Positions 1 to 64,000 of a DNA stretch of 64,000 bases are shown here, in pieces. The number at the start of each line of letters is the position of its first letter. The first letter of the stretch is position 1. The notes below the pieces were generated by a model. It saw nothing but the letters and a program-made list of their open reading frames with translations, was not told where the DNA came from and did not search any database. The position numbers were made by a program, and so were the translations under genes. Origin of the DNA: Thalassospira lucentensis MCCC 1A00383 = DSM 14000 (GTDB lineage Bacteria; Pseudomonadota; Alphaproteobacteria; Rhodospirillales; Thalassospiraceae); contig NZ_ATWN01000001.1 of the NCBI RefSeq assembly GCF_000421265.1, forward strand, positions 310,001 through 374,000, in the 5' to 3' direction.

Positions 1-709
1 CAAGACGTGCCAATTCGAGAATCGGGGCACGGTCGCTGAGCGTTGTATCAAGCGTAAACAGCAGATCTTTGCTTTGAGTCAGCTGATCAGGTGTCAGATA
101 ATTGCCGCTTTTGCGCAGTTCTTCGACCTGGGCTGCAACAGTGGAAATTTGATTTTGTGACATCGATGTCAATGGTTTGATCATTGATGCAAAGCGACCG
201 CTCAACTGTTGGAACTGATCAAGTTTCTCGGAAATTTCAGCGGAAATTTCAAAGCGGTTCAGAGTTTTTTGGTGAAGCTCCTCCAAGCCACCGGCAAGGT
301 CCTGACCGCTTTTTTCGATATGCGACAGGGATTCAGGTGACATCCCCGATTGCGCCAGTTGTTCAAGCTTTTCGCGCAAGCCATCGAGCAACATGTCGAG
401 TTCGATTTTGACAACCTGCTCTTCGGAAAGTGTTGATGCCGCGACAATCCGCGGTGCGGATGCGACGATCTTTACGCTTTCGGTTGCCAGTTGCTGTGCG
501 GTGAACATTGGTGGCAGTTGTTCATAGGCAATCTCGTCAAGCCGAGTGCCAAATTTATTAAATGAAAATACGGAAACGGCTGCTGCCAATACAGCAATAA
601 GGCCAACGAGGAAAAAGGCGCCGGCCAGCTTTTCGCGTACGCCAAACCCCGATTTTCCCGCCGCTTTCGACGCAGACGGCTTGTTGTCGCGTTTTATATT
701 CAATCCCAT
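1..709 (-). CDS. Methyl-accepting chemotaxis protein, N-terminal part (cut by window edge)
   Basis: The gene starts with ATG at 709 and runs off the left edge with no stop, so only about 236 residues are visible. After a basic N-terminus there is a hydrophobic helix at about residues 25-50 ([20 protein letters not shown]), followed by a long helical extracytoplasmic domain rich in Glu, Gln and Leu. The visible part is clearly homologous to the N-terminus of the next gene (1061-3286): both begin MxLNIxR and share the [14 protein letters not shown] stretch. The role inferred is a transmembrane chemoreceptor; HAMP and signalling domains would lie outside the window. The ligand is unknown. A GGGGAT stretch about 10 nt upstream of the ATG may serve as ribosome binding site. 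Confidence 0.85.
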   Translation of the reverse strand, partial: MGLNIKRDNKPSASKAAGKSGFGVREKLAGAFFLVGLIAVLAAAVSVFSFNKFGTRLDEIAYEQLPPMFTAQQLATESVKIVASAPRIVAASTLSEEQVVKIELDMLLDGLREKLEQLAQSGMSPESLSHIEKSGQDLAGGLEELHQKTLNRFEISAEISEKLDQFQQLSGRFASMIKPLTSMSQNQISTVAAQVEELRKSGNYLTPDQLTQSKDLLFTLDTTLSDRAPILELARL

Positions 710-1003
710 TATTTGGTATCCCCATAGACGAATAAGCCGGGTGCCGACACATTTCTGTATCGACGCACGTTGTACGGGTCTCTCAGATGAAACTTCCCGG
801 GAATGCCGCTTTCGGAGGACATCTGTTCTGCCAGTGTGTGGGGCGGCAGTTCAGATGAGGAAAGGTGGCTTATGTTATTGTTATTAGACAAAGCTATAGC
901 ATAGCCTTTGCAACACAAGCACGAATTTTTCCCCTTAGTCCTACGTATAGGTTGTTTGTGCGCTGCCGCTCAATGCCAAGAGTAGGGGGGAACAAACTGG
1001 CCA
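710..1003. other. Non-coding leader between chemoreceptor genes 1 and 2
   Basis: No convincing gene here. The stretch is the upstream leader of the truncated receptor. It shows patchy similarity to the leader of the next receptor (3287-3520): both contain GTTCAGATG, then a TTATTGTT-type AT-rich segment, then a ...AGAC run. The receptor duplication therefore seems to have included upstream DNA. No canonical promoter was recognised. Confidence 0.5.
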
Positions 1004-1033
1004 TAAAAAAAGGCCCGCCTGATGGCGGGCCTT
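1004..1033 (-). terminator. Rho-independent terminator of chemoreceptor 2
   Basis: Stem AGGCCCGCC/GGCGGGCCT with a 4-nt loop. On the minus strand it is followed by a run of seven T (seven A at 1004-1010 on plus). It lies 28 nt past the stop at 1061. The hairpin and the sequence up to the stop are nearly repeated at 3609-3664 behind receptor 3. Confidence 0.9.
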
Positions 1034-1060
1034 TCGTCAGGATCACAAAGCAGTTTTGGA

Positions 1061-3286
1061 TCAGGAAGCTGCACGATCATGTGCCTGTTGGCGCAGATCG
1101 TCGAGGATTGTATTGATCCGTGACCGCAGGTTTTCGACCTTTTGCGAGGCTTCTTGTGCCGTCGACAGAACCTGGCTTGAAAGTTCGCCAGTCTTGCTGG
1201 TTTCCGCGGAAACCTCGGTAATCGACGACGATACCGAACGGGTCCGATCCGCCGCACCGCGAACGTTGCGGGTGATTTCGTCGGTCGCAGCACCCTGTTC
1301 CTCGACCGCAGCCGAAATGGTGGTTGCGATTTCATTGAGGTTCTCAATGATCCGACCAATATCACCTATGGCCGTCACCGATTCACCGGTTGCCTTCTGA
1401 ATGCCGGAAATTTGCCCCGAAATTTCTTCGGTTGCTTTTTCCGTCTGGTTGGCAAGGTTTTTGACCTCGGCGGCGACAACGGCAAAGCCTTTGCCAGCAT
1501 CACCGGCACGGGCGGCCTCAATCGTTGCGTTGAGTGCCAGAAGGTTGGTCTGTTCGGCAATGTCGGTAATCAACGCAATGACTTCGCCAATGCGATCTGC
1601 CGACTGTGACAGGCTGACTACCAATTCGTTGGTTTCCTGTGCACGGGTCGATGCTTCGCCGGAAATCCGGGTTGATTCCGCCATTTGACGGTTGATTTCC
1701 GCGTTCGATGCCGACAGCTGTTCGGTCGCTGCGGCAACTGTTTCAACGTTGCCGGTGGCTTCTTGTGCCGAGTTGGCGACTTCTTCGGTTTGACCCGAAA
1801 CCAGTTCGGCACTTGAGGTCATCTGTCCCGACACACCTTGCAACTGATCACCAAGGGCGGCGATTTCATTCACAGCACTTTCGACTTCGTTCTGAAGCGT
1901 ATCGGCAAGGCCAAGAAGTTCATCGCGCAGCGCTTCGTTGCGTTCATGATTAAGGCGTTCTTCTTCGGCCTGCATGTCGCGGACCTTGATCGCATTATCT
2001 TTGAACACGTCAACCGCACGGCCCATGGCGCTGATTTCATCGTTGCCTTTGGACGGTATCACAACTTCAAGGTTGCCGTCCGCCAGTTGAACCATCGATT
2101 TCTGAAGTTCTGAGAGACGACGCAGCAGATTGCCACGAACATAGACAAAATAGATCAGAAACGGGATCAGTATTGCGGCAGCACCAACCCCATACATCAC
2201 GACTGATCTTTGCTGTGTTAGTGTGTTTGCCGCATCTGCAGATGTATTAACATCGTTTTGCAGGCTGTCGACGATCTCCGACACAACACCTTCCATCGCG
2301 GCGGCAAACTCGGCACTTTCCTCTACGATATCAAGTTGCTCATCGGCAAGTTTAAGCTCCTTGGACCGAAGAGAAGGGATGCTTCTGCGCCCCATTGCAA
2401 GCTTCTTGATGTCACCGATCAGGCCTTCATAGAACTTTTTGAGTTTGGCATTCTCAAGCTCTTTGACGGTGTTGCCGACAACGCCGACCGCACCACGTAC
2501 CTGAACGCCCATGATCCGAAGTTGCATCCGGTCATCAGACGATGCTGCTGAAAGGACGGTGTTGGTGATTTCTGCTCCGCTGTTGGAAAGAGCAAGGATC
2601 GGTGCCCTGGCAGCCATCAGCTCGTCAAGTTCGAACAACAGACCTTTGGTCGATGCTTCCTGTGCTGCGGTTAAGGAAGGCCCGCTTTGACGGAGTTCCT
2701 GAACCTGCGCCGTGACACCGGTAATTTGGGTCTGCGAAGCCGAAAGGATTGGCTGGATCATTGAGTTGAAGCGACCGGAAACCTGTTGAAACTGGCTTAG
2801 CGAGTTTGAAAGCTCGTCGGCAACTTCAAACCGCTCAATCGTGGTTTCATGAAGTTCGGTAAGCGCTTCAGCAAGGCTTTGTGCATTACTTTCAACAAGT
2901 GCCAGCGTTTCTTCTGGGAGCCCGGCTTGTCGTAACTCGGCCAAATTGTCGTTAAGTCTAGCTAGAAGTGTATCGACTTCGGCTTTGACGGCTTGCTCTT
3001 CTTCAAGCTTGGAAGCTGCAAGGAAACGTGGCGCAGATGCGACGATTTTAGCACTGCTAGAGGCCAATTGCTGGGCTGCAAACATTGGGGGTAATTGCTC
3101 ATGGGCAATTTTACCTAACTGTTTGCCAAATTGTGTGAAGGAGAAAACAGACGTAGCGGCTGCAAGGACTGCAATGAACCCGACCAGCAAGAAGGCTCCC
3201 GCCAACTTCCCGCGAACGCCAAATCCTGATTTTTTGTTGTTTTTTGACAAAGAAGGCTTAACGCCGCGCCTGATGTTTAAAGCCAT
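1061..3286 (-). CDS. Methyl-accepting chemotaxis protein (receptor 2)
   Basis: 741 residues. TM1 lies at about 25-50, then an all-helical extracytoplasmic domain of about 310 residues (the size of HBM-type domains), and TM2 at about 360-380. A HAMP domain follows at about 385-435 and a long signalling domain with the conserved hairpin tip ([20 protein letters not shown], about 575-595). The start at 3286 is preceded by AGAGGTAG, a good ribosome binding site. Its role is to pass ligand occupancy to the CheA/CheW array at the inner membrane. The ligand is not predictable. Residues 411-741 are identical to the last 331 residues of receptor 3, with only synonymous DNA differences. The sensor half instead resembles receptor 1, so the gene is a mosaic of its neighbours. 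Confidence 0.95.
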
Positions 3287-3608
3287 ATCTTATCTACCTC
3301 TTAGACCTAAGAGCCGAGCACCGACACCTCATCGTGCCGACGCTGTTATATGCGTCGTCCGGACGTCGTTTCCCGCTCAAGCCAATCCAAGAAGATACCC
3401 GCCTGTCGCCGTGAAACAGTTCAGATGGGAATGAGTATGGGGCTTGCATTATTGTTCTTGTGATCAGACATACCACAGCATCTATAGGACGATCATGAAT
3501 TTTCCAGCTGTAGTGTGCGCCGGTATAGTCTGTTTGCGCCTTTTGGCCGGGAAATATGCGGCATGTCGAACGCACAGGTAAATTACATCCGAGGTTGGCG
3601 AAAGTCAC
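3287..3608. other. Non-coding leader between chemoreceptor genes 2 and 3
   Basis: No supported gene. It is the upstream region of receptor 2 and is partly similar to 710-1000. It carries no recognisable sigma-28 or sigma-54 promoter, unlike the candidate seen upstream of receptor 3. Confidence 0.45.
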
Positions 3609-3637
3609 AAAAAAGGCCCGCCGGATGGCGGGCCTTT
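3609..3637 (-). terminator. Rho-independent terminator of chemoreceptor 3
   Basis: Stem AGGCCCGCC/GGCGGGCCT with a 4-nt loop, followed on the minus strand by six T. It is the same hairpin as at 1004-1033 apart from one loop base and a one-base difference in the flank. Confidence 0.9.
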
Positions 3638-3664
3638 TCGTCAGGATCACAAAGCAGTTTTGGA

Positions 3665-5839
3665 TCAGGAAGCCGCGCGATCGTGTGCCTGCTGGCGCAG
3701 ATCGTCGAGGATTGTATTGATCCGTGACCGCAGGTTTTCGACCTTTTGCGAGGCTTCTTGTGCCGTCGACAGAACCTGGCTTGAAAGTTCGCCAGTCTTG
3801 CTGGTTTCCGCGGAAACCTCGGTAATCGACGACGATACCGAACGGGTCCGATCCGCTGCACCGCGAACGTTGCGGGTGATTTCGTCGGTCGCAGCACCCT
3901 GTTCCTCGACCGCAGCCGAAATGGTGGTTGCGATTTCATTGAGGTTCTCAATGATCCGACCAATATCACCGATAGCCGTCACCGATTCACCGGTTGCCTT
4001 CTGAATGCCGGAAATCTGCCCCGAAATTTCTTCGGTTGCTTTTTCCGTCTGGTTGGCAAGGTTTTTGACCTCGGCCGCGACAACGGCAAAGCCTTTGCCG
4101 GCATCACCGGCACGGGCGGCCTCAATCGTTGCGTTGAGGGCGAGAAGGTTGGTCTGTTCGGCAATGTCGGTAATCAACGCGATAACTTCGCCAATGCGAT
4201 CTGCCGACTGTGACAGGCTGACCACCAGTTCGTTGGTTTCCTGTGCACGGGTCGATGCTTCGCCGGAAATCCGGGTTGATTCCGCCATCTGACGGTTGAT
4301 TTCGGCATTCGATGCCGACAGCTGTTCGGTCGCTGCGGCAACTGTTTCAACGTTGCCGGTGGCTTCCTGTGCCGAGTTGGCGACTTCTTCGGTCTGACCC
4401 GAAACAAGTTCGGCACTTGAGGTCATCTGTCCCGACACACCCTGCAACTGATCACCAAGGGCGGCGATTTCATTCACGGCACTTTCGACTTCGTTCTGAA
4501 GCGTATCGGCAAGGCCAAGAAGTTCATCACGCAGCGCTTCGTTGCGTTCATGGTTAAGGCGTTCTTCTTCGGCCTGCATGTCGCGGACCTTGATCGCATT
4601 ATCTTTGAACACGTCAACTGCACGGCCCATGGCACTGATTTCATCGTTGCCTTTGGAGGGTACCGCAACTTCAAGGTTGCCGTCCGCCAGTTGAACCATG
4701 GTTTTCTGCAACCCGCCAAGACGGCGCAGTACGTTGCCACGAACATAGAGCACATAAATCGCAAGCGAAATCAGGATCGCAGCAATTGCAACCACGAACA
4801 ACGCGGTCAGGCCTTGCTTTTGGACAACATTTGCCTCGGCAGCAGCAGCGTCGACTTCGGCGTTCAGGGCCGTGACCAGCTCATTTACGCTATTGCGCAT
4901 CGCGGTGGCATATTCGGCACTTTGAACAACCAGTGCCTGACTGCTTTCGGTCGCGGCAAGTTCACGTTTGCGAAGATCGGGAAGGCTGTCGTCGCCAATC
5001 GAAAGCGCCTGCATCTTGTTGATCAGATCGACATAGAATGTCTTGAGACGGTCGTTGTCGAGCGCCTCCAGCTTGTCGAGTGCATCAGTATAAACACCAC
5101 GAATACGCACAGGAATGATCGAAAGACGAACAGCCTGTGTTTCCGTCGTGCTGGCAATAATCATGTTTGACGCAGCAGAGCCAAGACGCTCGATCTCAAG
5201 GATCGGCGTGCGCGTATCAATCGCAGATGCCAGTTTCAGGAAGGTCTCAAGGATTTGCTCCTTGCTCTCGCTATACTGGCGCGAGGAGTCCTCCGCGAAT
5301 GACGCCGCATATTGCCCACCTTGGGAAATATCGTTCTGGGTATAGGACAGAACCGGCTTCAAAGTATCGGCATATCGCTTTGCCAGGTTTTGGAATTCTG
5401 TCAGCTTCTCGGTTTTTTCGTTGGAGACGGAAAACCGTTCCTGAGTAACTGTATGAAGCTGCTCAAGCGTACCCTGAAGAAGGTTGCGACTGTCATTGAT
5501 GCTGGCGATGACTTCTGGCATGAAGCCGGTGGCTTCAATTTCGTTGATGTCAGTCACCAGTGCCGAAAGACGAACAGCAAGTTCATCATTGATGGCAATT
5601 TCTTCTTCGGTATTTGCCGCGGCAACGATACGTGGTGCGATGGCAACAATTTCTGCGCTACCGGTTGCCAGTCGCTGTGCGGCGGCAATTGGTGGAAGTT
5701 TTTCCTCGGTGATGGTCGTAAGCGCATCACCGAATTTGGTAAATGATACGCCACCGACAATAGCCGAAACGACAGCCATCAATCCAACCACAGCAAACGA
5801 AATCAATAATTTGCTTTGGACCCCGAATTTAGTTCCCAT
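3665..5839 (-). CDS. Methyl-accepting chemotaxis protein (receptor 3)
   Basis: 724 residues from the ATG at 5839 ([10 protein letters not shown]), preceded by AAAAGGTAGAAAG. An in-frame ATG 29 codons earlier gives a polar extension unlike the paralogues, so I rejected it. Architecture: TM1 at about 10-35, a helical extracytoplasmic domain to about 340, TM2 ([18 protein letters not shown]), HAMP, then the signalling domain with the [17 protein letters not shown] tip. The sensor domain is clearly diverged from receptors 1 and 2, so a different signal is likely. From the [10 protein letters not shown] motif in HAMP onward, 331 residues are identical to receptor 2. The gene heads the tandem array and has its own terminator. 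Confidence 0.95.
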
Positions 5840-6323
5840 TCTTTCTACCTTTTTGTTTCCTGACTTTTCCCTGACAGCTTCTGCGTCCGTCGAGGTTCTT
5901 GTAACCGCCCGGGTGGGTGAACCCATTGATTTTGTGGGCAGTCGTACAATCCCTAAGAGTTCTTTTTTGTTTATTGCCTAAGCGATACCCATTAATGGAA
6001 GAATATTATCGCGACTGCAACATTTAACCTTTAGTCGCATAAAAAACTCAATGGAAATTTGTGTGTGCGAGCCGGTGCAACATCGTTATCTGATGGCAAA
6101 CATGGTTTTCGACCTGTCGTTTCGCTAAGCATGGCTGGACCTTGCAGGGTAAACAGGCTATAGGAGCGGTCGAAATTTTCGTTCGCGCGTTTTGCAGATG
6201 CCGCACTTTATTGTATCTGCAAATGCCCGGACAGGCTGGCCTGAATGGGGCATGCTCATAGGGCCAGCGTGGTGCCAATCGGCACCGATCCACATGAAGT
6301 TCAATGAATACAGGTTGTAGGTT
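5840..6323. other. Divergent intergenic region, receptor 3 / yebC
   Basis: 484 bp without a supported gene. Minus-strand reading frames from 6048 upward are antisense shadows of yebC. The region holds the candidate sigma-28 element at 6005-6035 and a weak GCGACT/AGTCGC inverted repeat (6011-6039). It must also carry the yebC promoter, which I could not assign. Confidence 0.5.
6005..6035 (-). promoter_or_regulatory. Candidate sigma-28 (FliA)-like promoter for receptor 3
   Basis: On the minus strand the stretch reads ACTAAAG, then about 17 nt, then CGCGATAAT. This resembles the flagellar/chemotaxis sigma-28 consensus TAAA-N15-GCCGATAA but has one extra spacer base. It would give a leader of about 160 nt before the ATG at 5839. 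The other two receptors show no such element. Read as sequence it is visible; its function is inferred. Confidence 0.3.
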
Positions 6324-7070
6324 ATGGCCGGCCATTCCCAATTTAAGAACATTATGCACCGCAAAGGTGCCCAGGATAAAAAACGCGCCAAGATCTTCAC
6401 CAAGATTGCGCGCGAAATTACCGTTGCTGCAAAAATCAGTGACGATATCGATAGCAACCCGCGTCTTCGTGCGGCAATTTCCGCAGGGCGTGCTCAAAAC
6501 ATGCCCAAGGACAACATCGAACGTGCCATTAAAAAGGCGACCGGTGCTGGTGAAGGCGATAACTACGAAGAAGTCCGCTACGAAGGATACGGCACCGCAG
6601 GTGTTGCGGTCATCGTCGAAGCGTTGACCGATAACCGTAACCGTACCGCATCCGAGGTCCGTGCTGCTTTCACCAAAAGCGGTGGTAACCTTGGTGAAAC
6701 CGGTTCGGTTGGCTTCATGTTCAACCGCCTTGGCGAAATCGTTTATCCGGCAAATGTTGCGGGTGCTGACGAAATCTTTGAAGCCGCACTTGAAGCGGGC
6801 GCTGCCAATGTTGAGTCTGACGATGACAGCCATATCGTTGATACCGAACTCGAAGACCTCAACACGGTACGCGAAGCTTTGACCGAAAAATTCGGTGACC
6901 CGGAAAGTGCGAAAATGGTGTTCCGTGCCGTCACCGAGGCGGATGTCACAATCGATCAGGCCCAAAGCATCATGAAACTTGTTGATGTTCTTGAAGACAA
7001 CGATGACGTTCAGAATGTCTGGACCAACGTTGCCTGGACCGACGAAATTGTCGCTGGCCTCGATAACTAA
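6324..7070 (+). CDS. yebC: YebC/PmpR family protein (TACO1-like)
   Basis: 248 residues, the normal family length, starting with the family signature [20 protein letters not shown]. The three-domain YebC fold is recognisable through [17 protein letters not shown], the YEGYG motif and the [15 protein letters not shown] stretch. YebC proteins are cytosolic. Members have been described both as DNA-binding regulators (PmpR) and, more recently, as ribosome-associated factors that ease translation of proline stretches; which applies here is not decided by the sequence. It lies immediately upstream of ruvCAB, a conserved association, but an intrinsic terminator separates the two. Confidence 0.95.
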
Positions 7071-7082
7071 TTAGTATTTGCC

Positions 7083-7119
7083 AACACCCGCCTTTCGCTT
7101 TTGAATGGCGGGTGTTTTG
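7083..7119 (+). terminator. Rho-independent terminator after yebC
   Basis: A perfect 10-bp stem, AACACCCGCC/GGCGGGTGTT, with a 15-nt loop and followed by TTTTG, 12 nt after the yebC stop. Confidence 0.85.
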
Positions 7120-7149
7120 TATCTAATCGGTAAATTATAGGGTGACACT

Positions 7150-7698
7150 GTGGTCAGAGTCCTCGGGATTGATCCCGGTCTTCAACGTACTGGCTGGGGG
7201 GTGATAGACCTTCAGGACAACCGCATGCGTCATGTTGCCAACGGGGTTGTGAGCTCGACCCAGTCGCTGTCGCTTGCCGAACGTCTTGATCAGCTCCATA
7301 CCGGGTTGATGGAAGTGATCGAAACATGGACCCCTGACGAGGCCGCGGTCGAAGAAACCTTTGTGAACAAGAACCCTGTTTCAACGCTAAAACTTGGTCA
7401 GGCACGTGGCGTTGCCTTGCTTGCCCCGGCGCGAAGTGGCATCCCGGTAACGGAATATACACCCAATGCAGTCAAAAAGACGGTGGTCGGTGCCGGTCAC
7501 GCAGCCAAACAACAGGTTGAAATGATGGTGTCGACCTTGCTGCCGGGATGTGAAATTGCCGGGGCCGATGCCGCCGATGCGCTTGCCGTTGCTATCTGTC
7601 ACGCGCAACATGCCGGAAATCGCACCCTTGCCGCAACCATGGCAGCCAAACCGGCAAGCAACGGCAGACCAACAGGGAATGGGAGAAAATACAGGTGA
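7150..7698 (+). CDS. ruvC: Crossover junction endodeoxyribonuclease RuvC
   Basis: 182 residues from a GTG start at 7150. RuvC is the Holliday-junction resolvase; as a dimer it makes paired nicks in four-way junctions processed by RuvAB. The acidic catalytic residues are visible: Asp8 in GIDPG, Glu68 in AAVEETF, and Asp140 and Asp143 in [11 protein letters not shown]. The family-typical T-x-K-L-G-x-A-R-G segment is at about 79-87. The stop overlaps the start of ruvA by GTGA, which suggests coupled translation of the ruvCAB unit. An AGGG about 7 nt upstream supports the GTG start. Confidence 0.97.
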
Positions 7699-8396
7699 TC
7701 GCGAAACTGCGTGGAATTATCGATTTCATTGGCGAAGACAGCGTCATTATAGATGTGAATGGCGTTGGCTATCTTGTTTTTGCATCCCGCCGGACCCTGT
7801 CGATGCTGCCTGCAAAGGGGGGCGAGGCTGGGCTTATGATCGAAACCCATGTCCGTGAAGATCATATTCATCTGTATGGATTTGCCGATAACGCCGAAAA
7901 GCAGTGGTTTTCGCTTTTGACCACGGTGCAAGGTGTTGGCGCAAAAGTCGCCTTGGCCCTTTTGTCTGTTTTGAGCCCGACCGATCTTTTGCGCGCCTTG
8001 GCCGCACAGGATACAACGGCACTCTGTCGTGCGCCGGGCATTGGCCCGAAGGTTGCCACACGTATTGTCGGTGAACTTAAAGACAAGGCTGCCAGGCTGA
8101 ACCTTGGCCCGGTTGCCGCCCCGGCACCTGTTACAGAGGCCGCTGCACCAGCCAAAGCAGCTTCAAAATCAAAGAAAACGCCAAAATCATCCGATGATGC
8201 GAGTGCCAACACAGAAAGTGTTGAGCCGATTGTTGATGATGGTGTGGTGTTGGCCGATGCCGTATCCGCCCTTGTCAATCTTGGCTATGGCCGGTCCGAG
8301 GCCTTTGGTGCGGTCGGCAAGGCCGCCCAGTTGGCCGGTGACGACAAGTCGATTGATACTTTGATCCGCTTGGGACTAAAGGAGCTTAGCGCGTGA
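7695..8396 (+). CDS. ruvA: Holliday junction branch migration protein RuvA
   Basis: 233 residues, GTG start overlapping the ruvC stop. It has an N-terminal OB-like domain ([26 protein letters not shown]), two helix-hairpin-helix motifs ([13 protein letters not shown] and [19 protein letters not shown]) and a C-terminal domain III ([14 protein letters not shown]) that contacts RuvB. An Ala/Lys/Ser-rich linker at about 138-180 makes it longer than the 203-residue E. coli protein. RuvA tetramers bind Holliday junctions and load the RuvB motor. The stop overlaps ruvB by GTGA. Confidence 0.97.
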
Positions 8397-9469
8397 GCGA
8401 GGAAGAAGACCGTCTGCTCAGTGGCGAGCGTCGCGACGAAGATCAACAGGATGGATCGTTGCGTCCGCGTCGGTTGGACGATTTTACCGGCCAGAAAGAA
8501 GTACGCGAAAACCTTGATGTCTTTATTCGAGCTGCCCGGGCCCGTGAAGAAGCCATGGACCATGTTCTGTTCTTTGGTCCGCCCGGTCTTGGTAAAACCA
8601 CCTTGTCGCAAATTGTTGCCAGTGAACTAGGTGTTGGCTTTCGCGCAACGTCGGGGCCGGTCATTTCCAAGGCCGGTGATCTTGCCGCCTTGCTGACAAA
8701 CCTTCAGCCACGTGATGTTCTGTTCATTGATGAAATTCACCGTCTGAACCCGGCCGTCGAAGAAATTCTGTATCCGGCGATGGAAGATTTCCAGCTTGAT
8801 CTGATCATTGGCGAAGGTCCGGCCGCACGGTCAGTACGGATTGATTTACCCCCCTTTACCCTTGTCGGGGCAACAACACGTTCGGGGCTTTTGACCACAC
8901 CGCTGCGTGATCGGTTTGGTATTCCGCTGCGTCTTCGATTCTACGAACCCGAAGAACTCGTCACCATCGTTGCCCGTGGTGCGAAACTTTTGAATTTCGA
9001 TATGACCCGCGAAGGGGCCATGGAAATCGCACGCCGGTCGCGCGGAACACCGCGTATTGCCGGACGTTTGTTGCGCCGGGTGCGCGATTTTGCATCTGTG
9101 GCAGAAAAATCACCGGTTGATAAATTTATTGCCGATGCAGCTTTGATCCGGCTTGAGGTCGATAACCTTGGTCTGGACAGTCAGGATCGACGCTATCTTA
9201 ATTGTATCGCCGGAAACTATGGCGGCGGCCCTGTCGGGGTCGATACGCTTGCTGCTGCCCTGTCTGAAGAACGCGATACAATCGAAGACGTGATCGAACC
9301 TTATTTGCTGCAACAAGGGTTGATCCAGCGCACGCCACGTGGCCGTATGCTTGGGATTAAGGGGTTTAAACACCTTGGTCTTACACCGCCACGCGAAGCG
9401 GGGGGCGTACCACTTTCTGATCTGTTTGATGGTCAGGTTGATGGCCCGTCGGGGGATCAATCGGAATGA
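8393..9469 (+). CDS. ruvB: Holliday junction branch migration DNA helicase RuvB
   Basis: 358 residues, GTG start overlapping ruvA. It is an AAA+ ATPase: Walker [10 protein letters not shown] at 62-70, Walker B FIDEIHR with Asp113/Glu114, sensor I in LVGATTRSG, the arginine-finger region DRFGI, and a C-terminal winged-helix domain ending near LGLTPP. It drives branch migration as a hexamer on RuvA-bound junctions. The stop overlaps ybgC by ATGA, which ties the recombination genes to the Tol-Pal genes in one transcriptional unit. Confidence 0.98.
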
Positions 9470-9927
9470 CACAAAACGATCATGACGCGTTGCGGGGCTA
9501 TCTTGATGGCAACCGGCATATCTATCCGTTGATTGTATTTTACGAGGATACGGATGCGGGCGGTATTGTCTATCACGCCAACTATCTTGCATTTGCCGAG
9601 CGCGCACGTTCAGCGATGCTTAACCTGTTGGGCTTTACCAATCGTAATGTTGCAGAACGCCACAAAGTTGCCATAGCCGTTCGACACTGTACGCTCGATT
9701 TTCGTCGTGCGGCCCGGTTGGAAGACCGCCTTACGGTGGAAAGCCGTGTGATAAAGCTTGGGGGCGCGTCGCTCGGTTTTGAACAAAAGGTGATGCGCGA
9801 CGATGAAGAACTTGTGGTGATCGAGATATATCTCGCCTGCATGTCGCTTGAAGAACTTCGGGCACAAAGATTGCCTGATGAACTGAGAACGGCGTTCAAT
9901 CGCTATCTGGATGTGGACAAGGACTAA
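9466..9927 (+). CDS. ybgC: Tol-Pal system acyl-CoA thioesterase YbgC
   Basis: 153 residues with a 4HBT hot-dog fold. The signature [15 protein letters not shown] at about 26-40 contains the catalytic Asp30. YbgC hydrolyses acyl-CoA esters and is genetically linked to the cell-envelope Tol-Pal system. Its ATG start overlaps the ruvB stop (ATGA), and tolQ follows with an 7-nt gap, the standard proteobacterial order. Confidence 0.95.
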
Positions 9928-9934
9928 AGAGAAT

Positions 9935-10666
9935 ATGGAAAATCAAGTGGTCGACGCGGTAACGCTGGGGCAGTCGGTCATGTCGCATGACATGTCTCTG
10001 TGGGGGCTTTTCATGCAGGCTGGGCTGGTCGTCAAAGTCGTGATGATCGGACTGTTAATGGCTTCGGTCTGGGTATGGGCTATCGTTATTGAAAAAATGC
10101 TGCGCCTTCGCAAGTTGCGCGCGCAGGCTGGTACTTTTGAAGAAGCCTTTTGGTCGGGCGGTTCGCTCGAAGATCTGTATGACCGGATTGCCGATAAGCC
10201 GCGCGATCCGATGTCAGCGATTTTTGTCTCGGCCATGCGCGAATGGCGCCGGTCGAATGCCCGTGGGATCAAGGGCGATACAATGCGCGCACGTTTGCAG
10301 CAGCGCCTTGAAAGAACCATGGAAACGACGCTTGGTCGTGAAATGGACCGGGTGGAACGTTATATGACGTTCCTGGCATCGGTCGGCTCAACCGCACCGT
10401 TTGTCGGTCTGTTCGGAACCGTTTGGGGCATCATGGTATCGTTCCAGGCGATTGCCGCGTCGAAAAATACATCGCTTGCGGTGGTTGCGCCGGGGATTGC
10501 CGAAGCGCTTCTGGCAACCGCAATGGGCCTTGTTGCTGCTATCCCTGCGGTGGTGGCCTACAACAAGATTTCCAGCGACCTGAACCGGTATAACAACCGT
10601 CTCGAAGCATTCGTTGATGAGTTTACTTCGATCCTGTCGCGCCAACTTGACGACGCGAGAGACTGA
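9935..10666 (+). CDS. tolQ: Tol-Pal system proton channel protein TolQ
   Basis: 243 residues from the ATG at 9935 (MENQVVDAVT), preceded by AAAGAGA. An upstream GTG at 9911 would overlap ybgC and I did not choose it. It is a MotA/TolQ/ExbB family inner-membrane protein, with TM1 at about 30-50 (VVKVVMIGLLMASVWVWAIV) and two further helices around 135-200 (FLASVGSTAPFVGLFGTVWG and LLATAMGLVAAIPAVVAYN). With TolR it uses the proton gradient to energise TolA during outer-membrane constriction. tolR follows 2 nt later. Confidence 0.97.
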   Translation: MENQVVDAVTLGQSVMSHDMSLWGLFMQAGLVVKVVMIGLLMASVWVWAIVIEKMLRLRKLRAQAGTFEEAFWSGGSLEDLYDRIADKPRDPMSAIFVSAMREWRRSNARGIKGDTMRARLQQRLERTMETTLGREMDRVERYMTFLASVGSTAPFVGLFGTVWGIMVSFQAIAASKNTSLAVVAPGIAEALLATAMGLVAAIPAVVAYNKISSDLNRYNNRLEAFVDEFTSILSRQLDDARD

Positions 10667-10668
10667 TC

Positions 10669-11124
10669 ATGGGCGCACAGCTTTCATCCCGATCAGGTGG
10701 CAGCGGACGTCGCGGGCGTCGTAACAACCGCCGTGCTGCCATGAGCGATATCAACGTCACGCCGATGGTGGACGTGATGCTGGTTCTGCTGGTGATCTTT
10801 ATGGTCGCGGCACCGCTGATGACGGTTGGTGTCGACGTCGACCTGCCTGAAACCAGTGCGGCCCCGATGACCGGGCAGGATGAGCCGCTTGTGGTATCGG
10901 TTTCGCGCGAAGGCACCATCTATATTATGGACAGTGAAATCGCACAGGAAACCCTGACCGAAAAACTTGATGCCATCACTGACAACAAACAGGAAACCCG
11001 CATTTTCGTGCGCGGTGACAAGGCCATTGATTACGGCCGTGTGATGGAAGTGATGGGACTGATCAAGGATGCCGGCTTTACCAAGGTCGCCCTGATCGCT
11101 GAATTGCCCAAAAAGGGTTCGTAA
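10669..11124 (+). CDS. tolR: Tol-Pal system protein TolR
   Basis: 151 residues, ExbD/TolR family. A basic, Arg/Gly/Ser-rich cytosolic tail (1-25) is followed by MSDINVTPMVDVMLVLLVIF, in which Asp35 matches the membrane-embedded aspartate needed for proton flow in the family. The periplasmic domain (55-151) ends in KKGS. It is a stator partner of TolQ and TolA. Spacing is 2 nt from tolQ and 6 nt to tolA, so co-translation is likely. Confidence 0.96.
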   Translation: MGAQLSSRSGGSGRRGRRNNRRAAMSDINVTPMVDVMLVLLVIFMVAAPLMTVGVDVDLPETSAAPMTGQDEPLVVSVSREGTIYIMDSEIAQETLTEKLDAITDNKQETRIFVRGDKAIDYGRVMEVMGLIKDAGFTKVALIAELPKKGS

Positions 11125-11130
11125 CCAGAC

Positions 11131-12099
11131 ATGCTGCGCTACGCTCTCATATCGTTTGGTTTGCATTTTGTGCTGTTTTTGATCGCATGGTTCGGTTTGC
11201 CGGACCTGTTCGAAGAAACGCCAATGGATTTGCAATCGATCTCGGTCGAAGTTGTAACGGTGGATGAATTTTCCGCCGCCCCGACCAAGGCCTTGCCAAA
11301 GCCCGAGCCGAAAGAAAAGCCAAAACCTAAACCGGTGGCAAAGCCAGAACCCAAGCCAGAGCCAAAACCGGTGGCGAAACCAGAACCGAAGCCGGAACCG
11401 AAACCAGAGCCAAAACCGGAACCGAAGCCTGAGCCCAAACCCGAGCCGAAACCAGAACCGAAACCAGAACCGAAACCGGTTCCCAAGCCCGAGCCGGTTC
11501 CGACGCCCGAGGTAAAAAAACAGCCGGAACCGACACCGGAACCTCAACCCGTTAAGGAGTTGGCCGAAGTAACGCCGCAAAGCAAACCGACGCCACCTAA
11601 ACCTGAACCGGTCAAAAAGACCGAACCGAAAAAGGAAGAGCCCAAAAAGCGCCTTCTGGACAATATCCTAAAGGACGTTCGCAAGCTTAAGGAAACATCA
11701 GAAGCCAGCCCAACAGAGCCGCAGCCCGAGGAAACCCCGGAGGAAAATGCGAGCGAAGTGGTGGCAACCCGGCTTGATGCGAATCTGACCATGAGCGAAC
11801 TTGATGCGGTCAAACGTCAGATTGAAAAATGCTGGAGCCCACCGGCTGGGGCGAAGGAAGCAGGCGCGTTTGCGGTGGAAATCCATGTCAGCGCAAACCC
11901 GGACGGGACTGTTCGACAGGCGCGAATCAGCAACCTGAACGATATTCAGGGTGATGCATCACGTCGAACAATTGCGGAAAGTGCACTTCGAGCTGTGCTA
12001 AATCCGCAATGCAGCCCTCTGAAACTGCCGCTGGATAAATACGAAATGTGGCGCACATTCACGTTCAATTTTGACATGCGTGAAATGCTGGGCCTTTGA
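11131..12099 (+). CDS. tolA: Cell envelope integrity protein TolA
   Basis: 322 residues. One N-terminal membrane anchor ([18 protein letters not shown], about 6-23) is followed by an extended linker at about 50-175. The linker is almost entirely Pro-Glu-Pro-Lys and Lys-Pro-Glu repeats, encoded by degenerate 6- and 12-bp tandem repeats at about 11290-11520. A C-terminal TonB/TolA-like domain (about 220-322) contains the IEKCW motif and a second Cys, as in other TolA C-domains. TolA spans the periplasm, linking TolQR to TolB/Pal. The linker is a rigid, polyproline-like spacer rather than the Ala/Lys-rich helix of E. coli TolA, so it was identified mainly by position, anchor and C-domain. Confidence 0.93.
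11290..11520 (+). repeat. Degenerate hexamer/dodecamer repeats coding the TolA linker
   Basis: Repeated units of the type GAACCGAAACCA/GAGCCAAAACCG encode (Pro-Glu-Pro-Lys)n inside tolA. There are no spacers, so this is not a CRISPR. Synonymous variation between units (CCA/CCG/CCC, GAA/GAG) suggests the tract is old or kept from slipping. Confidence 0.85.
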
Positions 12100-12140
12100 G
12101 TTATAAGTTCTTGAACACGCGTGGAAAATAGCGAGGCAGG

Positions 12141-13511
12141 ATGACGATCAAGACCAACGTACGAACACAACATATGGTGAGCCGCGGCCTGGCAGGGCTG
12201 TGCGCGCTTGCTGTCGTCGCTGGCCTGAATTTTGGTTTCATTGCGCCGGCACAGGCAGAACTTCGGATTGATATCACCAGAGGTGAGCTTAAACCGATGC
12301 CGATTGCTGTTGCCCGGTTCCCGGGCGACGGGGTTGCCGAAACGGAAATCGGTCAGAACATGACGCAGGTCATCAGTGCTGATCTGGAACGTTCGGGACT
12401 GTTTTCGCCGATCAATGAAAAGGCGTTTATCCAAAGTGCCGCGTCGCTTGCGGTGAACCCGAACTTTGCCGAATGGCGCGCGATCAATGCGCAGGCCTTG
12501 GTGAACGGACGGGTGGTCACCGAAGCAAACGGTCTTCTACGTGTTGAATTCCGCCTGTGGGACGTGTTGGCTGAAAACCAGATGGCGGGTGTTGCGTATC
12601 GCACACAACCCAATAACTGGCGCCGCATTGCCCATAAGATCGCTGATGAAATCTATAAGCGGATCACAGGCGAAAGCGGTTATTTCGATACCCGTATTGT
12701 TTATGTTTCGGAAACAGGTCCGGCTGACAACCGCAATAAGCGGTTGGCAATCATGGATCAAGATGGTGCAAACCACCGGTTCCTGTCCGATGGTCGGTTC
12801 CTTGTGCTGAACCCGCGGTTCTCGCCGACAGCACAGGAAGTGGTCTATATGTCGTACTTTAACGACAAGCCACGCGTGTATGTTTTGGATATTGATACCG
12901 GCGAGTTGGAATTACTGGGCGATTTTCCGGGGATGACTTTCGCGCCCCGATTCGCACCAGACGGCAACTCGGTTGTGATGTCGCAGGCGTTAGACGGTAA
13001 CAGCGAAGTTTATGAACTTGACCTTCGCACCCGTGAAAAACGTCAGCTTACGCGACATCCTGCCGTGGATACGTCGCCATCCTACTCGCCAGATGGGTCG
13101 CGCATTGCGTTCAACTCCGATCGCAGCGGCGCACAACAAATCTATGTGATGAATGCTGACGGTAGCGGCGTACAGCGCATCAGTTTCGGTGGTGGACTTT
13201 ATTCCACCCCGGTCTGGTCGCCACGCGGAGACCTGATTGCATTCACGAAATCGCAAGGAGGAAGGTTCTATATCGGCGTAATGCGGCCAGACGGTAGTGG
13301 AGAAAGACTGCTGGCCGAAGGGTTCCTCGTAGAGGGCCCAACATGGGCGCCGAACGGCCGGGTGTTGATGTATCATCGCCAGCATCCGTCCAAGGACGGA
13401 ACCAAGGATCGCTTTCGTTTGTATTCGATTGATCTGACAGGTTATAACGAGCGAGAGATCGTTACACCTGCGGATGGGTCGGATCCTGCATGGTCGCCCT
13501 TGATTCCCTGA
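12141..13511 (+). CDS. tolB: Tol-Pal system translocation protein TolB
   Basis: 456 residues. A signal peptide with a long n-region ends at APAQA|E (cleavage after about residue 39). The N-terminal domain (about 40-170) is followed by a six-bladed beta-propeller of PD40 repeats, seen as recurring [37 protein letters not shown] and [11 protein letters not shown]. TolB is periplasmic and binds Pal and TolA. GAGG lies 4 nt before the ATG. A later ATG at 12174 has no ribosome binding site and would shorten the signal peptide. Confidence 0.97.
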
Positions 13512-13640
13512 TATCTCAAGAGTATAGTCATCGTGAAGCACTGAATGCGATTCGCTTAAATCGCGGGCATTTTCGGTGTCGCGAGACATGGAAAACACCA
13601 ACTCGGGCGAATGCGTCCGGTGTTAAGGGGAAATTTTAGA

Positions 13641-14135
13641 ATGAAACTTCGTATTCTCAGCGTCTTTGCTGCTGCCGCCCTTCTGGCTGCATGTGAAACT
13701 GCTCCTGATAGCTCAGCTACCACTGGTGGCGAAGGTGTATCGACTGTAAACCAGCCGTCTACCAGCACCTCGCTTTCCGAAAGCAGCCCTGAGTGGTTTG
13801 CTGTTAACGTTGGTGACCGCGTATTCTTTGGCCTGGACAAATACGACCTGGCCGGTGAAGCACGTCGCACCCTCGAACTGCAGGCTGCTTGGTTGAAAAA
13901 ATACCCGCAGTACAAAGTTGTTGTTGAAGGTCATGCCGACGAACGCGGCACCCGTGAATACAACCTTGCACTCGGCGAACGTCGCGCAAGCTCGGTCAAA
14001 GATTATCTGATCGCTCTGGGCATTGACCCGTCGCGCGTTGAAACCATTTCCTATGGCAAAGAGCGCCCTGTTGCTCTTGGCCATGACGAAGAAAGCTGGG
14101 CCAAAAACCGCCGCTCTGTATCGGTTATCCGTTAA
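13641..14135 (+). CDS. pal: Peptidoglycan-associated lipoprotein Pal
   Basis: 164 residues from the ATG at 13641, preceded by AAGGGGA; an upstream in-frame start at 13611 would spoil the lipoprotein signal. The lipobox LAAC has the acylated Cys at position 18. A Ser/Thr-rich linker leads to an OmpA-like peptidoglycan-binding domain with GHADERGTREYNLALGERRA and the terminal NRRSVSVIR. Pal is anchored to the inner leaflet of the outer membrane, binds peptidoglycan and interacts with TolB and TolA. Confidence 0.97.
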   Translation: MKLRILSVFAAAALLAACETAPDSSATTGGEGVSTVNQPSTSTSLSESSPEWFAVNVGDRVFFGLDKYDLAGEARRTLELQAAWLKKYPQYKVVVEGHADERGTREYNLALGERRASSVKDYLIALGIDPSRVETISYGKERPVALGHDEESWAKNRRSVSVIR

Positions 14136-14166
14136 GCGCGTGTGGGCTAAAGCCTGACTGAATATC

Positions 14167-14204
14167 AAGGCGCCTGTCCCATTTGGGGCAGGCGCCTTAT
14201 TTTT
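14167..14204 (+). terminator. Rho-independent terminator after pal
   Basis: A 14-bp stem (AAGGCGCCTGTCCC with GGGGCAGGCGCCTT, one G-U pair) with an ATTT loop, followed by ATTTTT. It ends the tolQRAB-pal unit, so cpoB is probably transcribed separately. Confidence 0.9.
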
Positions 14205-14540
14205 GCCGCCTGAAAATGTTTGAAAATGTAGTCGTGCCCTGTTCAAATCGGCATTTGGTAATATTGCATTGACGACAAAGGACCGAGAGGTTGTTGCATT
14301 TAATGTGTCTCTTTTTGCCAGACGCATCCTGCGACACTGCAAGGATAAGGTCCGTAGAAGCGCAGCGTGACTATGGTTACAAGGGGTGACATACCAATGC
14401 AGAGAGACATCCCGATCCGAAGGGTTTGCTTTTCGCGGCGTTTCGCTGCGTTATATTGTTTCGCCGATGCGCCGCATCATCCTGCACGCAGTGCTTTGCC
14501 AAACGACACGCCAAAAAACAAACAAAATGGAGCAGATTAA
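14205..14540. other. Gene-free stretch before cpoB
   Basis: 336 bp between the pal terminator and the cpoB start. I see no supported gene. The cpoB promoter should lie here but no clear -35/-10 pair could be assigned. Confidence 0.45.
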
Positions 14541-15707
14541 ATGCACCAGGCTCTGATGATGATCCGAGTTCGCTCAACCACTGAAACACAGGAAATCGTG
14601 GAGTCGGCAAATTGTGCTGAAGCCGTTTCCCGCCCAACCGGCCGTGGAAAAGTGGCTGAATCTGTTCGCAAAGGTCCTGGCTTGTTGGTCGCTTTGACGA
14701 TTGGCGCTCTGGTGGGGATGACGTCCCTCGGATCGGTTTCGGCCTTTGCTCAGGATGCAAACGTTGGCCGGCAGGTCGAACAGCTGCGCAAGGATCTCGA
14801 TTTGCTGCAGCGTTATGTTTACCGCGAAGGCCCGCCCGCAGGTGATGCCGCCTCGGCGGTAACCGGTGGGGATCCATCGACCCCGGCGGCTGCCCGTCAG
14901 CAAGTACAGATCAATGATCTGCAACGCTCTGCAACCCAGTTGACCGGACAGATCGAACAGTTTGATTTTCGAATCCGCAAAATGGAAGACCGCCTTGAAC
15001 GGCTGGTCTCCGACATCGATTTTCGCCTGACACAGCTTGAAAACGGTTCGGGTGCCGGTTCTGGTGCGCCACTTGCCAATAATGGCAACGGCGCATCGGC
15101 AGAACCGCTTGCGGATAGTGCTGCGGGCCAGACCGCAGAATCCACAGGTGGCGCCGCTGGTAACGGTTCGGCCGGTTCTGGCGAACCTCTTAATGATCGT
15201 GGTACCAAACTGTTTGGTGTAATCGAAAACGAGGGTCAGCCACCACAAGTTCCATCTGGTGCTGCCGCGGGTGCATCTGCCGGGGGGGCTGCGACCGCGA
15301 CGCAAAGTGCGGCTGTTGGCGTGACGCCAGAAGAACAATATCGCAATGCCTTTGGCTTGCTGCGCCGTCAGGAGTTTTCCGAAGCCGAAAGCGCGCTTTC
15401 GACCTTTGTTAAAGATCATCCCAACGATCCGCTGGCCGGTAATGCGCAATATTGGTTAGGTGAAACCTATTATGTGCGCGGCGAATTTGAAAATGCTGCC
15501 ATCGCCTTTACCGAAGGTTTCCAAACCTATCCCGACAGCACGAAGGCCCCTGATAACCTTCTCAAGCTCGGCATGTCGCTGGCCAATCTTGGCAAGAATG
15601 AAGATGCCTGCACGACCTTTGGGCACCTGATCGATAACTTCCCGAATGCATCGGCGGTTGTCCTTGATCGTGCGCGTCAGGAACGCAAAAGTCGTGGGTG
15701 TTCATAA
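14541..15707 (+). CDS. cpoB: Cell division coordinator CpoB (YbgF)
   Basis: 388 residues. GGAG lies 8 nt before the ATG. An unusually long n-region (about 45 residues) precedes a hydrophobic signal core that ends at VSAFA|QDA (about residue 70). Next come a coiled-coil segment (about 75-165; VEQLRKDLDLLQ and later FRIRKMEDRLERL), a Gly/Ala/Ser-rich linker, and C-terminal TPR repeats (YRNAFGLLRRQEFSEAESAL, YWLGETYYVRGEFENA). CpoB is periplasmic and coordinates peptidoglycan synthesis with Tol-driven outer-membrane constriction. The long signal n-region could instead mean a later true start, but no internal ATG has a better ribosome binding site. Confidence 0.92.
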   Translation: MHQALMMIRVRSTTETQEIVESANCAEAVSRPTGRGKVAESVRKGPGLLVALTIGALVGMTSLGSVSAFAQDANVGRQVEQLRKDLDLLQRYVYREGPPAGDAASAVTGGDPSTPAAARQQVQINDLQRSATQLTGQIEQFDFRIRKMEDRLERLVSDIDFRLTQLENGSGAGSGAPLANNGNGASAEPLADSAAGQTAESTGGAAGNGSAGSGEPLNDRGTKLFGVIENEGQPPQVPSGAAAGASAGGAATATQSAAVGVTPEEQYRNAFGLLRRQEFSEAESALSTFVKDHPNDPLAGNAQYWLGETYYVRGEFENAAIAFTEGFQTYPDSTKAPDNLLKLGMSLANLGKNEDACTTFGHLIDNFPNASAVVLDRARQERKSRGCS

Positions 15708-15733
15708 GGTTCAACCCCCAAGAATGCGGCATT

Positions 15734-17191
15734 ATGAGCAATCCCGATAAGCCAACGACAGATGATCGCGCGGCGTCCGATGGTACACCATTGGACGCCG
15801 TTGCTTTTGCGCATCTGATAGATGGTTTCGCGCCATTTGAAACCGCCCCTGTTTTGGCGGTTGCGGTGTCTGGCGGGGCTGACAGCATGGCCTTGGCACT
15901 GTTGGCGCATGAATGGGCGCAAACGCGGGGCGGGAAAATTGTCGCAATGACAGTGGATCACGGCCTGCGGTCAGATTCTGCGCATGAAGCCATATGGGTC
16001 GGGCAGGCATTGCGCACACACGGGATTGACCACATTGTTCTGCCGTGGCTTGGCGATAAGCCACGCGGCGCGGTGCAAGAACGCGCACGTATTGCCCGCT
16101 ATGATTTGCTTGATCAGGCCTGTGCCATACGTGACATTCTTCATCTTTTGGTCGCCCACCATCTCGATGATCAAATCGAAACCATTGCCATGCGCGATTC
16201 CCACGGGACGAAACCGATGGGACGTGCGGGCATGTCTTCGCGTCGTTTCCTAAAATCCGTGCGGCTGCTGCGTCCGTTTTTGTCCGTGGCAAAAAACGAT
16301 TTGATTGCGACGCTGAAGGCACGCGGGCAGGACTGGGTCGAAGATCCGTCCAACCAGAACCCGAAATTCGAACGCGTGCGGATTCGTAAAGATACAAAGA
16401 TCACGGTTGCCGCGGATCAGAAAAACATCCCATCTGATGCGGTGCAGACCCGTCTTGTGCTCGAAGAAACGATTGCCAATGTTCTGGCACGGTCTGTAAT
16501 GATCCTGCCGGTTGGGGTTGCGGTTGTTGATACGGCGGAAATATACCGCTGTCAGGACCGCGATGTCCGCTGCTATGGCCTTGGCCAGATCATTCGAACC
16601 ATCGGTGGGGCGTCGTATATGCCGTCTTTTGATGCCTTAGCCAACCTGCTCGACGCCGCATATAAAGATGCGTCACACCGCAGCAGTTTGGGCGGATGTG
16701 TCATTCATCGCAAATCAGATCGGATTTATATCTTCCGCGAAGTTGGCCGTATGGATAAAACTCCGATGGTCATTGACCCCAACGTTTTGCGTTCCGGTGG
16801 ATGTGTGCGGTGGGATAATCGCTTTGAATGGGCCGCTTTATCGCCTGTTTTGCCCCCGGTGGCAGGGATATGGATTGGCCCGCTTGTGCTTTGTGATGTG
16901 TTTCACACGAAGGCATTTCGGGCCGCATTTGGGGAAATAGTCGGATTTATTGCTGATTTACCCCGCGCAGCCCTTGCATCCATGCCTGCTCTCTACGATA
17001 AAGAAGGCTTGCGATCCGTTGGCGGGCTTGAGGTTTTGACACTTTCCGACGTATTATCCGCCGCCGGTTGTGTGACGTCCCAGAGTAGGGGGGGAAATGC
17101 AATTGATGGACGATGGCGGTTTGCACCACGCACCCCTTTGTGGGAAAGTGGGTTCAAATCGTTACCGAAACCCGTCAGCCTACTTGCGTAG
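15734..17191 (+). CDS. tilS: tRNA(Ile)-lysidine synthetase TilS
   Basis: 485 residues from the ATG at 15734. A GTG at 15698 overlapping cpoB is an alternative start; neither has a strong ribosome binding site. The N-type ATP-pyrophosphatase P-loop SGGADSMAL is at about 46-54, followed by VDHGLR and AHHLDDQIET. TilS converts C34 of the CAU-anticodon tRNA-Ile to lysidine using ATP and lysine, which is essential for AUA decoding. The C-terminal half (about 260-485) is poorly conserved, as is usual for alphaproteobacterial TilS. It sits between cpoB and ftsH, a common alphaproteobacterial order. Confidence 0.93.
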   Translation: MSNPDKPTTDDRAASDGTPLDAVAFAHLIDGFAPFETAPVLAVAVSGGADSMALALLAHEWAQTRGGKIVAMTVDHGLRSDSAHEAIWVGQALRTHGIDHIVLPWLGDKPRGAVQERARIARYDLLDQACAIRDILHLLVAHHLDDQIETIAMRDSHGTKPMGRAGMSSRRFLKSVRLLRPFLSVAKNDLIATLKARGQDWVEDPSNQNPKFERVRIRKDTKITVAADQKNIPSDAVQTRLVLEETIANVLARSVMILPVGVAVVDTAEIYRCQDRDVRCYGLGQIIRTIGGASYMPSFDALANLLDAAYKDASHRSSLGGCVIHRKSDRIYIFREVGRMDKTPMVIDPNVLRSGGCVRWDNRFEWAALSPVLPPVAGIWIGPLVLCDVFHTKAFRAAFGEIVGFIADLPRAALASMPALYDKEGLRSVGGLEVLTLSDVLSAAGCVTSQSRGGNAIDGRWRFAPRTPLWESGFKSLPKPVSLLA

Positions 17192-17277
17192 CCGAGGCTT
17201 TTGACTATTTGTTAGCCATGCCTTGCGCAGGAGTATTGTGCGCGACGGTAAAAATATTTTGCGACCAGTAGCTTGGA

Positions 17278-19221
17278 ATGAATATGGGAAAAAATCTCGC
17301 ACTGTGGGTTATCATTGCCATCCTTTTGGTGGCCTTGTTTAACCTGTTTCAGTCGCCTTCTGGACAGTCCGGTCAATCGTCGATGGCGTTTTCGGACTTC
17401 CTGGCAGAAGTTGATACCGGCCAGATTTCAGAAGTCACAATTCAGGGCAATACCCTGAGTGCGCAAACGCGCGATGGTCGCTCTGTTAATGTTTACACCC
17501 CCGATTACCCGAACCTTGTTGAAAGACTCAACGAAAAGGGCGTTCGGATTATCGCAAAACCGGAAGAAAGCCTGTCGCCGCTGATGAGTGCGCTGATCAG
17601 CTGGTTACCGATGCTGCTGATCATCGGGGTCTGGATTTTCTTCATGCGTCAGATGCAGGGCGGTGGCGGCAAAGCCATGGGCTTTGGCAAGTCAAAGGCG
17701 AAAATGCTGACCGAAAAATCCGGTCGGGTTACCTTTGAAGACGTCGCAGGCATCGAAGAAGCCAAAAACGAACTTGAAGAAGTTGTCGACTTCCTGCGCG
17801 ATCCGCAGAAGTTCCAGCGTCTTGGCGGTAAAATCCCCAAAGGCATGTTGCTGGTCGGTCCTCCGGGCACGGGTAAAACGCTTCTGGCACGTGCGATTGC
17901 GGGCGAAGCAAACGTACCGTTCTTCACCATTTCGGGTTCGGACTTTGTCGAAATGTTTGTTGGTGTTGGTGCATCTCGTGTGCGCGACATGTTCGAACAG
18001 GGCAAAAAGAATGCTCCCTGCATCATCTTTATCGATGAGATCGATGCTGTCGGTCGTCATCGTGGTGCCGGTCTTGGTGGCGGTAACGATGAACGTGAAC
18101 AGACGCTCAACCAGCTTCTGGTCGAGATGGATGGTTTTGAGGCCAACGAAGGTGTGATCCTTGTTGCCGCAACCAACCGTCCGGATGTTCTCGATCCGGC
18201 ATTGTTGCGTCCGGGCCGTTTTGACCGTCAGGTTGTTGTGCCGAACCCCGATCTTGAAGGCCGTGAACGCATTCTTGGTGTGCACGCGCGTAAAGTTCCA
18301 TTGGGGCCAGATGTCGATCTGCGCACGGTTGCACGTGGCACTCCGGGCTTCTCGGGTGCTGATCTTGCAAACCTTGTCAATGAGGCTGCCCTTCTTGCCG
18401 CCCGTCTTGGCAAGCGCGTAGTCACCATGGCCGACTTTGAAAATGCCAAGGATAAAGTCATGATGGGGGCGGAACGCCGTTCCATGATCATGACGGATGA
18501 CGAGAAAAAGCTGACAGCCTATCACGAAGGTGGTCACGCACTTGTCGCACTCCATACCCCGGCATCCGATCCGATCCATAAGGCAACCATCATTCCGCGC
18601 GGTCGTGCGTTGGGGATGGTGATGCGTTTGCCAGAACGTGATCAGGTTTCGAAATCCTATGAACAGCTGATTTCTGATCTGGCTGTTGCCATGGGGGGCC
18701 GTGTTGCCGAGGAACTTATCTTTGGCAAGGACAAGGTCACAACCGGTGCGTCTTCGGACATCAATATGGTGACGCAATATGCGCGCAAGATGGTGACCGA
18801 ATGGGGCTTCTCGGATGTTCTTGGTAACGTCAAATATGCCGACAACCAGGAAGAAGTGTTCCTTGGCCATAGTGTTGCACAGCACAAGAATGTTTCGGAA
18901 AAAACCGCTCAGCTGATTGATGACGAAGTCCGTCGTTATTCTGATGAGGCCTATGAATTCGCCAAGCGGGTTCTGACCGAATATCTTGATGATTTGCACA
19001 TTCTTGCCAAAGGGCTTTTGGAATACGAAACCCTGTCGGGCAAAGAAATCGACGCTCTTCTGCGTGGCGAGGAAATCAACCGTTCTGGCCATTCAAGTGG
19101 CAGTAACGGCAAGGATTCTGGTGGACGTCGCTCCACCGTGCCAAGCTCGGGCGCTGCACGTAAAGACAGCCCGGATGAAGGTGGCGGGGATATGTCCCCT
19201 GAGCCGCAGCCGGGCAGCTAA
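17278..19221 (+). CDS. ftsH: ATP-dependent zinc metalloprotease FtsH
   Basis: 647 residues. TM1 is at about 8-25 and TM2 at about 105-123, flanking a small periplasmic domain. The AAA+ module has Walker A GPPGTGKT (194-201), Walker B FIDEID (Asp253/Glu254) and the second region of homology near [20 protein letters not shown]. The zinc protease motif H416-EGGH-420 is intact. A C-terminal Gly/Ser-rich tail ends the protein. It is an inner-membrane hexamer that degrades membrane and regulatory proteins. An ATG at 17284 (MGKNLALW) has a better-spaced GGA, so the start may be two codons later. Confidence 0.97.
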
Positions 19222-19234
19222 CAGAAAGAGACTG

Positions 19235-20350
19235 ATGGACAAGATCACCCGATCGGTCCTGCGAAGCCCCGCCGATGTGCGGGGCTTCGCTGATTTTGAC
19301 GGACCGCTATACTACGCACCTACCGGTTTCATCGACCATGCCGATGATCCCAATACACTCCCGCTGGCCGGATCGCGCCGCGGCTTTTCGGCCCTTGAAA
19401 TTATTCGTCGCCGTGAAGATGGCGGTGCCGAAAGCATGATCCTGCCGCTCCTTGCCCTTGAAGGCTGGGTTCAAAATAGCGGGCGTGTTGATGAAATTAA
19501 CAATGTGCTTGATCGTTTGATGACCAAGCGCGCCGATTTTGCCGGACTTGATATGGCATCATGCCACGTCATGGGCATTGTCAATGTGACACCTGACAGC
19601 TTTTCCGATGGCGGGGATTACAACACGACCGAGCAGGCGACTGCCCGGGGTCGGGAACTGGCCGACTTTGGCGCATCAATCCTTGATATCGGCGGGGAAT
19701 CCACCCGTCCGGGGGCGGATGACGTTACCGAGGTTGAGGAAATCGACCGTGTCGTGCCCGTGATCCGTGCTTTGGCCGAGAAGGGCCATGTGGTTTCAAT
19801 CGATACACGCCACGCCAATGTGATGGAAGCCGCCATGGCGGCCGGTGCTGCCATCATCAATGACGTCACCGGGCTCGAAGGCGATGAACGGTCGCTCGAG
19901 GTGGCCGCACGTTTGGGGGCACCTATAATGCTGATGCATATGCAGGGCGAACCCGGCACCATGCAGGTCGATCCGCAATATGATTGTGCCGTTCTTGATG
20001 TGTACGACTATCTGCTCGATCGCATCGAAAGTTGCGAACGGGCCGGGATATCGCGCGACAAGATTTGTATTGATCCGGGTATCGGATTTGGCAAGACACT
20101 GTCACATAACCTTGAGTTACTGTCACGGCTGGCGATTTTCCACGGTTTGGGATGCCCGATTTTGCTTGGAACGTCGCGCAAGTCGTTTATCGGGAAAATT
20201 GACCCCAAAGCAGATCCAAAACAAAGGCTCGGTGGATCAATTGCATCTGCCGTCAATGGATGGCGGCACGGGGCGCAGATAATGCGCGTTCACGATGTTC
20301 AGGAAACTGTTCAGGCCATCTCGGTCGCAAGTTCGACATCTCTTGTATAG
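19235..20350 (+). CDS. folP: Dihydropteroate synthase
   Basis: 371 residues from the ATG at 19235, preceded by AGAAAGAGA. It lies 13 nt after ftsH, so an ftsH-folP operon is likely. The TIM-barrel signatures are present: GIVNVTPDSFSDGG, then DIGGESTRPGAD, DVTGLEGD, and DPGIGFGKTLSHN with LLGTSRKSF. The enzyme joins 6-hydroxymethyl-dihydropterin pyrophosphate to p-aminobenzoate. About 105 residues precede the catalytic core. That extension is longer than in E. coli FolP (282 residues) and resembles the extended alphaproteobacterial form. Confidence 0.95.
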   Translation: MDKITRSVLRSPADVRGFADFDGPLYYAPTGFIDHADDPNTLPLAGSRRGFSALEIIRRREDGGAESMILPLLALEGWVQNSGRVDEINNVLDRLMTKRADFAGLDMASCHVMGIVNVTPDSFSDGGDYNTTEQATARGRELADFGASILDIGGESTRPGADDVTEVEEIDRVVPVIRALAEKGHVVSIDTRHANVMEAAMAAGAAIINDVTGLEGDERSLEVAARLGAPIMLMHMQGEPGTMQVDPQYDCAVLDVYDYLLDRIESCERAGISRDKICIDPGIGFGKTLSHNLELLSRLAIFHGLGCPILLGTSRKSFIGKIDPKADPKQRLGGSIASAVNGWRHGAQIMRVHDVQETVQAISVASSTSLV

Positions 20351-20405
20351 GAAGCTCAGCGGGCCTTCGCTTCCTGTATAGGTTGTCATTTTCGCCCGAT
20401 TGATT

Positions 20406-20469
20406 AAAAGCAAGACCATTCAACATTTTGGGGATGTATATCCTTTTGGTTGGGTCTTGCTTTTTTTAT
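20406..20469 (+). terminator. Rho-independent terminator after folP
   Basis: A 12-bp perfect stem (AAAAGCAAGACC with GGTCTTGCTTTT) encloses a 35-nt loop that can form a small GGAT/ATCC hairpin, followed by a run of T (20461-20467). It separates ftsH-folP from the response regulator gene. Confidence 0.8.
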
Positions 20470-20613
20470 ATTTGGAATCTGGCATTTTCTGACCTTTTGC
20501 GGTTGAGGCTTGCGCATTTGCAAGCCGCACCACATACCAAAGAGTGAAATAAACAAAGTGGCGCAAAGTCACGCTTATTGGTTGAATAAACGAGCAGCTG
20601 CAAAGGTCTGTAT

Positions 20614-21408
20614 ATGAACGGAATTGTTGACCTGACCGAGGTCGGAAACAAAAGTATGGCATCAAGTCGAAGTCTGACGACGCAATGTGTGTTTGTCGTC
20701 GAAGACAACACCGATCTTAATAAGGATCTGTGCGAGTATCTTGAGATGTGTGGCTTTGCCGTGATTGGTTGCGAAACTGGTGCGAGCTTTTTTCGCGCGC
20801 TTAAAACCAAACAGCCGGATGCGGTCATCCTTGATATTATGCTGCCCGATGCTGATGGCTATGATCTTGCCAAATACGTCCGCCAGAACATTGATTGTGG
20901 CATCATGATGCTGACGTCCCTGTCAGGCATGGATCATCATCTGACAGGCTACAAGTCAGGTGCAGACGTTTATCTGACCAAAGATAGCCCTTTGTCGGTA
21001 ATCGAAGCCGCTTTGCAGCCGTTATTGCGCCGTTCCTCGCGTGCAGACAGTGACGCTGATGAGGGGGCTGATGCCGCTGGTATGGAAGCGGGCTGGGTTC
21101 TTGATCTGCTCAATTGGACATTGGTTAACCCGCTTGGAAAGTCGGCATCCTTGACCGCAACCGAACGGACAATCATCAAGTTATTGATTGACGCGAACGG
21201 GGCATGGTTGACCCGGCCGGAAATCGTTATCGCCTTGGGTAAGGCCGATACGGCTGAAAACTGCCGCAACCTTGATACGGCAATCCGACGTGTGCGCCAG
21301 AAGGTTCTCAAGGAAATTGGTGAAGAGCTTCCGGTACGCACAGCATATGGTCGTGGCTATGCCTTCACATCGCTTGGCGCCGTTTCCGGTGAAACAGAAA
21401 ACCTTTGA
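20614..21408 (+). CDS. Response regulator, OmpR/PhoB-type
   Basis: 264 residues. The receiver domain (about 22-140) has an acidic pocket at Glu30/Asp31, the phospho-acceptor Asp74 in VILDIMLPDADGYD, a Thr/Ser switch in MMLTSLSG and the conserved Lys in YLTKD. An acidic linker (SDADEGADAAG) leads to a winged-helix DNA-binding domain (about 155-255: LTATERTIIKLLI, LDTAIRRVRQKV, VRTAYGRGYAF). AAAGG lies 8 nt before the ATG. It converges on the two sensor-kinase genes with only 14 nt between stop codons, which suggests that it is their partner; the targets are unknown. Confidence 0.92.
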   Translation: MNGIVDLTEVGNKSMASSRSLTTQCVFVVEDNTDLNKDLCEYLEMCGFAVIGCETGASFFRALKTKQPDAVILDIMLPDADGYDLAKYVRQNIDCGIMMLTSLSGMDHHLTGYKSGADVYLTKDSPLSVIEAALQPLLRRSSRADSDADEGADAAGMEAGWVLDLLNWTLVNPLGKSASLTATERTIIKLLIDANGAWLTRPEIVIALGKADTAENCRNLDTAIRRVRQKVLKEIGEELPVRTAYGRGYAFTSLGAVSGETENL

Positions 21409-21422
21409 CGTTTGGTGCGCTA

Positions 21423-23513
21423 TCACGCAAGTGGTGCAGCGCTGTCCTGATTGGAAGTTTCACACGGTAGCAGCACACACAGCGCAATTCCCATCGGCCC
21501 CAGATCACGTAATTTGATCGAGCCGCCGTGCGCGTCAACAATGCGTTGTGAAATATGCAGGCCAAGCGCACTGCGCAGAGCCTTTGTTTCCATCTCGCGG
21601 CGAAACAGCGCATTTCCAATCAAGCGGATTTCATCGCTATCAAGTCCTTCGCCCTGACAGGGTATTGATATTTCCGCCAGCCAGTTACTTTGTGCGCGCG
21701 CGGTAATATGGATTGCTTGTCCATGGGCAAAACGCCGTGACGTTTCGACCAGGTTGGTCATCGCCAGACCGATCAGTGTTTCATCGATATAGGCTTCAAC
21801 ACCGTTGGTTCCCGTACAGGTCACCAGAATTTCGGCATCATCGCGTGTCGTATTGGCGACGAAATCATTCATGAAATGATCCAGCCCGACAAGTTCGCGC
21901 GCCAACGAGAACTCCTTGTCGTCAATACCATCCTTGCTTAGGAAAATATCAACCAGACGGGCAAGTTTTCGGGCCTGAAGCTCAATGCGTTTTAGCCGGT
22001 TCTGAATATCATCGCTGTGATCTCGTAAACGGAGCATCAGCATTTCTGACGAACGTTGAATAACCGCAAGCGGGGTTCGGAATTCATGCGACAGCATTGA
22101 AATCAACTTGCGCTGTTCACCGACAAGCGATGTTGTTTCTTCGGCTCTGGTCGATGCGAAGACCTGTTCCCTGTCCATTTGGGTCAGACGTATGGCCATC
22201 AATATGCCCATCGCGATGATGTGGAAAATGAAGGTGAATTGATGGAGGCCGATGCGTATCGGGGTGACCTCGATAAGTCCCGCATGGGCCAATTGCAACA
22301 TGATGACAGGGCCGCAAGGCAAGGCAAGGGCTATCAAATACGCCCAAAGCGTCTTGTTTCTGATATCTGCGGCAAGCCTTTTGACAAGAACCAAACAGGC
22401 GCAGGCCATGAAAAGTGCGACAGACGGAACGATATAGGTGCCAAACACGGTATAGAGTTCATTGGTCGTACCAATGAGAAAACTTAAAATGACGATGCAG
22501 TAGGCACATCCGAGCCAAAACAAAATTGGTGTGCGTTGGCGAAATTCAAGAATATGTATCCATAAAAAGACAACGGCAGCCTGTGAAACGATGTTGGTGG
22601 TCCCAATGAGAAAATCATTCATCCACGGGATTTCCGAGCGCAGCTGACTTAATCCGACACCATTTACAAGTGAAATGAGCATGCCAGCACACGCAATCCC
22701 GATGCCATAGCTGACAACAACCGCATCGCGGGCGATAAGCCCAAGGCTGAAATATGTAATGCCAAGGGTGAGAAACACCCCAAAGAAGATGTTTGTTGCC
22801 AGATTGCGAAGCGTCATTGATGAAATAAGGTCTTGGGCCTGCCAAAGGGTGACAGTTAGCAAGTTCGTACTGTTACTTTGTACCCGGATAAACAGGTGAT
22901 AGGCACCCGCATCAAGTTTCGGCCAGGATGCGACATGCGTGCCGCTGGTAAAGGGACGCTTGCGCGCAGGAACGCGGTCGCCCAAGCTTTCCTGCCAAAT
23001 GGCATCGGAAAGCTTGGCCGTTGTGACATCCTCAAAAAGATACAGATCTATATGGTTAAGATAGCTTGGATTGGCCTCAATGTATGGGGGGGCGGTCAGC
23101 ATCTGATCGACGCCGAAATCGATCCTGTACCAGATGATATCTGACGTATACCCAAACGATGGGATTGATGCGCTTTGCTGAAAGTCGTCAAACGGCAGTT
23201 GGCGAACATCATCAAGTGACATCTGCTGGCTTTGGTCGACATACCATGAAAGATAGGGTGTCAGATCAAGCTTGCCGGGAAGATCACCGTTTAAAACAAT
23301 TTTATCGGTGTGCCCGGTGGTTGATGGCGTAGTCCCATGTGCCCGCGCACCATTGTGCCCACCAATCGTTGCGACGATCAGGGCGACGAACAAGATGAAC
23401 AAAATGCGCGGTAACTTGGTGCGTATCAAGGTGGCCACGGGCGTTCGGCCCACGTTTTGACGTGCGGTTAAGACGGTCCACATATGACGGCGGAATGATG
23501 CAAAGGAGGTCAT
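21423..23513 (-). CDS. 7TM sensor kinase with phospho-acceptor His but degenerate ATP-binding domain (HK-B)
   Basis: 696 residues. A membrane or signal segment is at about 33-52, then a beta-rich periplasmic sensor (about 70-225; 7TMR-DISMED2-like, with WYRIDF and LNHIDLYLFED), seven predicted TM helices (about 238-440) and a HisKA dimerisation domain with His476 in MLSHEFRTPL. The HATPase_c domain is clearly decayed. The N-box reads NLVETSRRF, with Thr591 in place of the second Asn. The G1 box reads PCQGEGLD, with Cys619 in place of Asp. The G2 box reads RSALGLHI instead of GxGLGL. It probably cannot bind ATP but could accept phosphate. Its ATG overlaps the stop of the upstream kinase gene (ATGA). 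Confidence 0.9.
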   Translation of the reverse strand: MTSFASFRRHMWTVLTARQNVGRTPVATLIRTKLPRILFILFVALIVATIGGHNGARAHGTTPSTTGHTDKIVLNGDLPGKLDLTPYLSWYVDQSQQMSLDDVRQLPFDDFQQSASIPSFGYTSDIIWYRIDFGVDQMLTAPPYIEANPSYLNHIDLYLFEDVTTAKLSDAIWQESLGDRVPARKRPFTSGTHVASWPKLDAGAYHLFIRVQSNSTNLLTVTLWQAQDLISSMTLRNLATNIFFGVFLTLGITYFSLGLIARDAVVVSYGIGIACAGMLISLVNGVGLSQLRSEIPWMNDFLIGTTNIVSQAAVVFLWIHILEFRQRTPILFWLGCAYCIVILSFLIGTTNELYTVFGTYIVPSVALFMACACLVLVKRLAADIRNKTLWAYLIALALPCGPVIMLQLAHAGLIEVTPIRIGLHQFTFIFHIIAMGILMAIRLTQMDREQVFASTRAEETTSLVGEQRKLISMLSHEFRTPLAVIQRSSEMLMLRLRDHSDDIQNRLKRIELQARKLARLVDIFLSKDGIDDKEFSLARELVGLDHFMNDFVANTTRDDAEILVTCTGTNGVEAYIDETLIGLAMTNLVETSRRFAHGQAIHITARAQSNWLAEISIPCQGEGLDSDEIRLIGNALFRREMETKALRSALGLHISQRIVDAHGGSIKLRDLGPMGIALCVLLPCETSNQDSAAPLA

Positions 23514-25600
23514 GACGGCGCACCATCGTCATCTTGTGTTCGGGGCTTTTTTCGCGATACATGGGGGTCGGCCAAACCAAAGAAGTTTTGACGGGACGCT
23601 TTGATCGTTTCTTCCCGGTTATGGGGAATTTTGATCATTACCGTTGTGCCGGATGTCTCGCCGACACTGATCGACATTGATCCGTTATGGGATTGCACAA
23701 TGCGGTTGGTGATATGCAGGCCCAGACCGACACCTTGTGTGACGCCTGCGTCGCGTCCACGGTAAAACGCGTTGGATACATTCGTCAGATCGTCAATGGG
23801 AATGCCCGGTCCGGCATCGATAACACGGATATAGACAAATCCGTTCGACGACCGATTGCATGCGACCCAGACTGGAGCGTCGGGGGCGTATTTACGGGCA
23901 TTGTCGATCAAGTTGATGATCGCGCGTTCAAACAGAATGCGGTCAATATCGACAATGGCAAAATCGATATTTTTCAAGCTGACTTTCTGGTCCGGGATTT
24001 CACGGTTCCGTCGATTGATCAAATCACGTAGCAACTGATCAATGTTGGTCGGCTGCAAGGATGTTGTGAAATTCGCACTGTCGAGCGTCTCCTTGGTCAA
24101 AAAGGCATCGACCAATCCCGAAAGCTGACCGGCATTCCCACGAATGGTGGCAAGACGGCTGTGAACAGGGGCAGGCTCATTGCGCAGATGCAGGCCGAGA
24201 ATTTCTGCTGATCGCTGAATGATCGCAAGTGGTGTTCGAAATTCGTACGACAGCATGGTTATGAAAGTCCGCTGTTCGCCAGCAAGCTGATCGGCCCGCG
24301 CATTGGTTTGATGCGCATCAGTCCAACTGTAGGTCAGTCTCTGGGTGCGATAGGCCATCGCAATTGCAACCATCACAAGATGTATCGACGAGCTAAGCGG
24401 GTACACCTTGGTTGTGAAGGCCGTGATCGGCAGGATACCCAGCAGTGTCAAAACATGGATGTTGGCCGCAAGGGTTGGCAAAACAAGTGCGATCAAAAAG
24501 AAGCTGTTTGATGCCAGACGCCTTTCACGATAGCTGACGTAAATCAGATACATCAAAAGCGTGAACAGCAAAATCACATTGGGAACAAAGAATATCTGCG
24601 TGAAATAGATATAGGCATCCGATATCGCAGTGACCGAACCGATCATCGCCAATATGGAAAAGGCCATCATCACCCGAAACAGAACCGGGTTATAGTGATC
24701 AAGTCTGACGATATGGGTCCACATCGCGACACTGGCGCCCAAGGCAAACGCGGTTCCTGTTCCGGTAATAAGGTCGCTGGCAAGTGGCCAAATCCCCTTT
24801 AGCAGAAGCTGGGCATATCCTGACGTACCAAGGTTGAACAGAAAGACAGATAAAACATATCCGCTGTACCACAGCACCGATTTGTCGCGTGATATGATGC
24901 CAAAGGTCAGGTAGACACCAAACCCGATCAACAGGACACCCAGAAAACTGCTTTCAACAAGGTTATGTTCCTCGGTGTCGGAAACAAGCTCCGCCTCGGG
25001 GTATAGTTTGGCATGGAAAACATGGGCGCTGTTGGTGCGCACACCGATCATCAACCAATAGTGTCCTGATGGTAAATCCGGCCATTCTGATAAATGCCGG
25101 AGGCTGATCAAACTGTCTTTCGTGTTGGGGATCCGGTCACCAACAACATTTTTCCAGATGACATTGCGCGTCTCATCGTCAATCACGGTCAGACGGATCT
25201 CGTTGAGATAGGGCTCGCCCAATTCGATGAAGGCCCGCGAAATGTCATTGCCTTGCGGCGCGGTAAGCGAAAAGGCCAGCCGATACCAAATAACGCGTGG
25301 GGTGTAACCGGGCCCTGCGGTGCTGGCAACGGGTTCAAATTCAGAAGACGGAATATCAATCAGTTGGGCAGGATCGGTGACGTTGCGATCAGATGTCAGG
25401 CGCTCCATAAACCGGTTTAGATCGATACTTGTTGTCGCGCCATTTGCCGGCAATACAAGGTGTGCCATGTCGGTCCGTGCCGATGCAGGCGGCGAAAACC
25501 ATGTGATGGATGCGATAAGGGCAATCGTCAGGACACTTATGACGTCGCGCCAAGTCAACATCTGGCGAAAATCGCGCAAAGCGCCCCCAATTTCAGACAA
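23510..25600 (-). CDS. 7TM sensor kinase with intact ATP-binding domain but Tyr in place of the phospho-acceptor His (HK-A)
   Basis: 696 residues from a TTG at 25600; an ATG at 25561 is an alternative start, and neither has a clear ribosome binding site. The architecture matches HK-B: N-terminal hydrophobic segment (about 18-36), 7TMR-DISMED2-like periplasmic domain (about 45-205), seven TM helices (about 215-417), HisKA-like and HATPase_c domains. The catalytic domain is complete, with NLIDNARKYA (Asn567), DAGPGI (Asp595, Gly597, Gly599) and GVGLGLHI. The H-box reads MLSYEFRTPL: codon 452 (24245-24247) is TAC, Tyr, where the family has His. It should bind ATP but cannot autophosphorylate canonically. 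It is the first gene of the pair and overlaps HK-B by 4 nt. Confidence 0.9.
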   Translation of the reverse strand: MSEIGGALRDFRQMLTWRDVISVLTIALIASITWFSPPASARTDMAHLVLPANGATTSIDLNRFMERLTSDRNVTDPAQLIDIPSSEFEPVASTAGPGYTPRVIWYRLAFSLTAPQGNDISRAFIELGEPYLNEIRLTVIDDETRNVIWKNVVGDRIPNTKDSLISLRHLSEWPDLPSGHYWLMIGVRTNSAHVFHAKLYPEAELVSDTEEHNLVESSFLGVLLIGFGVYLTFGIISRDKSVLWYSGYVLSVFLFNLGTSGYAQLLLKGIWPLASDLITGTGTAFALGASVAMWTHIVRLDHYNPVLFRVMMAFSILAMIGSVTAISDAYIYFTQIFFVPNVILLFTLLMYLIYVSYRERRLASNSFFLIALVLPTLAANIHVLTLLGILPITAFTTKVYPLSSSIHLVMVAIAMAYRTQRLTYSWTDAHQTNARADQLAGEQRTFITMLSYEFRTPLAIIQRSAEILGLHLRNEPAPVHSRLATIRGNAGQLSGLVDAFLTKETLDSANFTTSLQPTNIDQLLRDLINRRNREIPDQKVSLKNIDFAIVDIDRILFERAIINLIDNARKYAPDAPVWVACNRSSNGFVYIRVIDAGPGIPIDDLTNVSNAFYRGRDAGVTQGVGLGLHITNRIVQSHNGSMSISVGETSGTTVMIKIPHNREETIKASRQNFFGLADPHVSRKKPRTQDDDGAPS

Positions 25601-25812
25601 TTAAACAAGTCTATTTTTGATAGCGGTTTTTTTTGGTCAGGTCATCGGTTTTATCAGAATAGTCTGATGGGCGCGTGTTAACCGAATGGTCGCCAACGAG
25701 GCGTTAAAATGTGTCACTTGCCGGTAGCATTGAAACGTCACTTTGATATAACCGGCAGTCAGGATTTATGGACCGGGCGTTAAAAACCGGCACACAGACA
25801 GAGAACACAAGC

Positions 25813-27162
25813 ATGAGCCGCAAATATTTTGGCACCGACGGCATTCGCGGAACCGCCAACACCGCACCCATGACCGCCGAAGTTGCACTAAAGGTCGGTA
25901 TGGCCGCGGGCAACTACTTCACCCGTGGTGATCATCGCCACAAAGTTGTGATCGGCAAGGACACGCGTCTGTCTGGCTACATGCTTGAACCAGCGTTGGT
26001 GGCGGGCTTTACGTCCATGGGCATGGACGTGATGTTGGTCGGGCCAATGCCGACCCCCGCTGTTGCCATGCTGACCAAATCGATGCGTGCAGATATCGGT
26101 GTGATGATTTCAGCATCCCACAATCCGTTTCAGGATAATGGCATTAAGCTATTTGGCCCGGATGGTTTCAAACTGTCTGACGAGGTGGAGCTTGAAATCG
26201 AAGCGCTGATGGACAGTGATCTGTCGCATAAGCTCGTTCCGGCAAATGCGCTTGGCCGTGCGCAGCGTATTGACGATGCCCCCGGGCGCTATATCGAAGC
26301 TGTGAAATCTTCGCTTCCGGGCAGTGTCACGCTTGAAGGTCTTCGTATCGTTCTTGATTGCGCCAATGGTGCGGCTTATTCCGTCGCGCCAAAGGTGCTG
26401 CGCGAACTTGGTGCCGAAGTGATTGAAATCGGTACGAAACCCAACGGTCTGAACATCAATGACCAATGTGGTTCGACCCACACCAAAACCATGTGTGATC
26501 GGGTCCTGTCTGAAAAGGCCGACGTCGGGATTGCCCTTGACGGGGATGCGGATCGTATTCAGATGTGCGATGAAAAAGGCCATCTGATTGACGGTGATCA
26601 GTTGATGGGGCTTGTGACCACGCACTGGAAACGCACCGGTCAGCTGCGCGGCAATGCGCTGGTGGCGACCGTGATGTCCAATCTTGGTCTTGAACGCTAT
26701 CTTGAAAAAAATGGCTTGCGTCTGATCCGCACCAAGGTCGGTGACCGCTATGTGGTTGAGCAGATGCGTGCGCTTGATTGCAATGTCGGCGGTGAACAGT
26801 CGGGCCATATTGTGTTGTCTGATTTTGCCTCAACCGGTGATGGTCTTCTGGCCGGGCTGCAGGTCTTGGCCGTTCTGGCATCGCGGAGCGGACCGGTGTC
26901 TGAAATGAGCCGCGTGTTCGAACCATTGCCGCAAATTCTTAAAAACGTGCGCTATACCGCCGGGGCAGATCCATTGTCGCAAAGCCGCGTGATTGACGCT
27001 ATTTCCTCGGCGGAGAAGGCCTTTAAAGGTGATGGACGGGTCTTGATCCGTAAATCTGGGACAGAACCGCTGATCCGTGTCATGGCCGAGGGCGATGATG
27101 CGGTAAAAGTCGAACAGATTGTCGATGGTATCGTGGCTGAAATCACCGCTGTTGCGGGCTGA
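25813..27162 (+). CDS. glmM: Phosphoglucosamine mutase
   Basis: 449 residues from the ATG at 25813 ([16 protein letters not shown]); an earlier in-frame ATG at 25768 adds 15 residues foreign to the family. The catalytic phosphoserine loop [13 protein letters not shown] holds Ser102, the Mg-binding loop is DGDADR (about 242-247), the sugar-binding motif is GGEQSGH, and the phosphate-binding [15 protein letters not shown] is near the C-terminus. It converts glucosamine-6-phosphate to glucosamine-1-phosphate for UDP-GlcNAc, peptidoglycan and LPS synthesis. In many alphaproteobacteria it follows folP directly; here the two-component cassette lies between them. Confidence 0.97.
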
Positions 27163-27221
27163 TCAACAGCGAATTCTGCAAGATACTTAACTTTGGCTGT
27201 ATTGCGTTGGGGAGGATGATT

Positions 27222-28019
27222 ATGAAGGGTCGTGTCTTGATTATAGCCGGATCGGACTGCTCCGGCGGGGCTGGCATTCAGGCTGATATTAAATCGGTGA
27301 CAGCCCTTGGTGGCTATGCCGCGACCGCGATCACGGCCCTGACAATTCAAAACACGACCGGTGTCTTTGATGTGTTGGGAATTTCGCCTGAGATGATTGT
27401 TCATCAGGCAACCGTAACAATTGATGATATTGGTGCAGACGCGGTTAAGACAGGTATGCTTCATAGTGTGCCTGTGATCGAAGCGGTGGCGGAATTTATC
27501 AAGTCAAAATGCATTGATATTCCGATTGTCATTGATCCTGTGATGATATCTCAAAGCGGCGCGAGATTGCTCGAAGAAGACGCGGTTGACGCCTTGATAA
27601 CCCATATGGTCCCGCTTGCGACCGTCCTTACCCCGAATATTCCCGAAGCAGAAGTGCTATCGGGGATGAAAATTTCCAGCGAAGGTGATATGATTGCTGC
27701 GGCGCACAAAATCGGAGAGTTGGGCGCAGAGGCGGTGTTGATCAAAGGTGGTCACGCCGAGGGCGATAAGATTGTTGATATTCTTTGGCGTCGCGACGGG
27801 GACATCGAAGGGTTCGAAGGTGATCGCATCCCGTCTGAAAATAATCATGGTACGGGCTGCTCGCTTGCAAGTTCGATTGCAACCGGGCTGGCACAGGACA
27901 TGGGACTGAGTGACGCGGTGGCGCGTGCACGGGCCTATGTTCGCGAAGCCATCCGCACCGCCCCGAATTACGGCAAAGGAAACGGTCCGCTAAACCACGC
28001 GCACCCTGTCACCGGATAA
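27222..28019 (+). CDS. thiD: Hydroxymethylpyrimidine/phosphomethylpyrimidine kinase
   Basis: 265 residues from the ATG at 27222, chosen because GGAGG at 27211-27215 is 6 nt upstream; the ATG at 27216 and TTG at 27207 are too close to or before it. It is a ribokinase-like fold with GSDCSGGAGIQADIK, VIDPVMIS, LTPNIPEAE, the KGGH loop and the anion-hole motif NNHGTGCSLASSIATGLA. It phosphorylates HMP and HMP-P in thiamin synthesis. No TPP riboswitch fits in the 59-nt gap after glmM, so it is probably cotranscribed with glmM. Confidence 0.95.
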   Translation: MKGRVLIIAGSDCSGGAGIQADIKSVTALGGYAATAITALTIQNTTGVFDVLGISPEMIVHQATVTIDDIGADAVKTGMLHSVPVIEAVAEFIKSKCIDIPIVIDPVMISQSGARLLEEDAVDALITHMVPLATVLTPNIPEAEVLSGMKISSEGDMIAAAHKIGELGAEAVLIKGGHAEGDKIVDILWRRDGDIEGFEGDRIPSENNHGTGCSLASSIATGLAQDMGLSDAVARARAYVREAIRTAPNYGKGNGPLNHAHPVTG

Positions 28020-28056
28020 AAACGCGGCAGGACGCGCCAATCCAGGATGTCGTGGT

Positions 28057-28638
28057 ATGCCGGGAACGTCGTTTTTCCATCAGGCCTGCAACAACGCCTG
28101 GTCTAATCATCGCCTGTTGGGGGCGTGTCAAGAACTCACCACCACAGAACTTCGTGCGCGCCGTGCGTCTCTCATGCCATCAATCTTGCAAACCCTTAAT
28201 CACAGCCTGATTGTCGATTGGTATTATCTGGATGCCCTGATCAAAGGTGGGCGCGGGCAGGATTGTTTTGTCAACCAGATGCCGTTTATCACCATCGAGA
28301 CGTTTGGCACGGCTCAGCGCAATGCCGATGTCAGGCTGATGGCCTTTTGTGAAAAACTCGATGACAAGGATGTGGTGCGCGACGTAACCCTCGTTAGACC
28401 CGACGATGTGATGGTCAGTGAAAGCATTTCAGCGGTTTTGTCACATCTGTTTGTTCATCAAACCCATCATCGTGGGCAGATTCATGCGATGCTATGCGAA
28501 ACCACACAATCGCCACCGCAACTTGACGAATATCACCTTGAATCCGGTGCAGAATTTCGCAAAAGTGACTTCGCTGTATTAGGTTGGAATGTCGCCGGAT
28601 TATCGGCTGCTATGGTCTATAAGGATAACTATGAATAA
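28057..28638 (+). CDS. DinB-family four-helix metalloprotein
   Basis: 193 residues. It has a DinB/YfiT-like helical bundle with the typical three-His metal site: His in TLNHSLIVDWYYLDAL (about residue 48) and two His in HLFVHQTHHRGQIHAM (about 128-143). Family members include DNA-damage-inducible proteins and thiol-dependent enzymes such as bacillithiol and mycothiol transferases; the substrate here cannot be told from sequence. It follows thiD by 37 nt. The next gene starts inside its last codons. Confidence 0.85.
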   Translation: MPGTSFFHQACNNAWSNHRLLGACQELTTTELRARRASLMPSILQTLNHSLIVDWYYLDALIKGGRGQDCFVNQMPFITIETFGTAQRNADVRLMAFCEKLDDKDVVRDVTLVRPDDVMVSESISAVLSHLFVHQTHHRGQIHAMLCETTQSPPQLDEYHLESGAEFRKSDFAVLGWNVAGLSAAMVYKDNYE

Positions 28639-28984
28639 AACAATGATCCGCCGTGCTGTCCTTGCTGGCGGGATCGCGATCTTGGCCGCGGCAACTTATG
28701 GCAGCCCGGAACGCTACATTGCCGACATGATCTGGACCGATGATGCCGCACCGTGGGAAAAGGTGACGGCTGTTTACGTGCCCGATACATCAAAGCCAAA
28801 CAATGTCCTGGTTTCAGATGCGCAATTTGCCGATCTTGAAGCCTGTCGTGCCCATATCCACAATCTGGCTGTCGAGCACGACGACCCCGACCTTAAAAAA
28901 GGTCGCTACGATTGCGCAATCGGATTCTATGCGCAGCAAGAAGACAAGGGCATCACGGGCGATTATCGCCTGACACTGCAATAG
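28631..28984 (+). CDS. Small exported or membrane-anchored hypothetical protein
   Basis: 117 residues from the ATG at 28631, which overlaps the end of the DinB-like gene by 8 nt and has AAGGA 5 nt upstream. A basic N-terminus and hydrophobic stretch (RRAVLAGGIAILAAATYG, about 6-23) suggest an uncleaved anchor or a signal peptide. The rest is soluble, with two Cys (about 77 and 98) that might form a disulfide. I do not recognise a family. The overlap implies coupled translation with the DinB-like protein. Confidence 0.7.
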   Translation: MNKTMIRRAVLAGGIAILAAATYGSPERYIADMIWTDDAAPWEKVTAVYVPDTSKPNNVLVSDAQFADLEACRAHIHNLAVEHDDPDLKKGRYDCAIGFYAQQEDKGITGDYRLTLQ

Positions 28985-28989
28985 ATCCC

Positions 28990-29865
28990 TTAAAGCACAT
29001 ACCAAAGCAAGGCGGGCAGGGCGATGGCCGCAAGGAAGCTTGAGCTGATGACAACACCTGCGACTTCTTCAGGATCGCGGTTATACAGCTGGGCAAACAG
29101 ATAGCAAAATACTGCAACCGGCATTGAACATTGCAAGATCACAACGCCGCGTTCGACCCCGGTCAGGCCCATCACTTCTGACAATCCAAGACCAACCCCG
29201 AACCCCATACCAAGACGCAAAGCACTCAATGCCGTGCTACGCGCCAGACTGACCGGGCGCAGTTTCGCAAGCGACACGCCAAGGGTAAACAGCATCAACG
29301 GAATGGTCAGCTGACCAATCAGGTTGGTGGTATTGTAAAGCCAGTCGGGAACGGTGGTGTCGGTGGCAAGAAAGCCCGTCGCAATCAGGGTCGCGGGGAT
29401 AATCGGCATTTTGGCCAAAGACCGAAGCGAAAAACTGCCCGATACAAATGCCACCCCGATCGTTAACTGGATCACGACGTAGGTGGCAAAAAACGCAACC
29501 GATAATGCCAGTCCTTCGGGGCCATATGCCAGCATGCAAAGCGGCAAGCCGACGTTGCCAACATTTGGCCAGGTAAGCGATTGCAAATAAGTGCGCGGGG
29601 AAAGTTTAAACACCTTAAGGATCGGCCAGCCGATCAGGGCGAAAATGACGTTGGCAGCAAGTGCGGCGGTCCCCATCGAGATCAGGGTATCACCACCAAG
29701 CTCCACCGTCGCAAGGGCGGCGAACGTCAGACAAGGTGTCGCAAAGTATGTGACAATCGATGTGACCAGATTGGTGTCAAAATGCTTGCCGGCACGGGCC
29801 CAGAAATAGCCAAGCCCGGTGGTGATGAAAACAGGTGCCAAAATGGCAAAAATATCGGCAAACAT
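28990..29865 (-). CDS. AEC-family (auxin efflux carrier-like) transporter
   Basis: 291 residues, with about ten hydrophobic helices. It starts MFADIFAILAPVFITTGLGYFWAR and ends with a C-terminal helix pair (SSSFLAAIALPALLWYVL), typical of the AEC family in the bile/arsenite/riboflavin transporter clan. Bacterial members carry organic acids such as malate or malonate; the substrate here is unknown. The inner-membrane location is inferred. It converges with the preceding gene (5-nt gap). Confidence 0.9.
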   Translation of the reverse strand: MFADIFAILAPVFITTGLGYFWARAGKHFDTNLVTSIVTYFATPCLTFAALATVELGGDTLISMGTAALAANVIFALIGWPILKVFKLSPRTYLQSLTWPNVGNVGLPLCMLAYGPEGLALSVAFFATYVVIQLTIGVAFVSGSFSLRSLAKMPIIPATLIATGFLATDTTVPDWLYNTTNLIGQLTIPLMLFTLGVSLAKLRPVSLARSTALSALRLGMGFGVGLGLSEVMGLTGVERGVVILQCSMPVAVFCYLFAQLYNRDPEEVAGVVISSSFLAAIALPALLWYVL

Positions 29866-30054
29866 TGATCAAACGGTCCCCAAGAAAGCGATTTGCGCCC
29901 AAATTGTCATGTGACGCAGTAATTCTGCAAGAAAATAATGGTAATACCAATTTTTCGGTATGTGCATAAAGTCGCAGTTTGCGTGTTGCCGCGCTTGTCT
30001 TTGGTCATGCGGATACGGCATTGTTGTTACACGCGCATAATCAGCAGGTCCCGC

Positions 30055-30696
30055 ATGAACGATACGTCAACAGAACCCGTCAAACGTCACTTCATTGATC
30101 CGGCTCCGCGTTTTCGCGACCAGCGCAATCTGCTTCCTGCGGTGTTTCTGGATCGTGACGGGGTGATCAACGAAGAAGTTCATTATCTGTCGCGGATTGA
30201 AGACCTGAAACTCATTCCCGGTTCGGCGCGTGCCATTGCGCGCTTAAACGATGCCGGTATTCCGGTCATTGTCGTGACAAACCAGTCGGGTGTTGCGCGC
30301 AGCTACCTTACCGAAGATCAGCTTTGCGATATCCATCAGGAAATGATTGCCATGCTTGCGCGCGAACATGCCGCCTTGCAGGGCATTTACTATTGCCCGT
30401 TTCATAAGGATGGTGACGGCGAATACCGCCGCGAAAGCCCCTATCGCAAACCAAAACCCGGCATGCTTTTGGCAGCCGCGGCGGAGTTTGCAATTTCCCT
30501 GACCGATAGCGTCATGGTCGGGGACCGGATCAATGATCTGCGTGCGGGACATGCGGCGGGCACGCGAACCATTATGGTGCGCACCGGGCACGGCGCGAAC
30601 GAAGCAGCACTTCCCGATGCGACCAAGGCCGATCTGATCGTCGATGATCTGGCGGCTGCCGTTGACTATATTTTGACATCCGTCATTGGCCGTTAA
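30055..30696 (+). CDS. HAD-superfamily phosphatase, GmhB/HisB-N type
   Basis: 213 residues from the ATG at 30055; longer upstream starts add a basic, non-family extension. HAD motif I is FLDRDGVIN, motif II is VVTNQSG, motif III is KPKPGM and motif IV is GDRINDL. This is the D-glycero-D-manno-heptose-1,7-bisphosphate phosphatase type. The usual zinc loop of that family is CxH...CxC; here the first half (CPFH) is present, but the second half reads ESPYRKPKPG with no cysteines, so zinc binding is probably lost. The substrate therefore stays open. No other heptose genes are adjacent. It converges with the TPR glycosyltransferase gene. Confidence 0.85.
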   Translation: MNDTSTEPVKRHFIDPAPRFRDQRNLLPAVFLDRDGVINEEVHYLSRIEDLKLIPGSARAIARLNDAGIPVIVVTNQSGVARSYLTEDQLCDIHQEMIAMLAREHAALQGIYYCPFHKDGDGEYRRESPYRKPKPGMLLAAAAEFAISLTDSVMVGDRINDLRAGHAAGTRTIMVRTGHGANEAALPDATKADLIVDDLAAAVDYILTSVIGR

Positions 30697-30707
30697 GTAA
30701 GTCGATC

Positions 30708-32777
30708 TTACGGTTGCTTGATGCACCAGTTCTGCCACATCTCGCGGCAGGCATCTTCAAATTCGCGCGCAACAGCGGGTGCATGCAGGGCTTTGCTGTT
30801 TTGCAGGCGCTCGCGCATGTTTTCACGAATGCTGCCAAGTGCAGAAAGGTCTGCTGTCAGCATGATGCATTTATCGACATAGCCCTTTTGTGTGTGGGCA
30901 CAAAGTGCACCAAGCCCGATATCGCTCAAAAGGCCAAGACCCATCCGTGATCCGGTCAACTCACCGGCCAATGACACAAACGGAACCCCGTGCCACAGCA
31001 TCTCGAAATGGTTTTCAAGGCAGATGGCCGGGAATGGTGCCAATCCAACGTCAATCTGGGCATAAAGGGTGGCGCGGTCTTGCTGTTCAATGCGCCCGGC
31101 AAGATCAAGCTTGTCGCGTTTAATCCCGGCCTGTCGTGCACGATCCAGAAACGTCTTGGCCGCATAGGCATCTTCAAGAACTTCGTCCTGTACAACAATG
31201 CGGCTGTTTTTGACCTTGTTAAGAATCCGCGCAAAGCACATCAGCGTCTCGTCACTGATATGAGAAAGCCGGTCAATACAGCCAAATCGGATCACATTGC
31301 CAAACGCCGCGGGCAGGGGCGACACTGGTATTGTGTCATCAAACTCACCGGGCAGGTACGGCCCGAATGACAAGATTTGTGGCTGCTCAGAAAGCAATTT
31401 GTTGGCCGCAAGCTTACCGCTGAATAATTCCTTGTGCCCGATCAGATAATCAATCTGCGACATGCCGGTGCTGTTTGCCGCCATGCTGGCCTGCACCGGC
31501 GCACTGTGCAGCGCGAAAACCTCAATCGGTTGGGCCGGATGCGGGCCGCACAGATCAATCAGGATATCGATCTTGTCCTTACGAATGCGGTTGGCGATAT
31601 GCATCGGGTCCTGACCATATACCTCGCGCCAGCCATCGGCCATCACCTGCCATGCATGGGTTACCTGATCGGGGCGTGGTGTTGCCGAATATAAAAACAG
31701 TTCAACGTCGTTACGGTTCAAATGCCGTGCAAGTGCGCCCAGAAGCTTGAACGACGGATGGTCACAAAAGAACGGCGAAATCCAGCCGATGCGCAATCGT
31801 TTATCGGTTTGCTTGCTGTTGGTAAATTCGGGTTGGGCTGCGATGGGCATGTGATGTTTGGCCCAGCTTTTCGCGGCCTTGCTTAAGGTCACACCATCCG
31901 TGGTCGACTGTTTGGCCAGTGACCGCAAAAGAATGCTATCAGCATTAACATTGTCGGGATGCTTTTTAAGAACCGCCTCAAGGATTGCGATGGTTTTGGG
32001 TAAATCACCACATTTCAGCATGATATCGGCCAGCACAAGGTCAATATCGACGGTATCCTTGGTCAATTGCCGTGCGGTTCTAAGAAGGGCAATCGCCTTG
32101 GCATATTGTCCCCGATGGGCAAGTGCCTGCCCCAATCCACGCAGACCTGGAACGAACTTCGCATCAATGCTAAGGGCGCGTTGATACAGGTCCTGTGCCG
32201 GTTTGGGATAGCCAAGTCGCAATAACATTGCCCCGACACGGGCAATCATGATCGGCGTAATGCCTGCGGCCTCGGCGGCGTGTTCAAGCGACTTTAACGC
32301 CGCTTCCTCCTGACCAAGCGCATGTAGCGCCTCGCCAAACAAAAGCAGTCCTTCAAAATGATCTGGCTGAAGCCCCAGCAATCGCCCCAAAAGATCAACT
32401 GACTGGCCAAGATGGCCGCGCGGTAATTCCAGACGGGCCAGATGATAAAGGGCGGTGGGGAAATCACCGTGATAGCTAATGGCCTGTTTGAACTGATCAA
32501 TCGCCTTTTCAAGCTGTCCGGCACTTTCAAGCGCGATGGCATAATTGCACCGCGCTGCCGGATTGGCACCAAACCGGGCAAGGCAGCTTTCAAACAGATC
32601 AAGTGCTTCGCCGTACCGTCCGACACTTGTCAGAAGTGTTGCCAGAAGGTGTTCGGCCTCTGGATTGCCCGGCGCGATATCAAGAACCTGCCGATAGATT
32701 TCTTCTGCTTCTTCGGCGCGGTTGCCTTCGTGCGCACTCAGTCCGCGTCGCAACAGTGTCTTGAGTTGGTCGGACAT
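30708..32777 (-). CDS. TPR protein with divergent O-GlcNAc-transferase-like (GT41) domain
   Basis: 689 residues from the ATG at 32777; a GTG at 32846 with a well-spaced GGAG is an alternative that adds 23 residues. The N-terminal 300 residues are tandem TPRs (for example AEEAEEIYRQVLDIAPGNPEAEHLLA). From about 330 comes a GT41/SPINDLY-like region: RIGWISPFFCDHPSF, DILIDLCG, FALHSAPVQAS, IRFGCIDRLSHISDETL and MLWHGVPFVSLAGE. Compared with the motifs I remember, several catalytic positions differ: the GHT motif reads CGPHPAQP, the NNxxK segment has His for Lys, and the TTT sugar-nucleotide loop is missing. It may have altered or no glycosyltransferase activity. Cytosolic. Confidence 0.85.
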   Translation of the reverse strand: MSDQLKTLLRRGLSAHEGNRAEEAEEIYRQVLDIAPGNPEAEHLLATLLTSVGRYGEALDLFESCLARFGANPAARCNYAIALESAGQLEKAIDQFKQAISYHGDFPTALYHLARLELPRGHLGQSVDLLGRLLGLQPDHFEGLLLFGEALHALGQEEAALKSLEHAAEAAGITPIMIARVGAMLLRLGYPKPAQDLYQRALSIDAKFVPGLRGLGQALAHRGQYAKAIALLRTARQLTKDTVDIDLVLADIMLKCGDLPKTIAILEAVLKKHPDNVNADSILLRSLAKQSTTDGVTLSKAAKSWAKHHMPIAAQPEFTNSKQTDKRLRIGWISPFFCDHPSFKLLGALARHLNRNDVELFLYSATPRPDQVTHAWQVMADGWREVYGQDPMHIANRIRKDKIDILIDLCGPHPAQPIEVFALHSAPVQASMAANSTGMSQIDYLIGHKELFSGKLAANKLLSEQPQILSFGPYLPGEFDDTIPVSPLPAAFGNVIRFGCIDRLSHISDETLMCFARILNKVKNSRIVVQDEVLEDAYAAKTFLDRARQAGIKRDKLDLAGRIEQQDRATLYAQIDVGLAPFPAICLENHFEMLWHGVPFVSLAGELTGSRMGLGLLSDIGLGALCAHTQKGYVDKCIMLTADLSALGSIRENMRERLQNSKALHAPAVAREFEDACREMWQNWCIKQP

Positions 32778-32941
32778 GGGTGGGGGCTGCTCCGCCTTGC
32801 TTTGATCGTAAAATAATCTATGTGAAGAGAGTAGGCGCTCACGCACTACTGCTCCGTAATGGTATAAACATTAAATGGTTCGGGATCGCCTTTAAAGTAT
32901 TGAGTTTTAAGCTGTGCGACCGAGGTTCTTGGATTTAGGGC
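32778..32941. other. Upstream region of the TPR/GT41-like gene
   Basis: Leader DNA of the minus-strand TPR gene, lying between it and a minus-strand terminator. No other gene supported. Confidence 0.4.
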
Positions 32942-32977
32942 AAAAAAAAGCCCCGAACCGTGAACCGGCCCGGGGCG
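32942..32977 (-). terminator. Strong minus-strand intrinsic terminator with no protein gene upstream
   Basis: On the minus strand GCCCCGGGCCGG pairs with CCGTGAACC...CGGGGC in an interrupted stem (outer arms GCCCCG/CGGGGC), followed by eight T. The nearest gene on the right, ilvD, points the other way, so this terminator ends some other transcript; see the candidate RNA. Confidence 0.75.
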
Positions 32978-33110
32978 AGAATGGGAGTGGGAGAATCGCC
33001 TGGCGGCGATAATCACCTACTAAGATATGGTGTGATGGCGCAGAGGTCGCCTATCTAATAGGATAGTATTTAGGGTCTTTAGGATAGGTTTTGCCGGTGG
33101 CTACGCTTCA
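32942..33110 (-). ncRNA. Candidate small RNA in the ilvD upstream region
   Basis: Gene-free DNA lies upstream of the orphan minus-strand terminator. On minus it holds a CTATC/GATAG hairpin (33050-33066 area), then a pyrimidine-rich single-strand stretch (TTCTCCCACTCCC) just before the terminator hairpin. This layout resembles trans-acting sRNAs. The 5' end and promoter are not determined, and no Rfam family was recognised. Confidence 0.3.
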
Positions 33111-33303
33111 GGTATTCGCACATCAAATGCACGCCGGTTCTGATGAATGATATGGCTGGTGGTCTGGCACTTGGGTATCAATCGTGCCATATGATGGAAT
33201 ATGGCGAAATTTTCGGGCAAAAAACTGTCAAAATGCGCGAAGACTGTGCTAGAACGCACCCATATCACGAAAACGCAATCCGCGAATAAGAGAGGTTCCT
33301 TCC

Positions 33304-35157
33304 ATGCCGGAATATCGGTCCCGTACAACAACACATGGCCGCAATATGGCTGGTGCGCGCGGCCTTTGGCGCGCCACTGGTATGAAAGACGAAGATTTCG
33401 ACAAGCCAATCATCGCGGTCGTCAATAGCTTCACCCAGTTTGTGCCCGGTCACGTGCACCTCAAAGACCTCGGTCAGATGGTCGCGCGTGAGATTGAGGC
33501 CGCTGGTGGTGTTGCCAAGGAATTCAATACCATTGCCGTTGATGATGGCATCGCGATGGGCCATGATGGCATGCTTTATAGCTTGCCATCACGCGAAATC
33601 ATTGCTGATTCCGTTGAATATATGGTCAATGCCCATTGCGCCGATGCCATGGTTTGCATTTCCAACTGTGACAAGATCACGCCCGGCATGTTGATGGCGG
33701 CAATGCGTCTTAACGTTCCCGCCGTGTTTGTATCGGGTGGCCCGATGGAGGCCGGCAAGGTCACCATTGATGGCAAGGAACGACATCTTGATCTGGTTGA
33801 TGCCATGGTTGAGGCCGCCGATCCGAATGTTTCGGATGAACAGCTTGGCGTTGTTGAGCGATCTGCCTGCCCGACCTGCGGGTCGTGCTCGGGCATGTTT
33901 ACCGCAAACTCGATGAACTGTTTGGCTGAGGCCCTTGGCCTTGCGCTTCCTGGCAATGGCTCGGTGCTGGCAACACACGCGGCTCGTAAGGAACTTTTCC
34001 TTGAAGCGGCCCGTACCTCGGTCAAGCTTGCACGTCGTTATTACGAAGAAGAAGACATCGGTGCGACCCCGCGCGGAATCGCAACGTTTGAGGCGTTCGA
34101 AAATGCCATGGCGCTTGATATTGCGATGGGGGGCTCGACCAACACCGTGCTTCATCTGCTGGCAATCGCCAAGGAAGCCGAAGTTGATTTCACCATGACG
34201 GACATGGATCGTTTGTCGCGCAAGATTCCGTATCTTTCCAAAGTTGCCCCGAACCACCCGATGTTCCATATGGAAGACGTCCATCGTGCCGGTGGCATCA
34301 TGCGTATTTTAGGTGAACTTGAACGCGCTGGTTTGCTCCATACCGACGTTTCGACGGTTCATGCCAAAACCATGGCCGATGCCCTTGAAAAATGGGACAT
34401 CAAGCGCACGACGAATGACGCCGTTCACAAGTTCTTCCGTGCGATGCCCGGTGGCGTGCCGTCCCAGACAGCGTTCAGTCAGGAACGTTATTGGGATGAC
34501 TTGGACCTTGATGAAAAAGAAGGTTGCATTCGTGACGTTGAGCACGCCTACAGTCAGGATGGTGGGCTTGCCGTTCTGTTTGGCAATATGGCGGTCAATG
34601 GTTGCGTCGTTAAGACTGGTGGCGTGGATGAAAGCATTCTGAAATTCACCGGCCCGGCCGTGATCTGCGAAAGTCAGGACGAAGCCGTCGCCAAGGTTCT
34701 TGGTGGTGAGGTCAAGGAAGGCGACGTTGTCGTCATCCGTTACGAAGGCCCCAAAGGCGGTCCGGGCATGCAGGAAATGCTCTATCCGACCAGCTATCTT
34801 AAATCGATGGGCTTGGGCAAGGCGTGCGCACTGATTACCGATGGTCGTTTTTCGGGCGGGACGTCGGGGCTGTCGATTGGTCACGTTTCCCCCGAAGCAG
34901 CCGCTGGTGGGGACATCGCACTGGTCGAGCCGGGCGATACCATTGAAATCGACATTCCCAACCGCACGATCAAAATCGCGGTCGATGATGCGGAACTGGC
35001 TGCCCGTCGCAAGGCGATGGAGGCCAAAGGCCCCGAAGCATGGCGTCCGGCCAAGCCGCGAAAACGCAAAGTTACAACCGCCCTTCGCGCCTATGCCGCC
35101 ATGGCAACCAGCGCTGATCAGGGTGCCGTACGCGACGTCACACAGGTCGAATTTTGA
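33304..35157 (+). CDS. ilvD: Dihydroxy-acid dehydratase
   Basis: 617 residues. GAGAGG lies 8 nt before the ATG. It carries the IlvD/Edd family [Fe-S] and Mg ligands: Cys in [10 protein letters not shown] (about 122), the [17 protein letters not shown] motif (about 195), and the C-terminal [11 protein letters not shown] active-site segment. It dehydrates 2,3-dihydroxy-isovalerate and -3-methylvalerate to the branched 2-keto acids of Val/Ile/Leu synthesis. It stands alone; no other ilv gene is near. It converges with ald across a shared terminator. Confidence 0.97.
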
Positions 35158-35197
35158 TCTGAGATAAAGTTTCGACCCTTCTTCGGGACGTAAAAGC

Positions 35198-35229
35198 AAA
35201 GCGGGGCACCATTGGTGCCCCGCTTTGTT
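35198..35229. terminator. Bidirectional terminator between ilvD and ald
   Basis: A 13-14 bp perfect stem, AAAGCGGGGCACC/GGTGCCCCGCTTT, with a minimal loop and T/A runs on both sides, sits between the two convergent genes. Confidence 0.9.
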
Positions 35230-35248
35230 GGTTAATGGATCTTTGTGA

Positions 35249-36364
35249 TCAGGAAAGCGCGCTTTCCAATGGCAGGTGTTTGTATCCCAGCGCATCGGCA
35301 ACCGCCTGATAGGTTATCTGACCGGCATGGACATTCAGCCCAGCCGCCAAATGCGAATCATCCTGACAGGCCTGTTTCCATCCCTTGTTGGCAAGGGCCA
35401 GCGTAAAGGGCAGGGTGGCGTTGTTTAGGGCGAACGTCGATGTGCGTGCCACCGCACCGGGCATATTGGCGACGCAATAATGCACAACATCATCAACGAT
35501 ATAGGTTGGATCGGCATGGGTGGTGGCTTTGGATGTTTCAAAGCACCCGCCCTGATCAATGGCGACGTCAACAATCACCGAGCCCGGTTTCATTTTTGAA
35601 AGTTGATCACGGTGGATCAGTTTCGGCGCGGCGGCACCGGGGATCAGCACGGCACCAACCACCATGTCGGCTTCATAAACCAGCGCCTCGGTATCATCGA
35701 TCGTGGCATATTGGGTTTTGATGCGCGGTCCAAACAAATCATCAAGATAGGTCAGGCGTTTGATGTTGCGATCAAGGATCGTCACATCCGCCCCCATGCC
35801 CGCCGCAATGCGTGCGGCATTGGTGCCGACAACACCACCACCGATTACAACCACCTTGGCCGGGGCGACACCGGGCACACCGCCCAGCAACATGCCACGT
35901 CCACCATTGGCTTTTTGCAGGGCGGCTGCCCCAACCTGTGGCGCCATGCGTCCGGCCACTTCGGACATCGGGGCCAGAAGGGGGAGGCCGCCATTACGGT
36001 CAGTCACGGTTTCATAGGCAATCGCGGTGACGCCCGATTTCACCAATCCGGCGGTTTGGTCCGGGTCCGGTGCAAGATGCAGATAGGTAAACAAAAGCTG
36101 CCCATCGCGGAGCTGTTCATATTCGATTTTTTGCGGTTCTTTGACTTTGACGACCATCTCGGCGGTGGCAAAGATTTCTGATGCCGTCCCGATGATTTCG
36201 GCACCAGCGGCAATATAGTCCGCGTCGCTGCACCCGATACCGTCACCGGCACCGGTTTCAACGATAACCTTATGTCCATGCGTGGTGATTTCCCGGACCG
36301 AGACCGGGGTTAATCCCACGCGGTATTCATGGTTTTTGATTTCCTTTGGAACACCAATAAGCAT
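35249..36364 (-). CDS. ald: Alanine dehydrogenase
   Basis: 371 residues from the ATG at 36364 ([20 protein letters not shown]), preceded by GGGAGAG; a longer start at 36394 is not needed. It is an AlaDH/PNT family enzyme with the substrate-binding N-terminal domain, His in [10 protein letters not shown], and the NAD-binding fold [20 protein letters not shown] followed by the acidic Asp of the NAD-specific type (ILDRN). It interconverts L-alanine and pyruvate plus ammonia with NAD. A divergent Lrp-family gene upstream is its probable regulator. Confidence 0.96.
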
Positions 36365-36533
36365 TGCGTTCTCTCCCGACGAATGTGGTGACACTTGGGC
36401 TTTCCGCTGGCATGTCCGGCGGTGCCCCTAGCGCATTGCGCTATTTGGGTCAGGCTTTGCACCTTCTTTTTTATTGTTTGTGCATGATACCCTAAAAATT
36501 GGGCAATTAATCTTCAATTCATGGTGAGTTTGG

Positions 36534-36542
36534 TGGTATAAT
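36534..36542 (+). promoter_or_regulatory. Extended -10 promoter of the Lrp-family gene
   Basis: TGGTATAAT matches an extended -10 (TGnTATAAT), 49 nt before the ATG at 36591. No good -35 is present at 17 nt, consistent with an extended -10 promoter. ATTG/CAAT-type dyads just upstream (about 36498-36515) could be Lrp-family binding sites. Confidence 0.5.
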
Positions 36543-36590
36543 TGCTAGATAATTTTAAAAAATGACCATGTTCTCGGAGGAATATTCGAA

Positions 36591-37049
36591 ATGCAGATTG
36601 ATGAACGTGATCGCATGATCCTGCGCCTGCTGCAGCGAGACGGGCGCATCAGCAATGCCGAACTGGCCGAAAAAGTGAACCTGTCGGCATCCGCATGTCT
36701 GCGCCGCGTGCGCCTGCTCGAAGAAGCCGGGTTCATTGATCACTATACGATGCTGCTCAACCCGGCCCGCATCGGCAAGCCGGGCAATGCGTTCGTCAAT
36801 ATCTCCATCACCCGCCAAACCCGCGAAGCTCTGGAAACTTTTGAAAAAGAAGTCCAGAAGGTTCCCGAAGTTGTCGAGTGCTACCTGCTTGCCGGGCAAA
36901 GCGACTATCTCGTGCATGTGGTCTACAGCGACACCAGTGACTACGAACGCATCCACAGCGAAGTCCTCACCCAGCTTCCCGGTGTTGAGCGGGTGCAAAC
37001 CATCATCACCCTGCGCGAAGTCAAACGCACCACCGAACTGCCCGTCTGA
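36591..37049 (+). CDS. Lrp/AsnC family transcriptional regulator (probable regulator of ald)
   Basis: 152 residues. GGAGG lies 10 nt before the ATG. The N-terminal helix-turn-helix is at about 1-60 (MILRLLQRDGRISNAELAEKVNLSASACLRRVRLLEEAG), followed by an RAM effector-binding domain (about 68-145) with VVECYLLAGQSDYLVHV. Divergence from ald matches the known arrangement of AldR-type regulators that control alanine dehydrogenase; the effector is probably an amino acid such as alanine. Its stop abuts the stop of the convergent M48 gene. Confidence 0.9.
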   Translation: MQIDERDRMILRLLQRDGRISNAELAEKVNLSASACLRRVRLLEEAGFIDHYTMLLNPARIGKPGNAFVNISITRQTREALETFEKEVQKVPEVVECYLLAGQSDYLVHVVYSDTSDYERIHSEVLTQLPGVERVQTIITLREVKRTTELPV

Positions 37050-38147
37050 TCAGTCGTCACAAGCTGATTTAAGAGCCTGCCAGTCTTGGCCGTTGATATC
37101 GACGGTTCCTGTTGAGGGGGCATTTTCAAATTGTGCGATACGCGCTTCCATATCCGGGTGGGAACTAAACATCTCGGGTAAGTCGAGCCCGTGTGCACCA
37201 TCTTTCAGAGTTTTGTTGAGCTTGCCAAACAGGACCGCGGTATCTGTCATGCGGATGTTGGCGCGCTCCATGGTCTCAAATGCGAATTGATCAGCTTCGC
37301 GTTCCATGTCACGGGTATATCCCTGTTGCAGGATAAATTCCGCCGGGACCATCGCCGAACCACCGCTGATCAGACGGATCAACTGGGTGACCGCGATATT
37401 GGAAAACATGTTGCGCAGGCCATGGTGCTTTTCGCTGTGCCCGATTTCATGGGCCAGGACTCCGGTAAAGGCTTCGGGACTTTCCATAATGTCGAGAAGA
37501 CCGGAAAATAACAGAACTTGACCACCGGGGAGGGCAAGCGCATTGGGGATCTTGCTCCGCACAAAGGTGACGTCGTAGTCATACTCAAATGGCTTGCTGC
37601 TGCTGAGTTGGGCAACGATTTGTTGCACCGCCCTATGTGCCGCGTTTTTGGGAGTGCAGACCGCAAAGTCGTCCTCAAGCTGTTCTAGTGCAAACAGGAT
37701 TTGTTCACGCCCCGCCTTGCCAAGAGCGATTTCCGACTGCCGTGGATAATGATCCGCCACAAGGTTTACCGCCACCGGCACACCAAGCCAGATGGTAAGC
37801 ACCACCAATACGGTAAAACCAACAATGCCAGAAATCAGGCGCGTCATAGACTTGCGCGATGCCTCGTCTACGGCAACTGCCGGCGAACCATGTCGGAGTG
37901 CGTCGGCAACCGAACTGGCGTCTTGTGCATCAAACACAATTCTCATGCCGTTATCGTGGGCGCGACGCAGGCGTAGCGGGCGGTTGGTTTCGGGTTTCTC
38001 GCATAAAAGCAAATCCTGACGGGCGATTTTGCAAATCTCGCCGTCAGGATCGGCAATCAGGACGTCACGGTCATCAATGATGACCGTGACGTTTTGGGCT
38101 GCGGATGTCTTCCCGTCAAAGTAACGGGCGGTGACGTTAAAGTTCAT
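37050..38147 (-). CDS. M48-family membrane zinc metallopeptidase
   Basis: 365 residues. An N-terminal cytosolic domain (about 1-90, beta-rich) is followed by one TM helix (RLISGIVGFTVLVVLTIWLGVPVAV, about 103-127) and a periplasmic M48 peptidase domain. This has the zinc motif HEIGH (about 231-235) and a downstream Glu ligand in MEREADQFAFE, with the SSHPDMEARI motif near the C-terminus. Relatives such as BepA, HtpX and LoiP act in envelope quality control. It lies 10 nt after the DUF898 gene, so it is an operon with a membrane protein. Confidence 0.9.
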   Translation of the reverse strand: MNFNVTARYFDGKTSAAQNVTVIIDDRDVLIADPDGEICKIARQDLLLCEKPETNRPLRLRRAHDNGMRIVFDAQDASSVADALRHGSPAVAVDEASRKSMTRLISGIVGFTVLVVLTIWLGVPVAVNLVADHYPRQSEIALGKAGREQILFALEQLEDDFAVCTPKNAAHRAVQQIVAQLSSSKPFEYDYDVTFVRSKIPNALALPGGQVLLFSGLLDIMESPEAFTGVLAHEIGHSEKHHGLRNMFSNIAVTQLIRLISGGSAMVPAEFILQQGYTRDMEREADQFAFETMERANIRMTDTAVLFGKLNKTLKDGAHGLDLPEMFSSHPDMEARIAQFENAPSTGTVDINGQDWQALKSACDD

Positions 38148-38157
38148 GCTTCATCCA

Positions 38158-39564
38158 CTAAATTCCACCAAGATCAAATGCCTCTGCCAATCCTTCGCCA
38201 GTACGTGGGATGTTCTGGGCTTCGGCGTTGGCATGAAGGTCGGTAATTTCCCCCTGATAACCCATCGATGAAATGTCCGCAGCCAACATCGAATGGACGA
38301 GGAAGGTAAACCCAGCAATGTTAAGGGCCGGGGCAATCACAAGCAGAGTTATGATTGCCGGGACCAAAATCATCATGCCCTTTTCCTGCGAGGTAAGGCC
38401 AGCCGTCGGATTAGATAGCAAAATCACATATGCACCACCAAAAACCCAGACAAGTACTGCAATAACAATCACCACCAGCAATGAGACGCCCAAGAACCGC
38501 AAGATGATATTGATGTATTGTGACGTCTGCAGGTTACTTGAAAACCGAATGGCGCCCATTTCTGTGCAATCGGCCTGATACCGGAAAAGCCAGACATTAT
38601 AATTCAGAAAAACAAAAGCGACCCCGAAATAGGCGATCACTCCTGCCGCAATCGGAAGCCAGATCATGCTAGGTCCCGAGGCAACAGCGCATAGGGCAAG
38701 GACGCTGCCAACGACCAGAACCAATATTGCCCAGCTTTTGAGCCAGCGTTTGAAGGCAGCACCGAACGTCCCATTGAAGCGCGCCTGCGTATCACCGATC
38801 CATGTGTTGTCGGTTTGATAACGGGTGGTGGCAATGAAGCCAAGCGGCGCAAGAAGACCGAGCGACAAAAGTGTTACGATTGAGGTGCCGAACCCGATCA
38901 GGGCATATTTGAATGCTGATCCACTAAGACGTGCACGAATGCCACGCCAGAATGTCCGGCTATAGCGATACCGTGTAGCGCGATAGGTTGCGACAAAGAA
39001 CAGGAACGCAACTGCAATATAAGTAAAGATCATCGGCAACATCATAAGATGTGCCGGCAACATCGATCCGATGAAATTAAGGGCCAGAATGACGGGCACA
39101 AGAATGAGCGTCACAATGACAAAGCCAAGGAACAGTTCCAACCCGCGCCCGGTATATTCAAGGGCGTCACCGTCAATGACGATATTGCTCCAGATATAGC
39201 GCCGCATGCGTGTTTTGGCCCAAAACCGGAAAATGCCCAGTGTCAGTATGGTCCATAACGTGTTCCAGCAACACAATTTCAAGACGTCTTGCCAGCGTCC
39301 GAAATATGAGATGTCACCGGGTTGTCCGTGCGATGGTGCGCCGTCTGACGGTCCGTTGCCCCACGGTTGGCCTGTATGGGGTGGCTCATTGCCACCAGTT
39401 CCCGATGTGGTCGGTCCTTCCATGTAAACCTGATGATCTTGTGAGCTGGCAGTATTCTGCGAAGTGACATCATCGTAAATGTTCGCGGTGGGTTCCGATG
39501 TCGAATTTTCAGATAGAAGTTTGTTTGGGTCGTCATTTCGCGGCCCGGTGTTTTCTGTGCTCAT
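38158..39564 (-). CDS. DUF898 (YjgN-family) membrane protein
   Basis: 468 residues from the ATG at 39564, preceded by GAGGGG; an in-frame start at 39597 lacks this site. A long hydrophilic, Asn/Thr/Ser/Pro-rich N-terminal tail (about 1-85) is followed by the DUF898 membrane region with two repeated halves. Each begins with a YFGRW or WLFRYQADC type motif, and there are about nine to ten hydrophobic helices (WTILTLGIFRFWAKTRMRRY is characteristic). The function of the family is unknown. Pairing with a downstream M48 peptidase recurs in proteobacteria as I recall it, which suggests a shared envelope role. Confidence 0.88.
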   Translation of the reverse strand: MSTENTGPRNDDPNKLLSENSTSEPTANIYDDVTSQNTASSQDHQVYMEGPTTSGTGGNEPPHTGQPWGNGPSDGAPSHGQPGDISYFGRWQDVLKLCCWNTLWTILTLGIFRFWAKTRMRRYIWSNIVIDGDALEYTGRGLELFLGFVIVTLILVPVILALNFIGSMLPAHLMMLPMIFTYIAVAFLFFVATYRATRYRYSRTFWRGIRARLSGSAFKYALIGFGTSIVTLLSLGLLAPLGFIATTRYQTDNTWIGDTQARFNGTFGAAFKRWLKSWAILVLVVGSVLALCAVASGPSMIWLPIAAGVIAYFGVAFVFLNYNVWLFRYQADCTEMGAIRFSSNLQTSQYINIILRFLGVSLLVVIVIAVLVWVFGGAYVILLSNPTAGLTSQEKGMMILVPAIITLLVIAPALNIAGFTFLVHSMLAADISSMGYQGEITDLHANAEAQNIPRTGEGLAEAFDLGGI

Positions 39565-39945
39565 ATGCCCCTCGGTCTCTAATTGGGTGTCTTTCAAGCT
39601 GTCGTGAAAGTTCTCTGATTTTTCAGATGTTTATTCCCCCAAATTCATTTTATCGCTCTTTAATGAGGGGCGCACTCACTCAAAAGGTTAGGCAAAGACA
39701 CCTTCTGGCAGGGCGACTCGGCGTAAAAATGGACAGATATAATGAATTTGTTCAGATTTGATCGTTATGGTTGATATTATATGACCTTTATTCATTTATT
39801 TTTAGTGCGGTCATAGGGGCGAAGCGATTGTTTTCCCGATGTTTCATAAATTTTGTCTATTTAATTGGGTCACGTGATTTGACTTTGAGGTGAATTAATA
39901 TGCAATAATATGTGTCAGGGGAAAAATGTTGGGGGAAGACATTTT
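39565..39945. other. Divergent AT-rich intergenic region
   Basis: 381 bp between the DUF898 gene and the TetR gene. It is distinctly AT-rich (TTTATTCATTTATTTTTAG type runs) and must hold both promoters. No gene, clear palindromic operator or RNA was recognised. Confidence 0.45.
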
Positions 39946-40662
39946 ATGGAACAAGAAAATCTTGTTCGGGCGCGTAGCCACGAACAGAAATTGCAGCGTC
40001 GTGCGGATATCCTAGATGCCGCGCGCGAACTTTATCTTGAAGGCGACGGCACCTTGCCGTCCGCAGCCGAGGTTGCGCGTAAGGCAAACCTCGCAAAGGG
40101 TACGCTGTATCTTTATTTCTCAAGCAAGGAATCGCTGTTTCTTGAGGTGCTTCGGCACTTTCAGAAAGGCTGGTTTGAGAACAATCTTGATATCATTGAT
40201 CAGGAAGCCTTGCGGCGTCCCGAAGACCGGGACTCAACGCGGGTTGCACGACAGTTTGTCGACTATCTCGTGAAGAACGAGAAATTCCTGTATCTGGCGT
40301 CATTGTCACAAGGTGTTCTGGAATCGGGTTCTGATGATGAAATGGTCGTCGGTCAGCGACGTTTTCTGGCATCGATGGTCAAACGTACCGCTGATGCCCT
40401 GGCGGAGCTTTATGAGATCACACCAGATGAAGCCAATAAGCTGATGCGCTCATCCTATGCGCTGGTCATTGGTCTGTGGCAAATGTCGCAGTTGCCCGAT
40501 CGGGTCAAGAAGCTGATGGAACAGAACGCGCTCAACAACCTGATCATTGATTTTGCCGAGGCCGCAGAAGAAGCGGTTGTAAGCTATTGGCGGGTTGTTG
40601 CACCGGGCATGAAATGCCGTGAAATGATGCGTCGCGCCAACGAAAACATGACCGTCAAGTAA
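39946..40662 (+). CDS. TetR-family transcriptional regulator
   Basis: 238 residues from the ATG at 39946, with GGGGGAAG about 8 nt upstream. The TetR_N domain is at about 14-62 (RADILDAARELYLEGDG..., then the recognition helix region KANLAKGTLYLYFSSKESLF), followed by a variable ligand-binding helical domain. The effector and targets are unknown. It points towards the putrescine transporter genes on the opposite strand, so regulation of that cluster is possible but not shown. Confidence 0.9.
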   Translation: MEQENLVRARSHEQKLQRRADILDAARELYLEGDGTLPSAAEVARKANLAKGTLYLYFSSKESLFLEVLRHFQKGWFENNLDIIDQEALRRPEDRDSTRVARQFVDYLVKNEKFLYLASLSQGVLESGSDDEMVVGQRRFLASMVKRTADALAELYEITPDEANKLMRSSYALVIGLWQMSQLPDRVKKLMEQNALNNLIIDFAEAAEEAVVSYWRVVAPGMKCREMMRRANENMTVK

Positions 40663-40694
40663 CGTCGCGATACTACAAAAATACCCCTAAAACG

Positions 40695-40731
40695 AAAGCA
40701 GCGCCCGACATAACGGGCGCTGCTTTTTCTA
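40695..40731. terminator. Bidirectional terminator between tetR and potI
   Basis: A 13-bp stem, AAAGCAGCGCCCG/CGGGCGCTGCTTT, with an ACATAA loop, followed by TTTTT on plus and TTTCGTTTT on minus, between convergent genes. Confidence 0.9.
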
Positions 40732-40764
40732 TTGGGTTTACCACGACCTTTTAAAGGCTGTGCG

Positions 40765-41598
40765 TTAGGCTTCCTCAGTCGATGGCGCCCGACTGCGGTT
40801 ACGCTCCGACCGCAGGATCAGCAGGCTGGAAATCAGGATCATCGCCGATACCGCCAAAATGATCAGCGTCGCCAAGGCGTTGATTTCCGGCGAAACCCCA
40901 AGCCTTACCGATGAGAAGACTTTCATCGGAAGGGTGGTCGATCCCGGCCCGGCGACAAAGCTTGCAATCACAAGATCATCAAGCGACAGGGTGAACGACA
41001 AAAGCCACCCGGCCAAAAGGGCAGGCAGGATCATCGGCAAGGTAATGACAAAGAAGATCTTTGCCGGTTTCGCGCCAAGATCCATGGCCGCTTCTTCGAC
41101 CGATGTATCCATACCTGACAGGCGCGATTGCACAACAACCGCGACATAGGCGGCACAGAATGTTGTATGGGCAATCGTGATCGTCGAAATGCCGCGCCCT
41201 GCTGGCCAGCCAACCATTTGCTCAAGCGTCACAAACAGCAACAGCAAGGAAAGGCCGGTGATGACTTCGGGCATGACAAGGGGAGCGGCGATCATGCCTG
41301 AAAACAGGGTGCGGCCCTTAAACCGACCAAATCGCGACATAACAAGCCCGGCAGGTGTGCCAAGAGCCAAGGCGAGTGTCGCCGACATCACGCCAATGCG
41401 CAGGCTGTTCCATGCAGCATCAATCATGCCGTCATTGGAAAACAGCGACACATACCATTTGGTCGAAAATCCGGTCCAGACGGTGACGAGTTTGCCCTCG
41501 TTAAAGGAATAGATCATCACCAGCAGGATCGGCACATAGAGAAAGGCAAAACCAAACACCAGTGCGGATATCAGGAAGGTAGATCTTTTACCACTCAT
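40765..41598 (-). CDS. potI: Putrescine/spermidine ABC transporter permease (PotI-type)
   Basis: 277 residues from the ATG at 41598, preceded by GGAGGA at 8 nt and overlapping the end of potH by ATGA. Six TM helices are predicted. The binding-protein-dependent permease EAA loop is visible as VEEAAMDLGAKPAKIFFVITLPMI. It forms the membrane channel with PotH; energy comes from PotG. It is the last gene of potGHI. A longer start at 41640 would overlap potH substantially. Confidence 0.93.
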   Translation of the reverse strand: MSGKRSTFLISALVFGFAFLYVPILLVMIYSFNEGKLVTVWTGFSTKWYVSLFSNDGMIDAAWNSLRIGVMSATLALALGTPAGLVMSRFGRFKGRTLFSGMIAAPLVMPEVITGLSLLLLFVTLEQMVGWPAGRGISTITIAHTTFCAAYVAVVVQSRLSGMDTSVEEAAMDLGAKPAKIFFVITLPMILPALLAGWLLSFTLSLDDLVIASFVAGPGSTTLPMKVFSSVRLGVSPEINALATLIILAVSAMILISSLLILRSERNRSRAPSTEEA

Positions 41599-42536
41599 GA
41601 CTGGCGCTCCTCCTGTTTGGACTGGGTATGCTGGAACCACATGATCGGTACGACAAGGAACACCAGCATGGCAATCGCCACAGCCGATGCAATCGGCCAG
41701 TCACGGTTGGCAAAGAATTCGTTCCACAGCGTTCGCCCGATCATCAATGTATTGGGTCCGCCCAGAAGTTCCGGGATGACGAATTCACCAACAGACGGAA
41801 TGAACACCAAAAGCGATCCGGCCAAAACGCCCGGCATTGATAAGGGCAGGGTGACCTTAAGGAACGCCTTCCATGGCTTGCAGCCAAGATCAAGTGCTGC
41901 CTCAATCAGGCTGACATCCATTTTTTCCAGTGTGGAATAAAGCGGCAGGATCATGAACGGCAAATAGGTGTACACAATCCCGACAAAAACAGCGCCTTCT
42001 GTCTGGCGCATGATCAAGGGTTCCGTGATGATGCCCGTCCACAGAAGGAACGCGTTGATCAATCCTTCGCGGTCCAGAATGCCGATCCAGGCATAAACCC
42101 GGATCAGAAAACTGGTCCAGAACGGCAAGATCACCAGCATCAAAAGAATACTACGGACCGATCCGCGCGCACGGGCAATGCCATATGCCATCGGATAGCC
42201 GATCAGAAGCGTGATGACGGTCGAAATGGCCGCAATCCGGATCGAATTGAGATAGGCCGTAGCATAGAGGCTATCAGACAGCAGAAACAGATAGTTCCCG
42301 AAATTCAGCGTGACAGTCACGCCTTCTTCGATCCAGTCAAACAGCGAGCTATAGGGCGGCTGGGCATATTCCGCCATGGCAAAACTGATCTTGAGAACGA
42401 TCAGGAACGGCACAAGGAAAAACAGAAACAGCCAGATATAAGGAATGCCGATCACCAGCACGCGACCGTGTTTGATCATCCAGCGGTCAAATCGTTGCTT
42501 TAAGCTAAGAGACTTCTCTGGTGTGTCACTGGTCAT
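41595..42536 (-). CDS. potH: Putrescine/spermidine ABC transporter permease (PotH-type)
   Basis: 313 residues from the ATG at 42536, overlapping the potG stop by ATGA; the longer reading at 42593 lies inside potG. A cytosolic N-terminal stretch precedes six TM helices starting at VLVIGIPYIWLFLFFLVPFL. The EAA motif is LIEAALDLGCKPWKAFLKVTLPLS. It pairs with PotI. Confidence 0.93.
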   Translation of the reverse strand: MTSDTPEKSLSLKQRFDRWMIKHGRVLVIGIPYIWLFLFFLVPFLIVLKISFAMAEYAQPPYSSLFDWIEEGVTVTLNFGNYLFLLSDSLYATAYLNSIRIAAISTVITLLIGYPMAYGIARARGSVRSILLMLVILPFWTSFLIRVYAWIGILDREGLINAFLLWTGIITEPLIMRQTEGAVFVGIVYTYLPFMILPLYSTLEKMDVSLIEAALDLGCKPWKAFLKVTLPLSMPGVLAGSLLVFIPSVGEFVIPELLGGPNTLMIGRTLWNEFFANRDWPIASAVAIAMLVFLVVPIMWFQHTQSKQEERQS

Positions 42537-43699
42537 TTGTTCAGAACCGAAGCAGCCCCGGCCTCCCACGATACCCAAACCGGGTCTTCCCACGTATAGC
42601 GGGGTTCAATCTGACGTGTAGAGTTGGGTTCGGTGACCTTGATGCGTTTGCCGCTGGCAAGGCGCACGTGATAGGTCGAAATACCACCCAAATAGCCGAT
42701 TTCCTCAACCTTGCCCGACACGCAGTTATATTTTGTGTCTTCTGGCGGTTCTTTGGTCAGGCGCAGGCGTTCGGGTCGAAGGGCGGCCCAGAAGGTCATG
42801 CCACGGTGTCCCTGAACCGCGTGATCGATATAAATTTCGCAACCACCTTCGTCCGATTTGATGACGGCATATTTTTCATCATCATCAATCAAAACGCCCT
42901 CGACCAGATTAACCTGCCCAAGGAAGTTCGCGGTATAGCGGCTGTTGGGATATTCATAAAGTTCAAACGGGGTGCCGGTCTGATTGATCACCCCTTCATT
43001 CATCACCGCAATGCGCGATGCCATGGTCATGGCTTCTTCTTGGTCATGGGTCACCATGACAAAGGTGGTGCCGACTTTTTCCTGAATGTTGACCAGTTCG
43101 AACTGGGTCTGTTCGCGCAGCTTTTTATCAAGCGCGCCCAGCGGTTCATCAAGCAACAGCACCTTGGGGTTCTTCACAAGCGAGCGGGCCAATGCCACGC
43201 GCTGGCGCTGCCCGCCTGAAAGCTGATGGGGTTTGCGCTTGGTAAACTTGGTCATCTGCACAAGGGCAAGCATGTCTGAAACAAGGGTTCGGATTTCCGA
43301 TTTCGGCAAACCATCCTGATGCAGGCCAAAGGCAACATTCTGTTCGACATTCATATGCGGGAACAAGGCATAGGACTGGAACATCATATTAGTCGGGCGT
43401 TCATAGGCTGGAACACCGGCCATATTGACACCATCAATATAAATCTTGCCCGATGTTGGTTCTTCAAACCCGGCCAGCATGCGCAGCAAGGTTGTTTTCC
43501 CACAGCCCGAACCACCCAAAAGTGCGAATAGTTCGTGGCGATAAATATCAAGGGAGACATCATCAACGGCGTAAAAGTCACCGAACTTCTTGGTCACATT
43601 CTCAAAGCGGATATAGGGAACCGCGTCTGGATTGTTCCAAGGTTGCGTCTTGTGCACGTCTTCATGTGCACGATCCAAAACCGCCTCTGGCACCAGCAT
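42533..43699 (-). CDS. potG: Putrescine/spermidine ABC transporter ATP-binding protein (PotG-type)
   Basis: 388 residues if it starts at the ATG at 43699. SD-like AAGGGGAG lies directly in front of that ATG, so a GTG two codons later (43693, 7-nt spacing) may be the true start; a GTG at 43720 is less likely. Walker A is GGSGCGKTT, the ABC signature LSGGQRQRVALARSL, Walker B VLLLDEP, the switch His in VMVTHDQEEA, and a C-terminal TOBE domain contains LRPERLRL. It powers polyamine import. The order potG-potH-potI is the standard one. Confidence 0.94.
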   Translation of the reverse strand: MLVPEAVLDRAHEDVHKTQPWNNPDAVPYIRFENVTKKFGDFYAVDDVSLDIYRHELFALLGGSGCGKTTLLRMLAGFEEPTSGKIYIDGVNMAGVPAYERPTNMMFQSYALFPHMNVEQNVAFGLHQDGLPKSEIRTLVSDMLALVQMTKFTKRKPHQLSGGQRQRVALARSLVKNPKVLLLDEPLGALDKKLREQTQFELVNIQEKVGTTFVMVTHDQEEAMTMASRIAVMNEGVINQTGTPFELYEYPNSRYTANFLGQVNLVEGVLIDDDEKYAVIKSDEGGCEIYIDHAVQGHRGMTFWAALRPERLRLTKEPPEDTKYNCVSGKVEEIGYLGGISTYHVRLASGKRIKVTEPNSTRQIEPRYTWEDPVWVSWEAGAASVLNK

Positions 43700-44043
43700 T
43701 CTCCCCTTGATCAATGTCACGATGAACCGATTTCATTGGGCGACAGTCCCTGATGACCTGCTGCGCAATCATTGATTGTTGCGCCTGCGCCAAGATGTCG
43801 GTCCGTTCTGATAACAGGATGAAGCAATTCTTCAATCTGTAAAGAGGGGTGTGCGATATTTTGAACAACAATCGGTTTCTGCCGCTATAAACGGCAGGAA
43901 ATGGCCTTTGGGTGTTCAGAAAATATGCATTATTTGATTGTGGGAGTGATGTGTGACTTCGAGAATTAAGGGTGGAATTGATGGCGTGATCGCGAGTCCG
44001 CGATATGGTGGCTCGGACAGGGAACCCGTGGAATGCTGCAAAG
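43700..44043. other. Leader region of potGHI
   Basis: About 340 bp between the potF terminator and potG on minus. The potGHI promoter should be here. No gene and no recognisable riboswitch seen. Confidence 0.4.
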
Positions 44044-44073
44044 CAAAAGGGCGCGATTGCAATCGCGCCCTTG
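44044..44073 (-). terminator. Terminator after potF
   Basis: A perfect dyad, AAGGGCGCGATT/AATCGCGCCCTT, followed on minus by TTTGCTT. It separates potF from potGHI, allowing more binding protein than transporter. Confidence 0.8.
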
Positions 44074-44111
44074 CTCGTCCGGTAGGTTAGATCGTAATTG
44101 GCAAAGATGCC

Positions 44112-45218
44112 TTACTGACCGGTTTTAAGCTTGGTCCACATGCGAGTCCTGGTCCGTAGAAGACGAGAATCCGGCTCGACCTTGGAACGCAGACGTTCTT
44201 TTACTTCCTGCGGCGGATAGATGCCCTGATCTTCCAGAAGGGACGGGTCAACCATCTCCATTGCTGCAAGGTTCGGGGTTGCATAGGCAACGTAGTTTGC
44301 GATTTCAGCCTCGACATCGGCACGCAGCACATAGTCGATAAATTTGTGTGCCAGATCCGGGTTCGGTGCATCTTCCGGGATCATCATCGCATCAAACCAG
44401 ATCAGCGTACCTTCCTTTGGAATGACATACTTGATCTCGTTGCCATTGCCGGCTTCTTCTGCGCGCAGGGCCGCCATACCGACATCGCCCGACCAGCCAA
44501 CAGAAATACAGGTATTCCCGTTTGCAAGGTCGTTGATGTACTGCGAGCTATGGAAATAGGTCACATAAGGACGGATTTTATCAAGCTGCGCAAAGGAGCT
44601 TTCGATTGATTCCTTGGTCGGTTCGCCTTCCGGCACATTGCCAAGATAGAAGTTCACCAGCGGCGCGATCTCGCCCGGATCATCCAGAAGCGACAGGCCG
44701 CATTTCGACAGTGGCTCGGCATATTTCGGATCAAAGATCATTGCCCAGCTATCAAGCGGGGCATCATCGCCGAGAACTTCCTGAACTTTGGCAACGTTGT
44801 AGCCAAAGCCGTTGGTGCCCCAGAAATACGGCACGGCATAGGTGTTGTCCGGGTCGTATTTTGCCTGCTGCTGCAGGATGACCGGATCAAGGTTGCCATA
44901 GTTCGACAGCTTCGATTTATCAAGCGGCTGGAACAGCTTCGCCCGGATCAGGCGTTCTGCATCTGCAAGGGTCGGAACCACGATGTCATAGCCGGAGTTA
45001 CCCGCAAGCAGCTTGGCTTCAACCAACTGGTTGCTGTCATAAACGTCATAGTTGACCTTGACGCCATATTCCTTTTCGAAATTCGCAACGGTTTCCTCGC
45101 CGATATAATCAGACCAGTTATAGATGTTGAGAACTTCCTGTGCGGATGCGCCAAAGGCAAAGCCGGAGACGGCTGTTGCAAGCACAATCATGCTTGAGGT
45201 TTTAAGAAGAGATTTCAT
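44112..45218 (-). CDS. potF: Putrescine-binding periplasmic protein (PotF-type)
   Basis: 368 residues from the ATG at 45218 (MKSLLKTSSMIVLATAVSGF), with GGGAGG 10 nt upstream. The signal peptide is cleaved near ASAQ|EVLNIYNW. It is a PotD/PotF family spermidine/putrescine-binding fold: NIYNWSDYIGEE at the mature N-terminus, and WSGDVGMAALRAE and IPKEGTLIWFDAMMIP in the ligand cleft. It delivers polyamine to PotGHI. The adjacent puuA-type gene fits putrescine as ligand. Confidence 0.93.
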   Translation of the reverse strand: MKSLLKTSSMIVLATAVSGFAFGASAQEVLNIYNWSDYIGEETVANFEKEYGVKVNYDVYDSNQLVEAKLLAGNSGYDIVVPTLADAERLIRAKLFQPLDKSKLSNYGNLDPVILQQQAKYDPDNTYAVPYFWGTNGFGYNVAKVQEVLGDDAPLDSWAMIFDPKYAEPLSKCGLSLLDDPGEIAPLVNFYLGNVPEGEPTKESIESSFAQLDKIRPYVTYFHSSQYINDLANGNTCISVGWSGDVGMAALRAEEAGNGNEIKYVIPKEGTLIWFDAMMIPEDAPNPDLAHKFIDYVLRADVEAEIANYVAYATPNLAAMEMVDPSLLEDQGIYPPQEVKERLRSKVEPDSRLLRTRTRMWTKLKTGQ

Positions 45219-45398
45219 TTCGCTGAGCCTCCCATGTGGCAGCGTTTGAAAATTTAATGGTCTTGTTGTTTGGCTTCCCCAAGACCGAGGGACACTTCTA
45301 ATATCCTTTGAATGGATCAGGATATTGTCAAACACAAGATGGAAAATTGTGCATTTTTCGCATCAAGTGAAAATTTAGGCATACGCAATGCAAGAATC

Positions 45399-45426
45399 TT
45401 GCGCCGGGCGCGATCTCCCGGCGCAA
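45399..45426 (-). terminator. Terminator-like hairpin after the puuA-type gene
   Basis: A perfect 10-bp stem, TTGCGCCGGG/CCCGGCGCAA, with an 8-nt loop, 17 nt past the stop at 45443. The T run on minus is weak (GATTCTT), so termination may be partial and allow read-through to potF. Confidence 0.55.
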
Positions 45427-45442
45427 AATTCGATCATCGATT

Positions 45443-46855
45443 TTAAACGTTGAGCAAAAGGTGCTCGCGTTCCCATGCACTGATCACGGTCTGATAGGCG
45501 TCCCACTCGGCTTCCTTGACCGCAATAACTGCGGTTGAGAATTCCTCACCCAGCAGCTCTTTAAGCGGCTTGCAGCGATGGAATTTTGCCAAAGCTTCGT
45601 GGATATGGCGGGGCAGGGAATGCGCCCGATCATAGCCCGACCCTTCGATCGGGGACGTCGGATCGATTTCTTCGATAATACCCAAAAGTCCACAGGCAAG
45701 CGATGCCGCCACCGCCAGATACGGATTGGCATCCGCACCCGGAAGCCGGTTTTCAATACGGCGGGCTGCGGGCGGACCGTTGGGCTGGCGCAGGCCAACT
45801 GTGCGGTTATCAAGCGACCAATGCATGTTGATCGGCGCGTCCGACCACGGCTGCAAACGGCGATAACTGTTCATGTTCGGGGCCAAAAGTGGCATGGCCG
45901 CAGGCAGATAGCGCTGCAGACCTCCGATATAGTTCAGGAACATTTTTGAATTTTTGCCGTCATCATCGGCAAACAGGTTCTTGCCGCTGGTGATGTCGAG
46001 CAGGCTTTGATGAATATGCATCGAACTGCCCGGCTGGTTGCCCATCGGCTTGGCCATGAAGGTGCCATAGACGCCGTGCTTAAGCGCTGTTTCACGCAAA
46101 GTGCGCTTGAACAGGAACGCCTGATCGGCCAGTTCGAGCGGCGCCCCATGATTGAAGTTCATTTCAAGCTGGGCCGGACCCGATTCATGGCTCATGGTAT
46201 CGGCATCGATATTCATGGCTTCGCAATAGTCATACAGGTCTTCAATCAGCGGATCGAACTCGTTGATCGCATCAATCCCGAACGCATTTGACGCACGCTC
46301 CGGGCGGCCTGATCGGCCAATCGGCGGCTCAAGCGGATTGTCCGGATCGGTATTTTTCGCCACCAGATAAAATTCAAGTTCCGGTGCAATGATTGGTTTC
46401 ATGCCGCGTTCTTCAAAGGCCTTGAGAACACGTTTGAGCACACCACGCGGCGAGATCGAAACCTCCTCGCCCGAGAAGTGATAACAATCGCAGATGATCT
46501 GGGCGGTGGGCTCTTCGTACCACGGCACGACGCGAATCGTCTCCGGATCGGGCACCATGACCACGTCTTTTTCAGCCGGATCAAGGAATGCGTCGGTTTC
46601 TTCCGGGTAGCCGCCCGTCACAGTCAGGCAGAAAATTGCCTCTGGAATGGCGAGGCTTTTGGCCTCCAGCCCGCGCAGAAACTTCTGTGTCGGCAAAACC
46701 TTGCCCCGGGCCACCCCTGACATGTCCGGTACAATGCATTCGACTTCTTCGATTTTTCGCTCAGATAGCCACTTCGTGAGATCGGTGCTCATATGTAGTC
46801 GGGCGCTTTCACGCCAGTCCTTCAAAATTGCATTTTCTTGCGTTTTTCGGGCCAT
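45443..46855 (-). CDS. puuA: Gamma-glutamylputrescine synthetase (glutamine synthetase family)
   Basis: 470 residues from the ATG at 46855. A later ATG at 46792 (MSTDLTKWLSERKIEEV) and an earlier TTG at 46862-46864 are alternatives; none has a good ribosome binding site. It has the glutamine synthetase fold: VECIVPDMSGVARGK at the N-terminal beta-grasp, APELEFYL and HESGPAQLEMNF in the metal site, GSSMHIHQSL, and NRLPGADANPYLAVAA with the C-terminal latch. It is of the type that ligates glutamate to putrescine or other polyamines rather than to ammonia, and the potFGHI context supports this. Other puu genes are not in the window. Confidence 0.85.
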   Translation of the reverse strand: MARKTQENAILKDWRESARLHMSTDLTKWLSERKIEEVECIVPDMSGVARGKVLPTQKFLRGLEAKSLAIPEAIFCLTVTGGYPEETDAFLDPAEKDVVMVPDPETIRVVPWYEEPTAQIICDCYHFSGEEVSISPRGVLKRVLKAFEERGMKPIIAPELEFYLVAKNTDPDNPLEPPIGRSGRPERASNAFGIDAINEFDPLIEDLYDYCEAMNIDADTMSHESGPAQLEMNFNHGAPLELADQAFLFKRTLRETALKHGVYGTFMAKPMGNQPGSSMHIHQSLLDITSGKNLFADDDGKNSKMFLNYIGGLQRYLPAAMPLLAPNMNSYRRLQPWSDAPINMHWSLDNRTVGLRQPNGPPAARRIENRLPGADANPYLAVAASLACGLLGIIEEIDPTSPIEGSGYDRAHSLPRHIHEALAKFHRCKPLKELLGEEFSTAVIAVKEAEWDAYQTVISAWEREHLLLNV

Positions 46856-47062
46856 TCCCGACAAAATTCACAAGAAAGAGTGATGGTCTTCAAAGAGTTT
46901 TGTATTTTATTTTGTTTTTGTTTTTCATAGTCGAATTATAGTCGAAATATCGGGTGTATCGTCGAAGATATCAATTCATATCTCTGGAACGGGTCCACCA
47001 TATTGCGCTATAGTTACCACAGATTATAAGGGCACCGTTTGGATGCTGGTCAAGGAGGTATT

Positions 47063-48067
47063 ATGAAAATCGATCATCCCTATCTTATGTTTCTTGGTGA
47101 CGCGCCCGATGAACTGGCGGCAAAAACCGCACTCGGGATCAAGCAATGGCGCCCGGAATGGTGCATTGGGCAGCTCAGCCTGCCGGGCTGCAAGGCCGAT
47201 CTCGGCCTGACGGAAATGACGATTACCGAGGCAAAAGCCGCCGGCGTTAAAACGCTTGTGCTTGGCGTTGCCAACCGTGGCGGGATCATTGGCCCGGCAT
47301 GGATGGAAACGCTTTTGGCCGCAATTGATGCGGGCATGGACATTGCCAACGGCCTGCATACCCGCCTGAGTACGATTCCCGAACTGGTCGAAGCTGCTGC
47401 TGCCAAGGGGGTCCGCTTGTTTGATGTGCGCCATTTTGACGGCAAAGTTCCCGTCGGAAATGGTGAAAAACGGTCCGGAAAGCGCGTTCTTGCCGTGGGA
47501 ACCGATTGTTCGGTCGGTAAAATGTACACCACCCTTGCCATTGATGCAGAAATGAAAAAACGCGGCATGAAGTCTGACTTCCGCGCCACTGGCCAGACCG
47601 GTATTTTCATTGTTGGTGAAGGCATCTCGGTTGATGCCGTGATTTCTGACTTCATCTCGGGTGCTGTTGAAACCATTGCACCGGCAAACGACCCGGATCA
47701 CTGGGACGTCATCGAAGGGCAGGGCAGCCTGTTCCACGCCTCCTTCTCAGGTGTCACCATGGGCCTGATCCATGGTTCGCAGCCAGATGCGCTTGTGATT
47801 TGCCATGAACCGACCCGCACGCACATGCGTGGTCTTCCGGGCTATAAATTGCCAGATCTGAAAACCTGTCTGGAAGTCAACTTGCAGCACGCAAAACTGA
47901 CCAATCCCGATTGCGTTGTTGTTGGTTTTGCCATCAATACCAAGTCGCTCGATGAGGCCGCCGCCACCAAGCTTCTGGCCGATATCGAAGCCGAGTTTGG
48001 CCTCCCGGCCGTTGACCCGGTTCGTGTTGGTGTCGCGCCGATTGTCGATAAGCTCCAGGAGATTTAA
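47063..48067 (+). CDS. dgcN: D-glutamate N-acetyltransferase DgcN (DUF1611 family)
   Basis: 334 residues from the ATG at 47063, with a strong AAGGAGG at 47052-47058; an earlier start at 47039 lies before this site. DUF1611 proteins have an N-terminal Rossmann-like part and a C-terminal P-loop domain, here VGTDCSVGKMYTTLAI at about 158-173. Members called DgcN acetylate D-glutamate. The gene is followed after 2 nt by the racemase-type partner DgcA, the arrangement described for D-glutamate use in marine bacteria: D-Glu to N-acetyl-D-Glu to N-acetyl-L-Glu. The assignment is by family and neighbour. Confidence 0.88.
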   Translation: MKIDHPYLMFLGDAPDELAAKTALGIKQWRPEWCIGQLSLPGCKADLGLTEMTITEAKAAGVKTLVLGVANRGGIIGPAWMETLLAAIDAGMDIANGLHTRLSTIPELVEAAAAKGVRLFDVRHFDGKVPVGNGEKRSGKRVLAVGTDCSVGKMYTTLAIDAEMKKRGMKSDFRATGQTGIFIVGEGISVDAVISDFISGAVETIAPANDPDHWDVIEGQGSLFHASFSGVTMGLIHGSQPDALVICHEPTRTHMRGLPGYKLPDLKTCLEVNLQHAKLTNPDCVVVGFAINTKSLDEAAATKLLADIEAEFGLPAVDPVRVGVAPIVDKLQEI

Positions 48068-48069
48068 TC

Positions 48070-49050
48070 TTGCCCCAACTCAGTGTGATTTCTGAAGTCT
48101 TCCCCCTCGCACAGGTTTTTAAAATCTCGCGCGGGGCACGGACCGAGGCACATGTGGTCAAGGTGACCCTGACGGACGGCGAACACACCGGGTATGGGGA
48201 ATGCGTTCCCTATGCCCGGTACGACGAAACCGTTGAAGGTGTCATTGCCGACATCAAGGCACAGGAAGACGCCCTGTCACGCGGCATGACGCGCAAGGAA
48301 CTTCAGGATGCCATGAAGGCCGGGGCGGCACGCAATGCTGTTGACTGTGCCTATTGGGATCTTGAGGCCAAGCGATATGGCAGTCGTGCATGGGAATTGG
48401 CTGAATGTGACGCGCCAGAAGGTCTGGTCACGGCCGAAACGCTCAGCATCGATACGCCTGATAAAATGCGTGAAGCCGCGCGTAAGATTGCCCATGCACC
48501 CTTGCTCAAGGTTAAACTCAACGGCGAGAACGTGCTCGAATCGGTGCGTGCTGTCCGCGAAGGTGCGCCAAAGGCCCGGATCATTGTCGATGCCAACGAG
48601 GCATGGTCGATTGAGCTTCTTTCCGACATTGGCGCGGAGCTTGATGCGCTGGGGGTCGAGATGATCGAACAGCCCCTGCCTGCCGGGCAGGACGATGGCT
48701 TGATGACGATTGATTGCCCGGTTTTGCTCTGTGCCGATGAGTCGGTCCATACGATTGCCGACATTCCGCGTCTGGCCAATCTTTATGATATGATCAATAT
48801 CAAGCTCGATAAAACCGGTGGTCTTACCGGTGCGCTTGAGCTGGCCGAGGCCGCAACCAAGGCCGGTTTGCAACTGATGACCGGCTGTATGGTCGGAACC
48901 TCGCTTGCGATGGCACCGGCCATGATCATTGGGGCCAAGTCGCGCATTGTTGATCTGGATGGTCCGATCTGGATGGCCAAGGACCGTGAACACGGCCTGA
49001 CGTTTGACAATGGCGTGATGGGGCTGCCTGACCGGGCGCTTTGGGGCTAG
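48070..49050 (+). CDS. dgcA: N-acetyl-D-glutamate racemase DgcA (enolase superfamily)
   Basis: 326 residues from a TTG at 48070, supported by AGGAG 8 nt upstream and a 2-nt gap to dgcN. It is in the enolase superfamily, muconate-lactonizing/dipeptide-epimerase group: catalytic Lys in LLKVKLN, metal ligands Asp in IIVDANEAW, Glu in EQPLPAG and Asp in LCADES, and the second catalytic Lys in INIKLDKTGG. A two-base (1,1-proton transfer) racemase is implied. Without the dgcN neighbour it would be annotated as a dipeptide epimerase. Confidence 0.88.
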   Translation: MPQLSVISEVFPLAQVFKISRGARTEAHVVKVTLTDGEHTGYGECVPYARYDETVEGVIADIKAQEDALSRGMTRKELQDAMKAGAARNAVDCAYWDLEAKRYGSRAWELAECDAPEGLVTAETLSIDTPDKMREAARKIAHAPLLKVKLNGENVLESVRAVREGAPKARIIVDANEAWSIELLSDIGAELDALGVEMIEQPLPAGQDDGLMTIDCPVLLCADESVHTIADIPRLANLYDMINIKLDKTGGLTGALELAEAATKAGLQLMTGCMVGTSLAMAPAMIIGAKSRIVDLDGPIWMAKDREHGLTFDNGVMGLPDRALWG

Positions 49051-49132
49051 CTTCTTTGGGGCACGTATTTCGATAAACGACACGTGCCCAAAGTGTCTGG
49101 AAGCGGGCTTTTCCCGATCAAAAGAATCATCT

Positions 49133-49166
49133 GTGCGGCATGTTGTAATGGCATGCCGCACTTTTT
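49133..49166 (+). terminator. Rho-independent terminator after dgcA
   Basis: A 10-bp stem, GTGCGGCATG/CATGCCGCAC, with a 9-nt loop and TTTTT. Confidence 0.9.
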
Positions 49167-49423
49167 GTATCGGAGGGTGAGCTCAGGCCATGCCGAATCG
49201 CTTGAACTTTATAAAAAGTTAAATTATTTTTCTTTGATTAACTTTTTCGGTTTCAGGAAAATACATTTATTTATCAATATACTATTTGATGGATTTCACC
49301 TGAACTGTTGGCGCAAAACTGGCGCAATGTATACATACCCTTCTTATGGATAGTTGTATCTATGGTTAAATAAGGGAACGATCATAGGTAGTTCTACGGA
49401 GCAATTGGCTCCTGCAATTTTTG
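49167..49423. other. AT-rich upstream region of the diguanylate cyclase gene
   Basis: No gene supported. It contains a perfect 10-bp A/T inverted repeat, AAAAAGTTAA (49214-49223) and TTAACTTTTT (49238-49247), which could be a weak terminator or a regulator site. A GGAGC/GGCTCC dyad lies at 49398-49412. Confidence 0.4.
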
Positions 49424-50659
49424 ATGTTGGAGCTGTTTTGCGTGCTGTCTGGTCCAGCCATAGATGCTAAGCGCCGCGTAGGGGTTCTTCGTTGTCGCTA
49501 CAAAGACTTCTTCTATACACCTCGGCATGCAGAAATCCTGCATCTGCGGCGTAAGGAGTCGATCCAGCTTACAGCCCGTTTTGCCGCCGTATTTATGTGT
49601 GTGCTGCTTGCCGTCGTCCCGTTCTGGGATGGTGCGTACGACAGTCAGATGTGGCTGTCGCAAACTTCAATCATGCGCCTTCTTGTTGTTGGTATCGCAA
49701 TTGTGGTTCTGGCCAACCGCGCGGTCAGTGCGCGCTGGCGCCGGCATTTCCCGTATCTTCCGATGTTGATGCTGGTGATTGCGGCCTGTCTTTTGTGTGG
49801 TTTTGGCGCGCATGACCTTCTGGCAACGCAGCGCATGTTTTCCGCACACAGCTTCCTGTTACTGGGGCTGGTTTTGATGATTGCCATCATGCCGCTGACC
49901 TTGGTCGAGGCCGCGATACTGTCATCTCCGATCATGGTGTTGCTGGTGATTGGTGCACAGGCATCGCTTGCGACCGGGTTTGTTGCGCTTGAGATGATCC
50001 TGGCTGTCTTACTGCCCTTGGCAATCCTGTCTTCTTTGGTGCAGCTTTATCGTACGATTGTTGCCGCGCAGGAGGTGGCGATTGATCCGTTGACCGGCTG
50101 CTTTACCCGTGTGTTTGGCATGGAAATGATCCGGGTTACGTTTGACAGTTCGATGCGCAAAAATGCGCCCTATACAATGGCCTTCATCGACCTTGATGAT
50201 TTTAAGCAAATCAACGACCGCCATGGTCATGATTACGGTGACCGGATTTTGGCAGAAGTCGGCAATAACCTTGTCGATCGCTTCCGCAGTTCGGATCTTG
50301 TGGTGCGCTGGGGCGGTGAAGAGTTTCTTGTGCTTCTGCCGGAACTTCCAATGACGCAGGCAAATGAGGTCCTTGCGCGTGTCATGGGGCCGGGGCTTGC
50401 CAGCCTGCAAGGCGGTCAGACGCAACGCGCCAGTGTCGGCCTGTCAGAGCGCATTGAAGACGCCATTTCAATTCCGCAGAACCTGATCGATCTTGCTGAT
50501 CAGCGGATGTATGATGCCAAAAAGCGCCGCGATCATGATGACATGATTGCCGAAAGCATGTCGGGCCGTAAACGCCCGGCCGACGCCGCCGCGATTGCTG
50601 TCACGGCTCACAAATCAAGCCGCGTAGACAGCAAGACCGCCAATCAGACAATCAACTAA
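49424..50659 (+). CDS. Membrane-bound diguanylate cyclase (GGDEF)
   Basis: 411 residues from the ATG at 49424; the start is uncertain because no ribosome binding site is near, and the first 45 residues may be untranslated. Six hydrophobic helices (about 50-220; MASE-like sensor with short loops) precede a GGDEF domain at about 225-370. The active-site motif GGEEF is intact, and an RxxD inhibitory site (RSSD) sits five residues before it, as required for product inhibition. DPLTGCFTR marks the domain start. It synthesises c-di-GMP, promoting the sessile state. The last 45 residues are a polar tail. Confidence 0.9.
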   Translation: MLELFCVLSGPAIDAKRRVGVLRCRYKDFFYTPRHAEILHLRRKESIQLTARFAAVFMCVLLAVVPFWDGAYDSQMWLSQTSIMRLLVVGIAIVVLANRAVSARWRRHFPYLPMLMLVIAACLLCGFGAHDLLATQRMFSAHSFLLLGLVLMIAIMPLTLVEAAILSSPIMVLLVIGAQASLATGFVALEMILAVLLPLAILSSLVQLYRTIVAAQEVAIDPLTGCFTRVFGMEMIRVTFDSSMRKNAPYTMAFIDLDDFKQINDRHGHDYGDRILAEVGNNLVDRFRSSDLVVRWGGEEFLVLLPELPMTQANEVLARVMGPGLASLQGGQTQRASVGLSERIEDAISIPQNLIDLADQRMYDAKKRRDHDDMIAESMSGRKRPADAAAIAVTAHKSSRVDSKTANQTIN

Positions 50660-51354
50660 TGTCTGGTACTGTGGGCGTCACCGCCCGCGACGATCCTTTC
50701 CTTGTCATCCAAAATCAAACTTGATGCCTGTCGACCAGAGGGTGCCACTGATGGCCTGCATGTCGGACCGTACGTGCGTGATCAAGCGGACCGGGGGCCG
50801 TGCCATTGACCGTCACGTCGCCACGCCGCATGCTACTAGACCGTAGCGCGGGCGCTCTGGGGTGATGTCTGCCAGTGCCGCTTCATAAATTCCCGTTGAT
50901 GATGGCCTGCCGCGATACGAAACGTCTGTGTGCATGTGTCTTCACCCTCGCCGATCCGCGGACCGTTCTCCCTGCATTTGTAAAATGTCGGGGACGGCTG
51001 CTTTGGCGATAGTCGCGTGGGGAAATGCTTCTTTTGTGGAAATTTTGGCCGAAAATGATTCGTTTGCGATGATTTCAATGTGGAATCGCTGCAAAACAGC
51101 CAAATTTTATCGCGCGATTCGCATTCGAAGCACAGTGGGGTAGGCGGTAGGATCCGTGTATGGAGTCCGCAGGTGATCAAAATTTAACCCAGACCCGCCT
51201 GAAATCAGCACGAAACAGTGTCAGTTCTGTGAAATTGTGATGAAAAAAGGTGCAGGAATAATTTTGATAAAAAAATAGTCAAAAAGCTATTGCGTCCGGT
51301 CGAGCAAATGGGTAATCTCCATTTGTGCGCTGCGGTAGGACGCAGTGCATTCCG
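50660..51354. other. Long gene-free stretch before the MmgR-like RNA
   Basis: About 700 bp. The short reading frames at 50836-51180 (minus) and 50928-51143 (plus) have no protein-like pattern and no ribosome binding site. TTGTGA (51235-51240), 17 nt, ATAATT (51258-51263) could be a promoter for the RNA downstream. Between about 51290 and 51385 several hairpins can form (AAATGG/CCATTT, GCGCTGCG/CGCAGTGC). Confidence 0.45.
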
Positions 51355-51430
51355 GCGAGCGACTTGTTCGCTCGTTTCTTGGACGTTTCCTCCCTAGACT
51401 TGGGCCGCTTTCATAGGCGGCCTTTTTTTT
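51355..51430 (+). ncRNA. mmgR: MmgR/alpha-r8-type trans-acting small RNA (Rfam suhB-like)
   Basis: A first hairpin, GAGCGA/TCGCTC (51357-51373), is followed by a single-stranded linker containing TTTCCTCCCT at 51386-51395. The RNA ends with a terminator hairpin, GGCCGC/GCGGCC, and eight T (51402-51430). The 10-nt UUUCCUCCCU element between a 5' hairpin and the terminator is, as I recall, the invariant signature of the alphaproteobacterial alpha-r8/MmgR family, and the length of about 76 nt matches. MmgR in Sinorhizobium limits polyhydroxybutyrate accumulation. The CCUCCC element can pair with Shine-Dalgarno sequences, so an Hfq-dependent translational repressor is inferred. The 5' end is an estimate. 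Confidence 0.75.
51402..51430 (+). terminator. Terminator of the MmgR-like RNA
   Basis: GGGCCGC/GCGGCC stem with a TTTCATAG loop and eight consecutive T. Confidence 0.9.
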
Positions 51431-51539
51431 GTCTAAATTCAGCCATTTAGCTAAACTTGGGCATATACTCATCGTCTGAGCATATCGCCGTTTTCGGTTT
51501 GCGCGAAATGGTGCGGTGCAAATCAATTACCGGTCGAAA

Positions 51540-51854
51540 TTAGCTGCAGCTATCCTTGAGTGCGTCAATTTGAGTGTTCTGATCTGCTTCTGACAGGGCC
51601 GGGGCGCGCAATTCCTTGATCATATAACGCAATTTGATGCGAATGGCGGCCTCGCTTTCCGGGCTGGGCTTTTCAGATGCATTGGCAGCAGCGCGCTTAA
51701 TCCAGATTTCTGCATTGTTCGTCTCGGTCGCCGCAACGGGATTGATCTCGTAATAGGCCGCACAGGCCAGATCTTCGCGCCAGTCTTCGGCGTTGGTCAG
51801 AAAATCCAGATCATAAAGACCCACCACTGCAATCACGATGACCGCAATTGGCAA
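51540..51854 (-). CDS. Small hypothetical protein with N-terminal hydrophobic stretch
   Basis: 104 residues from a TTG at 51854, the only standard start codon after an upstream in-frame stop; no ribosome binding site is visible, so the start is insecure. A hydrophobic segment (IAVIVIAVVGLYDL) is at the very N-terminus, then a soluble part with CAAYYEINPVAATETNNAEIWI and a C-terminal Cys. Not recognised as a family. It lies downstream of the GNAT gene on the same strand (137-nt gap). Confidence 0.5.
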   Translation of the reverse strand: MPIAVIVIAVVGLYDLDFLTNAEDWREDLACAAYYEINPVAATETNNAEIWIKRAAANASEKPSPESEAAIRIKLRYMIKELRAPALSEADQNTQIDALKDSCS

Positions 51855-51991
51855 TGTTTTATGGCTGCCAAGCTGGCGCAGGCCATCAGATAGGGAATTG
51901 TGCGACGATATGATTTCGACCTCAGTTCAGAGTGGGGCACCAAGTATGTACAGCCGCTGATGCGCGATCTGTGTCGCAATTGCGGCTATAC

Positions 51992-52576
51992 TCACTTTTC
52001 GCGCTCTGGATTGCCGTCTGGGAAATTGCCATCGCCATCCCCCAGTCCGCGCTGCATGATCACGCTATCGACCCAGCGACCCAGTTTAAAGCCGGCCGAC
52101 TGCAAAGTTCCGGCAACCCGAAAGCCAAGCCGTGCATGCAGCCCGATCGAGGCAACATTGGCAGAATCGCCAATCACCGCCACCATCTGGCGATAGCCAA
52201 GGGCCGTGCAGCGCGTCAAAAGCTCTGCCAGAAGCGCGCGGCCCGCTCCCTTTCCAACCACGTCAGGCGCGATATAGATCGTGTCTTCGACGGTAAACCG
52301 ATATGCCGGGCGGGTACGATAAGCCCCGGCATAGGCAAATCCCTCAACCCGGCCCTCAATCTCGGCGACCAGATAGGGCAGGCCGCGTTCGCGCACATGT
52401 TGCCAGCGCGACGTCAGTTCGGCAATTTCCGGGGCCCGTTCCTCGAAGGATGCCAGGCCATGCAAAACATGGTGGCCATAAATTTCGGTAATGCGCGCGA
52501 AATCTTCGGGTTCGGCATCCCGGATGATCAGGTCGACTAAGGGAACGCTGGCATCAGTATGGGCGGGGCTGGTCAT
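51992..52576 (-). CDS. GNAT N-acetyltransferase, phosphinothricin-acetyltransferase-like
   Basis: 194 residues. It has a GNAT fold with IRDAEPEDFARITEIYGHHV at the N-terminus and FEERAPEIAELTSRW. The acetyl-CoA loop is VVGKGAGRALLAELL (about 107-121), and NVASIGLHARLGFRVAGTLQSAGFKLGRWVDSV-type sequence is typical of the Pat/Bar/MddA group. It acetylates an amino-acid-like amine; natural substrates in this group include methionine sulfone and sulfoximine. The ATG shares one base with the stop of the upstream amidohydrolase gene (TAATG), so translation is coupled. Confidence 0.88.
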   Translation of the reverse strand: MTSPAHTDASVPLVDLIIRDAEPEDFARITEIYGHHVLHGLASFEERAPEIAELTSRWQHVRERGLPYLVAEIEGRVEGFAYAGAYRTRPAYRFTVEDTIYIAPDVVGKGAGRALLAELLTRCTALGYRQMVAVIGDSANVASIGLHARLGFRVAGTLQSAGFKLGRWVDSVIMQRGLGDGDGNFPDGNPEREK

Positions 52577-53460
52577 TAAAACGGGTTCCCGTCAAGATCG
52601 TGGAAGCTTGAAATCAGATGGGTCATTTGTTCGCGCAAGGTGTCAAATCCGCGATGCGGCGTAATCGTTGCTTCATCCATATAAAGCGATCGGGCAAGCT
52701 CGATCTGAAGGCTGTGCACATTGGCCTCCGGGTGGCCGTAATGGCGTGTGCAATAGCCCCCGGCATATGGATCATTGTGCGCCGGGATAAAGCCCAGATT
52801 GCGCACGCGATCATCCACAAACCGCGTCAATGACGGGTGGCAGGAACTTCCATAGCAATCGCCAAGCACCAGATCAACGCGGTTTTTAGCACTATCGACA
52901 GAATCACCGGGCATTGAATGGCAATCAATCAGGATGCAGTAGCCAAATGCGTCACGCGTCGCCTTGATCAAATTTTGCAGGGCGCGATGATATGGCCGGT
53001 AATAGGTGTCAATGCGATCAAATGCCTCGGTGACGGGCAGGCGGGATTTATAAATCTCAACCCCGCCACTGACCACGCGCGGGATTGATCCCAAGCCTGA
53101 CAGGGCGCGCATCGAATGGGTTTCGGCATCGGCGGGCAACTCACCGTCAAACATGCGTGGATCCAGCTCCAGCGCGCCGCGATTAACATCGACATAGGCG
53201 CGTGGGAACGTTGCACACAGCAAGGGCGCGCCCAGTTGCGGGGCAGCGGCAAACAGCTGATCGACAAAGGCGTCTTCGGACGCGCGCAGCTCAAACGATC
53301 CGATCCGCGCGCTGGCAATCAAGTCTTGCGGATACTGGCGTCCCGAATGCGGTGATGCAAAGACCACGGGCAGGGTTTGCCGTGCTGGAAGAATAACGGT
53401 GGCGGGGCCGGTTGTGGCCATTTCCGAAGGCAACTGGTTCATTGTCTTGGTATCATCCAT
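52576..53460 (-). CDS. N-formylglutamate amidohydrolase family protein
   Basis: 294 residues from the ATG at 53460; an ATG at 53439 is an alternative. The frame stays open upstream through the tRNA-Val gene, but that part (through 53754) is tRNA and leader, not protein. FGase family motifs are PVVFASPHSGRQYP, the Arg/Glu pocket LRASEDAFVDQLF, RAYVDVNRG, LIDCHSMPG and the C-terminal HSLQIELARSLYMDE. The family hydrolyses N-formyl-L-glutamate (HutG) or related N-acyl amino acids. No hut genes are near, so the substrate is open. Confidence 0.9.
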   Translation of the reverse strand: MDDTKTMNQLPSEMATTGPATVILPARQTLPVVFASPHSGRQYPQDLIASARIGSFELRASEDAFVDQLFAAAPQLGAPLLCATFPRAYVDVNRGALELDPRMFDGELPADAETHSMRALSGLGSIPRVVSGGVEIYKSRLPVTEAFDRIDTYYRPYHRALQNLIKATRDAFGYCILIDCHSMPGDSVDSAKNRVDLVLGDCYGSSCHPSLTRFVDDRVRNLGFIPAHNDPYAGGYCTRHYGHPEANVHSLQIELARSLYMDEATITPHRGFDTLREQMTHLISSFHDLDGNPF

Positions 53461-53676
53461 CCCTGATGGCGGTTTGGTTATATCCCGACTCCGATCTCTC
53501 ACAATCTGATCTATAGCATATGGGAATTGGCTGGCAATTGATGAAGAATTTTTGTCAAAAACCCATTTCTGGGGTTGCGCCTTTGTCTGCCTTGGGCTAA
53601 ATACCGCCTCGCCGACGCAAACGGCAGGACCACTTTTTCTTAACCGAAGGGGCGGTCTTTCGAAAGATGGATTTGC

Positions 53677-53753
53677 GGGCCTATAGCTCAGTTGGTTAGA
53701 GCGTTCGCTTGACATGCGAGAGGTCACAAGTTCGAGTCTTGTTAGGCCCACCA
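53677..53753 (+). tRNA. tRNA-Val (anticodon GAC), copy 1
   Basis: A 77-nt cloverleaf: acceptor stem GGGCCTA/TAGGCCC, D-arm GCTCAGTTGGTTAGAGC, anticodon loop TTGACAT with anticodon GAC at 53711-53713, T-arm with TTCGAGT, and encoded CCA at the 3' end. It is identical to copy 2. A 9-bp inverted repeat flanks it (GAAAGATGG at 53662-53670, CCATCTTTC at 53751-53759). Confidence 0.97.
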
Positions 53754-53770
53754 TCTTTCACACAAATTAC

Positions 53771-53847
53771 GGGCCTATAGCTCAGTTGGTTAGAGCGTTC
53801 GCTTGACATGCGAGAGGTCACAAGTTCGAGTCTTGTTAGGCCCACCA
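53771..53847 (+). tRNA. tRNA-Val (anticodon GAC), copy 2
   Basis: 77 nt, identical in sequence to copy 1, with anticodon GAC at 53805-53807 and encoded CCA. The spacer between copies is only 17 nt, so both are probably cut from one precursor. Confidence 0.97.
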
Positions 53848-53853
53848 TTCCCG

Positions 53854-53881
53854 CCCCGCCGGTTCACCGCGCGGGGTTTTG
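53854..53881 (+). terminator. Terminator of the tRNA-Val pair
   Basis: CCCCGC/GCGGGG outer stem with inner CGG/CCG pairing around TTCA, followed by TTTTG, just after the second tRNA. Confidence 0.75.
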
Positions 53882-53922
53882 TGTGTCTGGGGCAAATTTC
53901 CTGCGACGATGTCTTAAGGGGG

Positions 53923-54612
53923 TTATGCCTTAAGACCTGCGCAGCGTGCGGTGTTTCGGATGTGGTTTTGCATCTCTTCGCGTGCCGCATTGGCATCCCC
54001 ATCCGACAGGGCCTTGATGATGCGCCGATGTTCGCCGATGGATGCGCGCATCCGTTCCGGGTCGGTGATCGGGATTGGTTGGCGCTGGGTTTCGGTGATC
54101 TGATCGCGCACGGTTTTATAAAGGTCGCGCAGCATGCTGTTGCTACACGCCTGAACAATCGTGTTGTGAAATTCCAGATCCGCATCGACGTTGGAAATCA
54201 AATCTTGTGCGGCCCAGCCTTTTTCCATCTGATCGGTCGCATCTGCCATATGTTCAAGCTGCCCGGCCGTAAGGCGATGACAGGCAAGGGCAGCAATTTC
54301 ACCTTCAAGGATCATGCGGGTTTGAAACACGTCAAACACCGTATGGCTTTCCGAATAACGCCACGGTGCCATGTCGCCCGGTGTGCGGCTGTTGGGGTCG
54401 GTCACGAATGTGCCGCGCCCGGCTTCGGTCTTGATCATGCCAAGTGTCTCAAGGGTCAGCAGGGCCTCGCGAAGCGACGCACGTGAAATGCCGAACTTCT
54501 GGGCGAACTCGCGTTGGGACGGAATTTTGTCCCCGGGTTTCAGGGATCCGTTCTGGATCATTTCCTGAATTTGGCGCGCTACCGTTTGCGGCAGAAGTGT
54601 ACGGTTGAACAT
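53923..54612 (-). CDS. GntR/FadR-family (FCD) transcriptional regulator
   Basis: 229 residues from the ATG at 54612, with GAGGAA 9 nt upstream; a start at 54708 would add a non-family tail. The winged helix is at about 8-75 (QIQEMIQNGSLKPGDKIPSQREFAQKFGISRASLREALLTLE), followed by an FCD all-helical effector domain with metal-ligand His in EFHNTIV, GEHRRII and MQNHIRN. It is divergent from the ABC transporter genes, with a 29-bp perfect palindrome in between, so it most likely represses that operon and perhaps itself, with relief by a metal-chelated carboxylate or amino-acid ligand. Confidence 0.92.
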   Translation of the reverse strand: MFNRTLLPQTVARQIQEMIQNGSLKPGDKIPSQREFAQKFGISRASLREALLTLETLGMIKTEAGRGTFVTDPNSRTPGDMAPWRYSESHTVFDVFQTRMILEGEIAALACHRLTAGQLEHMADATDQMEKGWAAQDLISNVDADLEFHNTIVQACSNSMLRDLYKTVRDQITETQRQPIPITDPERMRASIGEHRRIIKALSDGDANAAREEMQNHIRNTARCAGLKA

Positions 54613-54719
54613 TCCTGCTATTCCTCGTTGCTTATTTTTTATCCAATTAACGCCATAAAAGCGCATATGACTCATTTTTGCACAAACAATCTTGCATGGC
54701 ACATTCAAATATGTTTGTT

Positions 54720-54748
54720 TGGTCTAACTGGTCTGACCAGTTAGACCA
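54720..54748. promoter_or_regulatory. 29-bp perfect palindrome, probable operator of the FadR-type regulator
   Basis: Two 14-nt arms centred on T54734 are exact reverse complements. The inner part TGGTCTGACCA matches the classic FadR/LldR-type operator (TGGTCnnACCA). The outer half-sites repeat TGGTC/GACCA, so two regulator dimers could bind nested sites. A possible -10 (TACTAT, 54750-54755) abuts it, which fits repression by promoter occlusion. Confidence 0.85.
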
Positions 54749-54787
54749 GTACTATTCAGGGATGGCTAAAAACACAAGGAAATCATC

Positions 54788-55585
54788 ATGAAATTTCTTA
54801 CTTTTCTGACGTCTTCAGTCGTTGGTGGGGTGCTCGCACTCTCGTCGCTGTCGTCCGCAAACGCAGCTGACCTGACGGTTGGGGCAAACATCGGCAACGT
54901 TCCGTGGGAATTCCAGGATGCCGATGGCAATGTCGTTGGTTTCGAAGTTGATCTGGTCAACGAAGTCGCCAAACGTCTGGGCAAATCGGTTGAATTCGTC
55001 AACATTCCGTTCAATGGTCTGTTCCCGGCTGTTCAGTCGGGCCGGATTGATATGGCGGTATCGTCGATCACCATCACCGACAAACGTCTTGAGTCCGTGA
55101 CATTTGCACAGCCCTATTACGACAGTGACCAGTCACTGACCGCCACCACCGAAAGCGGCATTTCCGGTCTGGGCGATATGAACGGCAAGGTCGTTGGTGT
55201 TGATACCGGCTCGACCGGTGACATGTGGGCGGGCGAACACACGGGCGAATACTCCCTTGGTGAAATTCGCCGCTACGAAGGCCTGTCACCAGCAATGCTT
55301 GATCTGGTTGCCGGTCGTATCGACGGCTACATCAGCGACATTCCAGCCCTACTGTATTACGTCAAAGACAAGCCGAACCTTAAAGTGGTCGAACGTATCA
55401 CCACCGGTGAAAAATACTCGATCATGTTTAACAAGGATGCCCCGCTTGCAACCGAAGTAAACGCGATCCTCACCGACCTTAAAAAAGAAGGCTTCATCGC
55501 TGGCTTGCATGAAAGCTGGTTCGGCGCAAAACCCGAAGACACCACCTCAACCGTTGCTGTGATGGACATGCCGGCGATTAAATAA
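54788..55585 (+). CDS. Amino-acid ABC transporter, periplasmic binding protein
   Basis: 265 residues. AAGGA lies 7 nt before the ATG. The signal peptide is cleaved near ANA|ADLTVG (about residue 26). It is an SBP family 3 fold: VGANIGNVPWEFQDADGNVVGFEVDL-type N-lobe, IDMAVSSITITDKRLESVTFAQPYY signature, KVVGVDTGSTGD hinge. Such proteins bind polar amino acids or opines. The downstream hydantoinase and PLP enzyme suggest that the cargo is a modified or cyclic amino-acid derivative. First gene of a five-gene operon. Confidence 0.94.
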   Translation: MKFLTFLTSSVVGGVLALSSLSSANAADLTVGANIGNVPWEFQDADGNVVGFEVDLVNEVAKRLGKSVEFVNIPFNGLFPAVQSGRIDMAVSSITITDKRLESVTFAQPYYDSDQSLTATTESGISGLGDMNGKVVGVDTGSTGDMWAGEHTGEYSLGEIRRYEGLSPAMLDLVAGRIDGYISDIPALLYYVKDKPNLKVVERITTGEKYSIMFNKDAPLATEVNAILTDLKKEGFIAGLHESWFGAKPEDTTSTVAVMDMPAIK

Positions 55586-55613
55586 TCGCCGTGCGTTGAT
55601 CCTTCAGACCTAT

Positions 55614-55643
55614 GCCGACGGTGAATAGCCGTTCACCGTCGGC
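55614..55643 (+). promoter_or_regulatory. Intercistronic hairpin between binding protein and permease genes
   Basis: A perfect 12-bp stem, GCCGACGGTGAA/TTCACCGTCGGC, with a TAGCCG loop and no T run. It probably stabilises the upstream mRNA or partly terminates, giving excess binding protein. Confidence 0.6.
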
Positions 55644-55664
55644 GCATATTTTATCGGTGGTGTT

Positions 55665-56333
55665 ATGGATTTATTTTCGACCTTTTTTAACATGCCCGTC
55701 CTGCTGAACAGTTTGCCGCAGCTTCTAAGCGGCCTGTTGGTGACGGTTCAAATTGGCATCACAAGCATCATCTGCGGCTTGATCGGCGGTCTTTTTCTGG
55801 CCATTACGCGCCTCTATGCCCCGACCATCGTTCAGGTGCTCGTGCGCGGCTATATCGATATCTTCCGCTCGATCCCGCTTTTGGTGCTGCTAATTGTTGT
55901 CTATTACGCGTTGCCGTTTGTCGGCATTCGCCTCTCACCATTTTTCTCGGCGGTGACGGCCTTAACGCTGGTCTCTGCGGCCTATACGGCCGAAATTTTC
56001 CGCGCGGGCATCGAAGCCATTCCCCATGGTCAGTTCGAAGCCTCCGCCGCACTTGGTCTTTCCAACCGTCACACGATGGTTGATGTGATCCTGCCCCAAG
56101 CCATCCGCATCGTCATTCCGCCGCTGACCAATAATTGCATCAATGTGATGAAAGACACCGCATTGGCGTCGGTTGTCGCCATGCCCGATCTGCTTAAACA
56201 GGCAACGCAGGCGCAGGCCTTGTCGGCCAACCCGACCCCCTTGATTGGGGCGGCACTTATTTACCTGATCCTGCTGTGGCCGATGGTCTATGTCGTCGCC
56301 CGGCTTGAAAAACGCTACAGCAGGGGGCGCTAA
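55665..56333 (+). CDS. Amino-acid ABC transporter permease
   Basis: 222 residues in the HisM/GlnP group, with about five TM helices starting at [23 protein letters not shown]. The EAA loop is [22 protein letters not shown]. It is the only permease gene, so the channel is presumably a homodimer. Its TAA shares one base with the next ATG (TAATG), indicating coupled translation. Confidence 0.94.
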
Positions 56334-57070
56334 TGTCTGCTCAGATCAATATCCATAATCTCAAAAAGTCTTACGGCGAATTTCAGGTTTTGCACGGCAT
56401 CGACCTTGAAATTGTGCAGGGCGAAGTTGTCTGCGTCATCGGTCCGTCCGGATCGGGAAAATCCACCCTGATCCGCTGCATCAACCGTCTCGAAGCCTTC
56501 GATGATGAAAGTGAAATCGCGGTGGACGGGATTGCTGTGGTGCCGGGCAGGGCCCTGGCCGCCGTGCGCGCCGAAGTCGGTATGGTGTTTCAGTCGTTCA
56601 ATCTGTTTCCCCATATGACGGTGCTGCGCAATGTGATGCTGGCCCCGATGCGGGTCCGCCACAGCACCACCAAGGATGCCGAAGCGCGTGCGCGTGTGTT
56701 GCTCGACCGCGTTGGCATTTCCGAACAGGCCGACAAATACCCCGAAAACCTGTCTGGCGGGCAGCAGCAGCGCGTGGCGATTGCCCGGGCGCTGGCGATG
56801 GAGCCCAAGGTTCTTTTGTTTGACGAACCCACATCCGCCCTTGACCCAGAAATGGTCGGTGAGGTGCTTGATGTGATGAAAAAGCTCGCCGGAACCGGGG
56901 TCACAATGGTCATCGTTACCCATGAAATGGGCTTTGCCCGTCAGGTCGCCGACCGGGTGATCTTTATGGATGGCGGCAACGTGATCGAAGCCGGCCCACC
57001 CGCTGAAATCTTTGATAATCCCAGGGAAGAGCGCACGCGGAGTTTCCTGCACGCTGTTCTTGACCATTAA
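56333..57070 (+). CDS. Amino-acid ABC transporter ATP-binding protein
   Basis: 245 residues. Walker A is GPSGSGKST (about 36-44), Q-loop in [14 protein letters not shown], signature [17 protein letters not shown], Walker [14 protein letters not shown], switch His in [11 protein letters not shown]. It is a GlnQ/HisP-type subunit. 35 nt separate it from the PLP enzyme gene. Confidence 0.96.
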
Positions 57071-57105
57071 AAACAAAACGAGACGCTTTTCGGAGGAATG
57101 CCCCA

Positions 57106-58368
57106 ATGGCCCCAACCAAGCCGCTTGATATGGACTTTGTCCGCAGCCAGTTTCCCGCCTTGTCGAACGGATGGACGTTTTTTGACAATGCCGGTGGCTC
57201 GCAAATCCTGAAATCTGCTGTCGATCGCATCAATACGTTTTTGTATGAAAAGAACGTGCAGATTGGCGGATCGTACGACGTGTCACAAAGTGCCGCCGCC
57301 GCCCTGCTAGAAGCACGCACCAGTGCGATGCATTTGGTCAATGCCAGCCGCCCCGAAGAAATCGTCTTTGGCAGCTCGACCACGGCGTTGTTGCAAAATC
57401 TGGCAAAGGCCATGACCAGCCAGCTTGCCAACGGCGATGAAATCATCGTCACCATTGCCGATCATGAATCTAACATTGGCCCGTGGGATCGCCTGCAGGA
57501 TGCCGGGATCAATATTAAATTCTGGCCGCTGGATCGTGATCAGATGAAACTTGATCTGGCCGATCTTGAACCGCTGATGACGGACCGGACCAAGCTTGTC
57601 TGTGTCACCCATGTGTCCAACATTCTGGGCTCGATCAACCCGATCCGCGAAATTGCCGATTTTGTCCACGCACGCGGGGCGCGTCTGTGCGTGGATGCGG
57701 TGGCCTATGCCCCGCACCGCGCAATTGATGTGCAGGCCTTTGATGCCGATTACTATGTCTTTAGCTTGTATAAGACCTATGGTCCGCATTACGCGATGAT
57801 GTACGGCAAATATGACTGTCTGCTCGAACTCGACACGCTGTATCACTATTTCTATGGCAAGGATAAAGTGCCGGGCAAGCTGGAGCCGGGCAATCCGAAC
57901 TATGAACTGGCCTATGCCACCTGCGGCATTGTCGATTACCTGCAAACGCTTGGCGAAATGGCCGGTGAAACCGGTTCAGTCCGGGCCAAAATTGTTGCCG
58001 CCTTTGACGCGATTACGCAGCAGGAAAATGCCCTGTGTGATCGGCTTCTGACCTATTTGCGCGGGCGCAATAACTGCACCATCGTTGGGCATGCCGACAA
58101 CAAAGACGGCACGCGCATTCCGACCATCAGCTTCCGCTTTGATGGGCTGGATGCCGATAAGGTCTGCCGCTATATCGATCAGTCAAAAATCGCCATCCGC
58201 TTTGGGGATTTCCATTCGCGCCGTCTGGCTGAATATCTTGAAGTCACCGACAATGGTGGTTTGGTGCGTGTTGCGATGGTGCATTACAATACGATTGAAG
58301 AAGTCGATAAACTGACCGCCGCGTTGGATCAGATGTTTAACGATACATCCGCCCAACTTGGTGCGTAG
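57106..58368 (+). CDS. Cysteine-desulfurase-like PLP enzyme (class V aminotransferase fold)
   Basis: 420 residues; GGAGGA lies about 9 nt upstream. It is a class V fold resembling the cysteine-desulfurase-like TIGR01976 group: FFDNAGGSQ near the N-terminus, FGSSTTALLQNLAKA phosphate cup, ADHESNIGPW, VDAVAYAPHRAIDV, and the PLP Lys in FSLYKTYGPH (about 223). The segment where SufS/IscS enzymes carry their catalytic Cys reads RFGDFHSRRLAEYL, with no Cys, so persulfide chemistry is unlikely; a lyase, epimerase or transaminase-type reaction is more plausible. It lies between the transporter and the hydantoinase and overlaps no gene. Confidence 0.87.
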   Translation: MAPTKPLDMDFVRSQFPALSNGWTFFDNAGGSQILKSAVDRINTFLYEKNVQIGGSYDVSQSAAAALLEARTSAMHLVNASRPEEIVFGSSTTALLQNLAKAMTSQLANGDEIIVTIADHESNIGPWDRLQDAGINIKFWPLDRDQMKLDLADLEPLMTDRTKLVCVTHVSNILGSINPIREIADFVHARGARLCVDAVAYAPHRAIDVQAFDADYYVFSLYKTYGPHYAMMYGKYDCLLELDTLYHYFYGKDKVPGKLEPGNPNYELAYATCGIVDYLQTLGEMAGETGSVRAKIVAAFDAITQQENALCDRLLTYLRGRNNCTIVGHADNKDGTRIPTISFRFDGLDADKVCRYIDQSKIAIRFGDFHSRRLAEYLEVTDNGGLVRVAMVHYNTIEEVDKLTAALDQMFNDTSAQLGA

Positions 58369-58393
58369 GGCCAAGGCGGCAAAGGGGGATAAC

Positions 58394-59797
58394 ATGCAGT
58401 TTGACCGCATTATCAAAAACGGCACCATTGTCACCGCCAGCGACACCTTTGTCGCCGATGTCGGGATCATCGGTGGTAAAATTGCGGCACTGGCCAATGA
58501 CCTGACCGACAGTGCCGACATCATTGATGCCAGCGGGCTTTATGTCATGCCCGGCGGGATCGATAGCCACGTTCACATTGCCCAACCTTCTGGTGATGGC
58601 ATTGTCATGGCCGATGATTTTGAAAGTGGCACCCGATCCGCCGCGATGGGTGGCAATACCTCGATCTTAAGTTTCTGCATGCAGGAAAAGGGCGACAGCC
58701 TGCGTCACTCGCTTAAGGTCTATCACGATAAGGCCGACGGGGAATGTCACATCGATGTGGCATTCCATATGATCGTCACCGATCCAACCCCGGCTGTGCT
58801 GGGCCAGGAACTCCCGGCATTGGTCGAGGATGGCTACACCTCGTTCAAGGTTTTCATGACCTATGAAAACCTGCGTCTGCGCGATGATGAAATCCTCAAC
58901 ACACTTGATGCGGCCAAAAATACGGGCGCGCTTGTCATGGTCCATTGTGAAAACGAAGACGCCATTCGGTTCCTGATCGGGCAGCACGAAGCCAATGGCG
59001 AATTTTCCGCCAAGTCCCACGCGACAACCCGCCCGATTGCCGCCGAACGCGAAGCCACCCACCGTGCGCTGTCGCTGGCCGAAATTGTCGATACCCCGAT
59101 TGTCATCGTCCATGTGTCGAACCGTGAGGCGATGGAAGAAATGGAACGTGCCCGCGTGCGCGGCAGCAAGGTTATTGGTGAAACCTGCCCGCAATATCTG
59201 ATGCTGACGGCGGACGATCTTGATCAGAACGAGATGGAGGGGGCGAAATTTGTCTGCTCCCCACCGCCACGCGATAAGGCCAGTCAGGACGCCTGCTGGG
59301 ATGGTTTGCAACGTGGTGTGTTTGATCTGTTCTCATCCGATCACTGCCCGTTCCGCTTTGACGACCCCGAGGGCAAGCTGATTGAAAAGGGTAAGAAAAG
59401 CTTCCGCTGGATTCCCAATGGCATTCCCGGTGTGGCAACCCGCCTGCCGATCCTGTTTTCCGAAGGGGTGCAAAAGGGCCGCATTGATCTTAACCGCTTT
59501 GTCGCCCTGACCGCTACCAACCATGCCAAGCTCTATGGCATGTATCCTCAAAAGGGCACGATTGCGATTGGTTCGGACGCCGACATCGCCCTTTGGGACC
59601 CGGAAAAGAACGTCACCATCACCAATGATCTGCTTGCGCAGGGCTGTGACTACACCCCGTATGAGGGGCTGGAAGTGACCGGCTGGCCGGTTCTCACAAT
59701 GGTGCGCGGCAAAACCGTCGTCAAAGACGGTGAACTTTCGGGAGAAAAGGGCTATGGTAAATATTTGGCGCGCCAAAAATCAAATTTGATCGCGTGA
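58394..59797 (+). CDS. Dihydropyrimidinase / D-hydantoinase
   Basis: 467 residues from the ATG at 58394, with AAAGGGGG 6 nt upstream; a start at 58358 would overlap the previous gene. It is a cyclic amidohydrolase with two-metal site ligands HVHI (in GGIDSHVHIAQPS), the carboxylated Lys in SFKVFMTYE, His in MVHCEN and IVHVSN, and Asp in SSDHCPF. It opens hydantoin or dihydropyrimidine rings to N-carbamoyl amino acids. Genes usually paired with it (carbamoylase, dihydropyrimidine dehydrogenase) are absent, so the ring substrate is probably supplied by the transporter. Confidence 0.92.
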   Translation: MQFDRIIKNGTIVTASDTFVADVGIIGGKIAALANDLTDSADIIDASGLYVMPGGIDSHVHIAQPSGDGIVMADDFESGTRSAAMGGNTSILSFCMQEKGDSLRHSLKVYHDKADGECHIDVAFHMIVTDPTPAVLGQELPALVEDGYTSFKVFMTYENLRLRDDEILNTLDAAKNTGALVMVHCENEDAIRFLIGQHEANGEFSAKSHATTRPIAAEREATHRALSLAEIVDTPIVIVHVSNREAMEEMERARVRGSKVIGETCPQYLMLTADDLDQNEMEGAKFVCSPPPRDKASQDACWDGLQRGVFDLFSSDHCPFRFDDPEGKLIEKGKKSFRWIPNGIPGVATRLPILFSEGVQKGRIDLNRFVALTATNHAKLYGMYPQKGTIAIGSDADIALWDPEKNVTITNDLLAQGCDYTPYEGLEVTGWPVLTMVRGKTVVKDGELSGEKGYGKYLARQKSNLIA

Positions 59798-59815
59798 TAA
59801 ATCGAACATCTCACC

Positions 59816-59862
59816 GCGTAGCATCTTGACCGATTTGGTTTTGATGCTGCGCTGTTTTTTTG
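59816..59862 (+). terminator. Rho-independent terminator after the hydantoinase gene
   Basis: GCGTAGCATC pairs with GATGCTGCGC (one G-U) around a 17-nt loop, followed by TGTTTTTTT. Confidence 0.75.
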
Positions 59863-59894
59863 TGTGGGTTTGGGCCATAATATCCGTCGTTCCA

Positions 59895-61091
59895 TCACGC
59901 GGGTCGGATCAGGTTGGTGTCGTACCAGCCTTGCAAAGTTTGACTGCCGCAATAGCTTGTCCAGGTTGTCACGCGCTGTTGTGGTTGCCAGTTGTTCGGA
60001 GCCAGAAAGACCGTCGTGCCGCGCTTTTCACTAAACGGCGATGCGCCATAGGTCGAAATATTCCATTTGGTGGCCTGATGCACGGCAAAGTCCTGACCAT
60101 GGCGTCCCTTGGCGCCAAAGCCCCGGCTTAAGATGCCCGGCCACCCTTCAAGCTGGAAAAACGTGTTGGGCAACAGCCACGATGTATTTCCCGCCAGTAA
60201 CGAACAGACAAACGGGCAGGGTACCGGCGCCTTGTCTGCGCCAATCGCATCGGAAACCGCGCCTATGGCGGCCCCGAAAATGGCCTTTAGCACGTCGCCG
60301 GTGCGTGCCCCAATATAACCGCCAAGGATGGTGCCCTCTGTCGATCCGCCAACACTGTTGGGATAGGCATATCCCGCCCCGATATTGGTCAGGCCCTTGG
60401 CCCCGGAATAGTGCGAATGCATATAGGCGGTACTGGTGTTTTGATAAAGCGCGCCATGTTCCTTGAACATGTCAAGAAAGGCGGGCGGTGCGCCAAAGGG
60501 AATGTCTTCGACCGAATTGATGGCAACGAAATGGGCCCCGGTCGCAAAAAGCTCCATAAATGCCAGAATGTTTAAAACCTTGGCGGTTGCTGCATCGCCG
60601 TTTGGCTGGGCAATTTCCTGAGGGGTGAGGAAAAGGTCGGCGCGTTCGTACCCGGCAATCGAATAGACCGGCGATGTGTTTGGACCCGCAACCGGGCCGA
60701 AATAGGTGATATCCGGGACATAAAGGGCGATGCGGTTGGCCTGTACATAGGCCGCAATCCTTTCAAACAGGGCGATGTCTGTGGCCTGCGTTGTTGCCGG
60801 AACCCCGTTTTGCACCGTATTGGCCGTGCCAAGTACATGGTTCATCCAGATGGTGTGCCACAATCCCAGTATCTCTGCCTGCGTCGCGTCATCAATCAGC
60901 CAGTATCCCGGTTGATCGGCCTGTGCGGCGGCCAGAATGCCGTTTTGCATGGCGGTGGGATTGCGTACCTGACCATTGCCGTTTGCAAACAGTCTGTCGA
61001 TGAAGGTTGATACGGAATTTTGATTTGCCGTTCTGTTTTGATTGTACTGGGCTGGCAAAGTGGTTGCGTTTTGTGCGATGGCAAAATCCAT
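59895..61091 (-). CDS. Protein of unknown function (398 residues)
   Basis: 398 residues from the ATG at 61091; an upstream in-frame extension to 61238 is basic and Pro-rich and would overlap the preceding gene, so I did not use it. No signal peptide. The N-terminal part is Asn/Gln/Ala-rich (LPAQYNQNRTANQNSVSTF). The middle has YWLIDDATQAEILGLWHTIW and a beta-rich region. A Gly/Ala hydrophobic segment lies at about 270-310 (GYIGARTGDVLKAIFGAAIGA), and the end is Trp/Tyr/Cys-containing (WTSYCGSQTLQGWYD). I recognise no family. It follows the 174-residue gene by 52 nt and probably forms a pair with it. Confidence 0.75.
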   Translation of the reverse strand: MDFAIAQNATTLPAQYNQNRTANQNSVSTFIDRLFANGNGQVRNPTAMQNGILAAAQADQPGYWLIDDATQAEILGLWHTIWMNHVLGTANTVQNGVPATTQATDIALFERIAAYVQANRIALYVPDITYFGPVAGPNTSPVYSIAGYERADLFLTPQEIAQPNGDAATAKVLNILAFMELFATGAHFVAINSVEDIPFGAPPAFLDMFKEHGALYQNTSTAYMHSHYSGAKGLTNIGAGYAYPNSVGGSTEGTILGGYIGARTGDVLKAIFGAAIGAVSDAIGADKAPVPCPFVCSLLAGNTSWLLPNTFFQLEGWPGILSRGFGAKGRHGQDFAVHQATKWNISTYGASPFSEKRGTTVFLAPNNWQPQQRVTTWTSYCGSQTLQGWYDTNLIRPA

Positions 61092-61143
61092 GGTTCTTAC
61101 CCGTTTTCTGTGATTTTTGCGGTTCAGCGGCGCGGTGGCCGTC

Positions 61144-61668
61144 CTATTTGGGTTTGAACCAGGACGGGGCGGTGAATCTTGCTTGGGTGACCTTGGGTTT
61201 GATCGCGGCACCGGCCATGTTTTCCTGCGCGGTTTCAACCTCGGTGTTCAGGCCCGCGGCCAGAATGTCGGCCTGCATCGCGGCAACCACGGCAACGATC
61301 TTTGTGCCGAGTGTCTCAAGTGTCGGGTTGTAAAGCGTGCTGGGATAGCTTTCCGGGCGCATCAACGCCCCCTTGGGAGCTGCTTGATTGGCCTCGATCT
61401 GCAATGAAATCAACCCAGATAGCACCTCTTGGATGGCCGCGATCGCGATAAAGGTCTCTTCGATCTTTTCAATCAGTCCAAGCGGATCATCGCCCTTTTT
61501 GATGTCACCACAGGCTGCGACAAGCTGTTGATAGGCTGTGACTTTGGCCTTTAAGGCCCTGATCTGACCGGGGATGTCGATCTTGGCCCCCTTGATCGGG
61601 ACGCCACACTTCATGCCATCGGAAAGGGTCCAGATAGCATCCCACTCGGTCTTGAATTCTTTCAACAT
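61144..61668 (-). CDS. Helical protein of unknown function (174 residues)
   Basis: 174 residues from the ATG at 61668 (MLKEFKTEWDAIWTL), with GGAG 8 nt upstream. Mostly predicted helix: KVTAYQQLVAACGDIKK, LIEKIEETFIAIAAIQEVLSGL, TLGTKIVAVVAAMQADILAAGL. Two Cys (about 20 and 53). The basic C-terminus is WFKPK. No signal peptide and no family recognised. Its position before the 398-residue gene suggests a two-gene cassette, possibly of interacting proteins. Confidence 0.72.
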   Translation of the reverse strand: MLKEFKTEWDAIWTLSDGMKCGVPIKGAKIDIPGQIRALKAKVTAYQQLVAACGDIKKGDDPLGLIEKIEETFIAIAAIQEVLSGLISLQIEANQAAPKGALMRPESYPSTLYNPTLETLGTKIVAVVAAMQADILAAGLNTEVETAQENMAGAAIKPKVTQARFTAPSWFKPK

Positions 61669-61810
61669 GCTGCCTGCTCCGTGCAATGGAAATGCGCGCA
61701 TCAAACCGACGCACAAACAGCCCCGATTGTGACGCAAAAAGCAGGTTTAAATGAGAAAGGAGAAAAGCAGGCGTTAACAGTGATTGTTGATAATGAGCGC
61801 AATTGCAACT

Positions 61811-62752
61811 TTAGAAAAATATTCCACGTTGCGCCTGATCCCTTCGGCGACGCTCTTCTTCCATACCGGGTAATGCAGTTATCAGCTGCTCTACTGAGTT
61901 TTGGGTGCCGCTATATTCAAGGTGCACACCACGTTGAAATGCTTCACCCAAAGTCGGCTTCTGTGACCGATAAAATAATGCATTCTTGGAATAGATTTGG
62001 ACAGTCTCATTGAGCGCCGTTGTTTCTGTGGGTGTCAAAGTCAATGTGGAAAGCCGTGGTTCAGTTTGGTAGGCCATTGGTCTCGCATAAACCACGCTTA
62101 TTTCAGGTGTGATTGGGACAAGAATTTTTGGACGTAGAGACTGGTATACTGGTGATTTGATATTGTGGAAAAAACCATCACCAAAGATAAATTCACTATC
62201 GGGTGAGTAAAGTACGGCAAACTTTCCACGTGTTCCGATAAGAGAAACGGCTTGTTGTTGGCTATCCCTCATGTTGAGCTTCATTATTGCATTGCGCTCT
62301 TGCTTCTGTAAGCGGCCACGCAAACTTTCCGCAAGGCTAACCGACGCCTCGCGGTTCATAGGGGATCTGACAGCAAGTGAAACAATACATTCAACAAGGC
62401 AGGCGATTTGTTTATCTGACGCGTCTGCTGTGAGAAACCGTTCGTTTAGCATCTTTGCGTCGTAACGATCTTCCCGTGTAAGTGATTGTAGCCATGAGAT
62501 GACAGCTGGGAAATTACTGTCTGCCTGATCGAAAGCAGGTTCGAAATTCTGATCCCAAACAGTTTTCTCTCCTGGTGTTTCGCCTAGTTTGATGAAATGG
62601 CCGTTGCCAATAACGCCAAAATTGTCCGGCGGAGCTGGTGTGATTGTACCGTCTGGGCGTATCCAATGCGTTATGCCTTCGCTGTCCATCCAGTGCCTGG
62701 ATACGCATTCGGGCCACCAGTGATGACGCTCGGACTTTGATTTACCTTGCAT
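61811..62752 (-). CDS. DUF4238-like protein
   Basis: 313 residues. It starts with a His-rich motif, RHHWWPECVSRHWMDSEG, similar to the HHxxPxxYLxxF start of DUF4238 proteins. Helical stretches follow (LNERFLTADASDKQIACLVECIVSLAVRSPMNRE), then a beta-rich half with FAVLYSPDSEFIFGDGFF. Family function is unknown; relatives are scattered accessory genes. The gene is noticeably richer in A/T than its neighbours, which suggests acquisition. It starts 6 nt after the Dabb gene stop. The assignment to DUF4238 is tentative. Confidence 0.7.
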   Translation of the reverse strand: MQGKSKSERHHWWPECVSRHWMDSEGITHWIRPDGTITPAPPDNFGVIGNGHFIKLGETPGEKTVWDQNFEPAFDQADSNFPAVISWLQSLTREDRYDAKMLNERFLTADASDKQIACLVECIVSLAVRSPMNREASVSLAESLRGRLQKQERNAIMKLNMRDSQQQAVSLIGTRGKFAVLYSPDSEFIFGDGFFHNIKSPVYQSLRPKILVPITPEISVVYARPMAYQTEPRLSTLTLTPTETTALNETVQIYSKNALFYRSQKPTLGEAFQRGVHLEYSGTQNSVEQLITALPGMEEERRRRDQAQRGIFF

Positions 62753-62758
62753 GGACGC

Positions 62759-63067
62759 CTACATCGCCAAATCAAACACCATCAGACCGGAAATTTCGCC
62801 CTCGGCGGCCTTGACCAGTTCGGCGCCAAGGGCCTGATGGGTCGGGTGTTCAAGATACGCATCACGTGCGGCTTCATCATCAAAATCAATGCAAAACCCG
62901 TGGCGGAACCCTTTTTCAAGGTTTTCCGGGCTGACCGAAACGCCGCCGTCAAAGCCCCGCATTCCGGCTATTTCCCGGCCAAGGTCGGCCAGCGCATCAA
63001 ACAGGCTGTCTATGACATTCTGGTCAATGCCGGATTTGAATTTGATCAAGACAATATGACGGATCAT
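62759..63067 (-). CDS. Dabb-domain (stress-responsive A/B barrel) protein
   Basis: 102 residues from the ATG at 63067, with AAAGGAA 7 nt upstream. Dimeric alpha-beta barrel: MIRHIVLIKFK at the start, FDGGVSVSPENLEKGFRHGFCIDFDDEAARDAYLEHP, which is the typical Dabb pattern. Proteins of this family include stress-induced proteins and small enzymes; the function here is unknown. Same strand as, and 6 nt before, the DUF4238-like gene. Confidence 0.88.
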   Translation of the reverse strand: MIRHIVLIKFKSGIDQNVIDSLFDALADLGREIAGMRGFDGGVSVSPENLEKGFRHGFCIDFDDEAARDAYLEHPTHQALGAELVKAAEGEISGLMVFDLAM

Positions 63068-63273
63068 CGGCGGTTCCTTTGCAAAGCATAACACCCGATG
63101 ATCCCTTTAATTGAGCCGTGCTGTCAATGTTGGCTGGCACGGTACGTTCCATCGGGCATTTAATCGGGCTTGCAGTTTTCGACCAGTCGTGTTGAATGCA
63201 TTCAGTGTTCCCGATATCCATGAACACCACGGGCGACACCGTGGCCCAACCCGTCCCCGGCAGGAGGCCCTAC

Positions 63274-63532
63274 ATGCTGCTGACGTTTGAAACCGCACTT
63301 GGAATGCTTGCCGGTACGCTGACCACGATTGCCTTCCTGCCTCAGGTCATCCGTACATGGCGCACCCGATCGACCGCCGATATCTCGCTTGTGATGTTTC
63401 TCGTGCTGTGCAGCGGCGTTCTGCTGTGGCTGATTTATGGCTTGTTGCGCGGTGACTGGCCGGTGATCATTTCCAATGCCGTGACCATCCTTTTGGCGGG
63501 AACCATCCTGTTCTTCAAGTTGCGGCACGGCT

Positions 63533-63534
<2 letters not shown>
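63274..63534 (+). CDS. SemiSWEET-family sugar transporter
   Basis: 86 residues from the ATG at 63274, with AGGAGG at 63262-63267; earlier in-frame starts are ignored. Three TM helices are predicted in one MtN3/saliva triple-helix bundle, with the PQ motif in FLPQVIRTWRTRSTADIS on helix 1 and the helix 2 segment VMFLVLCSGVLLWLIYG. SemiSWEETs act as homodimers that carry sugars down a gradient across the inner membrane. Length is typical. Confidence 0.9.

Positions 63535-64000
<466 letters not shown>

Follow-up and report, generated by a model that had tools for sequence, protein, structure and literature searches.

A tandem of 7TMR-DISM sensor kinases conserved in Thalassospira: a candidate kinase/pseudokinase pair, with a private phosphoacceptor substitution in one genome

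Two sensor histidine kinases encoded side by side in Thalassospira lucentensis raise the question of whether one kinase activity may be divided between two membrane proteins and, if so, whether the division is an evolved trait or is peculiar to one strain. The genes lie on the minus strand of the analysed window (the whole stretch of DNA studied, 64,000 nucleotides). HK-A (23510..25600) and HK-B (21423..23513) each encode 696 residues and, as originally predicted, the ORFs overlap by the four bases ATGA (23513-23510), in which the stop codon of HK-A and the start codon of HK-B overlap (23510..23513, minus strand). The start codon of HK-A is TTG, a detail absent from the original prediction.

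The sequence also bears out the reading of HK-A, whose codon 452 (24245..24247) is TAC and places Tyr instead of the phosphoacceptor His in the H-box MLSYEFRTPL (24227..24256), while the N-box NLIDNARKYA (23885..23914), the G1 box DAGPGI (23801..23818) and the G2 box GVGLGL (23717..23734) of the ATP-binding domain are intact. HK-B keeps His476 (codon CAT) in its H-box MLSHEFRTPL (22068..22097), and its N-box NLVETSRRF (21729..21755), G1 box PCQGEGLD (21639..21662) and G2 box RSALGL (21558..21575) are degenerate; all these motifs are on the minus strand. On this basis, the two proteins had been proposed to form an obligate, reciprocally decayed heterodimer, each lacking what the other has.

The locus and the origin of the pair

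Convergent with the kinase pair, on the plus strand, is an OmpR-type response regulator (20614..21408), which from its position is likely to be the cognate one. Its active-site residues are invariant among the 29 orthologues, including the phospho-acceptor Asp74 (20833..20835, plus strand, as computed from the ORF start). The gene order regulator, HK-B, HK-A, glmM is common to all 29 Thalassospira genomes; in one of them, G022, HK-A is split by a frameshift.

Both proteins are 7TMR-DISM sensor histidine kinases, in which a single chain combines DISMED2, 7TMR-DISM_7TM, HisKA and HATPase_c, all above the curated Pfam cut-offs. At E <= 0.01, the four domains were matched in 29/29 HK-B orthologues; among the HK-A orthologues (G022 not included), three were matched in 28/28 and DISMED2 in 26/28. 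HATPase_c scored 77.5 bits in HK-A and 35.8 bits in HK-B. Because the latter value exceeds the cut-off of 26.4, the domain of HK-B is degenerate, not absent. The ATP domain of HK-B is folded in the single-chain AlphaFold model. A fold search with HK-B returned other kinases on top, with the RetS kinase region at ranks 23 (6dk8) and 40 (6dk7), and a sequence search with its kinase core gave KdpD as the top match and DivL at E 2.1e-4.

In a tree of 28 HK-A (without G022), 29 HK-B and 14 outgroup sequences, built by a quick method and carrying a long-branch warning for the outgroup, HK-A and HK-B each formed a single clade (support 98 and 99, respectively) and were joined to each other with support 100. 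This fits a single duplication predating the Thalassospira radiation. Within a genome (means of 28 genomes), the identity between HK-A and HK-B is 0.54 in the DHp domain and 0.64 over residues 453-475, whereas the ATP domain and the 7TM region are at 0.31 and 0.25, respectively. Outside the genus, a DISM match was found in at least 65 of 268 genomes of the order, which were sampled evenly from a larger set; for some of them the scoring covered 10 of the first-look candidates. Inspection by eye of the matches listed for these genomes revealed no two within 5 kb on one contig. In G114 one DISM match was listed as two touching pieces, and was set aside in the search for adjacent pairs.

A private tyrosine in HK-A

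The proposal of a reciprocally decayed, obligate heterodimer as an evolved feature of the family is contradicted by the orthologues of HK-A, on one of the points named in advance as refuting it. The phosphoacceptor His is present in all 28 other orthologues, one of them 98% identical; among the 29 genomes the Tyr is private to that of the window, and reciprocal decay is not an evolved state. A scan of the DNA for the H-box, with a pattern that accepts only His or Tyr codons, gave two matches in each of the 29 genomes, 58 in total, of which 57 encode His and one, in HK-A of the window, is TAC. Therefore, the statement that each protein lacks what the other has is correct, at the sequence level, for the window genome, but not for the other 28, in which HK-A has its His. 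As a stable trait, a split kinase in the sense of CheA3/CheA4 was likewise rejected, the sequence-level match being confined to the window genome. So was HK-A as a DivL-type pseudokinase, a class in which the H-box Tyr is conserved across orthologues, Tyr being found here in 1/29.

The codon of Tyr452 differs by one base, a transition. Three HK-A residues, Tyr452 among them, are derived on the branch of the window genome and seven in G001, with three unclear, while for HK-B the figures are 11, 4 and 3, the polarity of part of these entries being set by the majority alone; as a sign of acceleration on the window's branch, the excess for HK-B is weak and was not relied upon. The HK-A counterparts of the ATP-site residues that are lost in HK-B are kept in 29/29 genomes.

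How should this single substitution be read? It is a substantial possibility, which we rate somewhat below even, that Tyr452 is a loss of function, natural or derived in culture: HK-A would be no phosphodonor, HK-B would be without autophosphorylation, and the system would be off or reduced to phosphatase activity. The private occurrence of the Tyr (1/29) and its origin by a single transition agree with this. On the other hand, the rest of HK-A is intact and its dN/dS against the 98% identical relative is low (0.0086/0.0496), although a very recent loss would still be compatible with these data; in addition, the His of HK-B is present, so that a bypass route exists in spite of Tyr452. Quite improbable, in our opinion, is a sequencing or assembly error. 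It is suggested by the involvement of a single base in a single genome, in a set with one genome per species. Against it stand an uninterrupted reading frame and an assembly of 21 contigs rated at 100% completeness and 0 contamination, although these ratings are blind to single bases.

HK-B, a fixed pseudokinase by sequence

The part of the original prediction that concerned HK-B is supported by the sequences of the orthologues, and more strongly than had been claimed. The G1 Asp is lost in 29/29 genomes, the first G2 Gly in 28/29 and the N-box Asn in 23/29 (29 rows were tallied per protein, with the kinase half used for HK-A of G022), and the phosphoacceptor His is kept in 29/29. HK-B is thus a pseudokinase by sequence, having lost conserved ATP-site residues in a manner that is fixed across orthologues, and has probably lost normal ATP binding. 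The losses look graded, as the G1 Asp is gone in all 29 genomes and the N-box and G2 box are affected in part: all 29 proteins still have Gly627 and Leu628 (HK-A numbering) in the G2 box as well as the first N-box Asn, and the second N-box Asn is retained in six genomes. One of these proteins, HK-B of G020, also keeps LFRGR and GYGLGL, and may for these reasons retain some ATP binding.

The two halves of the kinase region of HK-B evolve under different constraint. In NG86 estimates from 11-12 close pairs, hand-picked and sharing genomes, and hence non-independent (one DHp pair was dropped because its dS was 0), dN/dS for the DHp domain was 0.032 in HK-A and 0.037 in HK-B, and for the ATP domain 0.049 in HK-A and 0.173 in HK-B, a relaxation of about 3.5-fold in the latter. 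The Glu and Thr of the HExxT motif of HK-B are conserved in 29/29, and 35 of the 65 DHp columns are invariant in HK-B and 30 of 65 in HK-A, although such counts, like the pairwise-identity means (378 pairs), refer to 28 genomes without G022 and depend on their relatedness. The DHp domain of HK-B, comprising the phosphoacceptor His, HExxT and the response-regulator surface, is under strong purifying selection. That HK-B is a decaying, functionless pseudogene, as its lost ATP-site residues and its ATP domain evolving faster than that of HK-A might suggest, is hardly credible and was rejected in view of its single open frame in 29/29 genomes and the DHp constraint (dN/dS 0.037, 35/65 columns invariant).

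A possible division of labour

The sequences show that the pair is conserved and arose by duplication, that the Tyr is private and that constraint differs between the domains; loss of ATP binding by HK-B, heterodimerization, trans-phosphorylation and the cognate role of the regulator are inferred. The explanation towards which we lean slightly is that of an active kinase, HK-A, with a fixed pseudokinase partner, HK-B, that acts by way of its DHp domain; the two would probably form mixed dimers in which HK-A phosphorylates HK-B. HK-A would be the catalytic member of the two paralogous 7TMR-DISM sensors that serve this two-component system. The DHp domains of the two proteins are alike within a genome, and this makes mixed dimers, the most likely arrangement, plausible. 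The ATP-binding domain of HK-A would transfer phosphate onto the His of HK-B, and HK-B would either pass the phosphate on to the convergent regulator, at Asp74, or dephosphorylate this residue; ordinarily, HK-A would also be able to phosphorylate its own His. In the window genome, where a single base change has swapped this His for Tyr, the path from the HK-A ATP domain through the HK-B His to the regulator would be the sole remaining route, if the Tyr is real, and the isolate would then be a conditional, strain-level split kinase.

Some points speak against this explanation. If HK-A phosphorylates in cis, the Tyr452 variant would simply be dead. The ATP domain of HK-B still matches HATPase_c in all 29 genomes (E <= 0.01), is folded in the model and keeps part of the N-box and G2 residues, and the retained His fits phosphatase or PhyT-like roles as well. 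Furthermore, in the laboratory-evolved pseudokinase ChrS the His was dispensable (PMC9491836).

A less likely alternative is that HK-B is a dedicated phosphatase, phosphotransferase or regulator sink resembling PhyT, ChpT, Spo0B or RetS. In that case its own homodimer would have the regulator or phospho-HK-A as its target, and there would be neither a mixed DHp dimer nor trans-phosphorylation by the ATP domain of HK-A. This alternative is favoured by the conserved Glu and Thr of HExxT and by the precedent of the phosphotransferase PhyT (Sphingomonas melonis PhyT/PhyP), which is, like HK-B, a membrane-anchored alphaproteobacterial relative of the kinases; HK-B, PhyT, ChpT and Spo0B all combine a His in the DHp domain with an ATPase domain that has degenerated (for ChpT and Spo0B as cited in PMC5898713; see also PMC3433190). 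However, PhyT relays from SdrG to PhyR, i.e. between two receiver proteins, and has an HRxxN motif, while the Paks, the kinases upstream of it, are described in the same source as scattered in the genome, without a tandem paralogue (PMC5898713); beside the HK-A/HK-B pair the ORFs include one receiver protein. The DHp similarity of HK-A and HK-B, which makes mixed dimers plausible, also argues against a dedicated homodimer.

RetS, another of these models, is a 7TMR-DISM kinase, and RetS and GacS are not known to be tandem paralogues. In Pseudomonas aeruginosa RetS interacts with GacS and takes phosphate from it, and thus acts on another kinase, which also favours this alternative; unlike HK-B, RetS has three phosphorylation sites and downregulates GacS (PMC5992135).

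The closest parallel to the preferred kinase/pseudokinase reading is FasB/FasC of group A Streptococcus, also two membrane kinases with one regulator, in which one kinase is proposed to be a pseudokinase that supplies the required His while its partner supplies the ATP domain, and for which two-hybrid data favour mixed dimers over homodimers (PMC12675982). For the Thalassospira pair the heterodimer is a candidate, to which the DHp identity of 0.54 within a genome and the presence of the pair in 29/29 genomes point indirectly. The differences are that FasB has a candidate His of its own, and that FasB/FasC are predicted to have six TM segments, work with a ComE-like regulator and are not described as 7TMR-DISM in the source cited, where histidine kinases paired with a kinase-dead partner are called rare (PMC12675982). 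The original remark that no 7TMR-DISM membrane example was known must be tempered accordingly, given the RetS-GacS interaction (PMC5992135) and a membrane pair, FasB/FasC, modelled almost exactly alike (PMC12675982). DivL of Caulobacter shares with HK-A of the window a Tyr at the phosphoacceptor site and retained ATP-site boxes, but its Tyr is reported as conserved through the alphaproteobacterial homologues, with one stated exception (PMC4211667). CheA3/CheA4 of Rhodobacter sphaeroides carry the phosphoacceptor and the ATP domain on separate proteins, as in the window genome, but they belong to the cytoplasmic chemotaxis cluster and are missing entire domains (PMC3591291), whereas HK-A and HK-B both have the full set of domains and the losses concern individual residues.

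A stronger version of the heterodimer, obligate in the whole genus and with the HK-B His as the main phosphodonor, appears unlikely; the window isolate would then be a case of natural complementation, with signalling persisting through HK-B. If true, the isolate would offer a view of a working split kinase in nature at its very origin and, in the literature searched, the first of the 7TMR-DISM class.

The locus thus represents a candidate kinase/pseudokinase tandem kept across the whole genus Thalassospira, with one strain in which the kinase is additionally without its own phosphoacceptor. The genus-wide tandem, the graded losses and the extra loss of the His in one strain make it a clean natural set for studying the passage from a duplicated homodimer to two partners that share the work, and for asking which of them can be dispensed with. 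Sensors that may act as mixed pairs can be tested cleanly on this natural case.

Organization and distribution of the kinase pair

As the original prediction held, HK-A (23510-25600) and HK-B (21423-23513) are paralogous tandem 7TMR-DISM histidine kinases of 696 residues each, encoded on the minus strand in frames sharing an ATGA overlap; all the residues it gave for the two proteins are correct in the window sequence, including the TAC (Tyr) at codon 452 of HK-A (24247-24245). The OmpR-type response regulator (20614-21408, plus strand) is convergent to the pair, and the divergent gene upstream is, judging from its sequence, presumably glmM. HK-A starts with TTG (25590-25600). A GGxLR segment lies ahead of the next ATG (codon 14); counted by eye, 17 of 28 HK-A rows, the window's included, have this segment within their first 45 residues, which favours a true start upstream of that ATG.

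In the genus comparison (29 genomes including that of the window, one per species), the order regulator, HK-B, HK-A, glmM was kept throughout. Among the matches listed, each of these genomes has two 7TMR-DISM matches, at the pair (scoring covered all 17 first-look candidates in the window's own genome and 10 in some genomes). Such a match was listed in 65 of 268 other genomes of the order, and no adjacent pair was seen among those 65. Among the 15 titled genus-level loci (14 from Thalassospira, one from a metagenome-assembled member of Rhodospirillales), the closest relative is Thalassospira lohafexi 139Z-12 (locus L064), whose HK-A is 98% identical. A frameshift, possibly an assembly artefact, splits the HK-A (L054, 6120-7040 and 4949-6433; also L074) in one draft Thalassospira genome that derives from a metagenome and is 88% complete.

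In a kinase tree built by a quick method with 14 outgroup kinases on long branches, HK-A and HK-B each formed one clade (support 98 and 99, respectively) and one clade together (100), a pattern consistent with one duplication preceding the radiation of the genus. Another family of the order has a lone 7TMR-DISM kinase that overlaps an OmpR-type regulator in divergent orientation (L061, 4956-7711), perhaps the unduplicated arrangement.

HK-B as a predicted pseudokinase

The phosphoacceptor His predicted for HK-B, the Glu after it and the Thr of HExxT are kept in all 29 HK-B proteins. The Asp of G1, which contacts adenine in this ATPase fold, is replaced in every one (Cys in 20, His in 6, Tyr in 3). 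In the other two boxes, which the original prediction also described as lost, Thr replaces the second N-box Asn in 23 proteins and 6 still have it; the first and second Gly of G2 survive in one and four, respectively. All these ATP-site residues are kept in the 29 HK-A proteins, as expected for the complete ATP-binding domain originally described.

Complete loss of the HK-B ATP site is argued against by the first N-box Asn, the final Gly-Leu of G2 and the HATPase_c match, all retained in 29/29, and by the predicted fold (ten-residue mean pLDDT 77-89, except about 631-650, with 70 and 53, and the end). The six genomes keeping the second Asn group together on a single branch in the HK-B tree (support 93), and residual nucleotide binding may persist in them. 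The least decayed HK-B belongs to this branch (L052, 4939-7011); its G1 Asp is gone, but N-box, F-box-like and G2-like residues are still present, and it may reveal the order of loss. Overall, loss looks stepwise, G1 first, and the pseudokinase state is, on this comparison, ancient.

In close genome pairs, dN/dS of the DHp domain, which bears the phosphoacceptor His, was 0.032 in HK-A and 0.037 in HK-B, as against 0.049 and 0.173 for the ATP domain; mean pairwise identities in 28 genomes were 0.755 and 0.782 for DHp, and 0.675 and 0.565 for the ATP domain. HK-B therefore appears to owe its retention to the DHp domain and not to ATP use, its ATP domain being, by this measure, relaxed but still partly constrained. 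Derived residues on the window's HK-B branch number 11, versus 4 in the sister genome and 3 unclear, a weak excess; 7 of the 11 precede residue 200.

Average identity between the HK-A and HK-B of one genome is 54% for DHp (64% over residues 453-475), compared with 31% for the ATP domain and 25% for the membrane domain; HK-A and outgroup DHp identity is 0.435. This likeness fits a common regulator, in which Asp74 (the phospho-acceptor), Thr101 and Lys123 are invariant in 29/29, and would suit mixed dimers; it is no proof of either, because DHp is the most conserved part anyway. The favoured reading is that HK-A and HK-B would form mixed dimers in which HK-A phosphorylates HK-B; a homodimeric phosphatase or transferase role for HK-B carries about half that weight.

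The tyrosine of HK-A

A direct scan of the DNA of the 29 genomes revealed 58 H-boxes, with a His codon in 57 and TAC in one, the window HK-A; likewise, the aligned HK-A position is His in 28 and Tyr in one. HK-A orthologues with His are an outcome that the original prediction itself named as refuting it, and an obligate split kinase is rejected as an evolved state; the Tyr is private to the window genome among the 29 compared. The codon is CAC, one transition away, in the 98%-identical relative (dN 0.0086, dS 0.0496), and HK-A, the Tyr aside, looks to be under constraint between the two. With one genome per species compared, the change may be a recent natural one, a culture mutation or an error. 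The window strain is nevertheless a possible split kinase: the Tyr would leave the His of HK-B as the only acceptor, and signalling would then depend on the putative mixed dimers and on trans geometry.

Relation to known systems

The private Tyr recalls DivL (PMC4211667), and Hik36-Hik43 has been termed a split histidine kinase (PMC7656254). The HK-A/HK-B arrangement matches the published FasB/FasC model, where the His of a proposed pseudokinase is essential and this protein pairs, in mixed dimers, with a kinase supplying the ATP domain (PMC12675982). Another similar case is PhyT, a kinase-related protein whose ATPase domain has degenerated and which acts as a phosphotransferase (PMC5898713). 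The retained His of the ChrS pseudokinase is dispensable (PMC9491836), which calls for caution about the role of that of HK-B.

No paper on the Thalassospira pair was found in the literature searched, which lacks most subscription journals. The pair, a 7TMR-DISM kinase and a predicted pseudokinase in tandem throughout the genus, represents, as far as these sources go, a variant of a general kind already known from precedents such as FasB/FasC and PhyT.
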